From the NCBI GenBank assembly GCA_013115135.1, contig JABANP010000067.1:62001-126000 (forward strand): a stretch of 64,000 bases of DNA, written 5' to 3'. This document shows, one piece after another, positions 1-64,000 of this stretch (within the stretch, counting starts at the first letter, position 1; every line of letters begins with the position of its first letter). Position numbers and translations under genes: made by a program. A model generated the notes under the pieces. That model was not told the origin of the DNA and did no database searches. It saw only the letters and a program-made list of their open reading frames with translations. The stretch comes from Perkinsus olseni (taxonomy: Eukaryota; Perkinsozoa; Perkinsida; Perkinsidae).

Positions 1-3000
1 ACTATAGTGAAGAGCGCTCCGCCCAAGCATCTTCTCGGGAGTCGTTCCGCGTCATCACTCTGGCCGCAAACTTCAAGAATTCACGAAATTTTGGGGAGTT
101 TTTCCCATGATCTTGAGCCTGCCTTCTTGAACTCTTGTCCCCAAACATTCATTCCTCGGCAAAGAAAAAACGCCCTCAAAATTACCCACACCAGTGCGAC
201 ACACCTCCTACACCCGACGTCGGCCTACCTCTCCATAAGGAAAAGATTAAATCGATCATCAGCAACAAGAATCTTCCCATTCGACATGAACTGCAGGGCC
301 GTCGGCCAGAGAGAGAACTCATAGCGAGCTGAAAGTGTGCAGAATCAGAAAGGTCCATGCCTGTCAGGGGCCTACCTAGCTCCGATAATGATGAGCTTTT
401 CGAATCGAAGTGCAACAACGTCACCCCTCTTGTCATGTCACCCACCGCCACCTTGTCGCTGACAAAATGTGTCTCCAACAACAACCTGCGGAATGCATCG
501 CCTACCCCTGAACCTGCATGAAGATGGACGCGATATGGAGATGTCGTTTGGTGACAATCCCCAGTCGGAGACCCCCCTCAGGCTCCTGCTCGACAGCATA
601 CACCTCCACCACGTTATTTACCGTACCTGGCGATAGCGTAGCAAACTCCCCTCACAGAAATGCAATATTGCTTTGATTTCTCTGTTATTACTGCGACTCA
701 GGTTGTGAGATTTCGCGTGTGAGGCGATCACTCATGAAGAAACAAGAAATTTATCAGAGACAATTCATTCTTCGCTCGCCTTCTTTATGATAAAAAAAGT
801 AGACCCCTTCAATAAAGTAATCCTGAATCTCAGAATCGATTCTGCAGATGGTTTATACACGTAAAATGCGGTTCCGGTTCGGAGACCTCAGACAACCGTA
901 CACAGAAGGAAGGGTTTGTTGCTTCCCTCGTCCACCATTGCCGCCATCTGGTAGGGAACACCGGCAACTTCAATCATGGTCACTCGCTCGCACACCTTCG
1001 AGTCGGCCCCGCCAAGTAGTGACGCTGTCGGCTGAAGACGTGAGATCTCCTCAACTCGCTGCGTCAGAAACTCACATCAATTCTGTAAACTTTCACAAAC
1101 CCCTTTGATGGCTCAGCTTCGTCAATCTCCGGAGGTCGAGCTGGTCCCGGAACAACACACGACCCCACGCAAAGATATCTGACAGGAAAAGAGTGAGCCA
1201 CGGGAGTGACTTCTCGTCACCTACACGATACCGCTGTCTCCGGCATCGCCCAGGTCGAAGGTCGCCAGAGAAGAGACCTACAGAGGACGATGGTGATAAA
1301 CGATAGTCTAGGCGACAACCGAACAGATAGCGATGATGGGCCGATAAAAAATTCATTCATAAGAGGCTGCCTCTTAGAGGCATATACTGTGATAATAACG
1401 ATGGACTTCCACTAAGTAGAAAAAATCATTCCAGAATTAACATCCCGAAAAATTTACACGACCTTTCTTCCAAGTGTAGCGAAGAATTTCACAGATTTTC
1501 CAGTCCTAATTCGCCCTCATGCTCCGCCACTCCACAGTGGTCCATTCGATGCAGAGAAAGTATGATAGCATTATGCTCTATTAGCATAGATGGTGATAGC
1601 GTCGTCGTCGCGCTCAGGGACGGAGGGAAGCCAAAAAACTGTAAGAATAAAGGCTTGTACGGCTCACCTCCACAGTGCGGCCCGGTCGTTCATCATCATC
1701 ATCACCCATCATAACATCATCTTCCCGGTCCTCCGCCGGGATCGAGCACACCTCCCGCAGACTCGAACCGTTCACCAAACGCTGGAGGAAACTTCGCCAG
1801 CAAAGGGTTCGGCTGCAGTACTCACCACGCTCGATGATGATGCTCTTCCATCTCCATCGTTATCAGGCCTGCAGCAGAAGAGACGAGATCCCCGGTCGGC
1901 CGCAACCAAACCACCACTCACGTATTCTCCTTATCTGCCAAGCCTTTATGTGCTCCCACCGTGATGGTGGAGACGGCGTAGATATCACCGGTGACGTGTT
2001 CAACGCGCATCGCGGTTTGCCCTACCGGAAAGGAGATCATCGGCATCACATCAGCACGTCCAACCGCTCACCTCTACCGACTGGCCTGTGCCTCGTTTGC
2101 AGCTCACAGGGCTCGTCGGGGGTCAGAGCAGCAAAGGCCAACGATGGCTGAAGATGATGAAAGTTGTGTAGAGTTTCGACGAGATGAGCGGAGAGTGTGG
2201 TACTAATGAAAGAGGATAAGAATCACCGCACAGCACGTGCAAAAATACCAAAAAGTTCTGACCCCTTCTTCACACACACCACCCTCCCTAGCCCGGAGTA
2301 GCGCGGCCAACTCACCTCAGAAGTAACCACTGCCAGCACTGCCGTCTGCTGACTACTCTGGCCACCAGTGACCGCAAAGGCATCATCATCGAATTCAACC
2401 GCACACTCGATCGAAGCTCCTCCTTCAAGCGGATTCACGTTCCGCAGTATCAACTCCTTCCCTGCATCGTCAGCAGTGAGGAGGTACGGGTAGGAGCCTG
2501 AGAGTTGGCTAGCTTGGAGAGGTTACAATTACGCCAGTTTGCTGACCTCTGACGAACAGGCCGTGAATGGAAGGCAACTCGGTGAGGACGACGGGTCGGA
2601 TGCCACCCACGTCCACCTCCTGAAAAACGATGGAATAGCAGACCCTCGACTGAATGGAATTCTGGCCGGCCCAACCGCCGCTGGCGAGCGACTGCTCTAC
2701 ATATTAAAGCTTCACGCGCGTATTGGATGCTATGGACTCTGCGGCCCGTCTGCTTCACACATGATATTCTTTTAGACTAACAAGAGCGTGGGAGAAACAC
2801 GTTTTCAGAACTTGACTTGACGTCTCGCGAGAGTCTCGGTCGCCTAATACAACCATTGAGATATAACAAGCGTTTGTGGTCTCTCACGGGAGACTTGCGC
2901 AGACGAGATTGGCTGCTCTTGCTCAGACTTGCACTAAGCACTGCCGCACTTTCACATCAGGGCGATAAATATGGACGTGCCGGGAATTGAACCCGGGGCC

Positions 3001-6000
3001 TTCTGCATGCGAAGCAGACGTGATACCCCTACACCACACGCCCTGTTGAAAACACAATCTCTATCATAGACCCGCCTTTCCCCGCGAGTCTACTGTCCTC
3101 AAGAGTGCTCAAACTCTCTCTACACTTCATGCGATAGTGTCCAACCATCTACTCTACATCATCGCTCTACTGGGAGTACTTATCCAACTCCGGGCGGGAA
3201 GCGAACAAACACAACCCGATCGACTCTCCCCGACCTACCCGCACAGTCCACCCCGGTGCTTCTGCGCTCTCCGACCACACCACAACCCGACCATCACCAA
3301 GACCACACACGACCACTACTCCCGACTGGGACGTGAGACCAACCGACCGCGCCGAAGTCACTACTATCGATCTGGCAATGAGCACCTCAGAAACGACAAA
3401 TAAAACACACGCACTCACCTCGGGACTGAAGCCTCAGCTTTTGCTGAGCCCAGTGGTATCTGAACGAGCCGCTTGTCGCCCAAGATTAACAGAAATACAC
3501 GTCTGCAGTACCCGCGAGGTGAACTCTCAACGCGGCTAACGCATTCAGTTGTTTGAGATTTCTGTGCACTCCACTTTCCGACCGAATTCGACAGGAAAGC
3601 CGACAACTGTAGAACTGGAGTCCACCCACAGTTGAAGTGTCGGAAAAAAGTTGAGCTTCGCTCCGCTCGGATGAAGCAATCCAGGACAAAAATTGCTAAA
3701 TTAACTTCCGTCAGAAAACCAAGAGAAGCCCCTTCCTGCCCTTACTTCGAGTGGGTTGCGGAATCTTCCCCGACCTTGTCTGTGTTGTACCTCCTTCAAC
3801 ATAAGATACGGCAATGATGACTCCTCTCCAATTTTCGGCCATGAAACCAACAGCAAGCATACCCGAATCGGAGTCATACGCCACGCAGGAGGCTCCAAGC
3901 AACGGCCTAAAAAGCGAATCTTTCTACTCTATCTTTGCTTATGGTCAACCTAAGATATGCATAATCACAAAGTCCGATCAACCTACCTCCCAAAAGACAC
4001 CTGGCTAGATACCACCCGTCCCCCGTCCGCCATCTGATGTATCCAAGGTTGACCTTGGCACATCACAAATAAACCCCGCACAGCAAAGGATTCCCCTTAC
4101 CCAGATCATCAATCGTTATCAAACTATTCCCATCGCCCGCAGCCACGACGAAGTGCCTTCCGTCTCGAGCTTCGGTCGAGTGCACCAAAACAGGCGGGGA
4201 AGAGGCCACATCAACCCATCTAACCTGCAACAAAATTTTCCGGAATTTCCAGAATTTTCCGATATTCGTCGCCTCTTTACTGAGCTGACAACGAATAATT
4301 TGAAAGTAAAAAACGGGCTGAGAAGATAACAAGAGCATTATGCTGAAATTCCAACCTGAAATTTTCCGGAAATTCTCCCGATTTTTTCGCCTCAACAAAT
4401 ACATCAAAACTGAGAAAAGTGCCGAGAAAAAATATCTATACAGATATTTTCGACCCGAAGTTTTCTTCAACTCGTGAAAAATAGAAAATATCCAGGAAAA
4501 ATCCTCCCGCCTCCGATCCTCCTACCACACGTTTCGTAACTTGTACTGCCAGATCCGAGACCGCACCGCACCAGATGGACGGCTCGTCACAGCAAAACTT
4601 GCCCGTGAGATCAAAAGTAACTGTAGGTCCACTCTGGCAGTCGACAGGTGGCAAAGATACTACCTAGCTCAGCATCACCGTTGTCCTTATTGGTGACGAA
4701 ACCGCAGACCGAAGTTGACGTTGCCAGGGATTGAACCTGCGCCCCCAATGATCATCTCCCTCTCTCCTGGCAAGCCCCGACGGTTATGAAATTTTTTACC
4801 CACAACTCGATAGCAATCGGAATATTTTACCCAAATTCAAAAACAAGCGCAACTTTTCCCGTAATTACTGTAGATAGCAATCGTAAATTTTCAGCCCCAA
4901 AAACACTACAACGGATCCCCCCCATAAAACGATGGCACTCGGAATTTTTCCCCCATTTTTCCGCTACCAGCAAGCTTCGACCATGGCGCATCTTGATCGG
5001 CCACATCGTCGATACGTTTTGCCAGGCTACCGTGGCAAACTCCTTCATACCCAACCCAAGCCGGAGAGAACGTATCTTAGAGGAAGGAGAACGTATCCTT
5101 AGAAGACTCGCAGCGCGAAGATTCTTGATAATATAAAAGATATTTCTGAAGAGGTTAACCCTACGGCAAAAAATTAAAATTCTTCAAAAATGTAAACATT
5201 TTTACCCGTGCTGCATGAACGAATTCTGCCGAAAAACACTAAAAAACTACAAAATATGCGAAATTTCCGTGATGCATAGGTTGGGAGTGTGAACAGCGAG
5301 TGGCTCTGCTCTGACCTGTGCAACCCTCATCAGTGCCAGAGCCAGCAGCCAGGCAGTAGCCTGTGCCTGCTGACAACTATCAGTTGGAGGCCACCACGGT
5401 TCAGTAGGACACGACAGCTGCCAGACTCCATACCCGATCTGGGTCGACTCGACAGCCTCCCGTATCCTACCTCCACATCCAGGGAACGGAGGGCTGGGTC
5501 GAGCTCGCGCCCGCGATCATTACAGCCATAACTTCATGGCTGTACCTATTGCTAGAGCCTTACTGGTTCTAGCTTTGAACTTTATTGAACAACCACGACG
5601 TTCTTGTAACCTTTGCGCATCTGCTAACAGTAGTTCGCGTTAGTCTGCCCTGTAGGCAGTGCCCGATGCTGGGCTTAGGCGCCGTCGACTAGACCGTACT
5701 TTTCAACTAAAGGCCCAAGCAAACTGATATTAAATTCCTAGTAGGCTATTGGTGGTAGCAGCAATAGCAACAGTAGCCGCATGTGTCCGTCATAGTATGA
5801 CGGTCATACGGACATGATCTCCCTCTTGACTGGGATAGTAAAGCAACCTGGGCTTCTTGGTCGCTGGCTCCTGGCTACACTGAGGTTGCCACCTTCTTTT
5901 CTTCCGAACGATCGTTTAACCGTAAGAGGGACTTAGTCGCCTCAGTGCTCGGGGATTGTGGACGTGAAGGGGCCAAGTCAGTTACTATGGTCCTTGGGCG

Positions 6001-9000
6001 AGGATTGGAGTTGCAATTAGTTGTCATAGTAGGTGTAATACTAGTTTCCGAGAGTAGCAGAGCCCACTGGGGTGGTCCTCTGAGTCCTTGACGGGCTGGG
6101 GTTACTGTGAAGGCTCGGTGATGAGGCTACTGCAAAAGTAGCAGTAGAGTCAATGTAGGCGTCGTCCCTGACGGTAGTTAACTCGCACACGGTCCTATCG
6201 GCATCGCCGGTCTCGTCGTCAGTTGGGCTACTGGATTCCACTAAGTGGAACCCGGCGTCGGTTGATACGCGATGCACCGATACCATACTGCATCTCTCCG
6301 ATGTCTGAGAGGGCCGGCCGCAGTACGATCACGTGCGCGACTGCCTGTGATGAAAATGTAAAGGATAGAAAACAAAATAGAGTAAAAGAAACCTTGAGCT
6401 AACGAGAGAGCGGGGGGTTGGGTCCAGCTCGCATCTGCCATCATTACAGCCATACCTATACCAATCTTGCTGGCTCTAGCTCTGAACTCTATTGAACTAC
6501 CGACTCTCTCGTAACCTCTTGCGCGCTCACAGACGCAGCATGGCAATTTCGCTCACGCCGATTCTCCTGCTTAGGATCGCTATCCGTATGGAACGGTTCT
6601 TCAGGTTCTCCACCTCGGTCAAAATTGCACGATTAGTGGAAACAAAAAGTGTAAGAAGCGGACGGTTCATGAGAAGCTTTATGGACTGCCAATAATTGTT
6701 AACTGGAGACTGCCGCTTACAAGTCAACGATGTGAACGCGAAAGACTTCCTCTGAGAAAGCTGCAGGATACTCACTGCGTAGGAGAATACATACCGCATT
6801 TCTACCAAATCATATGCCAACTGGAGCAAGCACACGTAATGTTGGATATCGAGCAATCCCGGACTCACCGCAGAGGCCTCGTCGCGACCGGTGACCATCA
6901 ACATATCCTGCCTTCGTTTACCATCCAATTGTACGTCCAAGATGGGCGACAGTGACAGCTCTGCATGACTGAACAAGAGGCGCATCCGAGGTTGACTCGC
7001 GTTCAACACGGAGAAGTTTAGAGGATCACTGACTTTCAGTAACATTCATCATCAACATTTTCTAAATTATCTCCTTCAACCGAAAATTTTACAGTCGCCA
7101 AGAAATTTTCCAAAAAATTTCTAAAATTTTTCACCATACCGAACCATCACTCACATAGTCCGCACATAAGATGCCGTATCCAAGTAAGGTTGAGGCTGAC
7201 AAAAACAAAAATAAAGATACCACCAAAAAACAATAACATACATAAATCCTGCAAAGTCGATGAGCATCTCCAACGTCACTCGCCACGAAAATCAGCTTTC
7301 CGTCCAAAAGAACAGCCACGGCTGAGCTAGCACCTTTCGAGACCGGTCCAAGCGTCTGAGGAAAAAAATATCATCACAATGCAAGAAATCCGACCCGCCA
7401 AAGATGGTCGGAAAAGGGAGAAAGAAAAACACTATTCGAGCGCTCGGCAGCCACCCCAACAGTATCTTATGATAGCTCATGCAAGTCGCAGAAAATAAGA
7501 TATTTCCGTAAGTACTCAATAGAATTTCCCCTACCGAAGCATGTCTTTCAAACACCACCCGAACAGCTCTAATCGATCATTTCTCCCGTACTCGACTTCG
7601 CAAGAAACGGTTGCTAGCTCAAAAAATAAATAACATGATTAAAACATGATAGATGATACGATAAATTATCACAAGCTGTCCGCCCGAAGCAAACTCCCAC
7701 AAGCACAATTTCCCTCAATATTTCCGGACGAAGATACCGGTCATTGAAACCGCGAAAACTGTTCATGTCACGCTTACCTCCAGAACAAGGGAGCTCTTTC
7801 CTGTCGACCCCGAAGGCCCTTTCTCCCAGCCACGCTGCTCTTCCCCGCGCTGTCTGGTCGACCCTGCCCTTCGTCGCTTGCCCGCCTTGCCTTTTCTGGT
7901 ATCCCCTACATAATATCTACTCAAATCCTCTCCCCCTTCAAGCGACTCCGACCTGACCAAAATCGATCACGCGATCGATTTAGAATATAGCCGTACTTAT
8001 TGAGAGTATGCAGCCAACCTTCATCGTCAACTAGGAACCATTTTCCAGCCCCACTGTCAATCGCCACCTGCACAGCAACAAACCGGAAATAAATCGTCCA
8101 TTCTATGATCATTATGAAAATGATGATACCACATTTTCCCCACTTTCTCAGACACTATTCTGATGCGACTGTTCCAAAACATGTCAGTGACTTTACTTGT
8201 CTTTTACAATTTTTAGAGTTTCAGCCTCGAATTTTGACAGCAAGCTCATCGCAGTAGTTCCCATTCTTTCGTGTATAGTTTCACGCGTAAAACGTGAATT
8301 GGCGTTTTCCCGCAAAGTGGGAATGCGAAAATCGCGATGACACATGATAATGACAACCGTTCCCCGGAAAAACCGTCTTTTGCGAAAAGTATCGCAGACG
8401 AAACACAAAATCAAATCCAAAAATCTTTCCTTCTCCCCCATCTCACCTCAGTCGTCAACTTTGTGGTAATAAAATCGTCCAAATACTCTCCCTGGTCGAT
8501 GTGATACTTCGAGATGGTTCGGGGACCTGCACGACAATAACAAGAGCCGTTATTCCCCCAAGTAGCGTACCAACCGCAATCAGCTCTTGCCAGGATGAAG
8601 GTAAGATACGCTTCACCTGCCGCTCAGTGACATCTATTTTCGGATAGGTATCTTGTGACGCCTGAGAAGCAAAAGTGAGCCAGTCAGTATCAGAGGAGTT
8701 CGAAATATTGCCGTTCATAATCCGGCGGAGAATAGCAAAAATTTCGGAATTTTTCCAGAAAACAAATCGAAAAAACCTTAACATCCAGGATCCGCTCAAC
8801 CATTCAAGTTCCATAACTCAACGAGCAGCCATACGCCGAAGTTCATGTCAGTTCTTCGGAAAACTTTCTGAATTGACGCCCGGCAAGCCTGGAAGCTTCT
8901 GCTCGCTTCTTACCAATTCCAGTGTCTTCTCTTCGGTATCCAATTGATAAAATATAATTTTCAGCTCGGACGAGATCGGCTCCTCGTTGAACAACACCTA

Positions 9001-10557
9001 TGAAAAAGACATAATTATAACACGATAACCCATGGTATCCAAGGTCGATGCTGGCAAGATCCAGAAAGCGCCTCTCCCACTTACCGCGAGAGTCACACCC
9101 TTCTTCTCCTTCCCTTCTCTCGGCGGCAGCATACACATGTCGATCGCCTAAAATCAATACCACTCCTTCCGCAACTCATCCCTGCCCTCACATCGGGAAC
9201 GCTATCCATTCGGTAGGCCTGCCCGGTAACCGCAGATCCGTCACCGCCCTGCTTCGACCTCAAGATACCATCAATATCGATCACAAACAGCTGGCCTCGA
9301 AACAAGTGTATCTGGCGAACAGCAAGTGGCTTTCCCTCAGCGAGATCAGGATGGCTCACCGCGATCGTACCGCTTGCGTTATCATAGCAGACCGTGTGGG
9401 AGGGTCGGAGACAGTTGTCAGTAGCAGGGTAGGGCTGACAATCACAATATCGATCACGCGATCGATTTCCCGGACAAATAACTCCGATTGCAAAAAAAAA
9501 TAAATATTTCCCATTTCTCGACCGGGCCCGAAAACTCCCAATTTTCATGCAAAATTCTTCCTTCATCCCGTTTTTTCCATTCTCATTCCGCCAAACTTCG
9601 TCCAAAATTTCTCTTCCGCCTCGAAAATAAAAACTATTTTTCCTGCGAAATCTTCGAATTTTTCTTCCCGGATTTTTTTCCAACTCAATACCAACTTTCC
9701 CCCAACTCATCTCCCCCGACCTACGTATAGATTTGCCAGCATCCCCGAGCACACCGCCTCCAAAGCCGTGGTGGAATCACCTCGAAACCTCCACAGACCA
9801 AATTGGCGCTTCGCCGTCGTGAAAAATATATAAACTCACTGAAAAATGGGGAGCATTCGTCCAACTACCCAGATCTGGTCGAAGGAAGCATTCTGGATGA
9901 AACGTCCGAATCGCGGAAGGGTAGCTAGCTCGCACGGAGGACTCCTCCGGGAGGAGTTTCATATCTTGAGCCAGCATCAACCTAAGATACCCCCGCTCAC
10001 TCTCGAACAACTTCCATCGTCATTATCCTGCCCATAACTGGCACTTCTAATAGCGGGCCATTCTCCATTACACTGGCCGCCTGATACATCTTGCAATCTT
10101 GCTCTCACTTGCATTTCCTCAACTTACCGCCTCCTCCAGATCCGACCCATCAGCTCCCATCGTCTCATCGTCTTCGAACGGACCAAAAATTTGTATCTAT
10201 TAATTGAACCGAAAATTCCCAAACTCGCATCGCAAAATTGCGTAAAAATATCCGAAAACGCATCAGAATCACCCACGATTATATCATCCGATGAGAATCG
10301 ATCAAAGATACTCCACACGTTCGCCCCCGGTATCTTATTACCCTGTTTGTCACTCGCGCAACCACAAGATACCTCCCCTGCGCAATCGACCTCGCCGAGA
10401 CCACCGCCGTTGACGGCTGCAAAGTCGACACGTAAAATGCAGAAGTTCCGATTGGAGCGGTATCAGTCCCATCCTCAGATGATCCTTCCATCGGCACATC
10501 GCTGGACGTGGTGGGCGGAGGTGAAGACGTAGGGGTGGACGACGACGAAGAAGACAT
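1..10557 (-). CDS. DDB1: DDB1-like protein (CPSF_A/DDB1 propeller family), 3' end off the window
   Basis: Family role: DDB1 is the triple-propeller adaptor of CUL4 E3 ubiquitin ligases, acting in nucleus and cytosol in DNA repair and protein turnover. Exons in order match DDB1 from its N-terminus. The start exon (10342-10557) has a Ser/Thr-rich leader and then AFYVSTLQPSTAVVSA, aligning with the DDB1 start. Later exons give LLEVPVMGRIMTMEVVRE (about 10.03 kb), WFLVDDEGWLHTLN (8.05 kb), GKLIFVASDVGDAHRL (7.28 kb), HAELSLSPILDVQL (6.95 kb), FVVAAGDGNSLITID (4.15 kb), VVVVCGLGDGRVVVW (3.25 kb), YLCVGSCVVPGPA (1.15 kb) and EFSLWPTALQFMSNGKI (0.28 kb). I count about 20 exons; many introns are 34-60 nt. 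The last visible exon corresponds to roughly residue 950 of the about 1140 in animal DDB1, so the C-terminal helical part is missing only because the window ends. Homology is clear; exact exon edges are not all fixed, and the 4.7-6.8 kb part is poorly resolved. Confidence 0.88.
2972..3043 (-). tRNA. tRNA-Ala (anticodon CGC)
   Basis: A complete 72-nt cloverleaf is readable on the minus strand. The 5' acceptor GGGCGTG pairs with 3' CACGTCC (one G-T pair), followed by discriminator A. The anticodon stem TCTGC/GCAGA encloses the loop TTCGCAT, giving anticodon CGC, which reads Ala codon GCG. The T arm is CCGGGTTCAATTCCCGG. No tRNA intron and no encoded CCA. It lies in an intron of the DDB1-like gene, between the exons near 3.25 kb and 2.69 kb, in the same orientation as that gene. 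Confidence 0.9.
4716..4790 (-). repeat. Degenerate tRNA-like sequence in a DDB1 intron
   Basis: The minus strand has a B-box-like T arm (CAGGTTCAATCCCTGG) followed by GCAACGTC. I could not pair an acceptor stem or place a convincing anticodon arm upstream, so this looks like a tRNA-derived relic rather than a working gene. It abuts the predicted exon around 4.66-4.70 kb. Confidence 0.4.
5491..5630 (+). repeat. Imperfect direct repeat, copy A
   Basis: This stretch shares with 6415-6532 the ordered blocks GGGTC-AGCTCGC, ATCATTACAGCCATA, GGTTCTAGCTTTGAACT (GGCTCTAGCTCTGAACT in the other copy), TATTGAAC and TGTAACCT-TTGCGC. The copies lie 0.8 kb apart in the same orientation. They could be ends of a degenerate mobile element inside a large DDB1 intron. 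The sequence between them has no recognisable gene. Confidence 0.6.
6415..6532 (+). repeat. Imperfect direct repeat, copy B
   Basis: Second copy of the repeat at 5491-5630, about 75-80% identical by eye with a few short gaps. It ends just before the 6.5-7.0 kb part of the DDB1-like gene. Confidence 0.6.
7953..7996 (-). other. 44-nt DDB1 intron with a central palindrome
   Basis: The exon reading WFLVDDEGWLHTLN is joined across this 44-nt interval to an exon reading SESLEGGEDLSRYYVG, with the frame kept by a split Lys codon. The intron starts GTACGG and ends GGTCAG on the minus strand, and its centre is the 18-nt near-perfect palindrome ATCGATCACGCGATCGAT at 7962-7979. This is the best-defined member of the palindrome intron family. 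Confidence 0.75.
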
Positions 10558-11775
10558 CGTACCAAATACTGTGTTCTACAGCCGGAGGTTAACCTTTCCA
10601 TTCCAACCGCGGGTGACGAGAAGATTCTTTTGTCAAAAATTGACGAGGAAGACAAAAGGCCGATTAGCGGCCAGATACCAAATTTCCCCCAAATCATATA
10701 CACGGTCAATCGCTACTTGTTGCGGCCAGCAGGAAAAGTATACTCGACCTCGTTGATCCCTTCCCGAGCAGTTTCCGTCCCCCAATCACTTCTGGAATTT
10801 CGTGGCGCGCGAAATACTCCCACCCCAACTTCGATTATCACCACTACTGCACAGCACTGACATCTCAGAAACCCCTCATGCAAACATCACTTTCAATGCG
10901 ACCGTAACGGCGGCTGCCGCATGCCACTAGCAGCCAGCGCCCTCATCAAAGTGGGCGATAGTCCAAGCCGTTGTTCATCCTGCCTATGTAACCTGAGGTC
11001 CCGGGTTCGATCCCTCCTTCCTCCACTCCCCCTACCTGCTCATATCACAAAATTTTTCCTCATATTTTTTCTCGTCTATTTCCGTCCGCGGTAGCCTCGA
11101 GTATCCGTACGGAGTGAGATGAGACGGCCTCAGAAACCGAGTACACACGAACGGCTGTCTTATAAGAATCTAAGGTCGACCCGTGCTTCACGCAGAATCC
11201 TAAGATACTACTGCGCATTTTCAAAATTCTCCCTGATTTTTCCGCCGAATTTTTCGATCATAGACTCAAAATTTCACACCGTCCATGATGCCATCGTTGA
11301 GCATGCGCACGCGTACGCCATACCACTCCTTCCACAACTCATACTACCGCCCACATCTTCTTCTGTTCAATAGCCGTCCTGTCCCGATTAGTAAAATACC
11401 GAGAGACCCTCGTCCATTTCCTCCGATAGATATTAAACACCAACTTGTTGATCCTCCTCGCCCTCAGCAGTGGTTGGGAACGTTGGAACATATCGGATGA
11501 ATGACAATAATGATATCTCAATCGATCAACCGTTTCATAACCTTTACGATCAAAACTGTTTTGGTAATATTAAAAACTTCACCATAACCATAGCTAGCGT
11601 CAATCAACCAGATTTTATTCACAAAACTCCGCCAACCCAGTGTACTAAATTAATACCAAACCAAACAAGGTAAAAGATGCCCAATCTCAGTAACAGACAA
11701 TAAGAAACACTATAGACAACCAAACGCCCTTCAATTTCGTGGCGCAGTGACGATTTTCCCATCATCCAGCCTGCT
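10558..11775. other. Intergenic region between DDB1 start and GalNAc-transferase end
   Basis: About 1.2 kb with no gene I can support. It holds two copies of the intron-associated motif AATTTCGTGGCGC (10796 and 11733), one copy of AATCTAAGGTCGACCC (11167), and a tRNA-like B box CCCGGGTTCGATCCC near 11,000 on the plus strand. Introns in untranslated leaders or trailers of the flanking genes would explain the motifs. Confidence 0.5.
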
Positions 11776-14700
11776 TCACACTTCGACAATCTCCCCCTCT
11801 GGAGCATCCGTATGGAAAGCCTGTCCGTTCAACAATGAGGGATACTTCTGCTCAGCTTCACGGTACAATCTGGTCTCCAAAGGCTCCTGAACAACACAAT
11901 CGATCACGCGATCGATTTGCGTATCTTTCGAGCTCATGTCAACCATGCTTACAAAAGGTTCATAGATACTCCATTTTATGGACTTCGCACTTGGACACGA
12001 CACGACACTCAACTTGGCGGTTCGTACCTGATCGCACTCGGAAGATTCATCCCTCAGAAAATCGAAAATGGTATAATACAAAAAATATTAAGAAATATTT
12101 AAGTGTAAAACCCCACTCCCACTCCTACTGGTTTGTAGTCGAGACACTGGTCTGCAACACCTCCCCTCAGCGACCCACCATCATCACCAATCGACCATCG
12201 CTGACTCGCGTCAAACTGCTCCGAACAAGACGCCCTGAAAAAAGGAATCTTCTACATACTCTCCCATTCCCTCTCTCGACCTCTCAATTCGCAACAGTCT
12301 ACCCCTCGAAGCCCACGAAAATTTCAGTAATTTCGTGGCGCGTAACGCTGATTCTTACACAGTAACTTCCCCGCTTCGGTCGGCTTGCAAACAGGATGAC
12401 GTCTGCACGTTAATAAGTCGCGAGGCTCCTTCTCCCTCATCCGATCGCCACCTCTGTGATGGAGATGAACTGCAGGAAGCCATCTAAAAATACAGAAATT
12501 TACGTCGTGAAAATCTTGACAATTTCAGAAAATTCTGGAAAAACTTGCTGAACGAGAATCTTACCTGCACGTGGCCATCGTCGTCCACATCCAAACACCA
12601 TCCACCATCGCGTAACGAAAATTCCCCGTCATCAGAATCTGACATGATATCGATCACTCGATCGATTCATGAATATCTTACAAGCCACCGAATCCTACCT
12701 GCAACGTCCTTCACAAGCTTCTGCCCAGCCTTCGGGATTCCACCATTCATCACACAATTTGCATAGTGGACCTGCAACGCTCATTTACGCATACCACAAC
12801 AAACGCAACTTTTCTGTCATGAACACCGCTAAATTTCCCCCAAACACTCACAATTTTTGCTCACCCCAACAAAATATTCTTCAAGAATTTGATAACAAAA
12901 CGAATTTTTCGCCACGCAAAACAAACGGTGAACGAATTTTTCCCAACAAATTTTTGAACACAAAACCAATTGACTTGCGAATATCGCAAAAGTAAACTCG
13001 CGTTCGTCCTGGAAGGTGCAACGCTCCTGCAGCATCCTGACCAAGCCCGAGCGAAGGCTACTGGGATAACTTCTGTTTTCCGGATACACCCGGCGATAGG
13101 CGACTGAGCAACCGTCCTGTTCAGCACGTCCATCAACGTTCAACGATCTCGTGGAACGCCCGTGATGATTAGATGATGAACAGCAGTGATGACTAGATGG
13201 TGAACAGCAGTGACGATTACTCGAACTCGAACTTCTGGTAAGGGAAGGGCCACAGGAGGTGGTCCTCGAAGGCCCTTTCCTGGCCCCTATAAGCGTCGGA
13301 GATCGCCGCCTTAAAGGCTGCCCAGTCATCGTCGTCGCTGAAGACGTCGGTGAGCCAGTCGAGCACCCGTATGGCGTCGGCCCACTCGGAGGGCCACGGC
13401 TGCTGCACGAGGAGTCTCAAATCCGCGCAGGGTGCGGAATATCCTCTGTGCGCGGTGCGCCATATGCGAGAGATCTTCTGTGTGCGCGATGCCAGTACGC
13501 TAGGTTAGAGGATCGAACCAGGGGTCTCAAGGTTAGGAGAATAGACGATGTGTCAAAAACGAATACGCATGAAGAGGGTTCAGCCAGCATCCATCGATCT
13601 GCCAGACGTTCAGTCCTCTCTCAAGATCCATCGCTCGCCCGGAGACCTCGCTCCTGAACACCCCCACGGTGGGGGCCCCACCCTCAACATACCCCTGCCC
13701 AACTGACGACCTAGAAGAATCGCCTCACTAAGTCCACCATAATCGTCGCCAACACTGGTACCGATGACCCTCTCTGCGATCCACCACTCTGCCAATGGCC
13801 CTCCCGCAACCTGTTCCAGGAAGTCGGAATCAACAGACATGTATGATCCCTCCACGTTGGAGTAGAGACAGCAGACAGAGACTTCAGCCCCCTCACCGTG
13901 TCTTGCCACAGGGTCGCCATCCTACGCAGAACGCTGGTGGTCTCTCCCACTATGACTCAGCTGAAGTGTGAATCTCAGGACTGAGTCCTGAGGACTCTGT
14001 CCGCTGGTGTCAGGCCATTAAATATCATTATGTCTCTTAGCGGAGTATCCCGAGAAGGATGTCAAATGAAGTAGGGCACATATCACGAGTTGAACCAATG
14101 GGCCGTGGCCGACTCTCGAGTCGAAAATCTCGGCCGTATGATGATTAATCCAATCACACTTCACACTACATCAGTTTCCGAGAAAAACCCGTCCCACCCC
14201 AAACCACTCCAATCGTAACTCACCTCCCTAGTCGTCTTGACTCCAGCTTGAACAGACATGCACTTCGACTCGCCAAACTTAATCGGCGACCCCAACTCCG
14301 ATGAAGTATCAGAAAACGTCCATTCCTGGTTGTAATTTCTCATCTGACCGCAATAAACACAATCGATCACCAGGGCGAGCGCTTTTCTACACCTACCTTC
14401 GGGTTATAGCAAGTATACAACACCAATTTCGTCCCCGAGGAACTGTCAGCGCAAAGCGGCGCATCACCGATTTCCGCTGCTTTCAGTTGGAATCTTCCGC
14501 TACTCAATTTGGCCAGAGTGATGCTCTGTTCACCGAAAACCTGCAAGAGAAGAGAATGTATTTAGCGCGCGCCTGAGTGATCGATTTAGAAGAATACAAA
14601 ACAACTTTTCAGATATCACAAGGGGATGTAGGATTTCAAAAACCAACGAAAAAATTTTCGGAAAATTCTCCTAAATTTCCAAATTTCCGCTGCTGTTAAT

Positions 14701-17700
14701 CGGAAATAGACTCGAGGTGAACGCAGCGGACATAACTCCACAATGCGAGCAGGAAGGCGTGAAAGCTCGCGATGAAATAATCGATCACCATGGCGAGCGC
14801 TATTTCCATTGACTTACTCTGCCCGTTTCAGGATCAACTTCGCACGGAAGCAACTCGAAGTGGTCTCCAGATGCCGTGAGACACTCGCCCGACTCGACCT
14901 CAACGATGCCTTTATGACGCGGATCGACCTAAGATTCTTGGTATCTTCAAATTCTTCCGCGTGCGCAACTAACCCTGAAGCTTTGCCTGAACCCGGATGT
15001 TCCGCAATCTTCGATCGACACGTGAGCACCCTTCTCCCTTGGCGTTCCGATACAGCCCGTCCGGCGCGCCCGAGGGTTGGAAGAGTACAACTTTCTGACA
15101 ACAAAAATGATGACTAGGAAATTTTCAGCGCATACCCATGAATCTCCTTAAAATAGCAGAAATAGAGTCACCCGAGAAAGATTCTTTCCCTTCCACTAAA
15201 TCGATCGTTCAATCGATATTCCTCCGTCAAACCGCACACACAGATCGAGCAAAGAGCACGCCAACCTAAAGTTCCAACTGAAAACTACCTTTTCATACCA
15301 GACAAAATCTAATCAACTTACGCGAACCCGATCGTTTCGCAGAAAAAAATTCAGAAAAAAATTCAGAAAAAATATTAAACAGATTAAACTCCATCCCTCC
15401 TTACAATTGGTTTTGCTCCAGCTTGATCCACTGATCGTAGAACTCGCCGTACGTGCTGCAGACGTTCGTGCTCACATCCTGCCCGATGCCACTGCCCGAC
15501 AGGCACTGATCTGTATTCCAATTCCTGACAAAAAACACTAAATTTCGCCGGGATTTTTCCGAGAAAAATATCGTTTGCTTGCCTAGAAACTCAGAGTCCG
15601 CGAAAAATACTTCATGATATTTTCCGATATTTTCGATTTTTTAATTACCAGTGCGTTCACTTTCCGCTACATTCGATAAATTTACATTTTCCATAAAAAT
15701 TTTGCGACTCTTTTCCCCACGAAAAACCTCTCAACGTTAATCGCCAACATGAACGATCCGATCAGCGGAAAATTGTGTTCACCTGAAGCCCGAGCAACAT
15801 TTATTTCCATCCCGATTTCCGCGATGCCACAGTTGCCCCTTGGACGTGTCCGAACACGGCGTTAGCACAATATTAGTGCTACCTGATGAGATGAGCACGA
15901 TTCTATTTTATTTGTCTCCAAAATTTTTCGAGGAAAAAATCGGTAAAAATTGACTCCCCACAGAAAATGCTCCACCGCAAACTCCTTAACTATGATCCAG
16001 AAAATGTCTCACCAAAAATTTTGTCGATTTTACGGAAAAAAATCCAGGAAAATTTCTGCACTACCTCGAGCCTCCAAGCACATTCCCGAAATATCATCTT
16101 TCAAGTGGAATACTTGTCGCGGCACCAAACCCGCGTCGAAATAGAGTGCACGAAATCTGAAAGGAAAAAAATTGGGAAAATTGCCACAAAATCGGAAAAT
16201 TTCTCTCACCTGTACAAAAACCAAGCAAATGGTTTACATTTTAAATTTTCCTTTATTTCCAAAATGTTACCTGAGGAGAAAGACAATCGATTCTAGGTTG
16301 ACCTTGCAAGAAACAGAGCCGAAAAATACTACTATTGTGAAGAAGAATCCGAGAAGTCCACGCGACACGACAAATTTACGGAAGAAAACCCCAAAATCCG
16401 AAACTTCCCCGGAATTTCTCAGTCGCCCCTTAAAGCACGAATTTCGTCAAGATAAACCTTTGAAAATACGTAGAAATGTCACAGAAAAGACACGCGCAAA
16501 TAAATTATTATCCTTATTACTGATGTCAGGCTTCGCCATGGCGCCCGTTTTGAAACCCGAGAACGCCGGGAAAGTCTCCAACTTCTCCAACCACTCGTCA
16601 AACCATGCCGAAGCAGCTCGATACCTGCGTTATGAAATTGGTAGTCAATACTCTGGTAGCGCTCGCCCGAGTGATCGATGCGCGAAGGTGATCCCCCAAT
16701 ACACGGAAAAACTGATGAACCGAAAATGGCGGTCCATCAGCCGGCACTTCTGAGATGGATTGCAGAACGAATATGGCTTCAGCGCGCGCCCAAATAATCG
16801 ATTCCTCTTCCCACCGAGCTTGCTGATCCCACAAGATGGAAATGAGAGGGAGACTACGCATCGAAAAATTCCCACGAGAAAAACCAACTTCAGAAAAATT
16901 ACCCCTCCCTACCGATTGGTAACAACAGCTCCGCCCGGTACGGTGTAGCGCGGCCGAGTCTTCGGGTTACTTGCAACCCTCCACATATGAGCAACATAAG
17001 AATCAGGAGCATTAACCTAAGACGAAACAGTGAACAGAGAATTTCTTCACCGCGCCATGAAATTCGTCACCGCGCCACGAAATTATTACAATCTCTCCAC
17101 CGCACAGCCAGATCCTGAGGCTTTGATCGATATTCTCGCCACCCCAGCCGATCATCCGCGTGTCATAACCACCGGTCTCATTCCACCATCTACGAGACAT
17201 CGCTAGGAGGCCACCGGACATGATCGGGACATATCTGAAGCAGGTCGCAGGTTCGAACCCCGCACATGTCATTTTAGAACCAGTCGCTGTTTTCACGTTG
17301 AAATCACTTCGGATTTTTCGAACTGAAATAACTTCAATTTCGACGACGCCGTGAAAAATCGCCACATTCGAACACAGCAGAAATCACTACGAGTAAAAGT
17401 CGCGTTGCTTTCCCATGCGAAAGAAAGCAAACCCCGAAAAAAAACTTGGCCGCCATTTTCGTAATTCTTAGGGTTAGAAAAAAAAGAAGATTTTCGTTAT
17501 CGACCTCGGACCGAACACTATAGGATGTCAGTCAGTTGGTGAGAAATCCGAAGGATGAAATCGATCACCTGATCGATTCGTACCATCACTTACTTGTCTT
17601 CATCCGTGAACCATTTAAAATCAGCGTCCCAAGTTAGATAACACTTCGCCATGCCGCTGCCAGTGCGGTGCTCCTCCCATGTATCAGGATCCAAGTTCGT

Positions 17701-20700
17701 GATAGTAGGTACGACCACGCCTAGGACAGAAAAAAAGATTCTTCACGCGCCCCGGAACGGCGAACATGCATAATCGTTAAGAGAAAGTGGGCGAAAAATT
17801 CCGATCCTCACTCACGTTTATAGTTAGTTCTTATTTGTTTGACGATCGGATTGAACCAGTCTTCTGCTGGCTTGACATGACAGTCCAGGAAGATGATGAT
17901 ATCACCGGTTGCCGCGGCCGCACCTGCAAAACGACGAAATCGAACAACGAACTCAACGATTTTTTCATTTTTCTCCGTAAATCCCTTCCTCACTCATCCT
18001 AGTTGAAGAAATGGTGATCCACAGGCGGAACGAAAAATCTTTGAGAAACCACAACATCAACGATGACGACAAACAAGTCGAAATGAGAACAGGCTCAGGA
18101 TGTGCGAACTCCGTGTAGCAGTCCATCTGCTTCAAAAAATCGGTAGCAAACTGCAGATAACCAAAAAATCTTGAAAAAGCTGCAACATCACCCATGCAGC
18201 CGGCTAACGAGTCGGATGAGACCAGACTGAGACAGTGGACAGACGCAGCCCGCTCCGACAGCTCTGCCAGCAAAGAGCTCGGGGTTCTCTTCTCGGAGTT
18301 CCCTCTCCAGTGAAGCCATTGTGATGCCTCTGGCGACTGCCGCGTTGAAGAGCATTACCCTGGGGCTGCACGATCGCTTCCGCACTCGGGAGAAACCAGC
18401 AAACTTAAAACCTAAGTTGGCCAGGCCCCTGGCACGCGTGCCGGGTTCTTGACGAAAAGCCCAAGGAGCTTCTCCCAACAGGGAAGATGCCTGTGATGGA
18501 GCCACTTTGTTTGCGAATCGATCGCTCGGGAGACTTCGTCTTAGGCTGCTTGGGAACCGAGGAAAACCCTGCTTTCCATATTTCAAAACCTCGCTCGCCC
18601 GCTGTCTCTTGTTCTGCGCAAGCGTACCCAAGGACTCGGCTAAATACGCCTGCACGGTTGCGCCGACCTATTACCAGCTTATAGTAGCACATGACGGACG
18701 AAACTCTGGCGACCTCCCGGCCCTTGCTCTCAATAGCCGAGACGATCATTTCAAGGTTGGCATTTTCGGATTGGCCAGATTCCGTGACTGTCAATGACTC
18801 AACTGCCACGCAGAATACAACAATGAGACCTTTTTTAGTTCGAACCGGGAAAACTTCACCTTGACAGACGTCTCAAGCGGTGAACACTGGAGTCATCAGT
18901 TTGAGAATTCACAAGGGGCATATACGTATTCCACTCCTCGTAATTCTTCCTGCGTGTGCACCCATGTGGCCTCCCAGTGCTCCATCCACTCCGCACCAAA
19001 TATTGGTAGATGGCGACCAGCACCAACTAGAAGTAGGGCGCTGTCATATCCTCGCCGGTGCAGATGTCGCTCGGCAGAAAATCTCCTCGACAAATCTCTG
19101 TGTGATGGCAGTACGTACCATCGCCAGCTCGACGGACCAACAGGCATCTCTCACGAACTCTCATTGAGAGACCCTCCGTAAGTTGAGCGCACTCGCGTCC
19201 ATGCTCGAAACCGCAAACTTCACAAGAGGGTCACTCAAGCCGTGAACTGCTTTCGACCGAAATACCAGTGATGAGTCAATTTTGAGTGATAGAAAATACA
19301 GTGGGGCCGCGCCAATGGCAGAAGATTTTTCGCCGGAAAATTTCCAGTCGGTTATTTGCGGTGAGCATTGTGAACGACACCAATTGGCAATTCGAGTTTC
19401 ACACGGATAATTCAGAAACTCGTTTTTAATGACTTAGGTATAATCGTCCGCAGCAATTAACGGGTGAAATATTCCGACCCCTCACCTTTGCTCTTAGCGT
19501 TGATAAGTCCTGTGAAAGATGAATGGCGAACCCATTTGATCTTCAACCTGAGCGAAAGAAATCGAGAGAAAAATTGATGAACCCCCCGTACTCTTTCTGC
19601 TCCTCTTCAGTCAGAAGTGTATTCAATGGAGGGGTACTCCCATCGTCCACAACAACCTACGGAATAATTTACCCAGCTTAAACCGTTCGTCAATTCCTAC
19701 AACTTCCTGTAATATATTTGCCGGTGTTGCCTCATTCACTGACTTCACCGTTTTGACCATGAATTCGCCCTCGTTAGCGCACGGTAAAACCTGCGAAAGA
19801 ATTGCGCGATTTCGGAAAAAAACAAAGAATGAATTTCGTAGTCACAAAAATTTCAGCTACGAAAAATTTGCGATGCAAATTCGGCACGCAAAAACGAATC
19901 ATTGGATTCAATCATTGGAATCATCAGATTTCTCTGGTAAAAAAACTACTAAGGCTAAAAATACTCGCAAAAATTCGTAAAAAATATCGAATTACTGAAA
20001 ACCCGGAGAATGTACATGAAACCCCTCTCCTTCCGATGAGATGATACGGAATCCTTTCAACTGTAAAAATACTTTTCACCAAATTTTTTTCCGCAAAAAT
20101 AGCACCGGTGAGAAAAACCCGCGGGGAACTCACAACGCTGATTTTCGGCTGATACAAGAAGCCGCCAGCCAACGCCTGACCGCCCGCCGCGAAATTATTG
20201 GCACCTGAAAAAGATACGGAAATCCAGCGTTTACCGGACGGAAAATTTCACCCAATTTTATCCCCAACGATTATACACTTTTCATGCTAATGTAGAGAAC
20301 CCCGTCCCAATATCACCTTCTTCTTTCGCGGAGGAATTGTTGAAAATTGGACCGAATAATGTGGTATTATTGTGAATCCAGATAACACCCCGGCAGACTT
20401 GCAACTGCACGACATAAAAAACCTGAAAAATTAGGATAATTTTCCGGAAAATTTCCTGTTGACCTCACCAGTAGTCGCCAAATGAAAGGTATCCGGGAAA
20501 TCCGGCTGGGCCGGGCAAACAACGTGAACGCCGCTGCGACGCAGGAAAGTAGGAGTGCTGTCACTGAGAAAAATAAAAAACAATTTCGTTTGCGCGGAAA
20601 AGACGGTATGAAATCTTGAGAGAATCTTTTGTTGGGACCACTTCATGAGCGAAAAAATTTTGGAACGAGCAATTTATTTCTGCTCTCAAATACAGCAACT

Positions 20701-20918
20701 CTGTTGTCAATCTAGAAGACTGTCTTCCGGTGCAACCCCGAAAAAATCGAGAACAAATACGCGGGAGAAGATTCATCATTCGTGTTGGGCGAGAACTTGA
20801 GTTTCACGGGAAATGGTAGGCCCTTGAGAGAAGACACATCGAGGTCGTCGATGGCGAGCTGTGATGGAGTGCCTCGGATAAGGAATTTCCGTACCAGATC
20901 GAGGGGTGAGGGGATCGC
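11776..20918 (-). CDS. Polypeptide N-acetylgalactosaminyltransferase with extended ricin-type lectin tail (5' end uncertain)
   Basis: Family role: a Golgi GT27 enzyme that moves GalNAc from UDP-GalNAc to Ser/Thr of proteins (mucin-type O-glycosylation), Mn-dependent. Exons from upstream to downstream read PKISVV+VLPCANEGEFMVKTV (20.15 and 19.77 kb), VVVDDGSTPPLNTLL (19.65 kb), VRHSSFTGLINAKSKG (19.52 kb), ATGDIIIFLDCHVKPAEDWF (17.9 kb, with the DxH metal motif), GSGMAKCYLTWDADFKWF (17.65 kb), GGLLAMSRRWWNETGGYDT and GWGGENIDQSLRIWLCGG (17.1-17.2 kb), YTVPGG (16.93 kb) and AASAWFDEWLEKLE (16.6 kb). These cover the whole catalytic domain. Lectin exons follow down to the stop at 11776. Upstream exons such as GTPSQLAIDDLDVSSLKG (20.8-20.9 kb) probably encode the stem; I did not find the start codon or membrane anchor. 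Introns hold many members of the recurrent motif families. Confidence 0.85.
13217..13909 (-). mobile_element. Possible retroelement-derived ORFs in a GalNAc-transferase intron
   Basis: The 1.6-kb interval between lectin exons (12.64-14.23 kb) contains minus-strand ORFs of 67 aa (13217-13420) and 99 aa (13610-13909). They have protein-like composition but do not fit the lectin. The shorter one has Trp/Asp/Phe-rich stretches (WADAIRVLDWLTDVFSDDDD, DDWAAFKAAISDAYRG) that recall retrotransposon gag-like segments. I see no reverse transcriptase, integrase or terminal repeats. It could equally be an unrelated insertion or chance ORFs. Confidence 0.3.
14344..14396 (-). other. 53-nt GalNAc-transferase intron with AGCGCTCGCC/ATCGAT motif
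   Basis: The exon ending LVLYTCYNPK joins the exon starting MRNYNQEWTF across this 53-nt GT-AG intron. Read on the sense (minus) strand, its middle is AGCGCTCGCCCTGGTGATCG followed by ATT. The joined protein restores a QxW motif, which supports the intron call. Confidence 0.75.
17021..17093 (-). other. GalNAc-transferase intron carrying two copies of the AATTTCGTGGCGCG motif
   Basis: The exon ending RIWLCGGEI is followed by GTAATAATTTCGTGGCGCGG on the minus strand, and the next exon (DSYVAHMWRVASNPK) begins after CGTCTTAG. Within the interval the motif occurs twice as a direct repeat: plus-strand CGCGCCACGAAATT at 17071-17084 and CGCGCCATGAAATT at 17051-17064. Intron ends are estimated to within a few bases. 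Confidence 0.65.
17240..17280 (-). repeat. tRNA-like (B-box) sequence at an intron 3' end
   Basis: Immediately upstream of the exon starting YVPIMSGGLLAM, the intron ends TGCGGGGTTCGAACCTGCGA, then CCTGCTTCAG, on the minus strand. This resembles the antisense of a tRNA T arm plus part of an anticodon arm. No complete cloverleaf can be drawn. Confidence 0.45.
18188..18809 (-). other. Open reading frames of unknown origin in a GalNAc-transferase intron
   Basis: The 1.5-kb intron between catalytic exons at 17.95 and 19.49 kb holds overlapping minus-strand ORFs of 155 aa (18188-18655) and 134 aa (18405-18809). I recognise neither. One contains RGITMASLERELREENPELF, which looks protein-like. The length and position suggest an inserted sequence, perhaps a decayed mobile element. 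I would not call it a gene without transcript evidence. Confidence 0.25.
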
Positions 20919-21970
20919 CTGAGTTCACTAATTATCCGAGAAATTACAACTGCGGTATCTGGTCGATAGCCCCTCACGGAATGAGGAAACTCCGCGGCCA
21001 CGGGAGTGAGCGTTTTTTTTCGAGTAAAAAGTAAATTATATAGTAGTTTTCGTGTAATTCACACGAGCTTTAACAAGCAGCCAAACATCGCCAGGAAGAA
21101 CAGACCGATTGAAGGTAGTGTAGTTATGCGCAAGTTGTCAAAGCTTCCGCCATGAACTGCTTCAAAACGAGTGAGCAGAAGAGAGGTAGCGTCACCCGAC
21201 CTTCCTATTGATAATTTGTCGGGAATTTATCGAAATATAACCATTCGAACCTGTATTGAAAAATGGTGGAACTATTTTCGCAATTAACTCGTAACGGAGG
21301 GAAAAGGGAAATCCAGTTGGCGGGATTTCACTTCGAAAAAATGTCGTTATTTCGGAATTTTCCGCTAGCCGAAAGTTTCACGACTATTTTCGCTAATCCT
21401 TATTTCACCCCCGTAGCTGTTAATGAAAAATCTATATGTGAAGGTCGACCCATGTCAGACACACTTCACAAAGATACCCTGCTGTTATTATTATTACCAA
21501 CAGCAGCAGCCTCCCATCGCAATAACAGCAGCAGCAGCGGTACGAGGAAGAGAGTTGCACATCGGACGATTTGCCGACGTTTATATGAGACGTTCTCTTT
21601 GGCCATGTTAAATAGGAAACGATAATAACGTGGTGGAAGGTGCTAGCAAGGCGATGAGTGTTGTGTTGTGTGGAGATTAACGATTATGCGTGGGTAATTT
21701 TCTCACCAGTCAGCGATTATGTGCGAGTGAGTTTTTCCGTGTTGGCGATATTTTGCACAGTAATAATCGCTCGTTTTCGAGTGAATTTGAAAATCAACGT
21801 TAGTGGTGCCAGTTGAAATCATCGCCGTCGTGTTCACTCACCCATGAAAGTATCTTCAGGTTGCCGGGCAACCGTTGCCCCGTGATAGAAAGATACTTTA
21901 CAAAGAGCATCATTCTGCCCTCCCCTATGAATGATGATCACCGAGTGTTTAGTATCATTATTTTAATAAT
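20919..21970. other. Divergent intergenic region
   Basis: This region separates the minus-strand GalNAc-transferase from the plus-strand MED6-like gene. The transferase start exon and membrane anchor may lie here but I could not identify them. A plus-strand ORF (21263-21625) contains Leu-, Ala- and Ser-rich runs encoded by CAG/AGC-type triplet repeats around 21,500 and does not look like a conserved protein. Confidence 0.4.
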
Positions 21971-24208
21971 ATGTCTGCCCCAATATCCTCGCCTACCACA
22001 CCTTTAGCAAATCAGGCGGTAGCCGATAAGCTCAGCGACATGAGTTTTCGATTTCCCCAATTTCTCATGGCGTAATAATGATTAAAGTTTTTCAAATTTT
22101 CCCCATTTTCGTTTTTCTCAGAGAAGGCCTTCACCCCGGTAACGTCTTAGAGTACTTCTATCAGTCGCCCTTCTACCTGCAGTTGGACGGCCCCGAGAGT
22201 CTGAACGATAAGGTCGGCTATTGCCGCAGTATTTTTTACACTATTACAGTAAAATATCAAATTTTTTGTGTGGACACGAACAACCCTCAATTTTGTTTAT
22301 GAGGCTCGACAGGTCGTAATCGCTCGGTGCGCAATCAAGATCTTCCGATAGTAACTCGAGTAGTGATTTTCAAAGAAAACCTCTTGCGGTTGTTAGCGAA
22401 AACGGTTGTGATGTTGAAAGCTTCAGGTGAGGAAGAATGAACTACGGCCGGACGAAGTGCCGTACACGGAGGGTACCGTGTATGAGCTGGTGGGGATGAA
22501 TAAAGAGGCGGAAGCGGGCAAGTACAGTCTAGCTGGCAGAGCACTCAGTTTCCGAAGCCATAGGCCCCCGGTTCGATCCCTTTCAGTGTCCCTTTGAGTA
22601 TATTCGTCATTCAACGAGTGAAGCAGCGGAAAGCGGGCTTCCGTACCGGTCCGGGTGGACAACCAGTACCATGCCGAAGAGCTGCTCAGCAGATGTTTTA
22701 CATAATAGCAGGAAACGCGTAGTAACGTGGGGTGCTCTACTGAGATGGCAAGATACTCTAAGATGCGCTAAGATCTTTCCACGTCAGCGTACGCGTTTCG
22801 GTAGGCGAGTTGACGAAAGCCGGAGTCTTGTGGCTTCTTTACGAAGCATGCATGAGAAAAAATTTTTGCGGAAGCATTTTTGTCGTTGATTTTCTCCCTT
22901 ATTTTCCATTTACATCACTCCAGACTAATTCCGCAGCTCGCGACAGTACCTCGACGTACACGGTCGAGTCGAACTCACTCGAAAAGATATCCGTATTGAG
23001 TCGTATCTTTCGACTTTTACTAGTTGCGAGACTATGTAGTTGGTGTCTTCGAGAGCAGTTTAAGAAAGTTGATACCGAGTTTAACCTGATCTCAACTGTC
23101 TTCCATCTGTCGTTAATATCGTCGTAAGGCTTCAATGGAGTTTCTCTTGCGATACGGAAAAGACATTTCACAACGCGATTTTCACTTTGCGAAAAGTGGT
23201 GCTTCACGGGTGAAGCCCCATCGTGGTCTCATTTGCGCTAATAGGTATAAAGCGCCTTGCCTGGGTCGCCTGTTGGAGCGTCAGTTGACAATGGCATTCA
23301 CTAGAGTGGACGATATACTCAATACATGCAAAGAGACCTTCGGGATGTCCTCTTCGGGTTGTAAGTGGCATGGGGTCTCCATGTTAATTCTTGTAGCCGT
23401 TGCGAAAGGAGTGGTATGGATATTTGCCACTGTATTGTCAGTACTGCAAGGGGATGATAATGAATTGACGGAGAAGGCTCTCGGAAAGCACGGAGGATGC
23501 GGAAGTGTCGCAAGGTGATAACGGGGTAGAAACTGATGCAGTGCTCCTTTGACAGCCGCACAGGAATCTAAGGTCGACCCATAGACTTTACACGTGGTAA
23601 AGATACCAGCAAGATTTCTTGCAGTAGCAGAGTTGCTCACCTTTCCGGCATTGTCATAGGAATTGTGCTTGTGCAGTTGACAGGCTTTTTTCGGTACCCC
23701 CACCTTCTCGTCCCTGCTGTGAACATCAGTGGTACAAATCGACTCGAGGAGAATTCAGAGAGAACTATTTTTCGTCAGGCCGGGAAATTTCCTACGAAAT
23801 CTTCATCACTCTCAGTGAGGCTTCATCACTCTGTGATCACTTCCTCATGCAAGTCACTCAGTGTCTTGCTTGTATCATTACGCATTTTCGAATCATCGTT
23901 GTTTTGCCATTTTTCTGTCTCCTAATTTTCGACGTTTACTTGGACCCAATCGATTCGAATTTTCATTCGCCACGGAAAAATTTTCCCGTCCCTTCGCGAA
24001 GATCCTGAGGAATGCGCTCGCTGACCAAAATGTTGATGTTAATGACTGGATGGTTCTGATCCCTTATCGTCAGGCGGCGTTCCGATGGAGGTCGGCAGCG
24101 ATGAGGGCAGCGACACTTCGTCATCATCATCGTCATCAGAGAGTGAGGATGGTGATGAAGGCGGGAGAGGTCTGAAGCGGAGAGAGAGGTTTGGATGGCC
24201 GAGGTAGA
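21971..24208 (+). CDS. Possible Mediator complex subunit 6 (MED6-like)
   Basis: Family role: MED6 is a head-module subunit of Mediator, which links transcription factors to RNA polymerase II. The start exon (21971-22071) encodes MSAPISSPTTPLANQAVADK and ends FRFPQFLMA; the second (22122-22212) reads GLHPGNVLEYFYQSPFY. Together these resemble the MED6 N-terminal pattern, in which a hydrophobic stretch precedes VLDYF-SPFYD. Later candidate exons give VRKNELRPDEVPYTEG (22.44 kb), MFYIIAGNA (22.69 kb, compare YYIIAG in MED6), VDESRSLVASLRSMHEK (22.81 kb) and a Ser/Asp/Glu-rich tail SDEGSDTSSSSSSSESEDGD ending at 24208. Splicing between these pieces is not resolved, and the tail may belong to another gene. 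The call rests mainly on the second exon. Confidence 0.45.
22517..22577 (+). repeat. tRNA-like sequence forming a probable intron
   Basis: The stretch begins GTCTAGCTGGCAGAGCA (A-box-like) and ends CCCGGTTCGATCCCTTTCAG (B box plus an AG acceptor). It therefore reads both as a tRNA-shaped sequence and as a 60-nt GT-AG intron in the MED6-like gene. Acceptor-stem pairing is absent, so it is unlikely to be a working tRNA. Confidence 0.45.
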
Positions 24209-24472
24209 ATGGCGGCGGGGTAGAGCGTCAGGTGAACTTTTCGGAAGGATGATGGCACAGGTTCGTTCCCTCGTACGTGTGATACGGCTTGAATGTGTCT
24301 TGTAGAGCTGACTAGAACCTGCCGAGTAGCGCGCTATAGTTGGTTCAGTTGTCGTGTGACTTTGCAGTCGCGCGATGAAGAGAACGATACCAACTTTTCA
24401 GCACTTTTTAAGCATTTATTACCGATACTTGATAATCATCATACATGGGGTTAGCCCGATAATGAGCGGTCA

Positions 24473-24731
24473 ATGAAATTTGGTAGAATTATCTTCAAAA
24501 AGAGCAAAAAGTCAGATTTTTCTCAGATTTGTAAAATTCGCTCGCCCGGGTGTTGGCAGTAGAACGTTGCTTGATCAAACGCTGAGGGAAGAAGTGGTGA
24601 GGGTGAGAGATCGATTCACGAAGTATCAGAAGGAAGAGATGGAAGCAAAAGTTAAGGAAGAGCAAGATAAGGCAAGAGAGCAAGATGTGGGTGATAGACT
24701 TCGGAAAATCACTGAGAAAAAAGAAAGTTGA
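24473..24731 (+). CDS. Small basic coiled-coil protein, 73 aa, function unknown
   Basis: Two exons, 24473-24549 and 24587-24731, join across a 37-nt GT-AG intron to give an uninterrupted 73-residue protein. It starts MKFGRIIFKKSKKSDF and ends LRKITEKKES. The second exon is almost entirely charged helix (FTKYQKEEMEAKVKEEQDKA), predicting a coiled coil with no membrane segment. I do not recognise the family. Start choice: the ATG at 24473 keeps both exons in frame with a Gly codon split by the intron. It lies 180 bp upstream of the deoxyribonucleotidase gene. Short length makes it less certain. Confidence 0.45.
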
Positions 24732-24908
24732 TTACGTTTTCCGCGAAGTTTGTGCGGAGTTTTTGATGGGAATATCCGCGGAGAAGATGGATCGCCCGTG
24801 AGCTTGTTTATGGGAAAACAGTGGTGGTTGCGGAGAGACACTGGCGACTGGCAGCAGATCGGAATTTAGATTTTTTCGGGCAGTTTTCTAGTTTCCTTTT
24901 TCCACTCA

Positions 24909-26353
24909 TTGTTTGAGGAGCGTTGGATGAAGGAGTCGTCAGCAGCAGCGTCTTTTCCGTGCAACCAAGAGCTGCAGTCTAGCAGCAGCAACAACAAAAA
25001 CCCGTGCAACAGCTGCACGCACACGCAAAATCTTCCCTGTGCGCGGCCGGTATCTTCTTCTTCGGCGAGGAATTGCGGAGAATCTTTGTCACCTAGTGAT
25101 GGCCGAAAGCTTGTGCGCATTCTCGTTGACATGGATGGTGTGACCTGCGATTTTGAACTGGCTCTGATGAAAGAGTTCAAACGACGTGAGTGGAAGAAAT
25201 AATTTCGTGGCGCGCGGGAATTTTCGTGCGGTATCTCAGGGCACCCTGATGAGCCTTGCATATCTGTCGAACAGCGAAAAGGGTTTTATTGTTCAAAACA
25301 AGTAATAATTTCGTGGCGCGCGGTCATGGATGGCGATTGGTCACTGTCTCAGTACGAGGCGCTGAAGCCGGAGTTAGGAAACTACGTGAAGGAGATAATT
25401 ACCAGTGAGGGGTAAATGCTGTCACGGGGATTCGAACCGGGGACCTTTGGATTGCGCAGGTTCATCAGTAATTTGCCGCCGATCAGCGGGGCTATTCAGA
25501 GTCTTCGATGGCTCGATGAGATGCCTGGTGTCGAGGTACGGACTGCATAATTTCGTGGCGCGCGGTAATTTAGATATCGTATCATCATCACTAGGTGTGG
25601 ATATGTTCTACGCCTTTAACTGCATGGACTCACTGCGTTCCGGAGAAGTTCGAGTGGGTTGAAAAGCATCTCGGTAAGAGAGGCGGGGATGCGAAAAAAT
25701 ATCCATACCAAAACAAACGGAACTCTTTAGCTTGGTTAGGATCTAGGATGGCAGAGGGAGGGGTTTTGAAGTGGTTTCAGCGAAGTAATGAATTGGTGAA
25801 TGCTGTTTGGGCGGGTTTCGTTGTTTTCCTAAAGTTGAACCGGTTCAGAGGGAGAGTGGTTAGTGGGTTGTTTATCCGCTGGTAACTCCAGGGAAAAAAC
25901 TGCCAGCGGTCTCATTGAAATGGTAATAGCGAAATAGTGGAGAAAAATTCATTATTTCGCTATTACCATTCTACCATTCATGCAGGCCGCTCAATATACT
26001 ACTATTTTCTCAGAAAATAGTAGTATATTGAATGGCCTGCAAGAAGTGTAGCAAGGAAGAGTATCTTGTGTTCAAGCTCGCACATGTTGTGAAGGTCTGA
26101 TGGTAGGCACGGACTTCCTCCGGAAATTGATCCTCACCAAAGACAAGACCATTATTAAGGCCGACGCCCTAATAGACGACAAGCCTGAGATAACAGGTAG
26201 GATGTGGGCAAAAGTTGGTATGGCTGTACGCATGCTCAGCCGAAAAGTAGCTTCTGTCCTCGCCAATTGCCAGCTCGCATTTGTTTGGATATCTTTTCAG
26301 GTAGCGAAGATCCACCGTTATTCGGCAGACACGTTGTGTTCACTCAACCGTAA
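24909..26353 (+). CDS. NT5C: 5'(3')-deoxyribonucleotidase (NT5C type, HAD superfamily)
   Basis: Dephosphorylates dNMPs and so trims deoxynucleotide pools; HAD-fold phosphatase. Exons: 24909-25185, 25240-25301, 25353-25411, 25460-25535, 25595-25673, 26107-26196, 26301-26353. The product has a poorly conserved Ser/Cys/Asn-rich N-terminus, then motif I VRILVDMDGVTCDFELAL, then RHPDEPCISVEQRKGFIV, then motif II VWICSTPL, then CVPEKFEWVEKHLG, then TDFLRKLILTKDKTIIKADA and motif IV LIDDKPEITG. It ends FGRHVVFTQP. Order and spacing follow animal NT5C/NT5M. Length is about 230 aa, of which the first 75 are extra. Three of the six introns share the 14-mer AATTTCGTGGCGCG, one is tRNA-like, and the fifth (25674-26106) holds three hairpins. 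The second intron does not fit GT-AG cleanly. The start could also be the ATG at 24927. Confidence 0.88.
25186..25239 (+). other. NT5C intron 1, AATTTCGTGGCGCG family
   Basis: This 54-nt GT-AG intron starts GTGAGT and ends TATCTCAG. It contains AATTTCGTGGCGCGCGG at 25201. Joining the flanking exons gives FKRRHPDEPC, which matches the enzyme family, so the intron boundaries are well supported. Confidence 0.8.
25302..25352 (+). other. NT5C intron 2, AATTTCGTGGCGCG family
   Basis: About 51 nt with the motif at 25307-25320. To keep frame (VQNK then YEALKPELGN) the cut must leave either a GT...CA or a TA...AG intron, because one G is shared by both edges. So this copy is non-canonical or carries a sequence error. 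Confidence 0.65.
25412..25459 (+). other. NT5C intron 3, made of tRNA-like sequence
   Basis: This 48-nt GT-AG intron is almost wholly occupied by CACGGGGATTCGAACCGGGG followed by ACCTTTGGATTGCGCAG, which reads like the antisense of a tRNA T arm and anticodon arm. Exon joining gives ITSEGFISNLPPISGA, in frame. Confidence 0.7.
25536..25594 (+). other. NT5C intron 4, AATTTCGTGGCGCG family
   Basis: A 59-nt GT-AG intron (GTACGG to ACTAG) with the shared 14-mer at 25549-25562 followed by CGG. Exon joining gives MPGVEVWICSTPL, a clean family match. Confidence 0.8.
25876..26040. repeat. Three consecutive hairpins in NT5C intron 5
   Basis: Hairpin 1: CCGCTGG (25876-25882) with CCAGCGG (25903-25909). 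Hairpin 2: 18-bp perfect arms 25919-25936 and 25953-25970 around a 16-nt loop. Hairpin 3: arms 25982-26010 and 26012-26040, about 29 bp with two mismatches and a loop of one base, so close to a 59-nt palindrome. Hairpins 2 and 3 are unrelated in sequence. These may be foldback or MITE-like insertions, or structured intron RNA. Confidence 0.85.
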
Positions 26354-27612
26354 TTCTGAGGAGAATCTTTCTCACTTATGCGCACAGCGAAGATTCCTTT
26401 GTCAGATACAATAAATATGTGGAGACCGGCGATAGGCTTGACGGATGGTTCAAGTCGCGCGACGAAGCCGAGCTTTTTGTATCACGCCTAAGGGTTGGCG
26501 AGAATACCTTTCAATGACTAGGGTCGACCACCTTGGATTCGCTTATTGTTCATCCAGCCGCCGCCGCTGCCGCCGTCTGACCGTCGTAGCCGTCTTGAAC
26601 AGCTGATAGTGAAATATGATGCTGATTATACTGTTCACCTATTTCTCCTGTCGTCGTCATCCACCAATACTGTGCTTATATAACAACAACATCATCATCA
26701 ACAACGACTGACATATTTACACGGTCACTCGAAGAACACAATTGTACTTGTTAATCTCAATACGGAAATGGGGGGGTCGGGAAGAGGGCGATGGTGGTGT
26801 TTTATTTTCCTGAGAGGCGTCATCAGCTTTACATCGAAAACAGTTTTCTGGTAAGAAACGCGAAATCCTCTTCACGAGCCACTCATAATGACAGAAAGAA
26901 ACTTGTAAAAAACAGTCCTTGATCCTTCAGGAAATCTGATAATCTGTTATTCTCCGTGAATTTTTGTGATGATGAGTGAATTTTGTTTTACGGGTGAACT
27001 CTCTAGTGTTACTTACTGGCGGCGTGGTGACGACGCATAGCCCCGATAACACACCTTAAGGTCCATGGTTCGACTCCCAGGGTCGACGTTTCGATGTCGA
27101 ACGAATGTTCTCTGCCTATCTGATTAGCCGGGGATTAGTGATGAGCTTTCTCGCCTGAGCGAAGGAAACAATTGTTGGCGCGTGCAGATTCGGTAGGCCT
27201 ACTGGAAGCCTTGTCGCTCTCCTTTCGACCGGCGAGAAACTCCCTGGTTCCGCCTGGTGCGATAGCGCGCTGAATGTGATGTAGAACGTCATTCGATTAC
27301 TGATAGTAGTATCGAATATACGTGCCAGCTTCGTTACTCCGGGCTTGATGTCCGGTCCCGGACTTTTACTGGAACTAAGTATTAGTGAAACTGTTTCAGC
27401 CGCACTCTCGGCAGGGCACCCTCGCGCGTAGTTGTTTTGTGCTGTTAATGTCTGATGTCAGTGATAGGCAAGAGAACGAGGAAAAGAATCTAACAATCCT
27501 AGTAGGCGGGCTGATACGCAAATATTGGTCAATGTTAACGCCTTTCAGCCACTAGTGTAGAGTTGAACCCATGGAAGTGTATAGCGAACAAGACTAGGAA
27601 GGGGGCTAGGGA
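26354..27612. other. Intergenic region
   Basis: No gene found in 1.26 kb. It contains a GGTCGACC motif copy near 26,520, short-triplet-rich sequence near 26,560-26,700, and a degenerate tRNA-like block at 27030-27095 with B box ATGGTTCGACTCCCAG on the plus strand. Confidence 0.5.
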
Positions 27613-30600
27613 ATGCACGGAGTTGTAAGGGGAATCTTTTCCGCCTTGTGTGAGTCAAGGTCAACCTCTGATAGATATCTTTGCGAAGAGGCTGCTGAAG
27701 ATATCAGCTCGGAGATTGATAAGTTCCCGAATGTTGAAGTCATGTGGATCGAAGGGAACCGCCTTTCGAGTCTGCTGAGGCTTCGTACTCACAGCAGACT
27801 GCAGGAGGTGAGCACCTGTTATGAAATAATATTTCTAATATTCGCTACGGCGACTTCTCCCGGCGTTGGACCAATGTTGGAGTGCATTCGATATACCCTA
27901 CATTGATCGGCTTGTTTTCGGGGCGAATTCATGCAGTGGAAAGCTTCTGTAGAGTATCTTGACGTGACTTTTGTAGAGATTGTTTATAAGCCTTAAATTA
28001 TGACATATGGTTAGGACTTTAGGTGATTTGCTTAGTTGAGACACTACTATAGGGTGGTAGATGATCTGCTCAGCCGGGGGCCACCAGAAGACTGCAGAGA
28101 GGCCTCAATATATTTAAACAGTTCGGGTAACGTCGCGGAAGGCGAGAAGGCTATCATCAGGGAGGTTTCAGAAGGAGGTGTGCAGGATGACAACAAGAAC
28201 GCGCTGCGTCCCGCAAACTGCGTGGGTCGTTTCTATGTGGATAGTGGCGTGGGCAGAGATTCGTTCACACGACCTTCACTCCTCGCGAGGGAGTCAGTGA
28301 GAAATGGAGACTTCGTTGAAGATTTTTGGACGTCGAAGGCCAATAGAGGCGGGCAAGTACCCGACAAGCTTCGCGGAGTTGGTCTCAGCCATGATCCCGT
28401 GGGTCGTCTGCATCGAAGTCATCTCTGGGAGCCTGGCAGGCTCTGTGGTCTTTGGAGTACATCACTCACTTGGCTAATATCGCATCTACTCACAGCGAGT
28501 AAGCGGCCATCACCTACGACGAGGCCTTCCGACGAGACTTAGCGGCTCTGGCCTACAAGGTGGCTGGCAGTGAGCGGATGATTCGGTCGTGGCACGCTAC
28601 GATTGCCTCCGTTCAAAGGGACGAAAAGCGTGCCGCTCTGATATCGCTCGCTGCTCGGGTCCCTCCGACAGAGCTGTTTCGAAGTCCAACATGACTCGGT
28701 CTATATTGACGAGGATCAAACAGACGATCAGTTGCTCCTCTGAAGGAAAACGAGTTGGAGGATGCGTTTTTATGATTATCGAGCGGCGCAGGTCTGCATG
28801 TGTCAGCAGTCTCTGGATGATTTTTGGCGGTATGAACGCCGCTGCGGAACTTTGAAGGCGGGAAATCCTCACAGTAGTTTTCACTAGGAGCTTTATATTG
28901 TTCACAATAGTTGTCACTCCTGTCTTGCGTTAAAGAAGCTTGATATCGTATCATACGTTTCGTATGGTGCATGCATCAACCTTGGGTATCAATCATACTA
29001 CAGTACCTGCATGCTGAGTTGTTGTTCCTTCAGATATATGCTTCTAATAATTACCTCACCAGCCTGCAGGGGATCGAAGGCTGCAAGTTTCTACGGAAGC
29101 TCATCGTCAGCTCGAATCGACTGGAGGACTTGTCAAAGCAGCTGCATCTTTTGTCAAAGTAAGAAAACAGACAAGCCATCGATAGCGCATCGACTCACGT
29201 ATTTTTGGTCGCTGTTGGGATTGTTTTTCTATACCACTCCATCCGTAAATCGCCGGCGCTGGCTGCATATCCTGTAGCTCCCAGCTCGATACCCTGCCGA
29301 ATCGATCACTACTTTCAATAAAAACTTAACCTTCCAAAGTACTACTTGGCATTCCAAAGGTGGATCTTTTTCTGGGCGATACGAGCCACTATCCTTTTCG
29401 TGAGACTCCGAGTATTCACCCCGTGGATCATCTCAAGATGTTTCTCGCGGGGTATATTGATCGCACTGATGAAGATCAGCCTGCAGTATTTTCACTAGTT
29501 TTGTTCCGAAGCAACGTCTTGTTCCTTCCCAGGTTCTCCTTTCCTGGCCAGTTTGGAGCTCGACGATAACCCATGCGCTCGGGAGGAGAAGTATAGACTA
29601 CGTGAGTGGGAGTGTTGGCTGCTTATCAAATCTTTGCACGAGAATCGGGATGAGAAACGGAATATCAGCAACAGCGACAATAGCAGCAATATGACAACAA
29701 TAGCAGGCCTTAGAACAACAGCATTTCGATCGGAAGCTTCTCAGGCATTAGTAGCTTCATTCTGGCGCTAGGCATCCCACGGGATGGGAATTAGTGCTCA
29801 CCTCGCGGCATTGGAGAAGACTCGTGAACAGTCATGTGACCAGTCATTCGAACTCCTCAGCGCGAATTCGCCAGGGAGTGGTACGAGAACTGAGCTTTTC
29901 CTAGTGGACTACTTTTTTCGTTGTTGTTGCCCATTTGACGCGAATGCTTCCATTCTCCTCCCGAGCTGAGCGGTCGCGTGACATGTTCTAAATTTCCAGG
30001 TTGCATAGCGTCACTGTCTTCGCTTGCCGTGCTGGATTGCTCTCCAATCACACTGCGGGAGAGGGACCTTCGGGAACAGCAACAGCAGCAGCCTCCCGTA
30101 TCGAAGCGGAGAGTCTCGGTGAGCCGACTGCTGGTCGGGGTCTACTCATTCTTCCGAGGGCAGCTGTCGGAGATCATCAAGCCCAGTATTAGCGAGACAG
30201 AGGCCTTCGCGGAGGCTGATAAAATCAGAGTTCGATGGGCGAGGAGGGAGGAGGCTGCTGCCGTGGCGGGGTAGGTTGCTGGGCACCGAGTATCAGTTCG
30301 GAAGGGCATTCGTTGGAGGCTGGCTCTTCTCTCGCTGAAATACTTTATGGTAAACAAACCGTTCTCCTGATGGGTATCTGTCGTCCATGTTTGGCTAGCA
30401 ATGAGATCACTTCCAAACAACGGATAAGGCTCGAATGCTGCCATCAATGCATGGAGTGGACGTGCGATGGGGATGGGCGTTGCAATCGATCCCGCTGTTC
30501 AGATGGGGCCTCGTGTCACCACCGCGCTCCGACAAGCCTGATTGGATTCCCTGCGAGTTGTGGTAATGTCGACATGCAGTTGGTCAGAGACCGAAGAGAG

Positions 30601-31730
30601 GCTTCTGCTTACAGCAGCCTCACCCCTTGGGAGGCAAGTCTGAGGACGAGTTGCTTTGGTGTTATTATATTCTGTTGAATACCATTTTCGCGATTTAACA
30701 GTTCATGGTCTATAATTTGTAGGGTTTCTAATGTTTGTAAGTGCTTCGATATTATCATACTTCGATAGGTAGTCGTTGCTTTCTTCTATCTTGCCTACAT
30801 CAAAGATCCTTTTTGCTACTCAAACTTGTTACCTCGGATGAATGAGAAATGCCAAATTTATCAGATGAGCTTTGGTGTTATCGCTTTCTCTGTCAGTAGA
30901 TGTTTGTTCTTCCCTCGTTTCTACACCGATTGTTGTCGTTGGTGATGACGAGTTTTCGCGCAAAATGTGATTGTAGAAAATATCTAATATCAATAATTAT
31001 TATGGGAAGGACGATCTACTCCTACCACTCCATTGTCAACTCGTTTCCGACACAATCCTGAACGTTTTCCTTTGATATCTCAGTTCGTCTCCGCGTCGCA
31101 ATCCGCCATGATTATCTAATCTGCAATTAATAATCATCGATCATGATGATATCTTTCGCATCGATTAACCTGCTCAGGCGTCAGAGGTTGCCAAGATTCT
31201 GGAGGAAAAGATTCCCGACCCCTGCACGCATGAACAACTCCTGGAGGTTATCGCCTCGCTTCGTGGGAGAAGGGTGTCTTACGGAGGAGTTGGGAAGAGA
31301 ACTAGCCGTCAGCTCTACTGAAGGTGGGCAGCTCGAGGAGGTATCTTAGGTCGAAGCTAGTTCATCACAGTGATGTCTGAAGATGTTCCGACAATGCGAT
31401 CGACATAGTCTCTTTTTCAGCTGCGAATATATTTCCGGCCAGTACCACACCATCCGCAACTCTCATCAGCAAACTGGTGGAGGACTGCCCGTGGAAGTAC
31501 CACCGCTCGAATCCGTTAGCGATCTTCGCACTTGCTGGACAGGTTCATAGAGGACGAGCGCTTGCAAGGGATGATCGACCTCCTTTACAGAGAAGCGAAG
31601 AGGATGATGGCCATTGGGGACGCAGAGGGAGCGCAGAAGGTGAGAGGGTGGGCGCCCGTTGCTTAGAAATTTCCAGTGGAAATTTCTGAAATTTCGTGGA
31701 AATTTTCCCCGGCAGCAATCCATTTACTAA
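27613..31730 (+). CDS. Leucine-rich-repeat protein, possibly axonemal
   Basis: Exons on the plus strand give LRR units: FPNVEVMWIEGNRLSSL (27.73 kb), LQIYASNNYLTSLQGIEGC and FLRKLIVSSNRLEDL (29.03-29.15 kb) and ASLELDDNPCAREEKYRL (29.55 kb). The next exon (from 29999) reads SLAVLDCSPITLRERDLREQ, which is the typical cap where an LRR domain ends with the L--LD---V---ER pattern. After that come a Gln-rich linker and helical charged exons, AFAEADKIRVRWARREEAAA (30.2 kb), ASEVAKILEEKIPDP (31.18 kb) and RLQGMIDLLYREAKRMMA (31.57 kb), then the stop at 31730. Such LRR-plus-coil proteins are common in cilia, which fits the neighbours, but the exact family is unknown. The start is uncertain. The 1.2-kb intron at 27.8-29.0 kb holds other ORFs. 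Confidence 0.65.
28600..28760 (-). pseudogene. NT5C-like fragment, antisense in the LRR gene intron
   Basis: The minus strand encodes LILVNIDRVMLDFETAL, which lines up with the motif I segment of the nearby deoxyribonucleotidase (RILVDMDGVTCDFELAL, about 11 of 17 positions). The two changed positions include the Gly after the second Asp. It continues as ERHAFRPFERRQS, loosely like the family's RHPDEP-EQR segment, and then stops. No downstream motifs II-IV were seen. It could be a decayed duplicate or chance; the plus strand of the same stretch also has an ORF. Confidence 0.3.
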
Positions 31731-32096
31731 GCAGACTTCACCATTCTGTCTGGCGTTCGCTGTGTAGATGGTTTTGGATAGCGGATGAACGCGTCTTTGA
31801 GAAGTTGTGATATTAGGAGCGATCTTCACTCTGAAAATCGCGGAAAATAGATACATAGTAGAAAACAGCAGAAATAGGGTTCAACGGTTGAACCATTTGC
31901 CGGCGACAAGATGGAAAGAGTGAGACCAACGCACAGCGCAACTTTGCAATTTTGAATGCATCGCGGCAGGGCGCAGGACCTGCGCCGCAGGTTGTTGTTA
32001 CTCCTCAGAAGTGTTTGAAGGCCCTGCGCTTTGAAGGGTGCAAGAGCAGAGCTGCCGACGCAAGGATGGCTGCTCACCCACCCGTCCCTCCTAGGA
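31731..32096. other. Short spacer after the LRR gene
   Basis: No gene identified. A plus-strand ORF overlaps the end of this spacer (from 31952) but has no recognisable domain. Confidence 0.4.
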
Positions 32097-32683
32097 CTAC
32101 CCTCGAGAGACGGACGGGTAGCTGGTCATCGCTCGACTGCACCATGGATGGATCTTTGTTTCAGCCGAGGCTAGGGCGAGAACCAGAGGGAGGTTGGATA
32201 CCTTCACCCACACCTTCATTCGCGATCGAGTTGTTCTTCGACAGACGGCTTCCATGAGCTGATGGTCGTACTCATGTAGCTGTTCTTGTACCCACTCCGC
32301 ACGTCTCGTGTTACTTAATTCACGGAGTCTGCCTTGTCTGGAGCCTCGCAGAGCAACTCTGGGTGCGACCACTTTTGATTCGAGAGTCCATGCGCGAGGC
32401 TTTTGATATATCTCAACTTCGGCAAGCTCGAGTATTCGGTTATGAAACTGAGTTATAGCGGAAATCGTGTCACCACTAAACTGAATCAATAGCCTTCCTC
32501 TGGAGGCAGCTTCGGTGACACGCGTATGCGAGGCATGTCGGTCCCCAGTCTGTGCGCATCAACCCTGAAGACTCTCTCCGATTGAGGAACTCGAGGCCTG
32601 AATCTTCTGGATAGCTTCGCCGCGCTATGGGCATTTCGCCGTGGCTTGCCCTGCCTCTCATACCACACCATCGTGTTGTTCAT
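32097..32683 (-). CDS. Hypothetical protein, uncertain
   Basis: Minus-strand ORFs at 32486-32683 (starting MNNTMVWYERQGKPRRNAHS) and 32097-32489 have protein-like composition. The second carries a helical charged segment (NTRRAEWVQEQLHEYDHQLM). A short intron near 32,450-32,500 could join them. I do not recognise the product. It would be antisense to the surrounding plus-strand genes, which lowers confidence. Confidence 0.3.
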
Positions 32684-33080
32684 CTGCGAAGGGTCAGCCT
32701 CTCTTCATTTTTCCTTTCATGAGAGTATCCTTGGGATATGCTGCCAGATCGGGAGCGGCCATAAGCTCTCTTCTACAGCCTGATGATGCTGGGGTGAGGT
32801 GCTTTCTCTCATGTCTTTACCCTACGGAAAGTTACTCCTTGCATTTGTGATATCGATTTTTCATTCACTGGTTCGCTGAAGTCCGCTACACTTTCGTCTA
32901 GCAAACGTTGAAGACAACAACTTCGCCGTATTTCGTTGCATACCCCTATCAAAGAACACGCATCGGAGTTTCTCCTGCTATTTCGCGCTGGGCCTTCTCG
33001 CAGAGCGTTTATGGGACAAGCATTTGTTATCTTGGAACTGTTAGTCTCTTTAGGAGAAGAAGTTATCCGATCGCGATGCG
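32684..33080. other. Spacer or 5' exons of the enkurin-domain gene
   Basis: About 0.4 kb without a supported exon. N-terminal exons of the following gene might lie here; the frames I tried gave no recognisable match. Confidence 0.35.
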
Positions 33081-35176
33081 ATGAGAGAGAACGTCCTCAG
33101 TATCAAAAAGATCGTCGAAGAGCGCAAGGCTAGGAGAATGAAAGTGAGCTTCGCCTCTGATGGAGCAGCCCGCTCTCATGTGTTGTTGTTTTTTTCGTTG
33201 AAGGAAGACGCGAACAGGAGACAAGTCCCCTTCAAGATGAAGAGGTTCGCTGAGGTTTCGTCCAGATTCATGCAAAGAAGAGGCGAAGATGAGAAGGTGG
33301 GCATATTAACTTCGCAATTTCCCGATCTCAACTGATTCAAGAGAGCATGGAGAACGGCCTTCTGTTTTAAGGAAGCTTTAATTGACCGAACAAAGATTTT
33401 TTTGATCGGGAAATGGTGTAGTTGCCGGCTAGATAGCACATCTTAGTTTGGAGTGCAGTAAGTGCGTAAAATCGCTTGATGATCGTAGTGTCTATCCGTG
33501 TGCGCAAGGCTCCTTTGTCAGAGAAGGAGTGGTACGGATGCGGAGCAGGCTGGAGGGGAGGAGAAACAAGGTGGGTTGAAATAGCGTGCAACTTTCGTCT
33601 CTCATTGACTGCGAAAGACGTGAATGCAATACGATATCGGGTGACCCGATTCGGGTCCGCGCCCGGTATCTGTCGATTTTGCAGGCTCTTGGGAAGCTCG
33701 TGGAAAACTCGCAAGAAGGTCCGAAGATGCACAAGGATTTCGGACGAATACCGGAATAGTGGGTATAGCAGTGTGAGAAAATTGTCGGCGTTTTCTTTGC
33801 ATATAATTGGTGCAGTGAGAACAATACGTTGTTACGCCAACGGTTCCATCGAGCTCAGCAACATTGAAAACCCTCCTACGAAACCCTCCTTGAACCTCAA
33901 ATTGTGTCCTTCATGACGTTCTCATTCGCCTTGCTCGTTGGTGTAGGGCTTACGACGAATTATCAACAACGATCTTCCGTCTAGGAATAGTATGTTTTTC
34001 AGCATCACCAAGCGTGAGCGTGCGCGGTTGCAGAAGATACTCGATGAGAAGGAGCGCCTGAAAGCAGCACCACCTGGGTGAGTTGGGCGTCGTGAATTTC
34101 GTTCACATCTATATTTGAACTTATCTACAGCAGCGCATGAAGGTTGACGTACTCCTTATCGCGATACCGCGAGCAAGCGGTCACTGCATGAATTCTTCTG
34201 GACCGGGTGATACCGCATATCCACTGCTACTACTACTCTTGGTAGCTTCTCTGACCACTGCTCGAGATCATGCCATCTTGCAAACTGCCCAAGATTCTGT
34301 GAGGCTCAAAACCTCAGTTATTTTCTTCCGAATCCACTGGCCTTCGAGCCTTACGTTGAGAAGTGATTCTTCATTAGTCTATCTACGACAGGCGCTGCTC
34401 ATCGGGTCTCCCGTTATATGGGCTTGATGTCAATTTTCCCGGTCATCAGGTACCGGTATATGGAAGAAGACGAGCAGACTGATGTGCTCAATAATTTGAG
34501 AAAGCGTAGGGATGCGATCTTGTTGAAGCCGCTACAGTTTTGTGCCTTGCGAGAAACTCGGCGCCCGGTTTTCAATCGGTGTTGATGAACTCCGTGCGGC
34601 CATGCACTGACCATGCATAGCCAAGAACCGTATTACGAATGATATTACAACAACAGGCTCGAGAGAGCTTACGATTCGATACTTGTGACAGAGCGCACGC
34701 CCAATAATGACGTTTACCGAGCAACCATCTCGTGACTGTGCACCTTTCCCGATCGAATGATATCTTTTCTTGGTTCATTCAGGAGAGCGCGAAATGGAAC
34801 TTCCTCCTGTTGCACTTCTGTTGCACTTGAAAAAATTCTTAAACTTTCGGATTTGAACTGGTAAATTCATTCGGAAGATGGTCTGGTAAATACGTCACGT
34901 TTTCTGTCGTGGAGCGGCTGGCCAGCGGCGGATGGACGTGACTTTGTGTGGCCTCATGCGTATTTTGCAGGAAAGGAAATCTTGGAGAAGGAGTATCATG
35001 GCCTGCCTTTGCGTATCGAGCTGAGACGACAACGGGAGAGGCAAAAATCGATCGAGACGAGTATGGAGGAGGTTGACGCTGCGATAAGAAAATTCAGCGA
35101 ATCTGATGTGAGTTGCTTGTTCACCTCGGTCGAAATCATCATGGACACACAGATTCTTATTAAGCTGGATGAATGA
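33081..35176 (+). CDS. ENKD1: Enkurin domain-containing protein 1-like (ENKD1)
   Basis: Family role: ENKD1 is a microtubule- and centriole/cilium-associated protein; the enkurin domain is a C-terminal helical module. First supported exon: MRENVLSIKKIVEERKARRM, matching the ENKD1 segment that precedes its conserved 'K...V-SRV' motif. The next exon supplies that motif as VPFKMKRFAEVSSRFMQRRG (33.25 kb). Then KRERARLQKILDEKERLKAA (34.03 kb), and the enkurin domain LEKEYHGLPLRIELRRQRER continuing to MEEVDAAIRKFSESD (35.0-35.1 kb). After a last 46-nt intron the protein ends ILIKLDE, comparable to the KVFVKMDD end of animal ENKD1. Several mid-gene exons are unassigned, and the ATG at 33081 is only the first supported Met. 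Confidence 0.7.
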
Positions 35177-35620
35177 AGCACGCTTCAATGATGAGGGGCA
35201 TGATGTCACAATCAAGTGTTGTTGAGTATGATCTTCGGTGTTGGTGTTTATTACGGGCTTTGGCATCCCCGGCAAAAAGGGTCTTGCAGCTCGGGCTTGA
35301 GGCGTTGGAAGAGATTGTGTCGTTTTTTTCTTGTTTCTTTTTTTATTTTTCCCCTGAGGGGAGTCCCCTTACTGTCTCTGTAGATTAGTGAATATCGTTT
35401 AAGGTGGGTGTGGAAACCTGTATTTGCCCTTCATGAGAATTTGATGTTTTACGTCAAATACACGAATAATATGGGCTAAGCCACTGAAAAGGTGTAGACA
35501 GGAGTGCGCTTCTCGAACCTTACTCACATTGGTATCTCCGAGCAGCTCAACACTATTAGAAGAAGAGTTCCGATCACGCGTCACATGAACAAGATACTTC
35601 TTCATTCTTCCCTCTTCTCA
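35177..35620. other. Spacer between ENKD1-like and TTLL9-like genes
   Basis: No gene. A T-rich tract lies at 35,320-35,350. The frame of the TTLL9-like first exon stays open upstream to 35,504, so the start could be earlier than given. Confidence 0.4.
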
Positions 35621-38533
35621 ATGACTGAGTATCTGCGTGCACTAGTATTCGCAGCCAAAGGCCAACCCGTAGGGACGCGACCAGAACAAACTGCGGCTGG
35701 CCCTCGAGCGTCATCATCATCAACCCGCAACAGCTATCGACGCATCAAGTTTCGCACCTCCTTCAAGAATGTGATTTACGACGTACTAGTCTCAAGGGGG
35801 TGAGCTCACGGAGAGACCGTGCCACCCGGTTGGCGAGGGATGGTCAGGTATGAGGAGTACGGGGCGACAGACGAGTCCCCGCCGGAAACGGCGCATCGGA
35901 ATCGCTCGAGTGAAGGGAGGGAAAATGAGGTAGCCGGGTTGGGCGGGTAGTTGCAGACAGGTTGATTACGACAGATACAGAAGGGAAAGACGCAAACCGA
36001 GTGTGATATTTTCTGGTGAAAAAGTTGAAAAATTGATCGTCCTTGCGGAAGTGTCGGGACAGGTTTGATAAGGAGTGGGTTTCTGAGGTCTTCGATAAGG
36101 TGTATCTGGGGCGGAGGCAAAGAGTAAACCATTTTAGAAATCATTACCAGCTCACTCGGAAGGATATGCTCGTAGTATCTTATCGCAGCGCGAAGATTCT
36201 GAGCGCGGCGTGTCAGGCTAAGAACCTCCAACGCGCTAGAGAGAAGTCTGACATGAACAATGATGACGAGTTGACGAAGATACTCAGTGCCGGCTGTATA
36301 CCGGATACCTATGTAAACGAGCGAGTGGTAGCATGCCGTTATCATCATCCAAACCTGACATGAATGATACTGATAGAAGCCTGAGCTTGAAGGGTCTCGG
36401 CTCTGCAGAGCGGGTAGCGTCTGACCAAGTACAGCTTCGACGTTGGGGATCAGCCTCCGTGACAATCCATTCGTCAGCCCTTTCGTCGCTCTCCGCTGTC
36501 TGATTCGCGAGTTCGCGAGATCGTGGACGGCGTTTCACGAGTACAGCAGGAACAACTGCTACAGTGTTCTGAACTAATTTGGAATATTGTCTAAAAAGTT
36601 AATTTCGCCTCAACTGCAGAGGGTTTGAACTTCGAACTTCGTTTGTTGCAAAGATATCAATCGCACCTTCCAAAAACTGTGACCGTTTCATGCCTACGTC
36701 CTGAGGTATGGGCTAGGGGACAAGATGGATTGTGTGCTCACACAACCACAGCCCTCACGCGCGGCTCGCAGGTCCTCCCGAATGAATACCCAATCTTTGC
36801 CGGAGAGGTTTAGAAAAGAGCAGCGCAGGTGGCAGTTGGTGGATTATGAAGCCCACCAACACCGCGCAAGGAAAAGGAATCTTTCTTTTTGACAAGCTGT
36901 CACAGATTAGCGAATGGAAGGGCAACAAGATCAGTACTTCTCATGAGCGAATCTTGGGTTGATGAGAGGCATTGACAGGTAGCATGTCGCACATGGCGCA
37001 ACTTATTGGGGATCAGCAATCGGTTCTCATCGACGCGAACGATCCCAGCCGGAGAGATCGTCCACGAGCCGAGGAAGCCGCAAAGTCAGTGAGGGCCTGA
37101 GAATTTTTGCTGTAGCATGCTCATCATGGATTAGCATGGACGATTGTGGAGATTACGATAGAGTTCCCCCTGCGATATCGAAAAAAACTAGTTGAAAAAT
37201 CTATTCCGTAATTTGCTAAGAAAGTGTGGAACTGTCCACATCGCGAAATTTTCCAAAGAATGTAAATGGTCGTGATGATGAAGAGCTCTCATGGCCTGAG
37301 GTGGATGGTGTCTGCGGTTCAGGAAAAATAGATCGATACATGCATGATAGAACGGAAAATTTACTGACGGAAGCGCTTCGCTCCGCTGGGATTCCGCCCT
37401 CCTTTGTTTGCTTGCGGCCCGAAGAGAGGCATCTGAACGGTGAAGCCGTCTGTGTGTGGTCTGATCAGGTTGACCACCCCGGTGACAAGGCGGTGAACAA
37501 CAATTCAAACAGCGGGAATACTGGATTGCCTCGGGAGTGGTTGAAGCCTACGTGGTTCAGAAGTACATAGCACGTCCACTTTTACTTGGTGAGAAACTCT
37601 GGGCGATCGCTCGACTGGCGAGTTGCTAAGGACGTTTCCGATCAATTTCTTCTGGTAGACCTTACAGCGGAAAACAGTCTCCCTTTCTGTGCAAAGAGCC
37701 TCGTCTCTTTTCCCGCTCTGTTCTTGAAGTCTCTAAGTTCACGATTTTGGAAGGTCGAGGCGCTCGGCCTCCTTGTTGTCGTATCTTATGTCGCAGAAAG
37801 CGTTCGACAGTCTAGGCATCGTTCCACTTCAGGTGGAAAGAAATTTGATCTCCGGCTTTACGTCTTGGTACCAAATTTTTCGCCACTCACAGTGTGGGTG
37901 TATCGGCAAGGCTTCGCCAGACTGTCCATGTCGCGGTACTCGAAAGACGAAAAAGAGCATGGAGAATCACGCGGTTCATCTCACTAACGTCGCCGTGCAA
38001 AAGTATCGCCGGGTTACAACTCCACACATGGCGGGAAGTACGATTTGAACGAACTGAAAATATTTTTGTCGGCGAAGTTCGGCAGTGACCGGGTCGAGAA
38101 CATGTTCTTCGATATGGAGAGCATAATTTTAGCGTCTCTGAAAGCTGTGGAAGCGAAAGTGGCTCCAGACAAGCACAGTTTCGAGCTGTACGGGTACGAC
38201 ATCATCCTGGACGAGAAACTCAAACCGTGGTTACTCGAAGTCAACGCGTCTCCGAGTTTAACAGCGAACACACCGAGTGATTACCGGATGAAGTTTGACC
38301 TGCTGGACGACGTGTTCAACGTCCTCAACATAGAGGGGATCATTCCAGAAGATCTTTACCCTGGCCTTAGACAGATAGGTGGATTCGATCTGCTCTATCA
38401 CTCTGACATCGGCAGAGTGCGAGAAGCGGACAATGCTTTGACGAAGAGTCGACTGGGTCGGTATAATGATAGGTTGGAGGTCCTTCGTGAACTTGCTTTC
38501 CGAATCGCCGCTCGTGATGGGTGCAAGAGATGA
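35621..38533 (+). CDS. TTLL9: Tubulin tyrosine ligase-like protein, TTLL9 type (polyglutamylase family)
   Basis: ATP-grasp enzyme family that adds glutamates to axonemal tubulin; TTLL9 acts in flagella. Exons follow TTLL9 order: FRTSFKNVIYDVLVSRG (35.76 kb), RVNHFRNHYQLTRKDMLV (36.12 kb) then NLQRAREKSD (36.23 kb), LPNEYPIFAGE (36.78 kb), WWIMKPTNTAQGKGIFLF (36.84 kb), VVEAYVVQKYIARPLLLG (37.54 kb), GKKFDLRLYVLVPNFSPL and VWVYRQGFARLSMSRYS (37.83-37.94 kb), HAVHLTNVAVQKYRR (37.98 kb), then KFGSDRVENMFFDM and FELYGYDIILDEKLKPWLLE with VNASPSLTANTPSDY (38.06-38.29 kb). The ATP-binding and catalytic signatures are present. Reading frame shifts by one base near 36.81, 37.96 and 38.03 kb, next to A, T or G runs, so these are either sequence errors, missed tiny introns or real lesions. 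The C-terminus runs in one frame to the stop at 38533. The start at 35621 is tentative. Confidence 0.85.
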
Positions 38534-39425
38534 TCATGGCAAGTCGTTATTTTCTGTATGGAGGAGGCTCTCGAGTTCATTAATCATCCGGAGACTCCGG
38601 ACAGGAGCGGTATGATTAGATGAGCATATACAGATGGTGGTATGATAATGAATGATGAAACGGTTCTGAAACGGTGCCAATCGATTTTCACTCTCATTAG
38701 CAGTATACCTTTCGAAGTTTATTAACAAACTCTCCTTATTAAGCAAGTAATCTCAAAAAAAGTGCTTTGCATAACGGCTTGGTTCGCACTGTAGTAATTT
38801 CATGGACGTACAACATGAATTCTGAGAGAGTTGTATACTATGAAAACTGAGCGAATCTGTCCGTGCTCTTCATATCGGGAGACAAGGTTATCCGACCAGC
38901 CAAATTGGCTGAGCCAATCACAATCGTTTCGGAAACCTTGGGAGCGTGTAATTTCGCCGGCCTAGTTCAAACTCAAGGCTCGAAAACCTCGGAAGTTTCG
39001 CGGACCCCATCCAAGTACACTACCTCGTTGTAGGGGATGTAGAACGGAACATAAGTAGATTGGGCTCATAGTGAAGGAGATAGAGCGAGGAGCAGTCGTT
39101 GTGTAATATTACACAAACTTATGTAGACAGTACGAATGAAGCTAGAGCGATACCAGACGCCATCTGGCAGATGGTGCCTGCTCTTCCACCGTGCCAATCC
39201 GCGCACTTCAATCACAGCTTAGTTGTGTGATGTAGACAGTTCACATGTCACTTCCCAATGACCTTCTCGACCACAAGCAAGCTGCGGGTGATAGATCTCA
39301 TGCAGGCCTTCCCCAGGTGACGATGAGTCCGCCTCAGTCGAGCGGTACGCTCCTCCCTTGTCAGAACAATCGACGACGGATCGTCACACGATACGACCTG
39401 ATAGACGTGTTTAGAGGAGTTCGAC
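38534..39425. other. Intergenic region
   Basis: No gene seen in 0.9 kb. Small antisense ORFs here have no recognisable domains. Confidence 0.5.
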
Positions 39426-42400
39426 ATGCACCGGTTAGAAGCCATCTTGAAAACTCGGAACTCGGGTGGGCTTTCGCTCCGCTCGTCCTCTGAGAGACTG
39501 TACTCAGGTCGAGATTTATCCTTCTGGTGCAAAGCGTTCGAGGAGATTCTTGAACCACCAACCGCGCAGGAGCAAGCTCAGCTCAAGCTAGCTGTCGCCG
39601 ACCTCCTCGCTGACGTTTTTCTATCGGAGAAAGAATCTAACAAGATTGAATTCAACCATGAGCGCACAGAAGACGGTGGTGAAGGGTTCGAACTCGACTG
39701 GAAGACCTTCACTGAGTATCTGCTCGGTCGGGCAAAGGAATCCGACCGGGCTCGTGAGGGACGGGAGAATCTACGAATGCGTGGATTATCGATTCCAAGA
39801 TGCCCGGTAAGTTCCTTGTCCGGAGGTGACAGTATGTGCCAGTTTGATATGCAAATTACATTATTCATCTTAACTAGTCGTTATGATAATTTTTTTGATA
39901 ATCGTACCTCACAGGGAAGCCGATTAAAGTCACAAGTCAAACAGTGAAACAAGTCTAAATCGATCAACCGTTTCACACACAAAATTTGCGTATCAAACCG
40001 GCACATACAGTACTGTTTTCGACGGTATAATCAGTACCATCAGAACAGTTACTATTCGCGCTACGGGCATGACGATTGTGTGCTCGCACAATCGCAGCTG
40101 CCGATGATGGCCCGTTCCTCAGGCAACAGCTGTCCCAATTTCGATCGACCACTGTCGCCATTATGGCCGCATTCTGTCCTTCCATTCCTTACCCTTGAGA
40201 CCGGCTAAATCCGGGCCCTACGCAAACGTAGATTTCATAGTCTCGGCCGAGGAGGACGCGACCAGCCTGAGAGTGTGGACCTCGCGACGCAAAGACACTG
40301 CCATCCAGTGGGTTGCTGACCTGCTACTGCCTCGGTCAGGCCTCAGAGCCACCCACACTGCAAGCGACGGAATGGAAGGTCGACAGTCGGCCACTTTTGT
40401 GACGGCCTTGCTTACTGATGGAAATATCGGAATCTGGGATCTCGAAGGGTTGTACAAGAATCTTTCGAGTGACCAGCAGCTGCGCTCTCGAATGTGGAGA
40501 TTCCCGTGTCGCGAAGTGATCAGTATGAGTCGGCTGGAGGGCGATGTGGGGTCCTCCTGTGAAGGGCTGTGGTATAGCCAACTGCTGGAAAGCTTCGTGG
40601 TCGCCCATGCCCAGACACACTCTCTTCGAGCGTTCAAACTCACACCCTCTAGGAAGAGTGGGAGTCGCGTAGGTCTCAGGGTCCTGCGGCGTCTCGACAC
40701 CCCTTCCATCTTAGGCCCCTCTCTCAGAGGACTTTACACGCCCTGTAGCAGACCCCGCATCATCAACGGTTCACATCACGCAAGGCATCTGTATGCTCGG
40801 CTGTCACGACGCTAGAGTAACCGCCATTACGGACATCTCTCATCCCACGTCCTCGTCGTCCCTCGACCTGTCCGACAGCCGCCTGATGGCCAGCGTGGCC
40901 GCTGATGCTACGGTCGGTGTGTGGGACCTTCGAACGGGCTATCAAGTAAGCCCTTCCACAGTCAGCCATTCATCAGCATCAACTCCTTCCAGGTGCATCG
41001 TTTCACGATCCCAAACTATGGCGGACCGAGACCGCAGCTACGCTCTATCGCTTATGGGGCGGCGGTCGACCGTCTTGTTATCGCGGGGTCCAGCTGCCTT
41101 GTTTACGTTGTGCAACCTGTCCCCCCACCAGGGTCGGCGAGTCTCGGTCAGTCGGTCATTCGTCGGCTGGTGGGCCACAAGACGCCACTGACTTCGGTCG
41201 CCACTCCGCCGGGAGCTTCCTCGTGCGCCATAAGCTGCGACGAATGGGGAGAGATGCGAATATGGAATTTGAGGAAACTCGAGTGTGTGCAAGTGATCAA
41301 GAGTGCCACTAGCGGACTCAAATGCTGTGGAGCTGAGAAGATGTCCTTCCGAGGTGGGTCAGCAGAAGGAGCGGTGAGGCTGCTTTTCTGCTCTACAAAG
41401 TTCGGACGAGTCGACTTATTTCACTCGAAAAGACCCACTGGTGCCAGCAGGCGGCCAGTGGCGGTGGTCATCAGCTTGCTGAGGTCGACTATTACAGTAG
41501 CAGAGCCGTCGAAGGTGCGCGTTCACAGTCTATCGAACGCTGAGCTCATCACGGAAATTATGGCGCGCGAAATTGGCGAACCGACGGAAGTGGTTGATGA
41601 CAGGACGATAAGCACGATCTCTCTAACAGAAGACCACGGTGAACTCATGGTTGGGTTTTCTGATGGATCTTTGGCCATCCAATTGATGTCGATGAATGGA
41701 AGACACCCTCAACCGGCCGAGGCCCACTCCAACCTTCCCGTTACCGACATAAGGCACTCTGCTGCACGGGGCATGATCATCAGCTTATCGAGTCAAGATG
41801 GGGTCTGCCTGGTCCACGCGGACCGGCCGGGAGGAAGCATACGAACAGGCAAGCGTGGTTTTTGCCTCTCATTCGCAGGGTAGAGCCGCCGTGCGCTATA
41901 CCGCAGAGTGAAAGAAGAATCAATTACGCGTTCAATACGCTGAAGGGACTCCTCGCGAGTGTCGTGTCGGGCGAGGAGGGCCGAGTGAGCCTCTGGTCTG
42001 TAGAGGAAGCAACAGGCCTTACGAGTACGATCAGCACCCAAGGGGTACTCACCAATGACAGAAGGGTTATGGTCGAGGCGGTAGCATTCCTCGAGCCCTT
42101 CTTGGTTCTCGTCGTCCTCACTCGGGAGCATCTGGAAGTCCCAGATCCCGACTGCTGATGATAACACTGTCATTCACGATGCACAAGCAGGAAAGGTCAT
42201 GATGACCATCGCTCGATTCAGATTGAAGGTGGGAAGTTCTCTCCTCCGGCCGCCTTGCAAGCCTGGGTAGGTTTACGTTGGCTCCAACGTGACACCGCAT
42301 TGGACGCCCATCATTGACCGCGCTGATAAGAAGGTTGAGCATCATTTTGATATCCCCCTGACTGAGATCGAACCCCCTATCCGAGGATCATCTTCTACCG

Positions 42401-44634
42401 TCAAACTACTGGTGACAGTGGTTAACACCATCCTGTATCTTCCTAGCTTCGACCTCAGATGCGCATGAACGATATGGAAGGATGCCTTCACGAGAACACT
42501 GTATGCAGTGATTTACTGTTCAAGTGTGGATATGCTACGAAGGGAATTAATCGAGAACATTTTCGAGGCGCGCGGTCGGGAGCCGTTGAGGGTACGACCG
42601 CCGGCTAGCTGTCACCTTTCACTACGTTATCATCCCTGACAGGCGATGTGCGAGGTCGCCACGAAACTGACAAGTGGAGTCTCCAACAAGGATGGTAGGC
42701 TCGAGCTCGATACCGATCAGCTGACGTCCTCTCTTAGGGGGCCCTGTCCAGCGGGACGCTCGAAAAGCTAAGCCAACCGCACATTGGAACCAAGTGAGCA
42801 CGCAGATCTTGATATGAGGTTTACCACGCCTCTTCCTAGACTACTGCTGTCACTGACCGAGTGGATGTGTCGGGCCTAGTCGTAGCGGAGATTGCCGGCC
42901 GCAAAGTGATGACCTTCGAGCTCCACCTCGAAGGCGATAGATCAGTTCTCGAGGGGTAAAGGCAGGCCAAACTTCGGAAAAAATCGACGTACTCGATGGT
43001 CGTTTTCAGAAAATCTGCGAAACCTTCACGTCACAGGCCGAGCTTCTCTTCCATTGGGAGAAGTAAACTCCTCGTGGTCCTTCCCCTTCTCCACTACTGG
43101 CCTTAGGCGTTACGGCATCGTGCGCCGCAGTGTCAGAATTTAGTTTATCCGCTTCTAGTGCGGATGATGGGCCTGTCACCAGTACAGTTTTACAGGCATC
43201 AACGGACCGTGAGAGAACCTCGAGGAGTGAACGGCTATCACAATGCTCGTTTCAGCCGAACTGGTGACACTGCTGGTCGCGACGCGCCACGGCTTCGACC
43301 TCCTACGACTTTCCGATGGCGCCGTTATAAGACGGCACATTGAACCTTTTGGAGGTACAAACGTCCTCAGAAGGAATATCCAGCTTCCATTCCAGAAGTA
43401 CCGGCGTCCCGGTCTGCATGGCCGTCAGCGCCCTTCCCCTTCGACGCCCCCATAGTTGCCAGGCTGATAGCCTCCGGCACATCAAACGCCTCCGAGGGCT
43501 ACGTCGAGGAGTGAGTCGATCGTAGTTGGCGTGTTGCGAAAAGACACTCCTCAGAGAAAACCACGACGGCCGACGTCGTCTCGAAGCGGCGTTTTGTCAT
43601 GCAACTTTGAGCGCTGAACCCGCAGTGGAGGTGAGAGCGTCGCTGGGTTATCAGGAGGAAGCTCGTCCATTCAAGGATTCTCTCCCTTCCCGCAACACCC
43701 TCGAGATGACAGCTAGAACTGCAAGGATGAGCGACGCCTCGCATGCTAGAGCGGCGACCGCGGATAAGTTAACACCGAGGACCCTGCAGGTCGCCGTCGG
43801 CTACTTAACGTTTATCAGTTCATTAGCGTTCAGGGTACGACATTTCTCGACTATTTCACTTGGAGTCCGACGATGCCTCCGTGGGGACATCTGGTCAGTC
43901 GAAATCCGCACTGTGTGAAATCAACGTCGGGAGCGTTCTTTCAGAGTCCCTCAGCGAGTGATGAGGTACAGGGGAGAACTAAGAGCCACTTGGACCGGAT
44001 TGGAATCGCCATTGATAAGACGATTGAAGATTTCGCCTGGAAACGCCGGAGGGTGAGGGAATCTTGAAGATACCATTTTCTCCACTGTGCGCAAAAATTG
44101 ATTTGTTAGGAGAAATCGCAACGGGGGAAGCGACGGGCTTTTAGTGAGACGAACCTCTTAGAGAGGCCGGACATACTCGCACGAGCTAGTAATCATACGA
44201 GCTTCGAGAAGTGAGTCGTTAGGCCCTCGACCTGTGATGACGCCATTTACCCTCCGGTACATGTCGATGACCGCGACAGAGCTAACCACCGCCTGTGCTC
44301 GAGGAGAGCTCTTCTCTGCAGCAGGCAGTAGACCGAGTCGCGAGACCAGAACAGGAGCCAGGCGATTGAAGAACATCCTCAGTCCGAAGGTGAGTGTTGG
44401 TCGATAGATTGCAGTGATACCGCCCTTCAGCTGGCGGTCCTCACGGCGAGTCGGGTTCTAGCCGTTGCTGCTACCGACATGTCTGACGAGGGAGTCAACA
44501 TCTCCACAGAAGATGATTTTGAAGCCTTTGTACAGGTAGGTCGTTGAGCCGATAAACGGAGAAGATTATTCGCTCATTTCTCTTCAGAACTTGTTTGTCC
44601 CGTCAAAGCGGGTATTCACGATCCAAGCATCGTA
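39426..44634 (+). CDS. Large WD40-repeat protein, possibly ciliary (EF-hand/WD type); may be two genes
   Basis: The first exon (from ATG 39426) encodes an acidic helical region with FELDWKTFTEYLLGRAKESD, similar to the EF-hand-like start of WDR49/WDR64-type proteins, and ends at a GTAAGT donor near 39,808. Propeller blades follow: ALLTDGNIGIWDLEGLYK (40.42 kb), MASVAADATVGVWDLRTGYQ (40.9 kb), AISCDEWGEMRIWNLRKLEC (41.25 kb), ELMVGFSDGSLAIQLM (41.65 kb), SVVSGEEGRVSLWSVEEATG (41.97 kb), then IPTADDNTVIHDAQAGKVMM (42.17 kb). Downstream candidate exons include VDVSGLVVAEIAGRKVM (42.87 kb), LVTLLVATRHGFDLLRLSDG (43.26 kb), IDKTIEDFAWKRRRV (44.02 kb) and STEDDFEAFVQ (44.52 kb), with a last exon ending VFTIQAS at 44634. 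A one-base frame change near 42.12 kb is unexplained. The family beyond WD40 is an inference. Confidence 0.65.
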
Positions 44635-46127
44635 GGACCCCCAAGTCACTGCCACCGATCGTGAAGTAGGCCGGTTGTTCTGTTCTGTCGTTGTTCATGT
44701 GTGTCGGTGTTCGTCTGACGTTCTTGATGGGCGTTGAAGCTCAACTGTTGAGCTACGCAGTGAAAGTTTGATCTCTGACGGTAGGCGGCAAGCAAGGAAA
44801 TTTGCCTGCGCCAGCAGGGCGTGACAGTCGGCGCCCTTTGTGCTGAGAGACGTGGCGATTGTACCATGTACAGCACGATGTATGAGGAGGGTGAAGCTTC
44901 CATCGGTAGAGGGCGACGATAAGCGAGAAAATTAGTAAGCGACGAGCAGTGGGAGAAACCAGTCTCGGTCGCTCGTTCGTGTCGGGGTGATGCTGTATTC
45001 GTCGAAATTCGGTTCCCGATAAGTCACACGAGGTCGGATGCTCAAGGGGAACCTCTTATTGCAACGAGCGGAGCCATAGCCAAGGCTTTTGTCATTATTG
45101 TGAGAGCCTGTCAATAACAGTATTAGAAAACGCGAACTACCATTACAGGCCTTGATCTTGCGATCAGGCTGTTCAGGATTCACTCGATTCAGGCTGAATC
45201 AAGTGACCTGGTTCTGTGATTAACTTGGAGAGCTTCCTCAATACAGCGCACCCTCAACTCTGGAGTCTGCCAGACTCAGTCTGGACACTCGCAGTCTGTG
45301 CGTCGGAGCGTCATTATCATCGATACAGTGAGAACGTATATGTGTCAAATACCCGATTGTCGAATGCTGCCAACTCAAACCCAAACGAAAGAACGCCATC
45401 TTTGAAGCACAGAGGAGCGAGATGCTCGATTCTCGGGCGCCCGGCCAGTAACGCCCCGCTAATATACGTCGCGCTGCGCGACTCGCGCAAGACAAGCAAT
45501 TGCTGATGATTCAGAAGGGACATGTTTACCTCATCGTCCAAGCCTCGAGAGAATCAGACTCGATTGCGTGTTGCTCTAACTTTAATGCCGACGTAGCACG
45601 GTCGTCGAATTAAAAGGAGAGGCCTTCCCCTCGGTGCACGCGTGCTCGCACTCGGCATCCGAGCCTGGATGAGACTTGGCTCAGGATATCTCGTTTGAAC
45701 GATCCTCAAAACCGTTCGATGTCTCAGAATCACGAGTTTGTCAACCGAAAAGGAGGCAAAGCCTTTAGTGCAACGTCTCGCCACCCGACTTGCGATGTGA
45801 CGTCTCGAGTGGGCCTCGGATTGATTCTTTGAGCTCGGCTAGCTGCCTCTATGTACCCTGAATACACTCGGAGTCGGAGAGAGGCCTATCCTAATAGTGT
45901 AGGACACTGCGTAACTTCACCATGCTCTCCCCCAACGACCAACTGAGAAACACCAGAGCTTTATTGTATGTGTACACCTTATCATGCCTAACACACTGGA
46001 AAAAGTGGTAGGAATCTTCCGCCGTACAACCGGTAAACGACCAAGTTAGTCGGACCAACGAACAACGATGATAGATTGAAGCCGACTGGAGAGTGAGAGG
46101 CACTTGATATCTTCGCTTCTGGTTCTC
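44635..46127. other. Intergenic region before the secreted-protein array
   Basis: No gene I can support in 1.5 kb; ORFs here are short, occur on both strands and lack domains. It contains one copy of a 55-bp dispersed repeat (44829-44883). Confidence 0.5.
44829..44883 (+). repeat. 55-bp dispersed repeat, copy 1
   Basis: CGGCGCCCTTTGTGCTGAGA continues to CAGCACGATGTAT. It matches 59108-59162 at all but two positions, with weaker similarity extending about 11 bp upstream (GGCGTGA). The two copies lie 14.3 kb apart in the same orientation and bracket the secreted-protein array. Confidence 0.9.
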
Positions 46128-47138
46128 TCACACCTCAGACTCAGAAACACCCGCGAAGGTCCGACGGAAAGCTAAACTCCGCTTGAGCACGAAAGTGTGC
46201 GGCAAGCCAATATCCCACTTATGGAGGTCGTTGCGGCCAAGTCTTCTCCAGACGTGTTGCGGGCCACACAGTTGAATCGAACTTCCTGTCAGCGGGCGTG
46301 GGTGAGCGACACTTCCTCGGCCCTTCTCTCGAGACACTAGCGTTTGCTGCTTCTGCTTCCTCCCATCCCTGAGTTTTTTCATTACAATGTAGGTGGCCAC
46401 TTTCTCGAAAGGCAATTTTGGAACTGCTGTTATTAGAGAAAGCACACCATCGCATAGTGGGTAATACATGGCCATTCGATTCTCCTTGCTGATCTGCCAA
46501 ACGCTGAGGTCAGCGTCTCTCAAAGAGCCGTTGTTGAAATTGAGGTAGAGACTTTTAAAGGGCCCATCACCGGAGTAGGGGCCATCAAGCACCGAAACAT
46601 TACGGGAGGGTTTGAGCGCGGCGAAGCCACGATTGCATAACTCATTCAACTCACCTCGGATCTCTCCTGAGGCGTCGACATACTCAGTATCGCCACCAGG
46701 CAGAGATTTCAGCCTGTGGATGCGATCGAAGCAGTTCCCATCTCTAACGACGTTGGCAGTGTACTCCAGAGTCATTCCGCCTTCTACGCGTAGTATTCTA
46801 GTCTGATTCACCGGCTCATCATCTTCAAATCGAGCGTTGTGCGTTGCGAGGTCGCAAGTGTGCAAGCCCGTCCAGCCAGGCTCGCCACTCCGACTTGTCA
46901 CTTTATCGGGGAAAGATTCGAACGTTGCAGTAAGCCCTGCCATGGACCAAGTGAAGGGATCCATGATAGGTACGGAGCCCCTTGGAAAGAAGAAATACTC
47001 CACTTCACCATCGCGCAGTTGTCCATACAGCAGTTCTTGTTGTCTGAACTCTTGAGCCTTGGTGAGGTATACCAGTAGACAACTGACCAGGCCAATACAC
47101 CAGAATGTATTGTTGAGGAGGGAAGACGCGAGAGCCAT
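46128..47138 (-). CDS. Secreted array protein, copy 1 (intact, 336 aa)
   Basis: I do not recognise this family. Start: the ATG at 47138 (MALASSLLNNTFWCIGLVSC) is the position shared by all copies, although the frame is open further upstream. The first 29 residues form a signal peptide with a hydrophobic core IGLVSCLLVYL and probable cleavage after TKA. Then comes a segment shared by the family, QEFRQQELLYGQLRDGEVEY, and then a divergent mature domain with motifs CDLATHNARF, GNCFDRIHRL, ELCNRGFAALKPS, RMAMYYPLCDGVLSL and LHKWDIGLP. The spaced Cys residues suggest disulfides outside the cell. It has no introns, unlike other genes in the window. Its C-terminus is longer than in most copies (ends FAGVSESEV). 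Confidence 0.8.
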   Translation of the reverse strand: MALASSLLNNTFWCIGLVSCLLVYLTKAQEFRQQELLYGQLRDGEVEYFFFPRGSVPIMDPFTWSMAGLTATFESFPDKVTSRSGEPGWTGLHTCDLATHNARFEDDEPVNQTRILRVEGGMTLEYTANVVRDGNCFDRIHRLKSLPGGDTEYVDASGEIRGELNELCNRGFAALKPSRNVSVLDGPYSGDGPFKSLYLNFNNGSLRDADLSVWQISKENRMAMYYPLCDGVLSLITAVPKLPFEKVATYIVMKKLRDGRKQKQQTLVSREKGRGSVAHPRPLTGSSIQLCGPQHVWRRLGRNDLHKWDIGLPHTFVLKRSLAFRRTFAGVSESEV

Positions 47139-47165
47139 TGAAGGAAGCGTTCTAAGCTGATGGAT
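47139..47165 (-). promoter_or_regulatory. Conserved leader upstream of the array start codons
   Basis: Read on the minus strand, the bases before the copy 1 ATG are TCAGCTTAGAACGCTTCCTT then CA. Close variants precede the ATG of copies 3, 4, 5, 6 and 7 (near 50,100; 51,760; 53,402; 55,195; 57,048), always with GAACGC- or GGACGC-like sequence followed by TTCCTTCA. The position fits a 5' untranslated leader or start-site element conserved along with the signal peptide. Confidence 0.5.
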
Positions 47166-47587
47166 GAGACTCACGCCGTGAGTCTCACGGAACCCCTGGT
47201 TCAAGGAGCTGCGTTGAGTGGAGACATCGATTCTGTCGCATTCCCTGAACCAGCGCAATCTGGCATTTCGTTGGTCCAGGAAGTCGATCCTGGACAGAAA
47301 ATTACAGCGTTTTGTCAAAACGGTTTTGAGTGCCGCATCATCTTTGCAAGCTTCTTATCAACACAACTGGGCTGCCTCATACACAGCGCAACACCTCAAG
47401 CATGCCATGATACCGGAGAAGATACCTCAGCGCTTTGCAAATGGGTTCTGCATCGACACATGTCTCTGCAAAAGGAAAGGCAAAAATTTACTCAAAATTC
47501 GAATAAATTTCTGAATTATTCGTATAATAATCTGACCCGTTCAACACCAGCCTGCGAGTCGCCGTGAGAGAATTTCACCATGACGAC

Positions 47588-48522
47588 TCAGAATTTTGGT
47601 TTGAGCGAAAACTCCTCTCCTAAGCTGCGATCCCACATATGAAGATGAAGGTCATCGAGGTATCTTTTCACGTGGTCCTCGCGACAAAGCCGATCTACAC
47701 TTTCTCTCCTCTGACTTCTCTTCCGTAGAGAAAACCAGTGGGGGTGACTTGCTTTTTTCTCGAGAATCACAATACTTGTTCGACCATGAGGGGAATCATC
47801 CACCCTCAGTATCAAAGATATCACACCGTCACAGAGGGGGTAATAAGTTACCAGTTGATATCTAGCAATTTCGCCGACAGTAAGACCTGCTTTAACCAGC
47901 TTTCCCCGCATTAAATCTCAGAGACAGACTTCTCTCCATCTGTGCACCAGTGTATTCACCATCTAACACTGACGGACTAGGCATAGGTTTGAGCGTTTCG
48001 AAACCTTTCTTGCATAAACCCTCTAATTCTTCTTCCACATCTATCGACCCTTTTTCACTTCCGAACGCCCCATCTTCGGAGCAGCAAGAGTTCATCAATT
48101 TTATATTAGCGAAGCATTTTTCACCTCGAACAACGCGAGCGACGTACTCGCAGGTCTGCCCATTTTCTAGTCGAAAAATGGTGGTCGCATTTACCACTTC
48201 ATCCCGACTGCGCTCGGTGTTGAATGGCATATAATCGGCTACGTACAAGTCCATCTTTTTGGCCGCATGGCCCAGCGTTTTCGCCTTCCCCGGAAAACTT
48301 AGGTCTTCTCCGCTCAAACCATGCTCTCTGGACTGAACGACGTTGGCGAGGGCTGCGTCGAGCCTCGGTTTGAGGAGGAACTGCACTTGACCGCCGCGCA
48401 CTCGCCCGTACAATAGTTCCTCTTGCCGATACTTTTGAGCTTTGATGGGGCATACCAGTAGACCAAATGATCAGGCCAATACACCAGAATGCTTTGCTAG
48501 GGAGGGTAGAGGAGAAAATCAT
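47588..48522 (-). pseudogene. Secreted array protein, copy 2 (frameshifted)
   Basis: The most divergent copy. It starts MIFSSTLPSKAFWCIGLI at 48522, but one extra base after FWCIGLI (ATTTGGTC against the usual AGTTGTC) throws the signal peptide out of frame. The following frame reads QKYRQEELLYGRVRGGQV. A second one-base break occurs near 47,900 at a CCCC run, between SLSLRFN and KLVKAGLTVGEI. The C-terminal half keeps LVTYYPLCDGVISLI and LHMWDRSLGEEF. Two breaks suggest a pseudogene; assembly error is possible. Confidence 0.7.
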
Positions 48523-49076
48523 TGATGAATACAAATGCATACAAGTCATTGATGAATACAATCTTCGTACGTTCAAAGCTGATGCTGACAGTGTCAGGCC
48601 TGACACGAAGGGCGCCTCACTCAAGATTCATTCGAAGTAGATTCTCTGCCAGAGATCCTCCGAGAATCTCTGGCGTCGTGCCTCCCTCGTCCAGGGCACG
48701 GAGGCTGGGCACATCTCACGTCTGCCATTGCGACAAATCTTCATTGCCTAGATTTTATGTTGCTCGATTGGCCATACATGGGGTTTTGTCATCTCATTTT
48801 TACCGAGGAATTGTTGAACCCGAAACTGCCATTTAGTGCACACACCTATGCCGTGATAAAGGCGAGCGGCCGACAGCACATCGCCATAAGCACACTCAGA
48901 AGGAGTCATGGCCTTCTGAAGACATTGAGCAGTCAAGAATAACGATGAATGAGCAAAGGACAAATAAACATATACGGGTACAAAGACACGGGGCTATCAC
49001 AAAGACACTGTTTCGATTTTGGCGCCCATTCCCAACGTTGCCAATTTCGATATATCTGTGTAAAAGCATCTAGTCC

Positions 49077-50098
49077 TCAGCCCGTCGTCGCCTTCGGTTT
49101 GAGGATGAAACTCTCAGGCAAGTCGCGATCCCATTTTTCGAGCTCATAGCGACCAATCGTTCTCCTCACGTGGTGATCATTGCAGAGATTCTGTGAGTAA
49201 TCCTCACCGACCGGTGAAAGAAGCTCGAACTCTTCCTTCGGAACTTTTCTTCGTGGGATCATCTTCTTCTGCGCAGCGCGCATTTTTTCCCTCAAGAAAT
49301 CTGCCGTGCTCTCTCTTTTCTTCGACGGACTTTTTCAAGTATCAAGTAGGTGGGTTGATTCTCAGTAGGTAACCCTATCTGCGGTATGACGGAGATTATA
49401 CCGTCACAGAGAGGGTAAAACATGGCCATACGAAAATCATCGTTGACCTCTGAGACACGGAGATTTGCCTTCATCAAGGTACCCTGGTCAAATTCCAACG
49501 CGAGACTTTTTCTTAATCCGTTGCCGACATATGTCCCGTCCAACCCTGCCAAGTCAGGGGAGGGTTCAAGCGCGAGGAAACCGTCATTGCACAACTCCTC
49601 TAATTCCTCCCGAATATTCTCCGGCGCTTCCATGTACCCGCCGCTGCCAATGGAGTTGGCAGATACCCATTTCCAGATAGTCCCAAAACACTGACCGCGT
49701 CCATTGATGTCCGCCAGATACTCGGAAGTCTCACCCTTTTCTAGGCGAAAAATTCTTGTCATACCAACAGACTCGTTATTATCCGCTCGGGCGTTGTGCA
49801 ACGCGTAGATGCCGGCGTGTAGATCTGCTTTCTTTTTGCACTTGCGGTCAAGGCTCTTCACACTGTCCGGGAATACTTTCACCGTCTCTGTGAGCCCGAG
49901 GTCCATGGACGCTTTTATGCTCTTGATGGGAACGGTACAGCGCGGCAAGAGAATATACTCCACTTTACCATCGCGCAATTGACCATGCAACAGTTCTTGT
50001 TGTCTGAACTCTTGAGCCTTGGTGAGGTATACCAGTAGACAACTGACCAGACCAATACGCCAGAATGTATTGTTGAGGAGGGGAGACGAGAGAAGCAT
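49077..50098 (-). CDS. Secreted array protein, copy 3 (frame change near the C-terminus)
   Basis: It starts at ATG 50098 (MLLSSPLLNNTFWRIGLVSC) and is open through RMAMFYPLCDGIISVI to a stop at 49292, giving 268 aa. The expected tail (FELLSPVGEDYSQNLCNDHH, then YELEKWDRDLPESFILK) lies in the next frame at 49077-49295. So the copy either ends early by about 65 residues or carries one base change near 49,290, where GGG and AAAAAA runs occur. Its mature domain lacks the Cys of the usual HxCxY-HNAR block (HAGIYALHNAR). Confidence 0.7.
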
Positions 50099-50775
50099 TG
50101 AGGGAAGCGTCCCAAGCTGAACAGTGATTCGACGAATCAGATTCGCTCTATTTTCTGATTTCGCGGAGATTGGAACTGGTCTCCCGAATCCCTGCGCTAG
50201 TCCATCCGAGAGCAGGGCAGAAACTAGACAGAATATGAACACGCCTGAGATAAATATCCCTGAGCGAATTACCCTTCTAATTTCAGTTCGGTTCATCGTG
50301 ATAAGATGAATCGTCGTCGTCGATGATCGTACAAACGGACCGTTTGAAACGGTCGTGCAACCGACTCATCGATCTAGTATGCCGATCGATGACAGACTAG
50401 ACGGAATCTCCTCTACCTGCTCCCACTTGCTTCGCTCTTTTATCATCCAAGGTCAACCTCGTTAACCCTCCTGAACCGATGCATTTTCAACACCATTTCA
50501 CTTCGTTGTGTGAACAACGTGACATCCCAACATGCCAAGGCGTTGCGAAGGCTTCATGCACAATACCTCGAGGCGCGTCCACACTCACGAGTGTATGATA
50601 GTCATAGCGGCTGATAGGTAGAGAGGCGAAGAATTACCGACTATCGAGGTAGCTGTTTGTCTCCGTTGAAATCTTCTCGACATTTTCAACCGCCTGCTAA
50701 CTTCGACTGCGGTTGAATCTTACCCTTCGCCGCTTCGTTTTTTCTTCTATCCGAAATTTACAGCCAAGCTTTGAG

Positions 50776-51758
50776 TTAAAATTTTGCTTTGAGGGTAAAT
50801 TTATTAGACAAATGACGATCCCACTTATACAGATCATCACGCTGAAGTTTCCTATTGAAGTGGCCAGCATGGCAGAGTGGACTCCCATGATCATCGCTGG
50901 TAAGGGGAAGGAGCTCCGAGGTCGCGGCTGTTCTTCGTCCCCTTATCCACGAAAGAAAACTGCGGCGCTGCTGCGGGCTCTCTCTCCCGTACTTCTTCAA
51001 TATCAAATAGGTCGCCGCACTCTCAGAAGGCAAACTTGTTTCTAGAATGACAGATATTATCCCGTCGCAGAGGGGATAATACGTTGCTGTTCGCCGCTCT
51101 TTGCCGACCTCCCCAACGGTAAGATGGGCGTCTCTCACGAAGCCCCCGTCGAATTCCAACGATAGATGTCTGCCAGCGCCGGAACCGGTATAGTTGCCAT
51201 TCAGAATCCGACAGGTCCGGGGAGGGTTTGAGTGCTTGCAGACCTTTTATGCACAAACAGGCTAGCCTCCTTCCGGATGTCCTCCGGTGCTTCCACGTAA
51301 GCGCCTTCTCCCTCAATGACATTGTAAGGCTTCCACAACCGCACGTCATCAAAGCATTTTTCACTTCGGTTAACCCCGGCCAGATACTCTTGAGTAACAC
51401 CGCCCTCGATGCGGAGTATTCTTGCCTCGTTCACTAGCCCGTCGTCGTCGTCGCACCGAGCGTTGTGCAATACATACTCGCAAACGTGTAAGTCCGTCTC
51501 GCTGTGGTTGCGGCCTCTGGTATGATTGAAGAACAATTGGATTCTCGTTGTCAGACCATGCTCCATGGAATCGGTGAGGGTGCGAATGGGCATCAAAACA
51601 CTCGGGAAGAAAATATACTCCACTTCACCATCGCGCAGTTGTCCATACAACAGTTCTTGTTGTCTGAACTCCTGAGCCTTGGCGAGGTATACCAGAAGAC
51701 AACTGACCAGGCCAATACACCAGAATGTATTGTTGAGGGGAGAAGACGAACGGGCCAT
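50776..51758 (-). pseudogene. Secreted array protein, copy 4 (multiple frameshifts)
   Basis: It starts MARSSSPLNNTFWCIGLVSC at 51758 and runs in frame through DLHVCEYVLHNARCDDD and SEKCFDDVRL. The frame then changes near 51,260 (the family segment KGLQALKPSPDLS appears in another frame) and again near 51,160, before MEFDGGFVRDAHLTVGEV. The C-terminal half is open to 50776 and ends LYKWDRHLSNKFTLKAKF. At least two breaks in the middle make this a likely pseudogene. Confidence 0.7.
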
Positions 51759-52430
51759 TGAAGGAAGCGTTCAGAACTGAATGATGAGGTTCGAATGGTC
51801 TCTGTAGGAACCACGGTCTGCTGAAAAATCAAGTCGAATCTAGACAGGCTGTCTGAGAAAGCAACTTCAAAATATCAATTACAATAGAGGAATCTTTACG
51901 AGGTTCGATTTGACCTCGTCGATGGATCCTAAGCTGTGAAGACAGTGACTCTCTGATAGTCTACATTGTAGACTACCTTCACAGCTTGAGCTAAGCCTTC
52001 TCCACCCTGGACGGACGCCGGTAGTGATGCACCAGCGTCTTCCAGTGACCTCTCCGAGCTTTCCTGTGCTTCAGTCCAACTGTATATTCGATGAACGATC
52101 TGGCAAGACTTTTGGACCCCAAGATTTTCCGAATTTTTTCTCACTCTCCCAGGCTCTCCCTCCGATTGATGAACGTCAAGTCACCGTCGTGTGAGCATAA
52201 CGTAACATGGGTAACACATGGCCTGCAAGAATAGACTGGTTCGGAACATCCGGAGTAAGCTTTGCAGCCACGTACCAATACCTCTACCGATACACGATGA
52301 TGTAAGAACAAAAATAAGTTGATAAACGATATAGAGTGACTCAGAATTGTTTTTCGTCTTTCCCATCAAACACAGCGTTTTTGGTTCAAAACCATTCACC
52401 GCCGAACTATCGAGCCTCACTCTACCACAT

Positions 52431-53400
52431 CTAGGCCTTTCTCTTCAGGATAAATTTTTCAGGCAAATTGCGATCCCACTGAGCCATCTGACTTCGACGA
52501 AGTTTTCTCCTAACGTGTTCAGGTTTGCAGAGATAGTTTGAACCTTCGTCACCAACGAGTGGTTGAGCCTCATCTTCTTCTCCTCGTCTTTTTCGCAGAG
52601 ATATCAAATTTTTGCGCTGCCTCGCACTTTCTCTGGACCTCTTAAGTATCAGGTAGGCGGGAGTTTCTTCAGACTTCAAGCCCGGCTCTGGTGAAACGAG
52701 TGATAGAATCCCGTCACATACAGGATAATACATAGCCATCCGTGTTTTCTCGCTGATCTCTCCGAACACTAAGGTATGCGTCTTTTAACGTACCGTTGTT
52801 GAAATCGAAGTAAAGGCCTTTCCCTGGCCCATCACCAGTGTAGATGCCGTCCAACGTCGACACATCAGGGGAAGGTTCCAGCGCGACGAATCCGGTGTGG
52901 CATAGTTCAGCCAATTCGTTGTCGATCTGTCCCGATGCGTCCACGTACTCACCACCGTCTTCAGAAGACTTCCACTTCCAAATACGGTCGAAGCAATTGC
53001 CGTCTCCAGCGACGCTGGCAAGGTACTCCACGGTTATCCCACCCTCCACGCGGAGAATTCTAGGCATCTTCACCGGCGTGTTATCATCAAACAGAGCATT
53101 GTGCGTTACGTAGTCGCAGGTTTCTAGATGGGTCGTCCCTGGAGTGCCGGTGCGACTGGACACCTTGTGGGGGAACAGTTGAAAGGTGGTTGATATCCCG
53201 GCCTCATTCGAAGTCTTAGGGCTGTTGATGGGTGTCCGGGGCCTTGGTAATACAATATATTCCACTTCACCATCGCGCAGTTGCCCATACAGCAGTTCTT
53301 GTTGTCTGAACTCTTGAGCCTTGGTGAGGTATACCAGTAGACAACTGACCAGGCCAATACACCAGAATGTATTGTTGAGGAGGGAAGACGAGAGAGCCAT
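52431..53400 (-). pseudogene. Secreted array protein, copy 5 (single frame break)
   Basis: From MALSSSLLNNTFWCIGLVSC at 53400 the frame is open to about 52,760, covering LETCDYVTHNALFDDN, GNCFDRIWKWKSS and ALEPSPDVSTLDGIYTG. Compared with copy 1, one extra base in TTCGGAGAGATC shifts the frame; the rest (EISEKTRMAMYYPVCDG to LPEKFILKRKA) is open to the stop at 52431. Without that base this would be a full-length member, so it may be intact in the organism. Confidence 0.65.
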
Positions 53401-54146
53401 TGATGAGAGCGTTCAAGGCTGAAACGTAACCTTTTCTACTGCGATACCTGAGTTGGGTGACCGAAAACCCCTGATACAGAGTTTTATTGGTAAATCGCAG
53501 CGACTACCACCTTTTTGATGCGGGTCCAGGTGGATGAGGGAATGGGCCGGAAGGAAGCCACACACAGGCTGAAGTCACTCCTGTTACAGGAGTCCTGTAT
53601 TCTATCGACCATTCATGTGATCTTGGGATCTCCAACTGCTCTGCTGCTCATGATCATAATGACTTGACCTTCGTTACACTCTCTAGACAGGAGAACACTA
53701 GTCATTAGTGCAGTGTCATTAGTGTCTACATCATTAATGGCTGGGTGACAAAGTTGATGACATACCGAGTGCGATCTCATGCAGAAAAGTTGGTCCCATC
53801 ATTCGGGTCCCGAATTTCGGGATAGACTCAAGCGGAGTCATCGACCATAAGAAAAGCACAGCCCTTAGGCATGACTTCTGTGCGAACTCGAGTAAGGAAA
53901 ACGTTCCGACCGTAGATAAATTAACAAACACTACAGTATTATCATTTGGGCACAACATAACATGAGTGGCACACGAAATACAAAAATAAGTTGATCCAGA
54001 GCACCATGAGCATCCTCTCCATTTTCATCAACATATCTACCTATACACCATGTTGTCGAATAAACAGCGAACTGATAAATGATTTCGGGACGCGGAGAGG
54101 AGGGCAAGATGGCGGGCATGGTTTTCGGTTTTGCACGCCTCACTGC

Positions 54147-55193
54147 TCACGCGTCGGACTCAGAGACGTCATCGTCGGACGCGTAGGGTAGGGGTTGAGT
54201 GGTGATACCGAAATCTTCGGGCAAGTCGAGATCCCACTGGTCGAGAAGATCCTCGCGATTAATCCTTCTCCTCACGTGATCAGCACGGCAGAGGTCGTAT
54301 GAGACATCGTCCGTAACGAGCGGGCCGAGTTCGATATCAGTCAACCTCTTACGACCTCTCCTCCATGGTGGAATAGTGAAAAGATTCTTAGCTCGATCAG
54401 TCCAGGGTGTCTCATTCCCTTCTTGGGACTTTTTGAGAATCACGTAAGAAGAGGTTTGTTCGGAAGCCAGATTGATAGCTGGAATGACGATGGAGATGAC
54501 TCCGTCACATAGCGGGTAATGGGTAGCAACGCGGTATTCCTTGTCAACCTCCGAGACGGTAAGACTGGCGTCCTTCACCTTGCCCTTGGAAAATTTGAAT
54601 TTAACCCTTCTTCCTTGCCTGTTACCCCTGTAGATTCCGTCCAGCACAGAAAAGTCAGAAAAAGGGTAAAGCGCGAAAAAGCCGTCCTTGCAGATCTCGT
54701 CCAGTTCGCCCACGATATCCTCCGAGGGGTCCCCAGTTTCAAAAAGAGTCGAATCTCTCACGAAGCGGACATTGTCAAAACACTTGCCATCCCCGACAAC
54801 GTCGGCGATGTATTCTGAGGTCTCACCATCCTCACCCACACGGAGTATTCTGCATTTGCTGACAGGATCGTCGGTGGCCCACCAAGTGTTGTGAGGAATC
54901 ATGTCCATCGTGTACAAGTCAGCCTTCTTGTTAGACTTGCGACTTTTAGTTTTGTCACCGAAGCCTTTATACCTCTCGAACGAACTCATACCGATTTCCA
55001 GGGATGTGTTGAGCTCGCTAACAGCTACCGTGTCTCGCGGCAAGAAAATGAACTCCACTTTCTTATTGAAGAGTTTCCCATACAGTAGTTCTTGTTGTCT
55101 GAACTCTTGAGCCTTGGTTAGGTATACCAGTGAACAACTCACCAGGCCAATACGCCAGAATGTATTGTTGGGGAGGGAAGACGAGCGGGCCAT
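54147..55193 (-). CDS. Secreted array protein, copy 6 (intact, 348 aa)
   Basis: Uninterrupted from MARSSSLPNNTFWRIGLVSC at 55193 to the stop at 54147. The signal peptide and QEFRQQELLYGKL block are conserved. The mature part is among the most divergent: Lys-rich (KTKSRKSNKKADLYTMDMIP) and lacking the first conserved Cys, but it keeps GKCFDNVRFV, RVATHYPLCDGVISIVIP and DQWDLDLPEDFGI, with an acidic tail SDDDVSESDA. Full length and an open frame despite divergence suggest that selection maintains it. Confidence 0.8.
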   Translation of the reverse strand: MARSSSLPNNTFWRIGLVSCSLVYLTKAQEFRQQELLYGKLFNKKVEFIFLPRDTVAVSELNTSLEIGMSSFERYKGFGDKTKSRKSNKKADLYTMDMIPHNTWWATDDPVSKCRILRVGEDGETSEYIADVVGDGKCFDNVRFVRDSTLFETGDPSEDIVGELDEICKDGFFALYPFSDFSVLDGIYRGNRQGRRVKFKFSKGKVKDASLTVSEVDKEYRVATHYPLCDGVISIVIPAINLASEQTSSYVILKKSQEGNETPWTDRAKNLFTIPPWRRGRKRLTDIELGPLVTDDVSYDLCRADHVRRRINREDLLDQWDLDLPEDFGITTQPLPYASDDDVSESDA

Positions 55194-56091
55194 TGAAGGA
55201 TGCGTTCTAGCCTGAGGCGAGTATGTCGGCATCACAAACGAGATACGCTCGGATACCTTCTTCGCTCGGACGGGCAGCTAAAAAAACCGTTGAAAGTGAT
55301 CACACGAGTGAAGAGCTTCCGGATCGCTGAACGTTCTCAGTGAAACCTCGAATATTGGAGGGGAAATATTAGGCGCCCGATTCAACTCCAGCTCAGTCAG
55401 CGCGCCCAAGCGATCGATCGCAGCTGGGAACACGAGACGGTCTGTCTCAGACGGGGACGGCGCCCGTGATTCGGGTCTCCTGGGTCTCTGGTTGGCAGTT
55501 TTCCACCCGACGGTCAGGTCGACTCACCAACTTCCATCGTGGAGGCCCTTCACGGGCAGGTTTCCAAACCAAATCGGGGCTGAGCGGAAGAGCTGCTTGG
55601 AGGTCGTTTCGCCTTATAACTCTGACTGCAGGCTTCAAGGATCTACAGAACTTTGGAGTCGGATTTTCCATGGTATTGAGCCTCCCTGGCCCGATTTCCA
55701 TCGACAAACCCCTCATTAGTCGGCGACGAAATGCCCTCGAATTCACTCACACCGGAGTGGAACACCCGTTAATAGCATTTGAGCCCGGCCCCTTGGCTCC
55801 CCTCGTGAGACAACATGTAACTCTACTCCACTGTCATCGTGTACAGAACGTGGCATGATTAACAATCAATTTACATCTGAAGAAGTCAGCTCGGGAGCCG
55901 CGAAGATCTTCGCAGAAACCCCCTGCGTCTATATATATTGATGAATGCTCCAGTACATGATAATAATTAGCTGGCTGATGACGAGTAAAGGTTAAGCAGG
56001 ACGACAGCTGCTGACTACTCTTCTTGCTTCATCATTTGCAACTCTTTCCACTCATATATATGACGAGCAACTTAGTGGTGACCCAACTTAC

Positions 56092-57046
56092 TTAGGCTTT
56101 CATGTCGAGTACGAACTTCTCCGGCAAGTCCCGATCCCACTTATTGAGCTCGTCGCGCTCGAGCTTTCTTCTGACGTGCTGAGGACCGCAGAGGTCGTTC
56201 GAGTGACCGATCTGCGGACGGACTGGAACGTCCTCTCCGCGCCTTCTCCTCGAAGAAGTCGAGCCTAAACTTTGCTGTCTCCTTCCTCCGAGTCTTTTCA
56301 ATAGCAAATAGGTAGCCACCTTTTCAGAGGGCAGCTCAGCTACAGGCGTTATGAGGGATATCATTCCGTCACAAAGGGGATAGTACATCGCCATCCGGCT
56401 CTTCACGTCGACCGCCCTGACACGGAGATCCGCGTCTTCCAAAGTACCCCCTTCGAAAACCAGCGACAGACTCTTCCCGAGTCCGCTCCCTCTGTACGTG
56501 CCACCCAGCTGCGACAAGTTCGAGGAGGGTTGGAGCGCAACGAAGCCTCGGTTGCATAGGGTAGTTAGTTCTTGCCTAATACCTTCAGGGGCGTCCACGT
56601 ATTCACCAGTCTGGTCGCGCTCCCAGATATTAGCGAAACATTTCCCGTCGTGAACAACGTCCGCGAAGTATTCTGCGGTTACGCCATCCTGCAGGCGAAG
56701 CGCTCTGGCCACTTTCACTTCTCTGTTACTGCACCGCAGAGCTTTATGGGTCACGAAATCACAGACTTGTAAGTCGGTCGTCAGGGGAGGGTTGAGTAGA
56801 TTTGCAACTCTCCCGCGAAACTGTTTGGATATTTGTACTCATTCCTGACCTACGTACATACTCAGGGGTATACATAGATACCGGAGTAGATCGGAAAAAG
56901 ATGTATTCCACTTTACCGCTACGTAGTTGTCCATACAACAGTTCTTGTTGTCTGAACTCTTGAGCCTTGGTGAGGTATACCAGTAGACAACTGACCAGGC
57001 CATAACACCAAAACGTATTGTTGAGGAGGGAAAACGAGAAGGTCAT
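56092..57046 (-). pseudogene. Secreted array protein, copy 7 (single frame break)
   Basis: It starts MTFSFSLLNNTFWCYGLVSC at 57046. The frame breaks near 56,790 beside a GGGG run, in the segment before QVCDFVTHKALRCSN, and the remainder (GKCFANIWERDQTGEYVDAP to ELNKWDRDLPEKFVLDMKA) is open to 56092. The N-terminal mature region is shorter than in other copies. Only one lesion was seen, so sequence error is a real alternative. Confidence 0.65.
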
Positions 57047-58591
57047 TGGAAGAAGTTTTCGAAACTGAGTTTAGCAGGAATTCTATAATTTACTAGTTTC
57101 AACAATAACTTAATACACCAAGATATAGCAAGCCTCCAGAGCAAGCTAAACGTCTAGCTTAAGAACAGATATTTTGTTCGCAGACGTCTCTGGAAAACGC
57201 GCGCACTATGACACTCGTGGGTTATGCAAGTATATATCCGAGTACGTCTCACCGTGCATCATACATGGTAAAAGAAGCCAGAAGCTATGAGGGAGTCTCT
57301 CCAGTCTACTCCGGAAAAAAGTGGATGCTCGAATCTCCATATGCCGGAATAGCGCGCCAAAATGATCGATGAAAATGCTCAGTTCGAGGCTAACACTACG
57401 CGCAGCATCGTATCCGCTTCTGTTTCCGATACCCTACACTGATCCTTGATAGTGATGGCTGCTGGCATCAGCCTGCTGCGAATACTGGATCATGGCGCAC
57501 TCGTAGCTGTGCATATATCTCCAATCAAAGACGGATGATGCGTGCTACTACTACACCATTTCCACACCAAGTTGATTTGATGATACCCTGCACGAAACCT
57601 GTGTAGTGTAGAGTGGTGCAAACATTGGTCCGTGGCGCGCTCGTGTCCTGATACGCTTTGTAGTCTGTCTTCGCCTATCCGTCACAGTGGACAGCGGCGG
57701 CGGATGGCTGTCCAAATCTGGGCCATTGGACAGTCCAATGGCCCAGATTTGATCGGCAGGGCGGGACAAGTCGAGTTGAGTCAACTCGTCACCTCAGTTG
57801 ACGAGATTTGGGCGGGAAGCTGCGATCGGGCCTAGGTTTCCATTTGGTGTAGAAGCACGTCAGACGGATGATGCGTGCGAGCACTTGTACTCTCGCTTCT
57901 TAAATATGAAAGACATGCCAGTGGGAGCCCACTACACCCAGTAGATTCGAGTTTCCAACCTGCAATCTGTATGATATCGAGGGCTAACTTTGTGTTGGCT
58001 GAAGATTGTCAGTGTTGCCATCCTTGTTGATCACTCGGTCGGGCTGTGCTTAACCGGTCTCGCTTAGAATCAAAGAGCTCTGGGTTTCTACTAATTTCGT
58101 TATCCTTCTAGCATTTGAGGATAGATGCCTTGCGATAGTTTACTGTTGGTGGCTCATCAACGGTAAGCGTGCTGGCTCCATTGAATTGAGTCGGTCCCCC
58201 GCCCGAAAGACTGACAGATCATCTGTCACAGATGATGAGCGTGTCGGTGTCGTCTAGGAGTAGCTCGCGAAGTGGGACCTACACCGGCGGTGTAACACCG
58301 CTCACTGTTGCTGAAAACCCAGGCCTTCTGCACAACTTGCGCAGCACAAGTCATCATCATAATCAAGATGTAGCTTATGATTAAGAAATAAGTTTCCAGG
58401 GAAAAGTTATTTCTGTTGCACGGTGCTACTTGTAGCGGTAGAGAGTCAGCGCCGCTGACAGTCAGCGGTACGCTGGCACGAGGCTCGCAGAACCTTTTTT
58501 CGGGTTATGAGGGTGGGTCGTGTCACGCAGCAGGATCTGGACTTGGAATTCTAATGAGCGATCATTGTAGGGAATCTCATATTCCTCCACT
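57047..58591. other. Intergenic region after the secreted-protein array
   Basis: 1.5 kb without a supported gene. It contains the palindrome at 57713-57751, a second short inverted pair GAGTTGA-GTCAACTC at about 57,773-57,788, the imperfect palindrome TGACAGATCATCTGTCA near 58,209, and one AGCGCGCC-N-TGATCGAT motif at 57351-57370. Confidence 0.5.
57713..57751. repeat. 19-bp perfect inverted repeat with a one-base loop
   Basis: CAAATCTGGGCCATTGGAC at 57713-57731 is followed by one A and its exact reverse complement at 57733-57751. Such a tight palindrome resembles hairpin 3 of the NT5C intron in form but not in sequence. Confidence 0.9.
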
Positions 58592-60299
58592 ATGCAATCA
58601 TACTCGTCGTATTCAACGCCAAGGTCTTCGAGTATAACGCCACCATACTCAGCAGCAGCTCCCCCTAGTCACAGAAGCAGTACCGCTAGTTGGGCCACAC
58701 CCAGGACTTTCGATTCCACTAAGGTGGTTGGTATTCAGAGCTCCACCCTTGCACTTGGCGTGTGCTCAGATATCCATATCATCGCCGTCTCAAGATTACG
58801 CGTTTGCCGCTGCGTGCGATGCCGTGGCATCAGCGATGTTACATGAACAACACAGTTTTGGTAGCGGAGGAAACAAAGATATGCGGTTATTGCCGATCCC
58901 AAAAGGGAACTCCCGTCCAGGACAGAGAATAATCACTACCAAAAGAGGTTTTTTCGGCAGCGAGAAACGGTGAGTGGTTACCGGTTACGATGCTTCTGGT
59001 GAAGGAAACGAGCACCGGTCGGGAGCCCGGTACGCTACCTCAACAATTTCTTATCTGAGCGGTAGTCGGTTAAAACCACTATCGTGTAGAATTGGCGTGA
59101 TGGCCGGCGGCGCCCTCTGCGCTGAGAGACGTGGCGATTGTACCATGTACAGCACGATGTATCATAGAGAAAACTCCGGTGTTTGAGCGACAATGAGTCG
59201 GCGATGAAGTTTTTTTTCATTACAACTTCCTTTTACGTCGTGCTGCACACGGTATTCTTTCCCACGTTTCTCAGCACGAACGGCGCCGGTTGTGAAATTA
59301 CTTGATAATTCGTGTATTGGCGCGCTCAGCTTTCGTTGTTTCTTAGGCAGACACGCTCTGGTCGAGGAGTATCTGTCGTCCGGTTGTTTCGACGCCAACA
59401 CGCCCGATGAAGTACATCGCAATACATTGTTGATAGTGGCTTGTCAGAACGGATCCAAGAAGATAGCGAAACTCGCCATCAAGTATGGCGCATCCATCGA
59501 CGCGAAAAACGTAAGTACCATCATCGAACGCCTGAGGGAAGCTACTCGACGAACTGTCTGATTGCACTGCCTATCAACGCTACTAAGAGTCCCTAACTAA
59601 GCACACCGACTGCCGATGTATGTAGTGTGCGACGCACGCTGTGCGTTAGTGGGTAGACTCTCAGTGGGTAATCCCTCCTAACGTCGTAATCGGCGTTGGA
59701 CTATAAACTCACACACACCATCATTGTGTGGTTACGAGTTCACAGTCCATGGCGGAACCGGCTCAGTGCTACATCTGTGAAGGGACCGGCTGATTGAGAA
59801 CACACGGGTTTTGCCATCCGGAACCCGACGATATTTTATCTGTGGCCACTTAGCTCAACTCCAGCGCAGCTATCTATCAGAGCAAGATAGGTTCCGCGAT
59901 ATAAACATTACTCTTCCACCGCCGATATGCTCAGCGGCGCGCAATGCAACGATATCGGATGTTCTCCACCTAGCAATACAAATTCTTGCCGACAGCCTTC
60001 ATGGTGTAACAGCGATTTTCCCGCTTCTCGCTAGGCCACATGCATTTACCGCGCATCTCCTTAGTCATCGTTGTAAACACTAGCCTTCGTGAGAGTAACT
60101 CTAACGTGAAGGGCTTGCCTCGAAAGCAGGGAAGGGTTAGTTATCACTACGGTTCAGGTACACGGCAACACCGGTCTACACTACCTCTACAGCTACGGTT
60201 ACTATGACGTTGCTGAGTACTTGATAAAGAAGGGGTGCTGATGTTGGTATAGTGAACAACGAAGGCAAAACGTGTGCTCAGATGAAGAAGACTGCATGA
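58592..60299 (+). CDS. Ankyrin-repeat protein
   Basis: The first exon starts MQSYSSYSTPRSSSITPPYS at 58592 (Ser/Pro-rich, probably disordered). After a 46-nt intron comes SPSQDYAFAAACDAVASAML to FFGSEK (58768-58971). The next exon (about 59350-59511) carries ankyrin units HALVEEYLSSGCFDAN and RNTLLIVACQNGSKKIAKLA followed by IKYGASIDAKN, ending at a GTAAGT donor. The last exon (about 60150-60299) reads GNTGLHYLYSYGYYDVAEYL followed by IKKG. To continue into the expected ADVGIVNNEGKTCAQMKK one G of a GGGG run must be absent, so a one-base insertion or error is likely near 60,233. Ankyrin repeats mediate protein binding; no other domain is visible. The second intron holds copy 2 of the 55-bp dispersed repeat. 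Confidence 0.65.
59108..59162 (+). repeat. 55-bp dispersed repeat, copy 2
   Basis: Differs from 44829-44883 at two positions (CTCTGC against CTTTGT). It lies within an intron of the ankyrin-repeat gene. No ORF or tRNA structure explains the conservation. Confidence 0.9.
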
Positions 60300-60417
60300 G
60301 TATCATTGATGGCTAACTTACTAAATTATCATGACCTTGAGTTGTTGTTTCCATAGTTAGCCCGGCTCAACTATGCTGGTTCCTAGTCCCGTGTGTGTGA
60401 GTTTATAGCCCAACGTC
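59692..60417. repeat. Inverted repeat pair around the last ankyrin exon
   Basis: CGTTGGACTATAAACTCACACACAC near 59,694 is matched in reverse complement by GTGTGTGTGAGTTTATAGCC at 60391-60410 and CAACG just after it, with one mismatch over about 25 bp. A shorter related GTGTGTGTGAGTTCAAAGTC occurs near 60,635. The 0.7-kb interval contains an exon of the ankyrin gene, so this may be intron-borne repeat sequence rather than an element with terminal repeats. Confidence 0.5.
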
Positions 60418-61548
60418 TGCGGCTCCGGCTTAGTTAGACTCGAAGCCGATGCGCTCAGGTGGAGACTTTCTGTAGCATTGACATGCAGTGCAATCAGACA
60501 GATTGTCAAGAAGCTTTACTCTGGAGTACATTTAACCAGAGAAGCTTCCCTTTCCTCCCGGCAGGATCCCCATCTGGTAGAGGTCTCTCGGGTTCAATGG
60601 TCATCCTGATAACGTCACTCTAATGAGAAGTGTTCTGTGTGTGTGAGTTCAAAGTCGGGTGAAGTACAAAATCCAAGGAAGCGCGTGCGACAGGGTGGCA
60701 AAAGCAACAGGAAAAAGCCTGAACTGCGGGTGAAGGCAGGGACAGGGAACCCTAAACCCCTCCCGAAACCCGACAGGGCAACCCGGATCCCGGAACTGTT
60801 ACCCAGGGCAACCAGAAACCCGAACTATTGACGTGGGCAGAATCCCCGAAAGTGCTTCCTTGTTTCTGTACCTTTCCCTTGGACTTCGGGAATTACCCGT
60901 TCAAAGTCCACCATCGACAGTACGGCATAGTTAGACTAGCATTACCGATGCACCTTTTTGAAGGGGATTAGTTCGGCCTGTTGAATAAGCCCTGTTCACG
61001 AAGCCGAGGAATGTTGCTGATAGAGGCAGGTACTCATCATCAGTTGGGCACGCCCTTTCCTCCCGGCAGACGTCCGCTTCCACAGCTGTTGTACTGTGTC
61101 ATCAGGGACCCATAACTCGGCATCGGACTTGGGTTGCGATTGGTGTGGTACTGGTGGGGTTACGCAGATGAGTAGGACATTCCGTGTGATGGTAGTTCAG
61201 CCTGTAAACATAAGAGAGGATTTGTTGTCATCGCGTCACTCTTAATGTGGGAGATCCCGAGATCGGATTTCCACCCGAGTTCGATCCCGGCACGCGACGT
61301 TTTTCCGTAATTATTACACTTGGTAACACAGCTCATCCCCGTCGATACTTATTGTGATGAATCTTTGAGGTCGTCTTTGCTTTTCTTAAAAATGGAAATC
61401 GCCGAAGACAATTCATCACCGGACCTCGATCGTAACGGCTCCTGCTGGGCTACTGCAAAAGTAATACTACAAACCAATAATCTCCGATAATGGTATCTTT
61501 AGGTTGACCCTGCCGCACACGAACGAAAAGATATTCGCATTATTTTTG
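60300..61548. other. Intergenic region
   Basis: No gene supported. The plus-strand ORF at 60637-60831 is a low-complexity Lys/Arg/Pro run (KPLPKPDRATRIPELLPRAT) from an AACCC-type degenerate repeat. CCTTTCCTCCCGGCAG occurs twice (about 60,549 and 61,057). A GTATCTTTAGGTTGACCC motif copy lies at 61493-61511, and a B-box-like GAGTTCGATCCCGG near 61,278. Confidence 0.5.
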
Positions 61549-63100
61549 GATATGGCTCCATTATGTGGAGACCCGCCCTCGATTACGTAAGCTGTTTTCG
61601 CCGAGAGAATTTCTTCGCGGATTTCCTGAGTTCATCGGAGCTCTCGTCCACTTTCACGTAGGGCACGGGGACGGTAAATAAGTCCGAAACCTTTGCCCCG
61701 TAAAAATCAATTTTAGAATGGACTCAGAATCGCTTATTGACCGGAGTCTCCCCGGCAGGGTTTGGACTAGAAAACTATCTGCAACTTGGGCTGTGACCGT
61801 GAAAGACGATTCTGAAACTCTCAGACACCCGAGACACCCGCTCAGAATTCATTTCAGGGAGGAGTTCATTCTCATTCATTTCAATTCACACTTTCAGATT
61901 TTGGTCGATCGAGTTGAGTACTCGTCGTGTCGTATCACTGAACTCATTATTGCTAGTATTTCGGTCGTGCTGAAGAAAACCCGAAGTGCGAATTTTAGCA
62001 TTATTATTTTCTCCTGAACTCGGTCTACTCACTGGCGATTGGTAGTTAATTTTCCTCATCTCAGACCTCGTCATTTCCGGCCAGAGTTAAGGGATACGTC
62101 CGAAGATTCTGGCAATCCAGCGTAGACCACCGAGGAACCGTCGACTATCCTGGCAGGTACGCATCGTTTACTTAGTCGTCTCACTTGTAGTTTTACTCTC
62201 CTTTTTTCAGTTTTTAAATAAATTTTACTGAAAAAAGAGAAAATTAAAGTTGTTCCCGTCTGGCTTTTTCACTTCTTTTTTCTCAGAGTTGCCGCTTTCT
62301 ACGCTACAAGGATTCGCCGCGTAGATTAGTTTACTCTATTTTCTGCAATTTTCTGATGAATTTTACTGAATAATTAGATTTTTTCTTGTATTTTTTCGTA
62401 TTTTATTGTCCTTGTGTGTCTTCATTTTACGTCTTTTTTTCCAGAGTTGCCACTCTTTTACGCTGCAAGGATCTGCCGCATACCAGTTCGAGAGATCGTG
62501 CTGAAGGGGAGCAGGAAGGCGTGTGGGGGATGGCCTATGTTCTGAAAGATGATGGTTTTGATGATACGATGAGAGTAATAGGGGCTCATTGAGAGGGGGG
62601 AAATGGCTGTTGTACTAGATAAAGGGATTAGGGGGTCTCTACTAAGATGACGAATTAATTGGTGGAGTTGCGGTAGGGCGTGAGTCGTTGATGAAATTGT
62701 TAGTCCACTGTTATCACAGCGTTGAGTAGTTGTAGTATTATCGAGAGGCCTTATGAATTTTGTTTTGACTGTAGATGAGTATCATTTTCACGATATAAAG
62801 TAACTTATCTGGACTGCGTGTGATCATCGCCTCTCATCAGATGCTGGACATCCGTGAAAAGAACGGATACACGAGGACTGTCGCAACCCTCTACGATGCC
62901 GACGACAAGGCCATTGGTAGTAGTAGCCACTACCACACTTTCCCTAAATCATGATCTCAGGGGAGGCCTTCCTCTATTACGGCTCGATCGACATTTCTGA
63001 GAACCCTATGTATACGGGACCTGGAAGATGTGAAAACGATTGCTAATCGCGTGAATCGGGCGGTTGGACCGAGCGGAGCTAATGCTGATTATGTAATGAG
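61549..63100 (+). CDS. ChaC-like gamma-glutamylcyclotransferase (ends uncertain)
   Basis: Family role: ChaC enzymes cleave glutathione to 5-oxoproline and Cys-Gly in the cytosol. Exons in ChaC order: FGYGSIMWRPALDY (61.55 kb, the substrate-binding GYGS loop, followed by a GTAAGC donor), KGYVRRFWQSSVDHRGTVDY (62083-62159), EGEQEGVWGMAYVLKDDGFD (62.5 kb), HQMLDIREKNGYTRTVATLY (62.85 kb, with the conserved REKxGY segment that carries the catalytic Glu), AFLYYGSIDISENPMYTG (62.97 kb) and VKTIANRVNRAVGPSGANAD (63.03 kb). The last two need a one-base adjustment near 63,022 (CCTGGAAG). The exon linking the first two and both gene ends were not found. Start and end are the outermost supported exons. 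Confidence 0.8.
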
Positions 63101-63209
63101 TGCAGGGAGGGAGGGAGGGGCTGAGGTCCTTGTGGTAGGTGTGCCGTTTGTGGCGGTGCTTGCAAACGTTGGGCGTACGGGACGATCATGTACAGTCGAT
63201 ATACGACGC

Positions 63210-63252
63210 GATAAAGACCGCGTGAGCCAGGTTCGATCCTAGCACCCCCTGT
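63210..63252 (+). repeat. tRNA-like B-box sequence
   Basis: CCAGGTTCGATCCTAGCACC looks like a T arm and 3' acceptor. A partly complementary GGTGCTT lies about 95 nt upstream, but no D arm or anticodon arm fits. It lies downstream of the last ChaC exon, probably within an intron. Confidence 0.35.
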
Positions 63253-63727
63253 TTTTACAGCATTTCTGTCCAGAATTATTTCTCATAGTAGTTTCTGCTC
63301 AACTGGAGGTTGTTTGGTTGCGGCCTTTATGATCGGCTCAGAAAAATCAGCATCGATCTGATTTTTCTCGATTTTTATTTTTGGCGATCGTGAGCGCCTC
63401 CATTTATCGCTTTGCCCGGGTGTTGGCGATATTTTTCCGTAAAATCGCGTGTCCTTAGTTCTAACTCGATTTATCTTTCTGAGGATCTAATCCCCGCATT
63501 CCACCGTTTTACGGTTTTTCCTCACCGTTTCCTCATCATGTAATAGTGGGCACTTGTTTCTTCCTTCATGTGTCTTGGTGATTATCAGATCCGAGATTTC
63601 TCAGAACCGCGGAAACTCTTCTGGGTTTTTCGGATCATTAGTTTTATAAATTGTCGTACCATAATTTCCTCTACATATCTTTGACTCAGTGATAGGGCTT
63701 TGTCCTGTCCCTTTAGTATTTTTGTTC

Positions 63728-63991
63728 ATGTCATCATCATCTTATGATCTGGGCATAGGGATCGATCCGCCATCGGCCGCGGGAGGGTATCTTGCGGACG
63801 ATGAGAGTATCTTAGATGACGATCTCAGCTTCCTGCAGATAGGTAATAATAAAGATTCCTGTGAAACGGGCGTATCTTTCTTTCCAGCTGTGACCAGGAT
63901 GGACTCAACATTATGCGAGGAGATGACGAGTGTCTGTCGACGGGCAGCTGTAGTGCTGTTCATCATTCTGTTGCTTTCATGGGCGTGGTAG
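63728..63991 (+). CDS. Short ORF with C-terminal membrane segment (87 aa), uncertain
   Basis: Open from MSSSSYDLGIGIDPPSAAGG to a stop at 63991. An acidic stretch (ADDESILDDDLSFLQ) is followed by a C-terminal hydrophobic run VVLFIILLLSW after two Arg, the layout of a tail-anchored protein. Alternatively the acidic part is a last exon of the ChaC-like gene and the rest is intron. No family recognised. Confidence 0.3.
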   Translation: MSSSSYDLGIGIDPPSAAGGYLADDESILDDDLSFLQIGNNKDSCETGVSFFPAVTRMDSTLCEEMTSVCRRAAVVLFIILLLSWAW

Positions 63992-64000
63992 TAGTGGGAA

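What the first reader, a model, noticed from the sequence alone, without database searches (positions are those of the whole stretch)
46128..57046. Tandem array of seven intronless secreted proteins with frozen signal peptide and divergent mature domain
Seven same-strand copies in 11 kb begin with almost the same residues (LNNTFWCIGLVSCLLVYL, then TKAQEFRQQELLYGQL). At DNA level this block is nearly identical in six copies, while the mature part is widely divergent apart from short motifs (YYPLCDG, KWDRDLPEKF). All the other genes are rich in introns; these have none. This pattern is typical of effector or surface families evolving by duplication with diversifying selection. I know of no named family with these motifs.
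Basis: partly seen in the sequence, partly recalled or inferred. Interest (0 to 1): 0.88.

Follow-up and report, generated by a model that had tools for sequence, protein, structure and literature searches.

The report
Tandem secreted-protein genes sharing recombined starts
A clam parasite carries a row of seven related genes for probably secreted proteins; their starts look almost identical, apparently because the copies overwrite each other's first 180 bases, while the rest of each protein is old and has drifted apart, and five of the seven copies look broken.

Summary
In detail: seven minus-strand copies in 46,128-57,046. Six share a block from about -22 to +155 of the ATG, 82-90% identical in 14 of 15 pairs; the rest is highly diverged. 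The genome is Perkinsus olseni (tags FOZ60). Five of seven copies have interrupted frames; only copies 1 and 6 are whole. And the 'frozen' block is not explained by a conserved signal peptide alone: silent sites are near-identical in it too (pooled pS 0.26, against 0.71 outside), far more than in sister clusters. Local gene conversion explains this best; another family member is a clear mosaic. dN/dS gives no sign of gene-wide diversifying selection (0.26-0.58 in nine close pairs, none from this array). The family has about 37 loci, no convincing Pfam, NCBIfam or fold match, and named relatives only in P. olseni. Features: hydrophobic N-terminus, four cysteines in 16 of 16 full-length members, a confident beta-rich model (pTM 0.82). 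Most likely a lineage-specific family of secreted host-interface proteins under birth-and-death evolution; secretion and role are inferred.

The parts
46128..47138 (-). copy 1, intact, 336 aa
   Evidence: single open frame from Met to C-terminal motif; other P. olseni isolates encode P0006 (mature 272/288 identical) and P0003 (253/288)
47588..48525 (-). copy 2, degenerate: 5' block only 76% alike, frame interrupted near both ends (5' limit approximate)
49077..50098 (-). copy 3, frame interrupted near the C-terminus (268-aa piece)
   Evidence: the frame pieces overlap, so no room for an intron
50776..51758 (-). copy 4, frame interrupted in mid-gene; another isolate has an uninterrupted protein as deposited (P0005)
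52431..53400 (-). copy 5, frame interrupted in mid-gene (228-aa piece)
54147..55193 (-). copy 6, intact, 348 aa
   Evidence: other isolates: P0018 (mature 111/112 identical, partial) and P0001 (264/284)
56092..57046 (-). copy 7, frame interrupted early in the mature part
46983..47160 (-). homogenised 5' block of copy 1, about -22 to +155 (CAG, short leader, ATG, signal peptide, RQQELLYGQL)
49943..50120 (-). homogenised 5' block of copy 3
51603..51780 (-). homogenised 5' block of copy 4
53245..53422 (-). homogenised 5' block of copy 5
55038..55215 (-). homogenised 5' block of copy 6 (ends nearer +122 against copies 5 and 7)
56891..57068 (-). homogenised 5' block of copy 7

Best explanation
This is one tandem cluster of a Perkinsus olseni-restricted family of secreted proteins without introns, evolving by birth and death. 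SHOWN: the copies are old paralogues (silent sites at or near saturation in the mature part), five of seven are interrupted, and in this array the first ~180 bases are near-identical at silent sites too, far more than in the sister clusters. INFERRED: short gene-conversion tracts between neighbours keep re-homogenising the 5' end (putative trans-splice acceptor, start codon, signal peptide and the RQQELLYGQL motif). That stretch stays similar enough for recombination because its protein sequence is under more constraint, whereas the mature parts have diverged beyond the similarity that conversion needs. INFERRED: each transcript receives a spliced leader at the CAG about 20 bases before the ATG, and the product enters the secretory pathway and loses its signal peptide near TKA/QEF. 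The mature product would be a disulphide-bonded (four invariant Cys), two-part beta-rich protein that binds some external ligand, most likely of the mollusc host (cell surface, plasma or phagosome).
For: Pooled silent divergence, block against rest: array (15 pairs) pS 0.26/0.71; C244 (6) 0.53/0.66; C68 (15) 0.63/0.61; C51 (1) 0.55/0.64. For copies 1, 3, 5 and 6 none of 247 forty-codon windows beginning after residue 50 is as low as the block (0.21; lowest other 0.57). Fourfold sites: 8 of 10 testable array pairs p<0.05, 1 of 6 in C244, 0 of 15 in C68. Ten of 15 pairs start aligning at -22/-23, at the CAG; 14 of 15 end between +122 and +158. AG lies at -25..-16 in 18 of 20 members given. Another family member (C68:300601) is 97-100% identical to one paralogue for ~450 bp and then closest to another; C136 also looks mosaic. 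Hydrophobic N-termini; four Cys in 16 of 16. Model pLDDT 79.7, pTM 0.82. All named database relatives are P. olseni.
Against: Even between clusters the block's silent divergence is lower than outside (pS 0.53-0.63 against 0.65-0.77), and C244's block is its lowest window (0.53; lowest other 0.58), so some family-wide nucleotide constraint is likely to contribute. Tracts end at similar places, which conversion alone does not require. Two of 10 testable array pairs show no significant fourfold difference. Secretion was judged by hydropathy, no signal-peptide predictor being available; one sister protein (C244) has an internal 19-residue stretch at 1.74, high enough for a membrane span. No expression, localisation or binding data. 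No assigned fold. Frame breaks could partly be sequence errors in the assembly; reads were not available. dN/dS gives no positive sign of an arms race.
Confidence: 0.6

Rival explanations
1. The block is held by purifying selection at the nucleotide level (splice-acceptor context, translation start, RNA element in the signal-peptide coding region), without gene conversion.
For: The block begins at a putative splice acceptor and contains the start codon; its silent divergence is lower than outside even between clusters (0.53-0.63 against 0.65-0.77); C244's block is its lowest window.
Against: C68 relatives with the same architecture show no depression (128 of 243 other windows as low) and the C51/C68 set of three only a slight one (14 of 243); between clusters the block still differs at more than half of silent sites, against a quarter within the array; mosaicism exists elsewhere in the family.
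Confidence: 0.18
2. Recent duplication followed by strong diversifying selection on the mature domain.
For: Mature parts differ far more than the block; array proteins differ by 5.6-16% in the mature part between isolates, apart from one comparison of copy 6 at 0.9%, against 1-3.5% in C244 and 4.1% in C235 (orthology assumed).
Against: Silent sites of the mature part are at or near saturation, so the copies are not recent; nine closer pairs of the family have dN/dS 0.26-0.58; C68 (6.3-11.3%) and C136 (5.9-14.8% in two pairs) vary between isolates as much as the array does.
Confidence: 0.12
3. The array is mostly a relic: decaying pseudogenes with one or two working genes and no current host role.
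For: Five of seven copies interrupted.
Against: Copies 1 and 6 are intact and have close counterparts in other isolates; copy 4 is uninterrupted in one deposited model (P0005); C244 has four full-length copies, all unbroken, plus a fragment near the contig end.
Confidence: 0.25
4. Secreted, but not host-directed: for example cell-wall, mating or self-recognition proteins of the parasite.
For: No host-targeting motif: RxLR in 0 of 16 full-length members; no functional data at all.
Against: Restricted to one parasite species in the databases searched, multicopy and variable among isolates, which is more usual for host-interface families (inference).
Confidence: 0.3

Closest known systems
Hessian fly SSSGP-1 salivary protein cluster (PMC2955719; abstract, and section 'Concerted homogenization', read)
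   Same: Seven clustered genes in about 15 kb, conserved signal-peptide coding region, highly diversified mature region; its authors propose homogenisation, discussing short conversion tracts.
   Different: There promoter, UTRs and an intron are conserved and strong positive selection is reported. Here homology stops at about -22, little upstream or downstream of the genes is conserved, the intact copies have no intron and no gene-wide dN/dS above 1 was seen. No sequence relation was tested.
Phytophthora sojae tandem RXLR effector loci (Avr3c PMC2678259, Avr1c/Avr1a PMC3933651; search listing only)
   Same: Tandem or multi-copy secreted proteins with strain polymorphism.
   Different: RxLR in 0 of 16 full-length members here; different organism.
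Neisserial NHBA / factor H binding protein, streptavidin and lipocalin-type beta-barrels (PDB)
   Different: Below the level that separates real from common arrangements; Foldseek has no match at E <= 0.001.

Membership tests
SSSGP-like pattern (homogenised leader, diversified mature part) | tandem cluster of secreted-protein genes | tested here: met
   seven same-strand copies; secretion by hydropathy only
SSSGP-like pattern (homogenised leader, diversified mature part) | signal-peptide region conserved also at silent sites | tested here: met
   pS 0.26 against 0.71
SSSGP-like pattern (homogenised leader, diversified mature part) | promoter, UTRs and intron conserved too | tested here: not met
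   identity 0.32-0.39 upstream of the block; no intron in the two intact copies
SSSGP-like pattern (homogenised leader, diversified mature part) | positive selection on mature region | tested here: inconclusive
   silent sites at or near saturation in the array; gene-wide dN/dS 0.26-0.58 in nine closer pairs from other clusters; site tests not run
RXLR effectors | RxLR motif soon after the signal peptide | tested here: not met
   0 of 16 full-length members
PEXEL-exported proteins | RxLx[E/Q/D] soon after the signal peptide | tested here: not met
   2 of 16 within residues 16-101, both at residue 91 of two near-identical copies outside the array
any Pfam or NCBIfam family | convincing profile match | tested here: not met
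   Pfam 0 of 6 array frames at E <= 1; NCBIfam 0 of 2; of 22 aligned members three Pfam families each match one member, best E 0.0047 (that table gives no cut-offs); C235 one match at E 0.23, below cut-off
NHBA/fHbp/avidin/lipocalin-like barrels | significant structural match over most of a domain | tested here: inconclusive

The most novel reading that the evidence does not exclude
A new, P. olseni-restricted superfamily of secreted two-part beta proteins in which a compact 5' module (splice acceptor, start, signal peptide, RQQELLYGQL) works as a recombination anchor, so that copies, interrupted ones included, exchange segments and supply chimeric secreted proteins to the host interface.
Probability: 0.22. 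Interest if true: 0.75.

Novelty: new member of a known kind. Interest (0 to 1): 0.5.

Why it matters
Little is known of how Perkinsus parasites of clams and abalone interact with their hosts (recalled). If these proteins are secreted during infection they are a ready list of candidate host-interface molecules and strain markers. The array also shows how leaders can be kept uniform by gene conversion, which a reader of sequence can mistake for functional constraint plus an arms race.

Tried and rejected
First structure model (copy 6 with signal peptide, 16 rows) was poor (pLDDT 43) and not used; the second (copy 1 mature part, 24 rows) was good. Foldseek against PDB and viral models gave nothing at E <= 0.001. 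One weak PDB sequence match (E 0.032, a Cas1) was judged chance; the single-sequence search had none. Viral contigs: one peptide pattern, 5 stretches, none confirmed. Phage records: no match to copy 1 by tblastn. The block as a mobile module elsewhere in the genome: not seen, seven matches, all in the array. Frame breaks as introns: rejected for copies 3, 4, 5 and 7. Telomere-proximal location: no exact (TTTAGGG)3 found, but the tool skips simple repeats, so untested. Rfam found only a tRNA. The bacterial promoter scan is uninformative for a eukaryote. Papers: eight library searches; no title or abstract listed describes this family; the library lacks most subscription journals.
Full report
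WHERE IT IS. The window is contig C634:62,001-126,000 of a 61.5-Mb, 968-contig assembly. Database proteins named Perkinsus olseni with locus tags FOZ60 lie on contigs of 312,867 and 59,746 bases, the lengths of C68 and C244 here, so the genome is taken to be P. olseni, isolate FOZ60. Perkinsus is an alveolate parasite of molluscs (abstracts).

THE OBSERVATION. Seven minus-strand copies lie in 46,128-57,046. Copy 1 (336 aa) and copy 6 (348 aa) are whole; copies 2, 3, 4, 5 and 7 have interrupted frames. For copies 3, 4 and 5 the frame pieces overlap and for copy 7 the listed ORFs lie 4 bases apart, so introns (39 bp or longer in published P. marinus genes, PMC3101222 passages) do not account for them. 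Sequencing error cannot be excluded, but the four full-length copies on C244 are all unbroken, and one other isolate has a deposited, uninterrupted counterpart of copy 4 (P0005).

THE BLOCK. The 5' DNA block has seven matches in the genome, all in the array. Of the 15 pairs among six copies, 10 begin to align at -22/-23 and one at -30; four begin later; 14 end between +122 and +158 and one (copies 1 and 5) runs to +398. Identity in those stretches is 0.82-0.90, except 0.77 for the long one; the six pairs with copy 2 are 0.74-0.78. AG at -20 occurs in six of six of these copies and AG at -25..-16 in 18 of the 20 family members given; by the local AG rate 0.46 per member is expected (binomial tail 5e-5, but the rows are related). 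Perkinsus uses spliced-leader trans-splicing (PMC3101222, passages), so this is read as an acceptor; that is inference.

WHY IT IS NOT JUST A CONSERVED SIGNAL PEPTIDE. Inside the block (codons 9-48) silent sites differ by pS 0.26 and replacement sites by pN 0.07; outside 0.71 and 0.39 (15 pairs). The closest pair (copies 1 and 5) has 2 silent differences in 27 sites in the block and 72 in 116 outside. For copies 1, 3, 5 and 6 none of 247 other 40-codon windows is as low. Other clusters do not share this strength: C244 0.53/0.66, C68 0.63/0.61, C51 0.55/0.64; C136 is young throughout (0.19/0.24). Against my reading: between clusters the block is also lower than the rest (0.53-0.63 against 0.65-0.77), and C244's block is its lowest window (0.53; lowest other 0.58), largely through one pair. 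So some constraint on the block's nucleotides probably adds to conversion. At fourfold sites 8 of 10 array pairs reach p<0.05, 1 of 6 in C244 and 0 of 15 in C68; the five pairs with copy 7 had too few sites. Elsewhere in the family conversion is visible directly: C68:300,601 is 97-100% identical to one paralogue for about 450 bp and then nearer to another; C136 copy 2 follows its two neighbours to different degrees along its length.

AGE AND SELECTION. In the mature-domain tree the array copies except copy 2 group together (support 82/90), with deep branches, and proteins of other isolates pair with copies 1, 4, 6 and 7. Mature parts are identical to isolate counterparts by 94.4 and 87.8% (copy 1), 83.9 and 90.9% (copy 4, two pieces), 91.3% (copy 5, fused model), 93.0 and 99.1% (copy 6), 92.2% (copy 7); C244 96.5-99.0% (3 pairs), C235 95.9%, C68 types 88.7-93.7% (4), C136 85.2 and 94.1% and a third at 73.2% that is probably not orthologous. 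Two further rows, P0007 and P0021, are this genome's own proteins and are not isolate comparisons. Orthology is assumed. So the array is not clearly more variable than C68 or C136. Nine closer pairs, all from C136, C68 and C51 and some of them pieces of interrupted copies, give dN/dS 0.26-0.58; eight have dS of at most 0.29 and one 0.88; four bootstrap intervals reach 0.92-1.66 and none lies above 1. So a gene-wide arms race is not shown; site-level selection is open.

FAMILY. Searches with four members give about 37 loci by my count: C634 7, C244 5, C136 3, C68 8, C51 8, C44 1, C235 1, C112 3, C474 1, fragments included; parts of C51 and C68 carry three matching genes in the same order and may be haplotypes. 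The tool calls such counts lower bounds. Three protein searches against 5.8 billion sequences found named relatives only in P. olseni, though the profile reached members 20-26% identical to C235; only the 7,997 best candidates were scored. Unnamed rows P0007, P0010 and P0019 are the window's own.

VERDICT. A real species-restricted family of probably secreted proteins, not described in any listing I saw, whose uniform starts in this array are best explained by gene conversion; a new member of a known kind of gene family, with the function inferred only.

Noticed in passing
window 50098-50296 (-): The frame of copy 3 continues upstream of its Met to another ATG with a second signal-like hydrophobic stretch (MNRTEIRR...).
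   Followed up: no
L034 (C68:299101-302679): Family copy that is a clear mosaic of two paralogues: about 450 bp at 97-100% to one, then nearer to another.
   Followed up: yes
C51:103.9-110.7 kb and C68:291.7-297.9 kb: Three matching family genes in the same order; the one compared along its length is 95% identical at protein level. Haplotypes or a segmental duplication.
   Followed up: partly
L039, L054 (C235, C112), and L056 (C474): Distant branches of the same superfamily; C112 has a small tandem group of its own.
   Followed up: partly
P0009, P0011, P0016, P0020: Deposited P. olseni gene models seem to fuse or skip parts of neighbouring copies or sequence, probably annotation artefacts.
   Followed up: no
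C136, C244, C68, C51: Four of the five large clusters lie near contig ends, perhaps because tandem copies break assembly.
   Followed up: partly
window 2972-3043 (-): tRNA-Ala (CGC).
   Followed up: no
window 40921-41883 (+): Open frame with weak WD40/beta-propeller matches, below cut-off.
   Followed up: no
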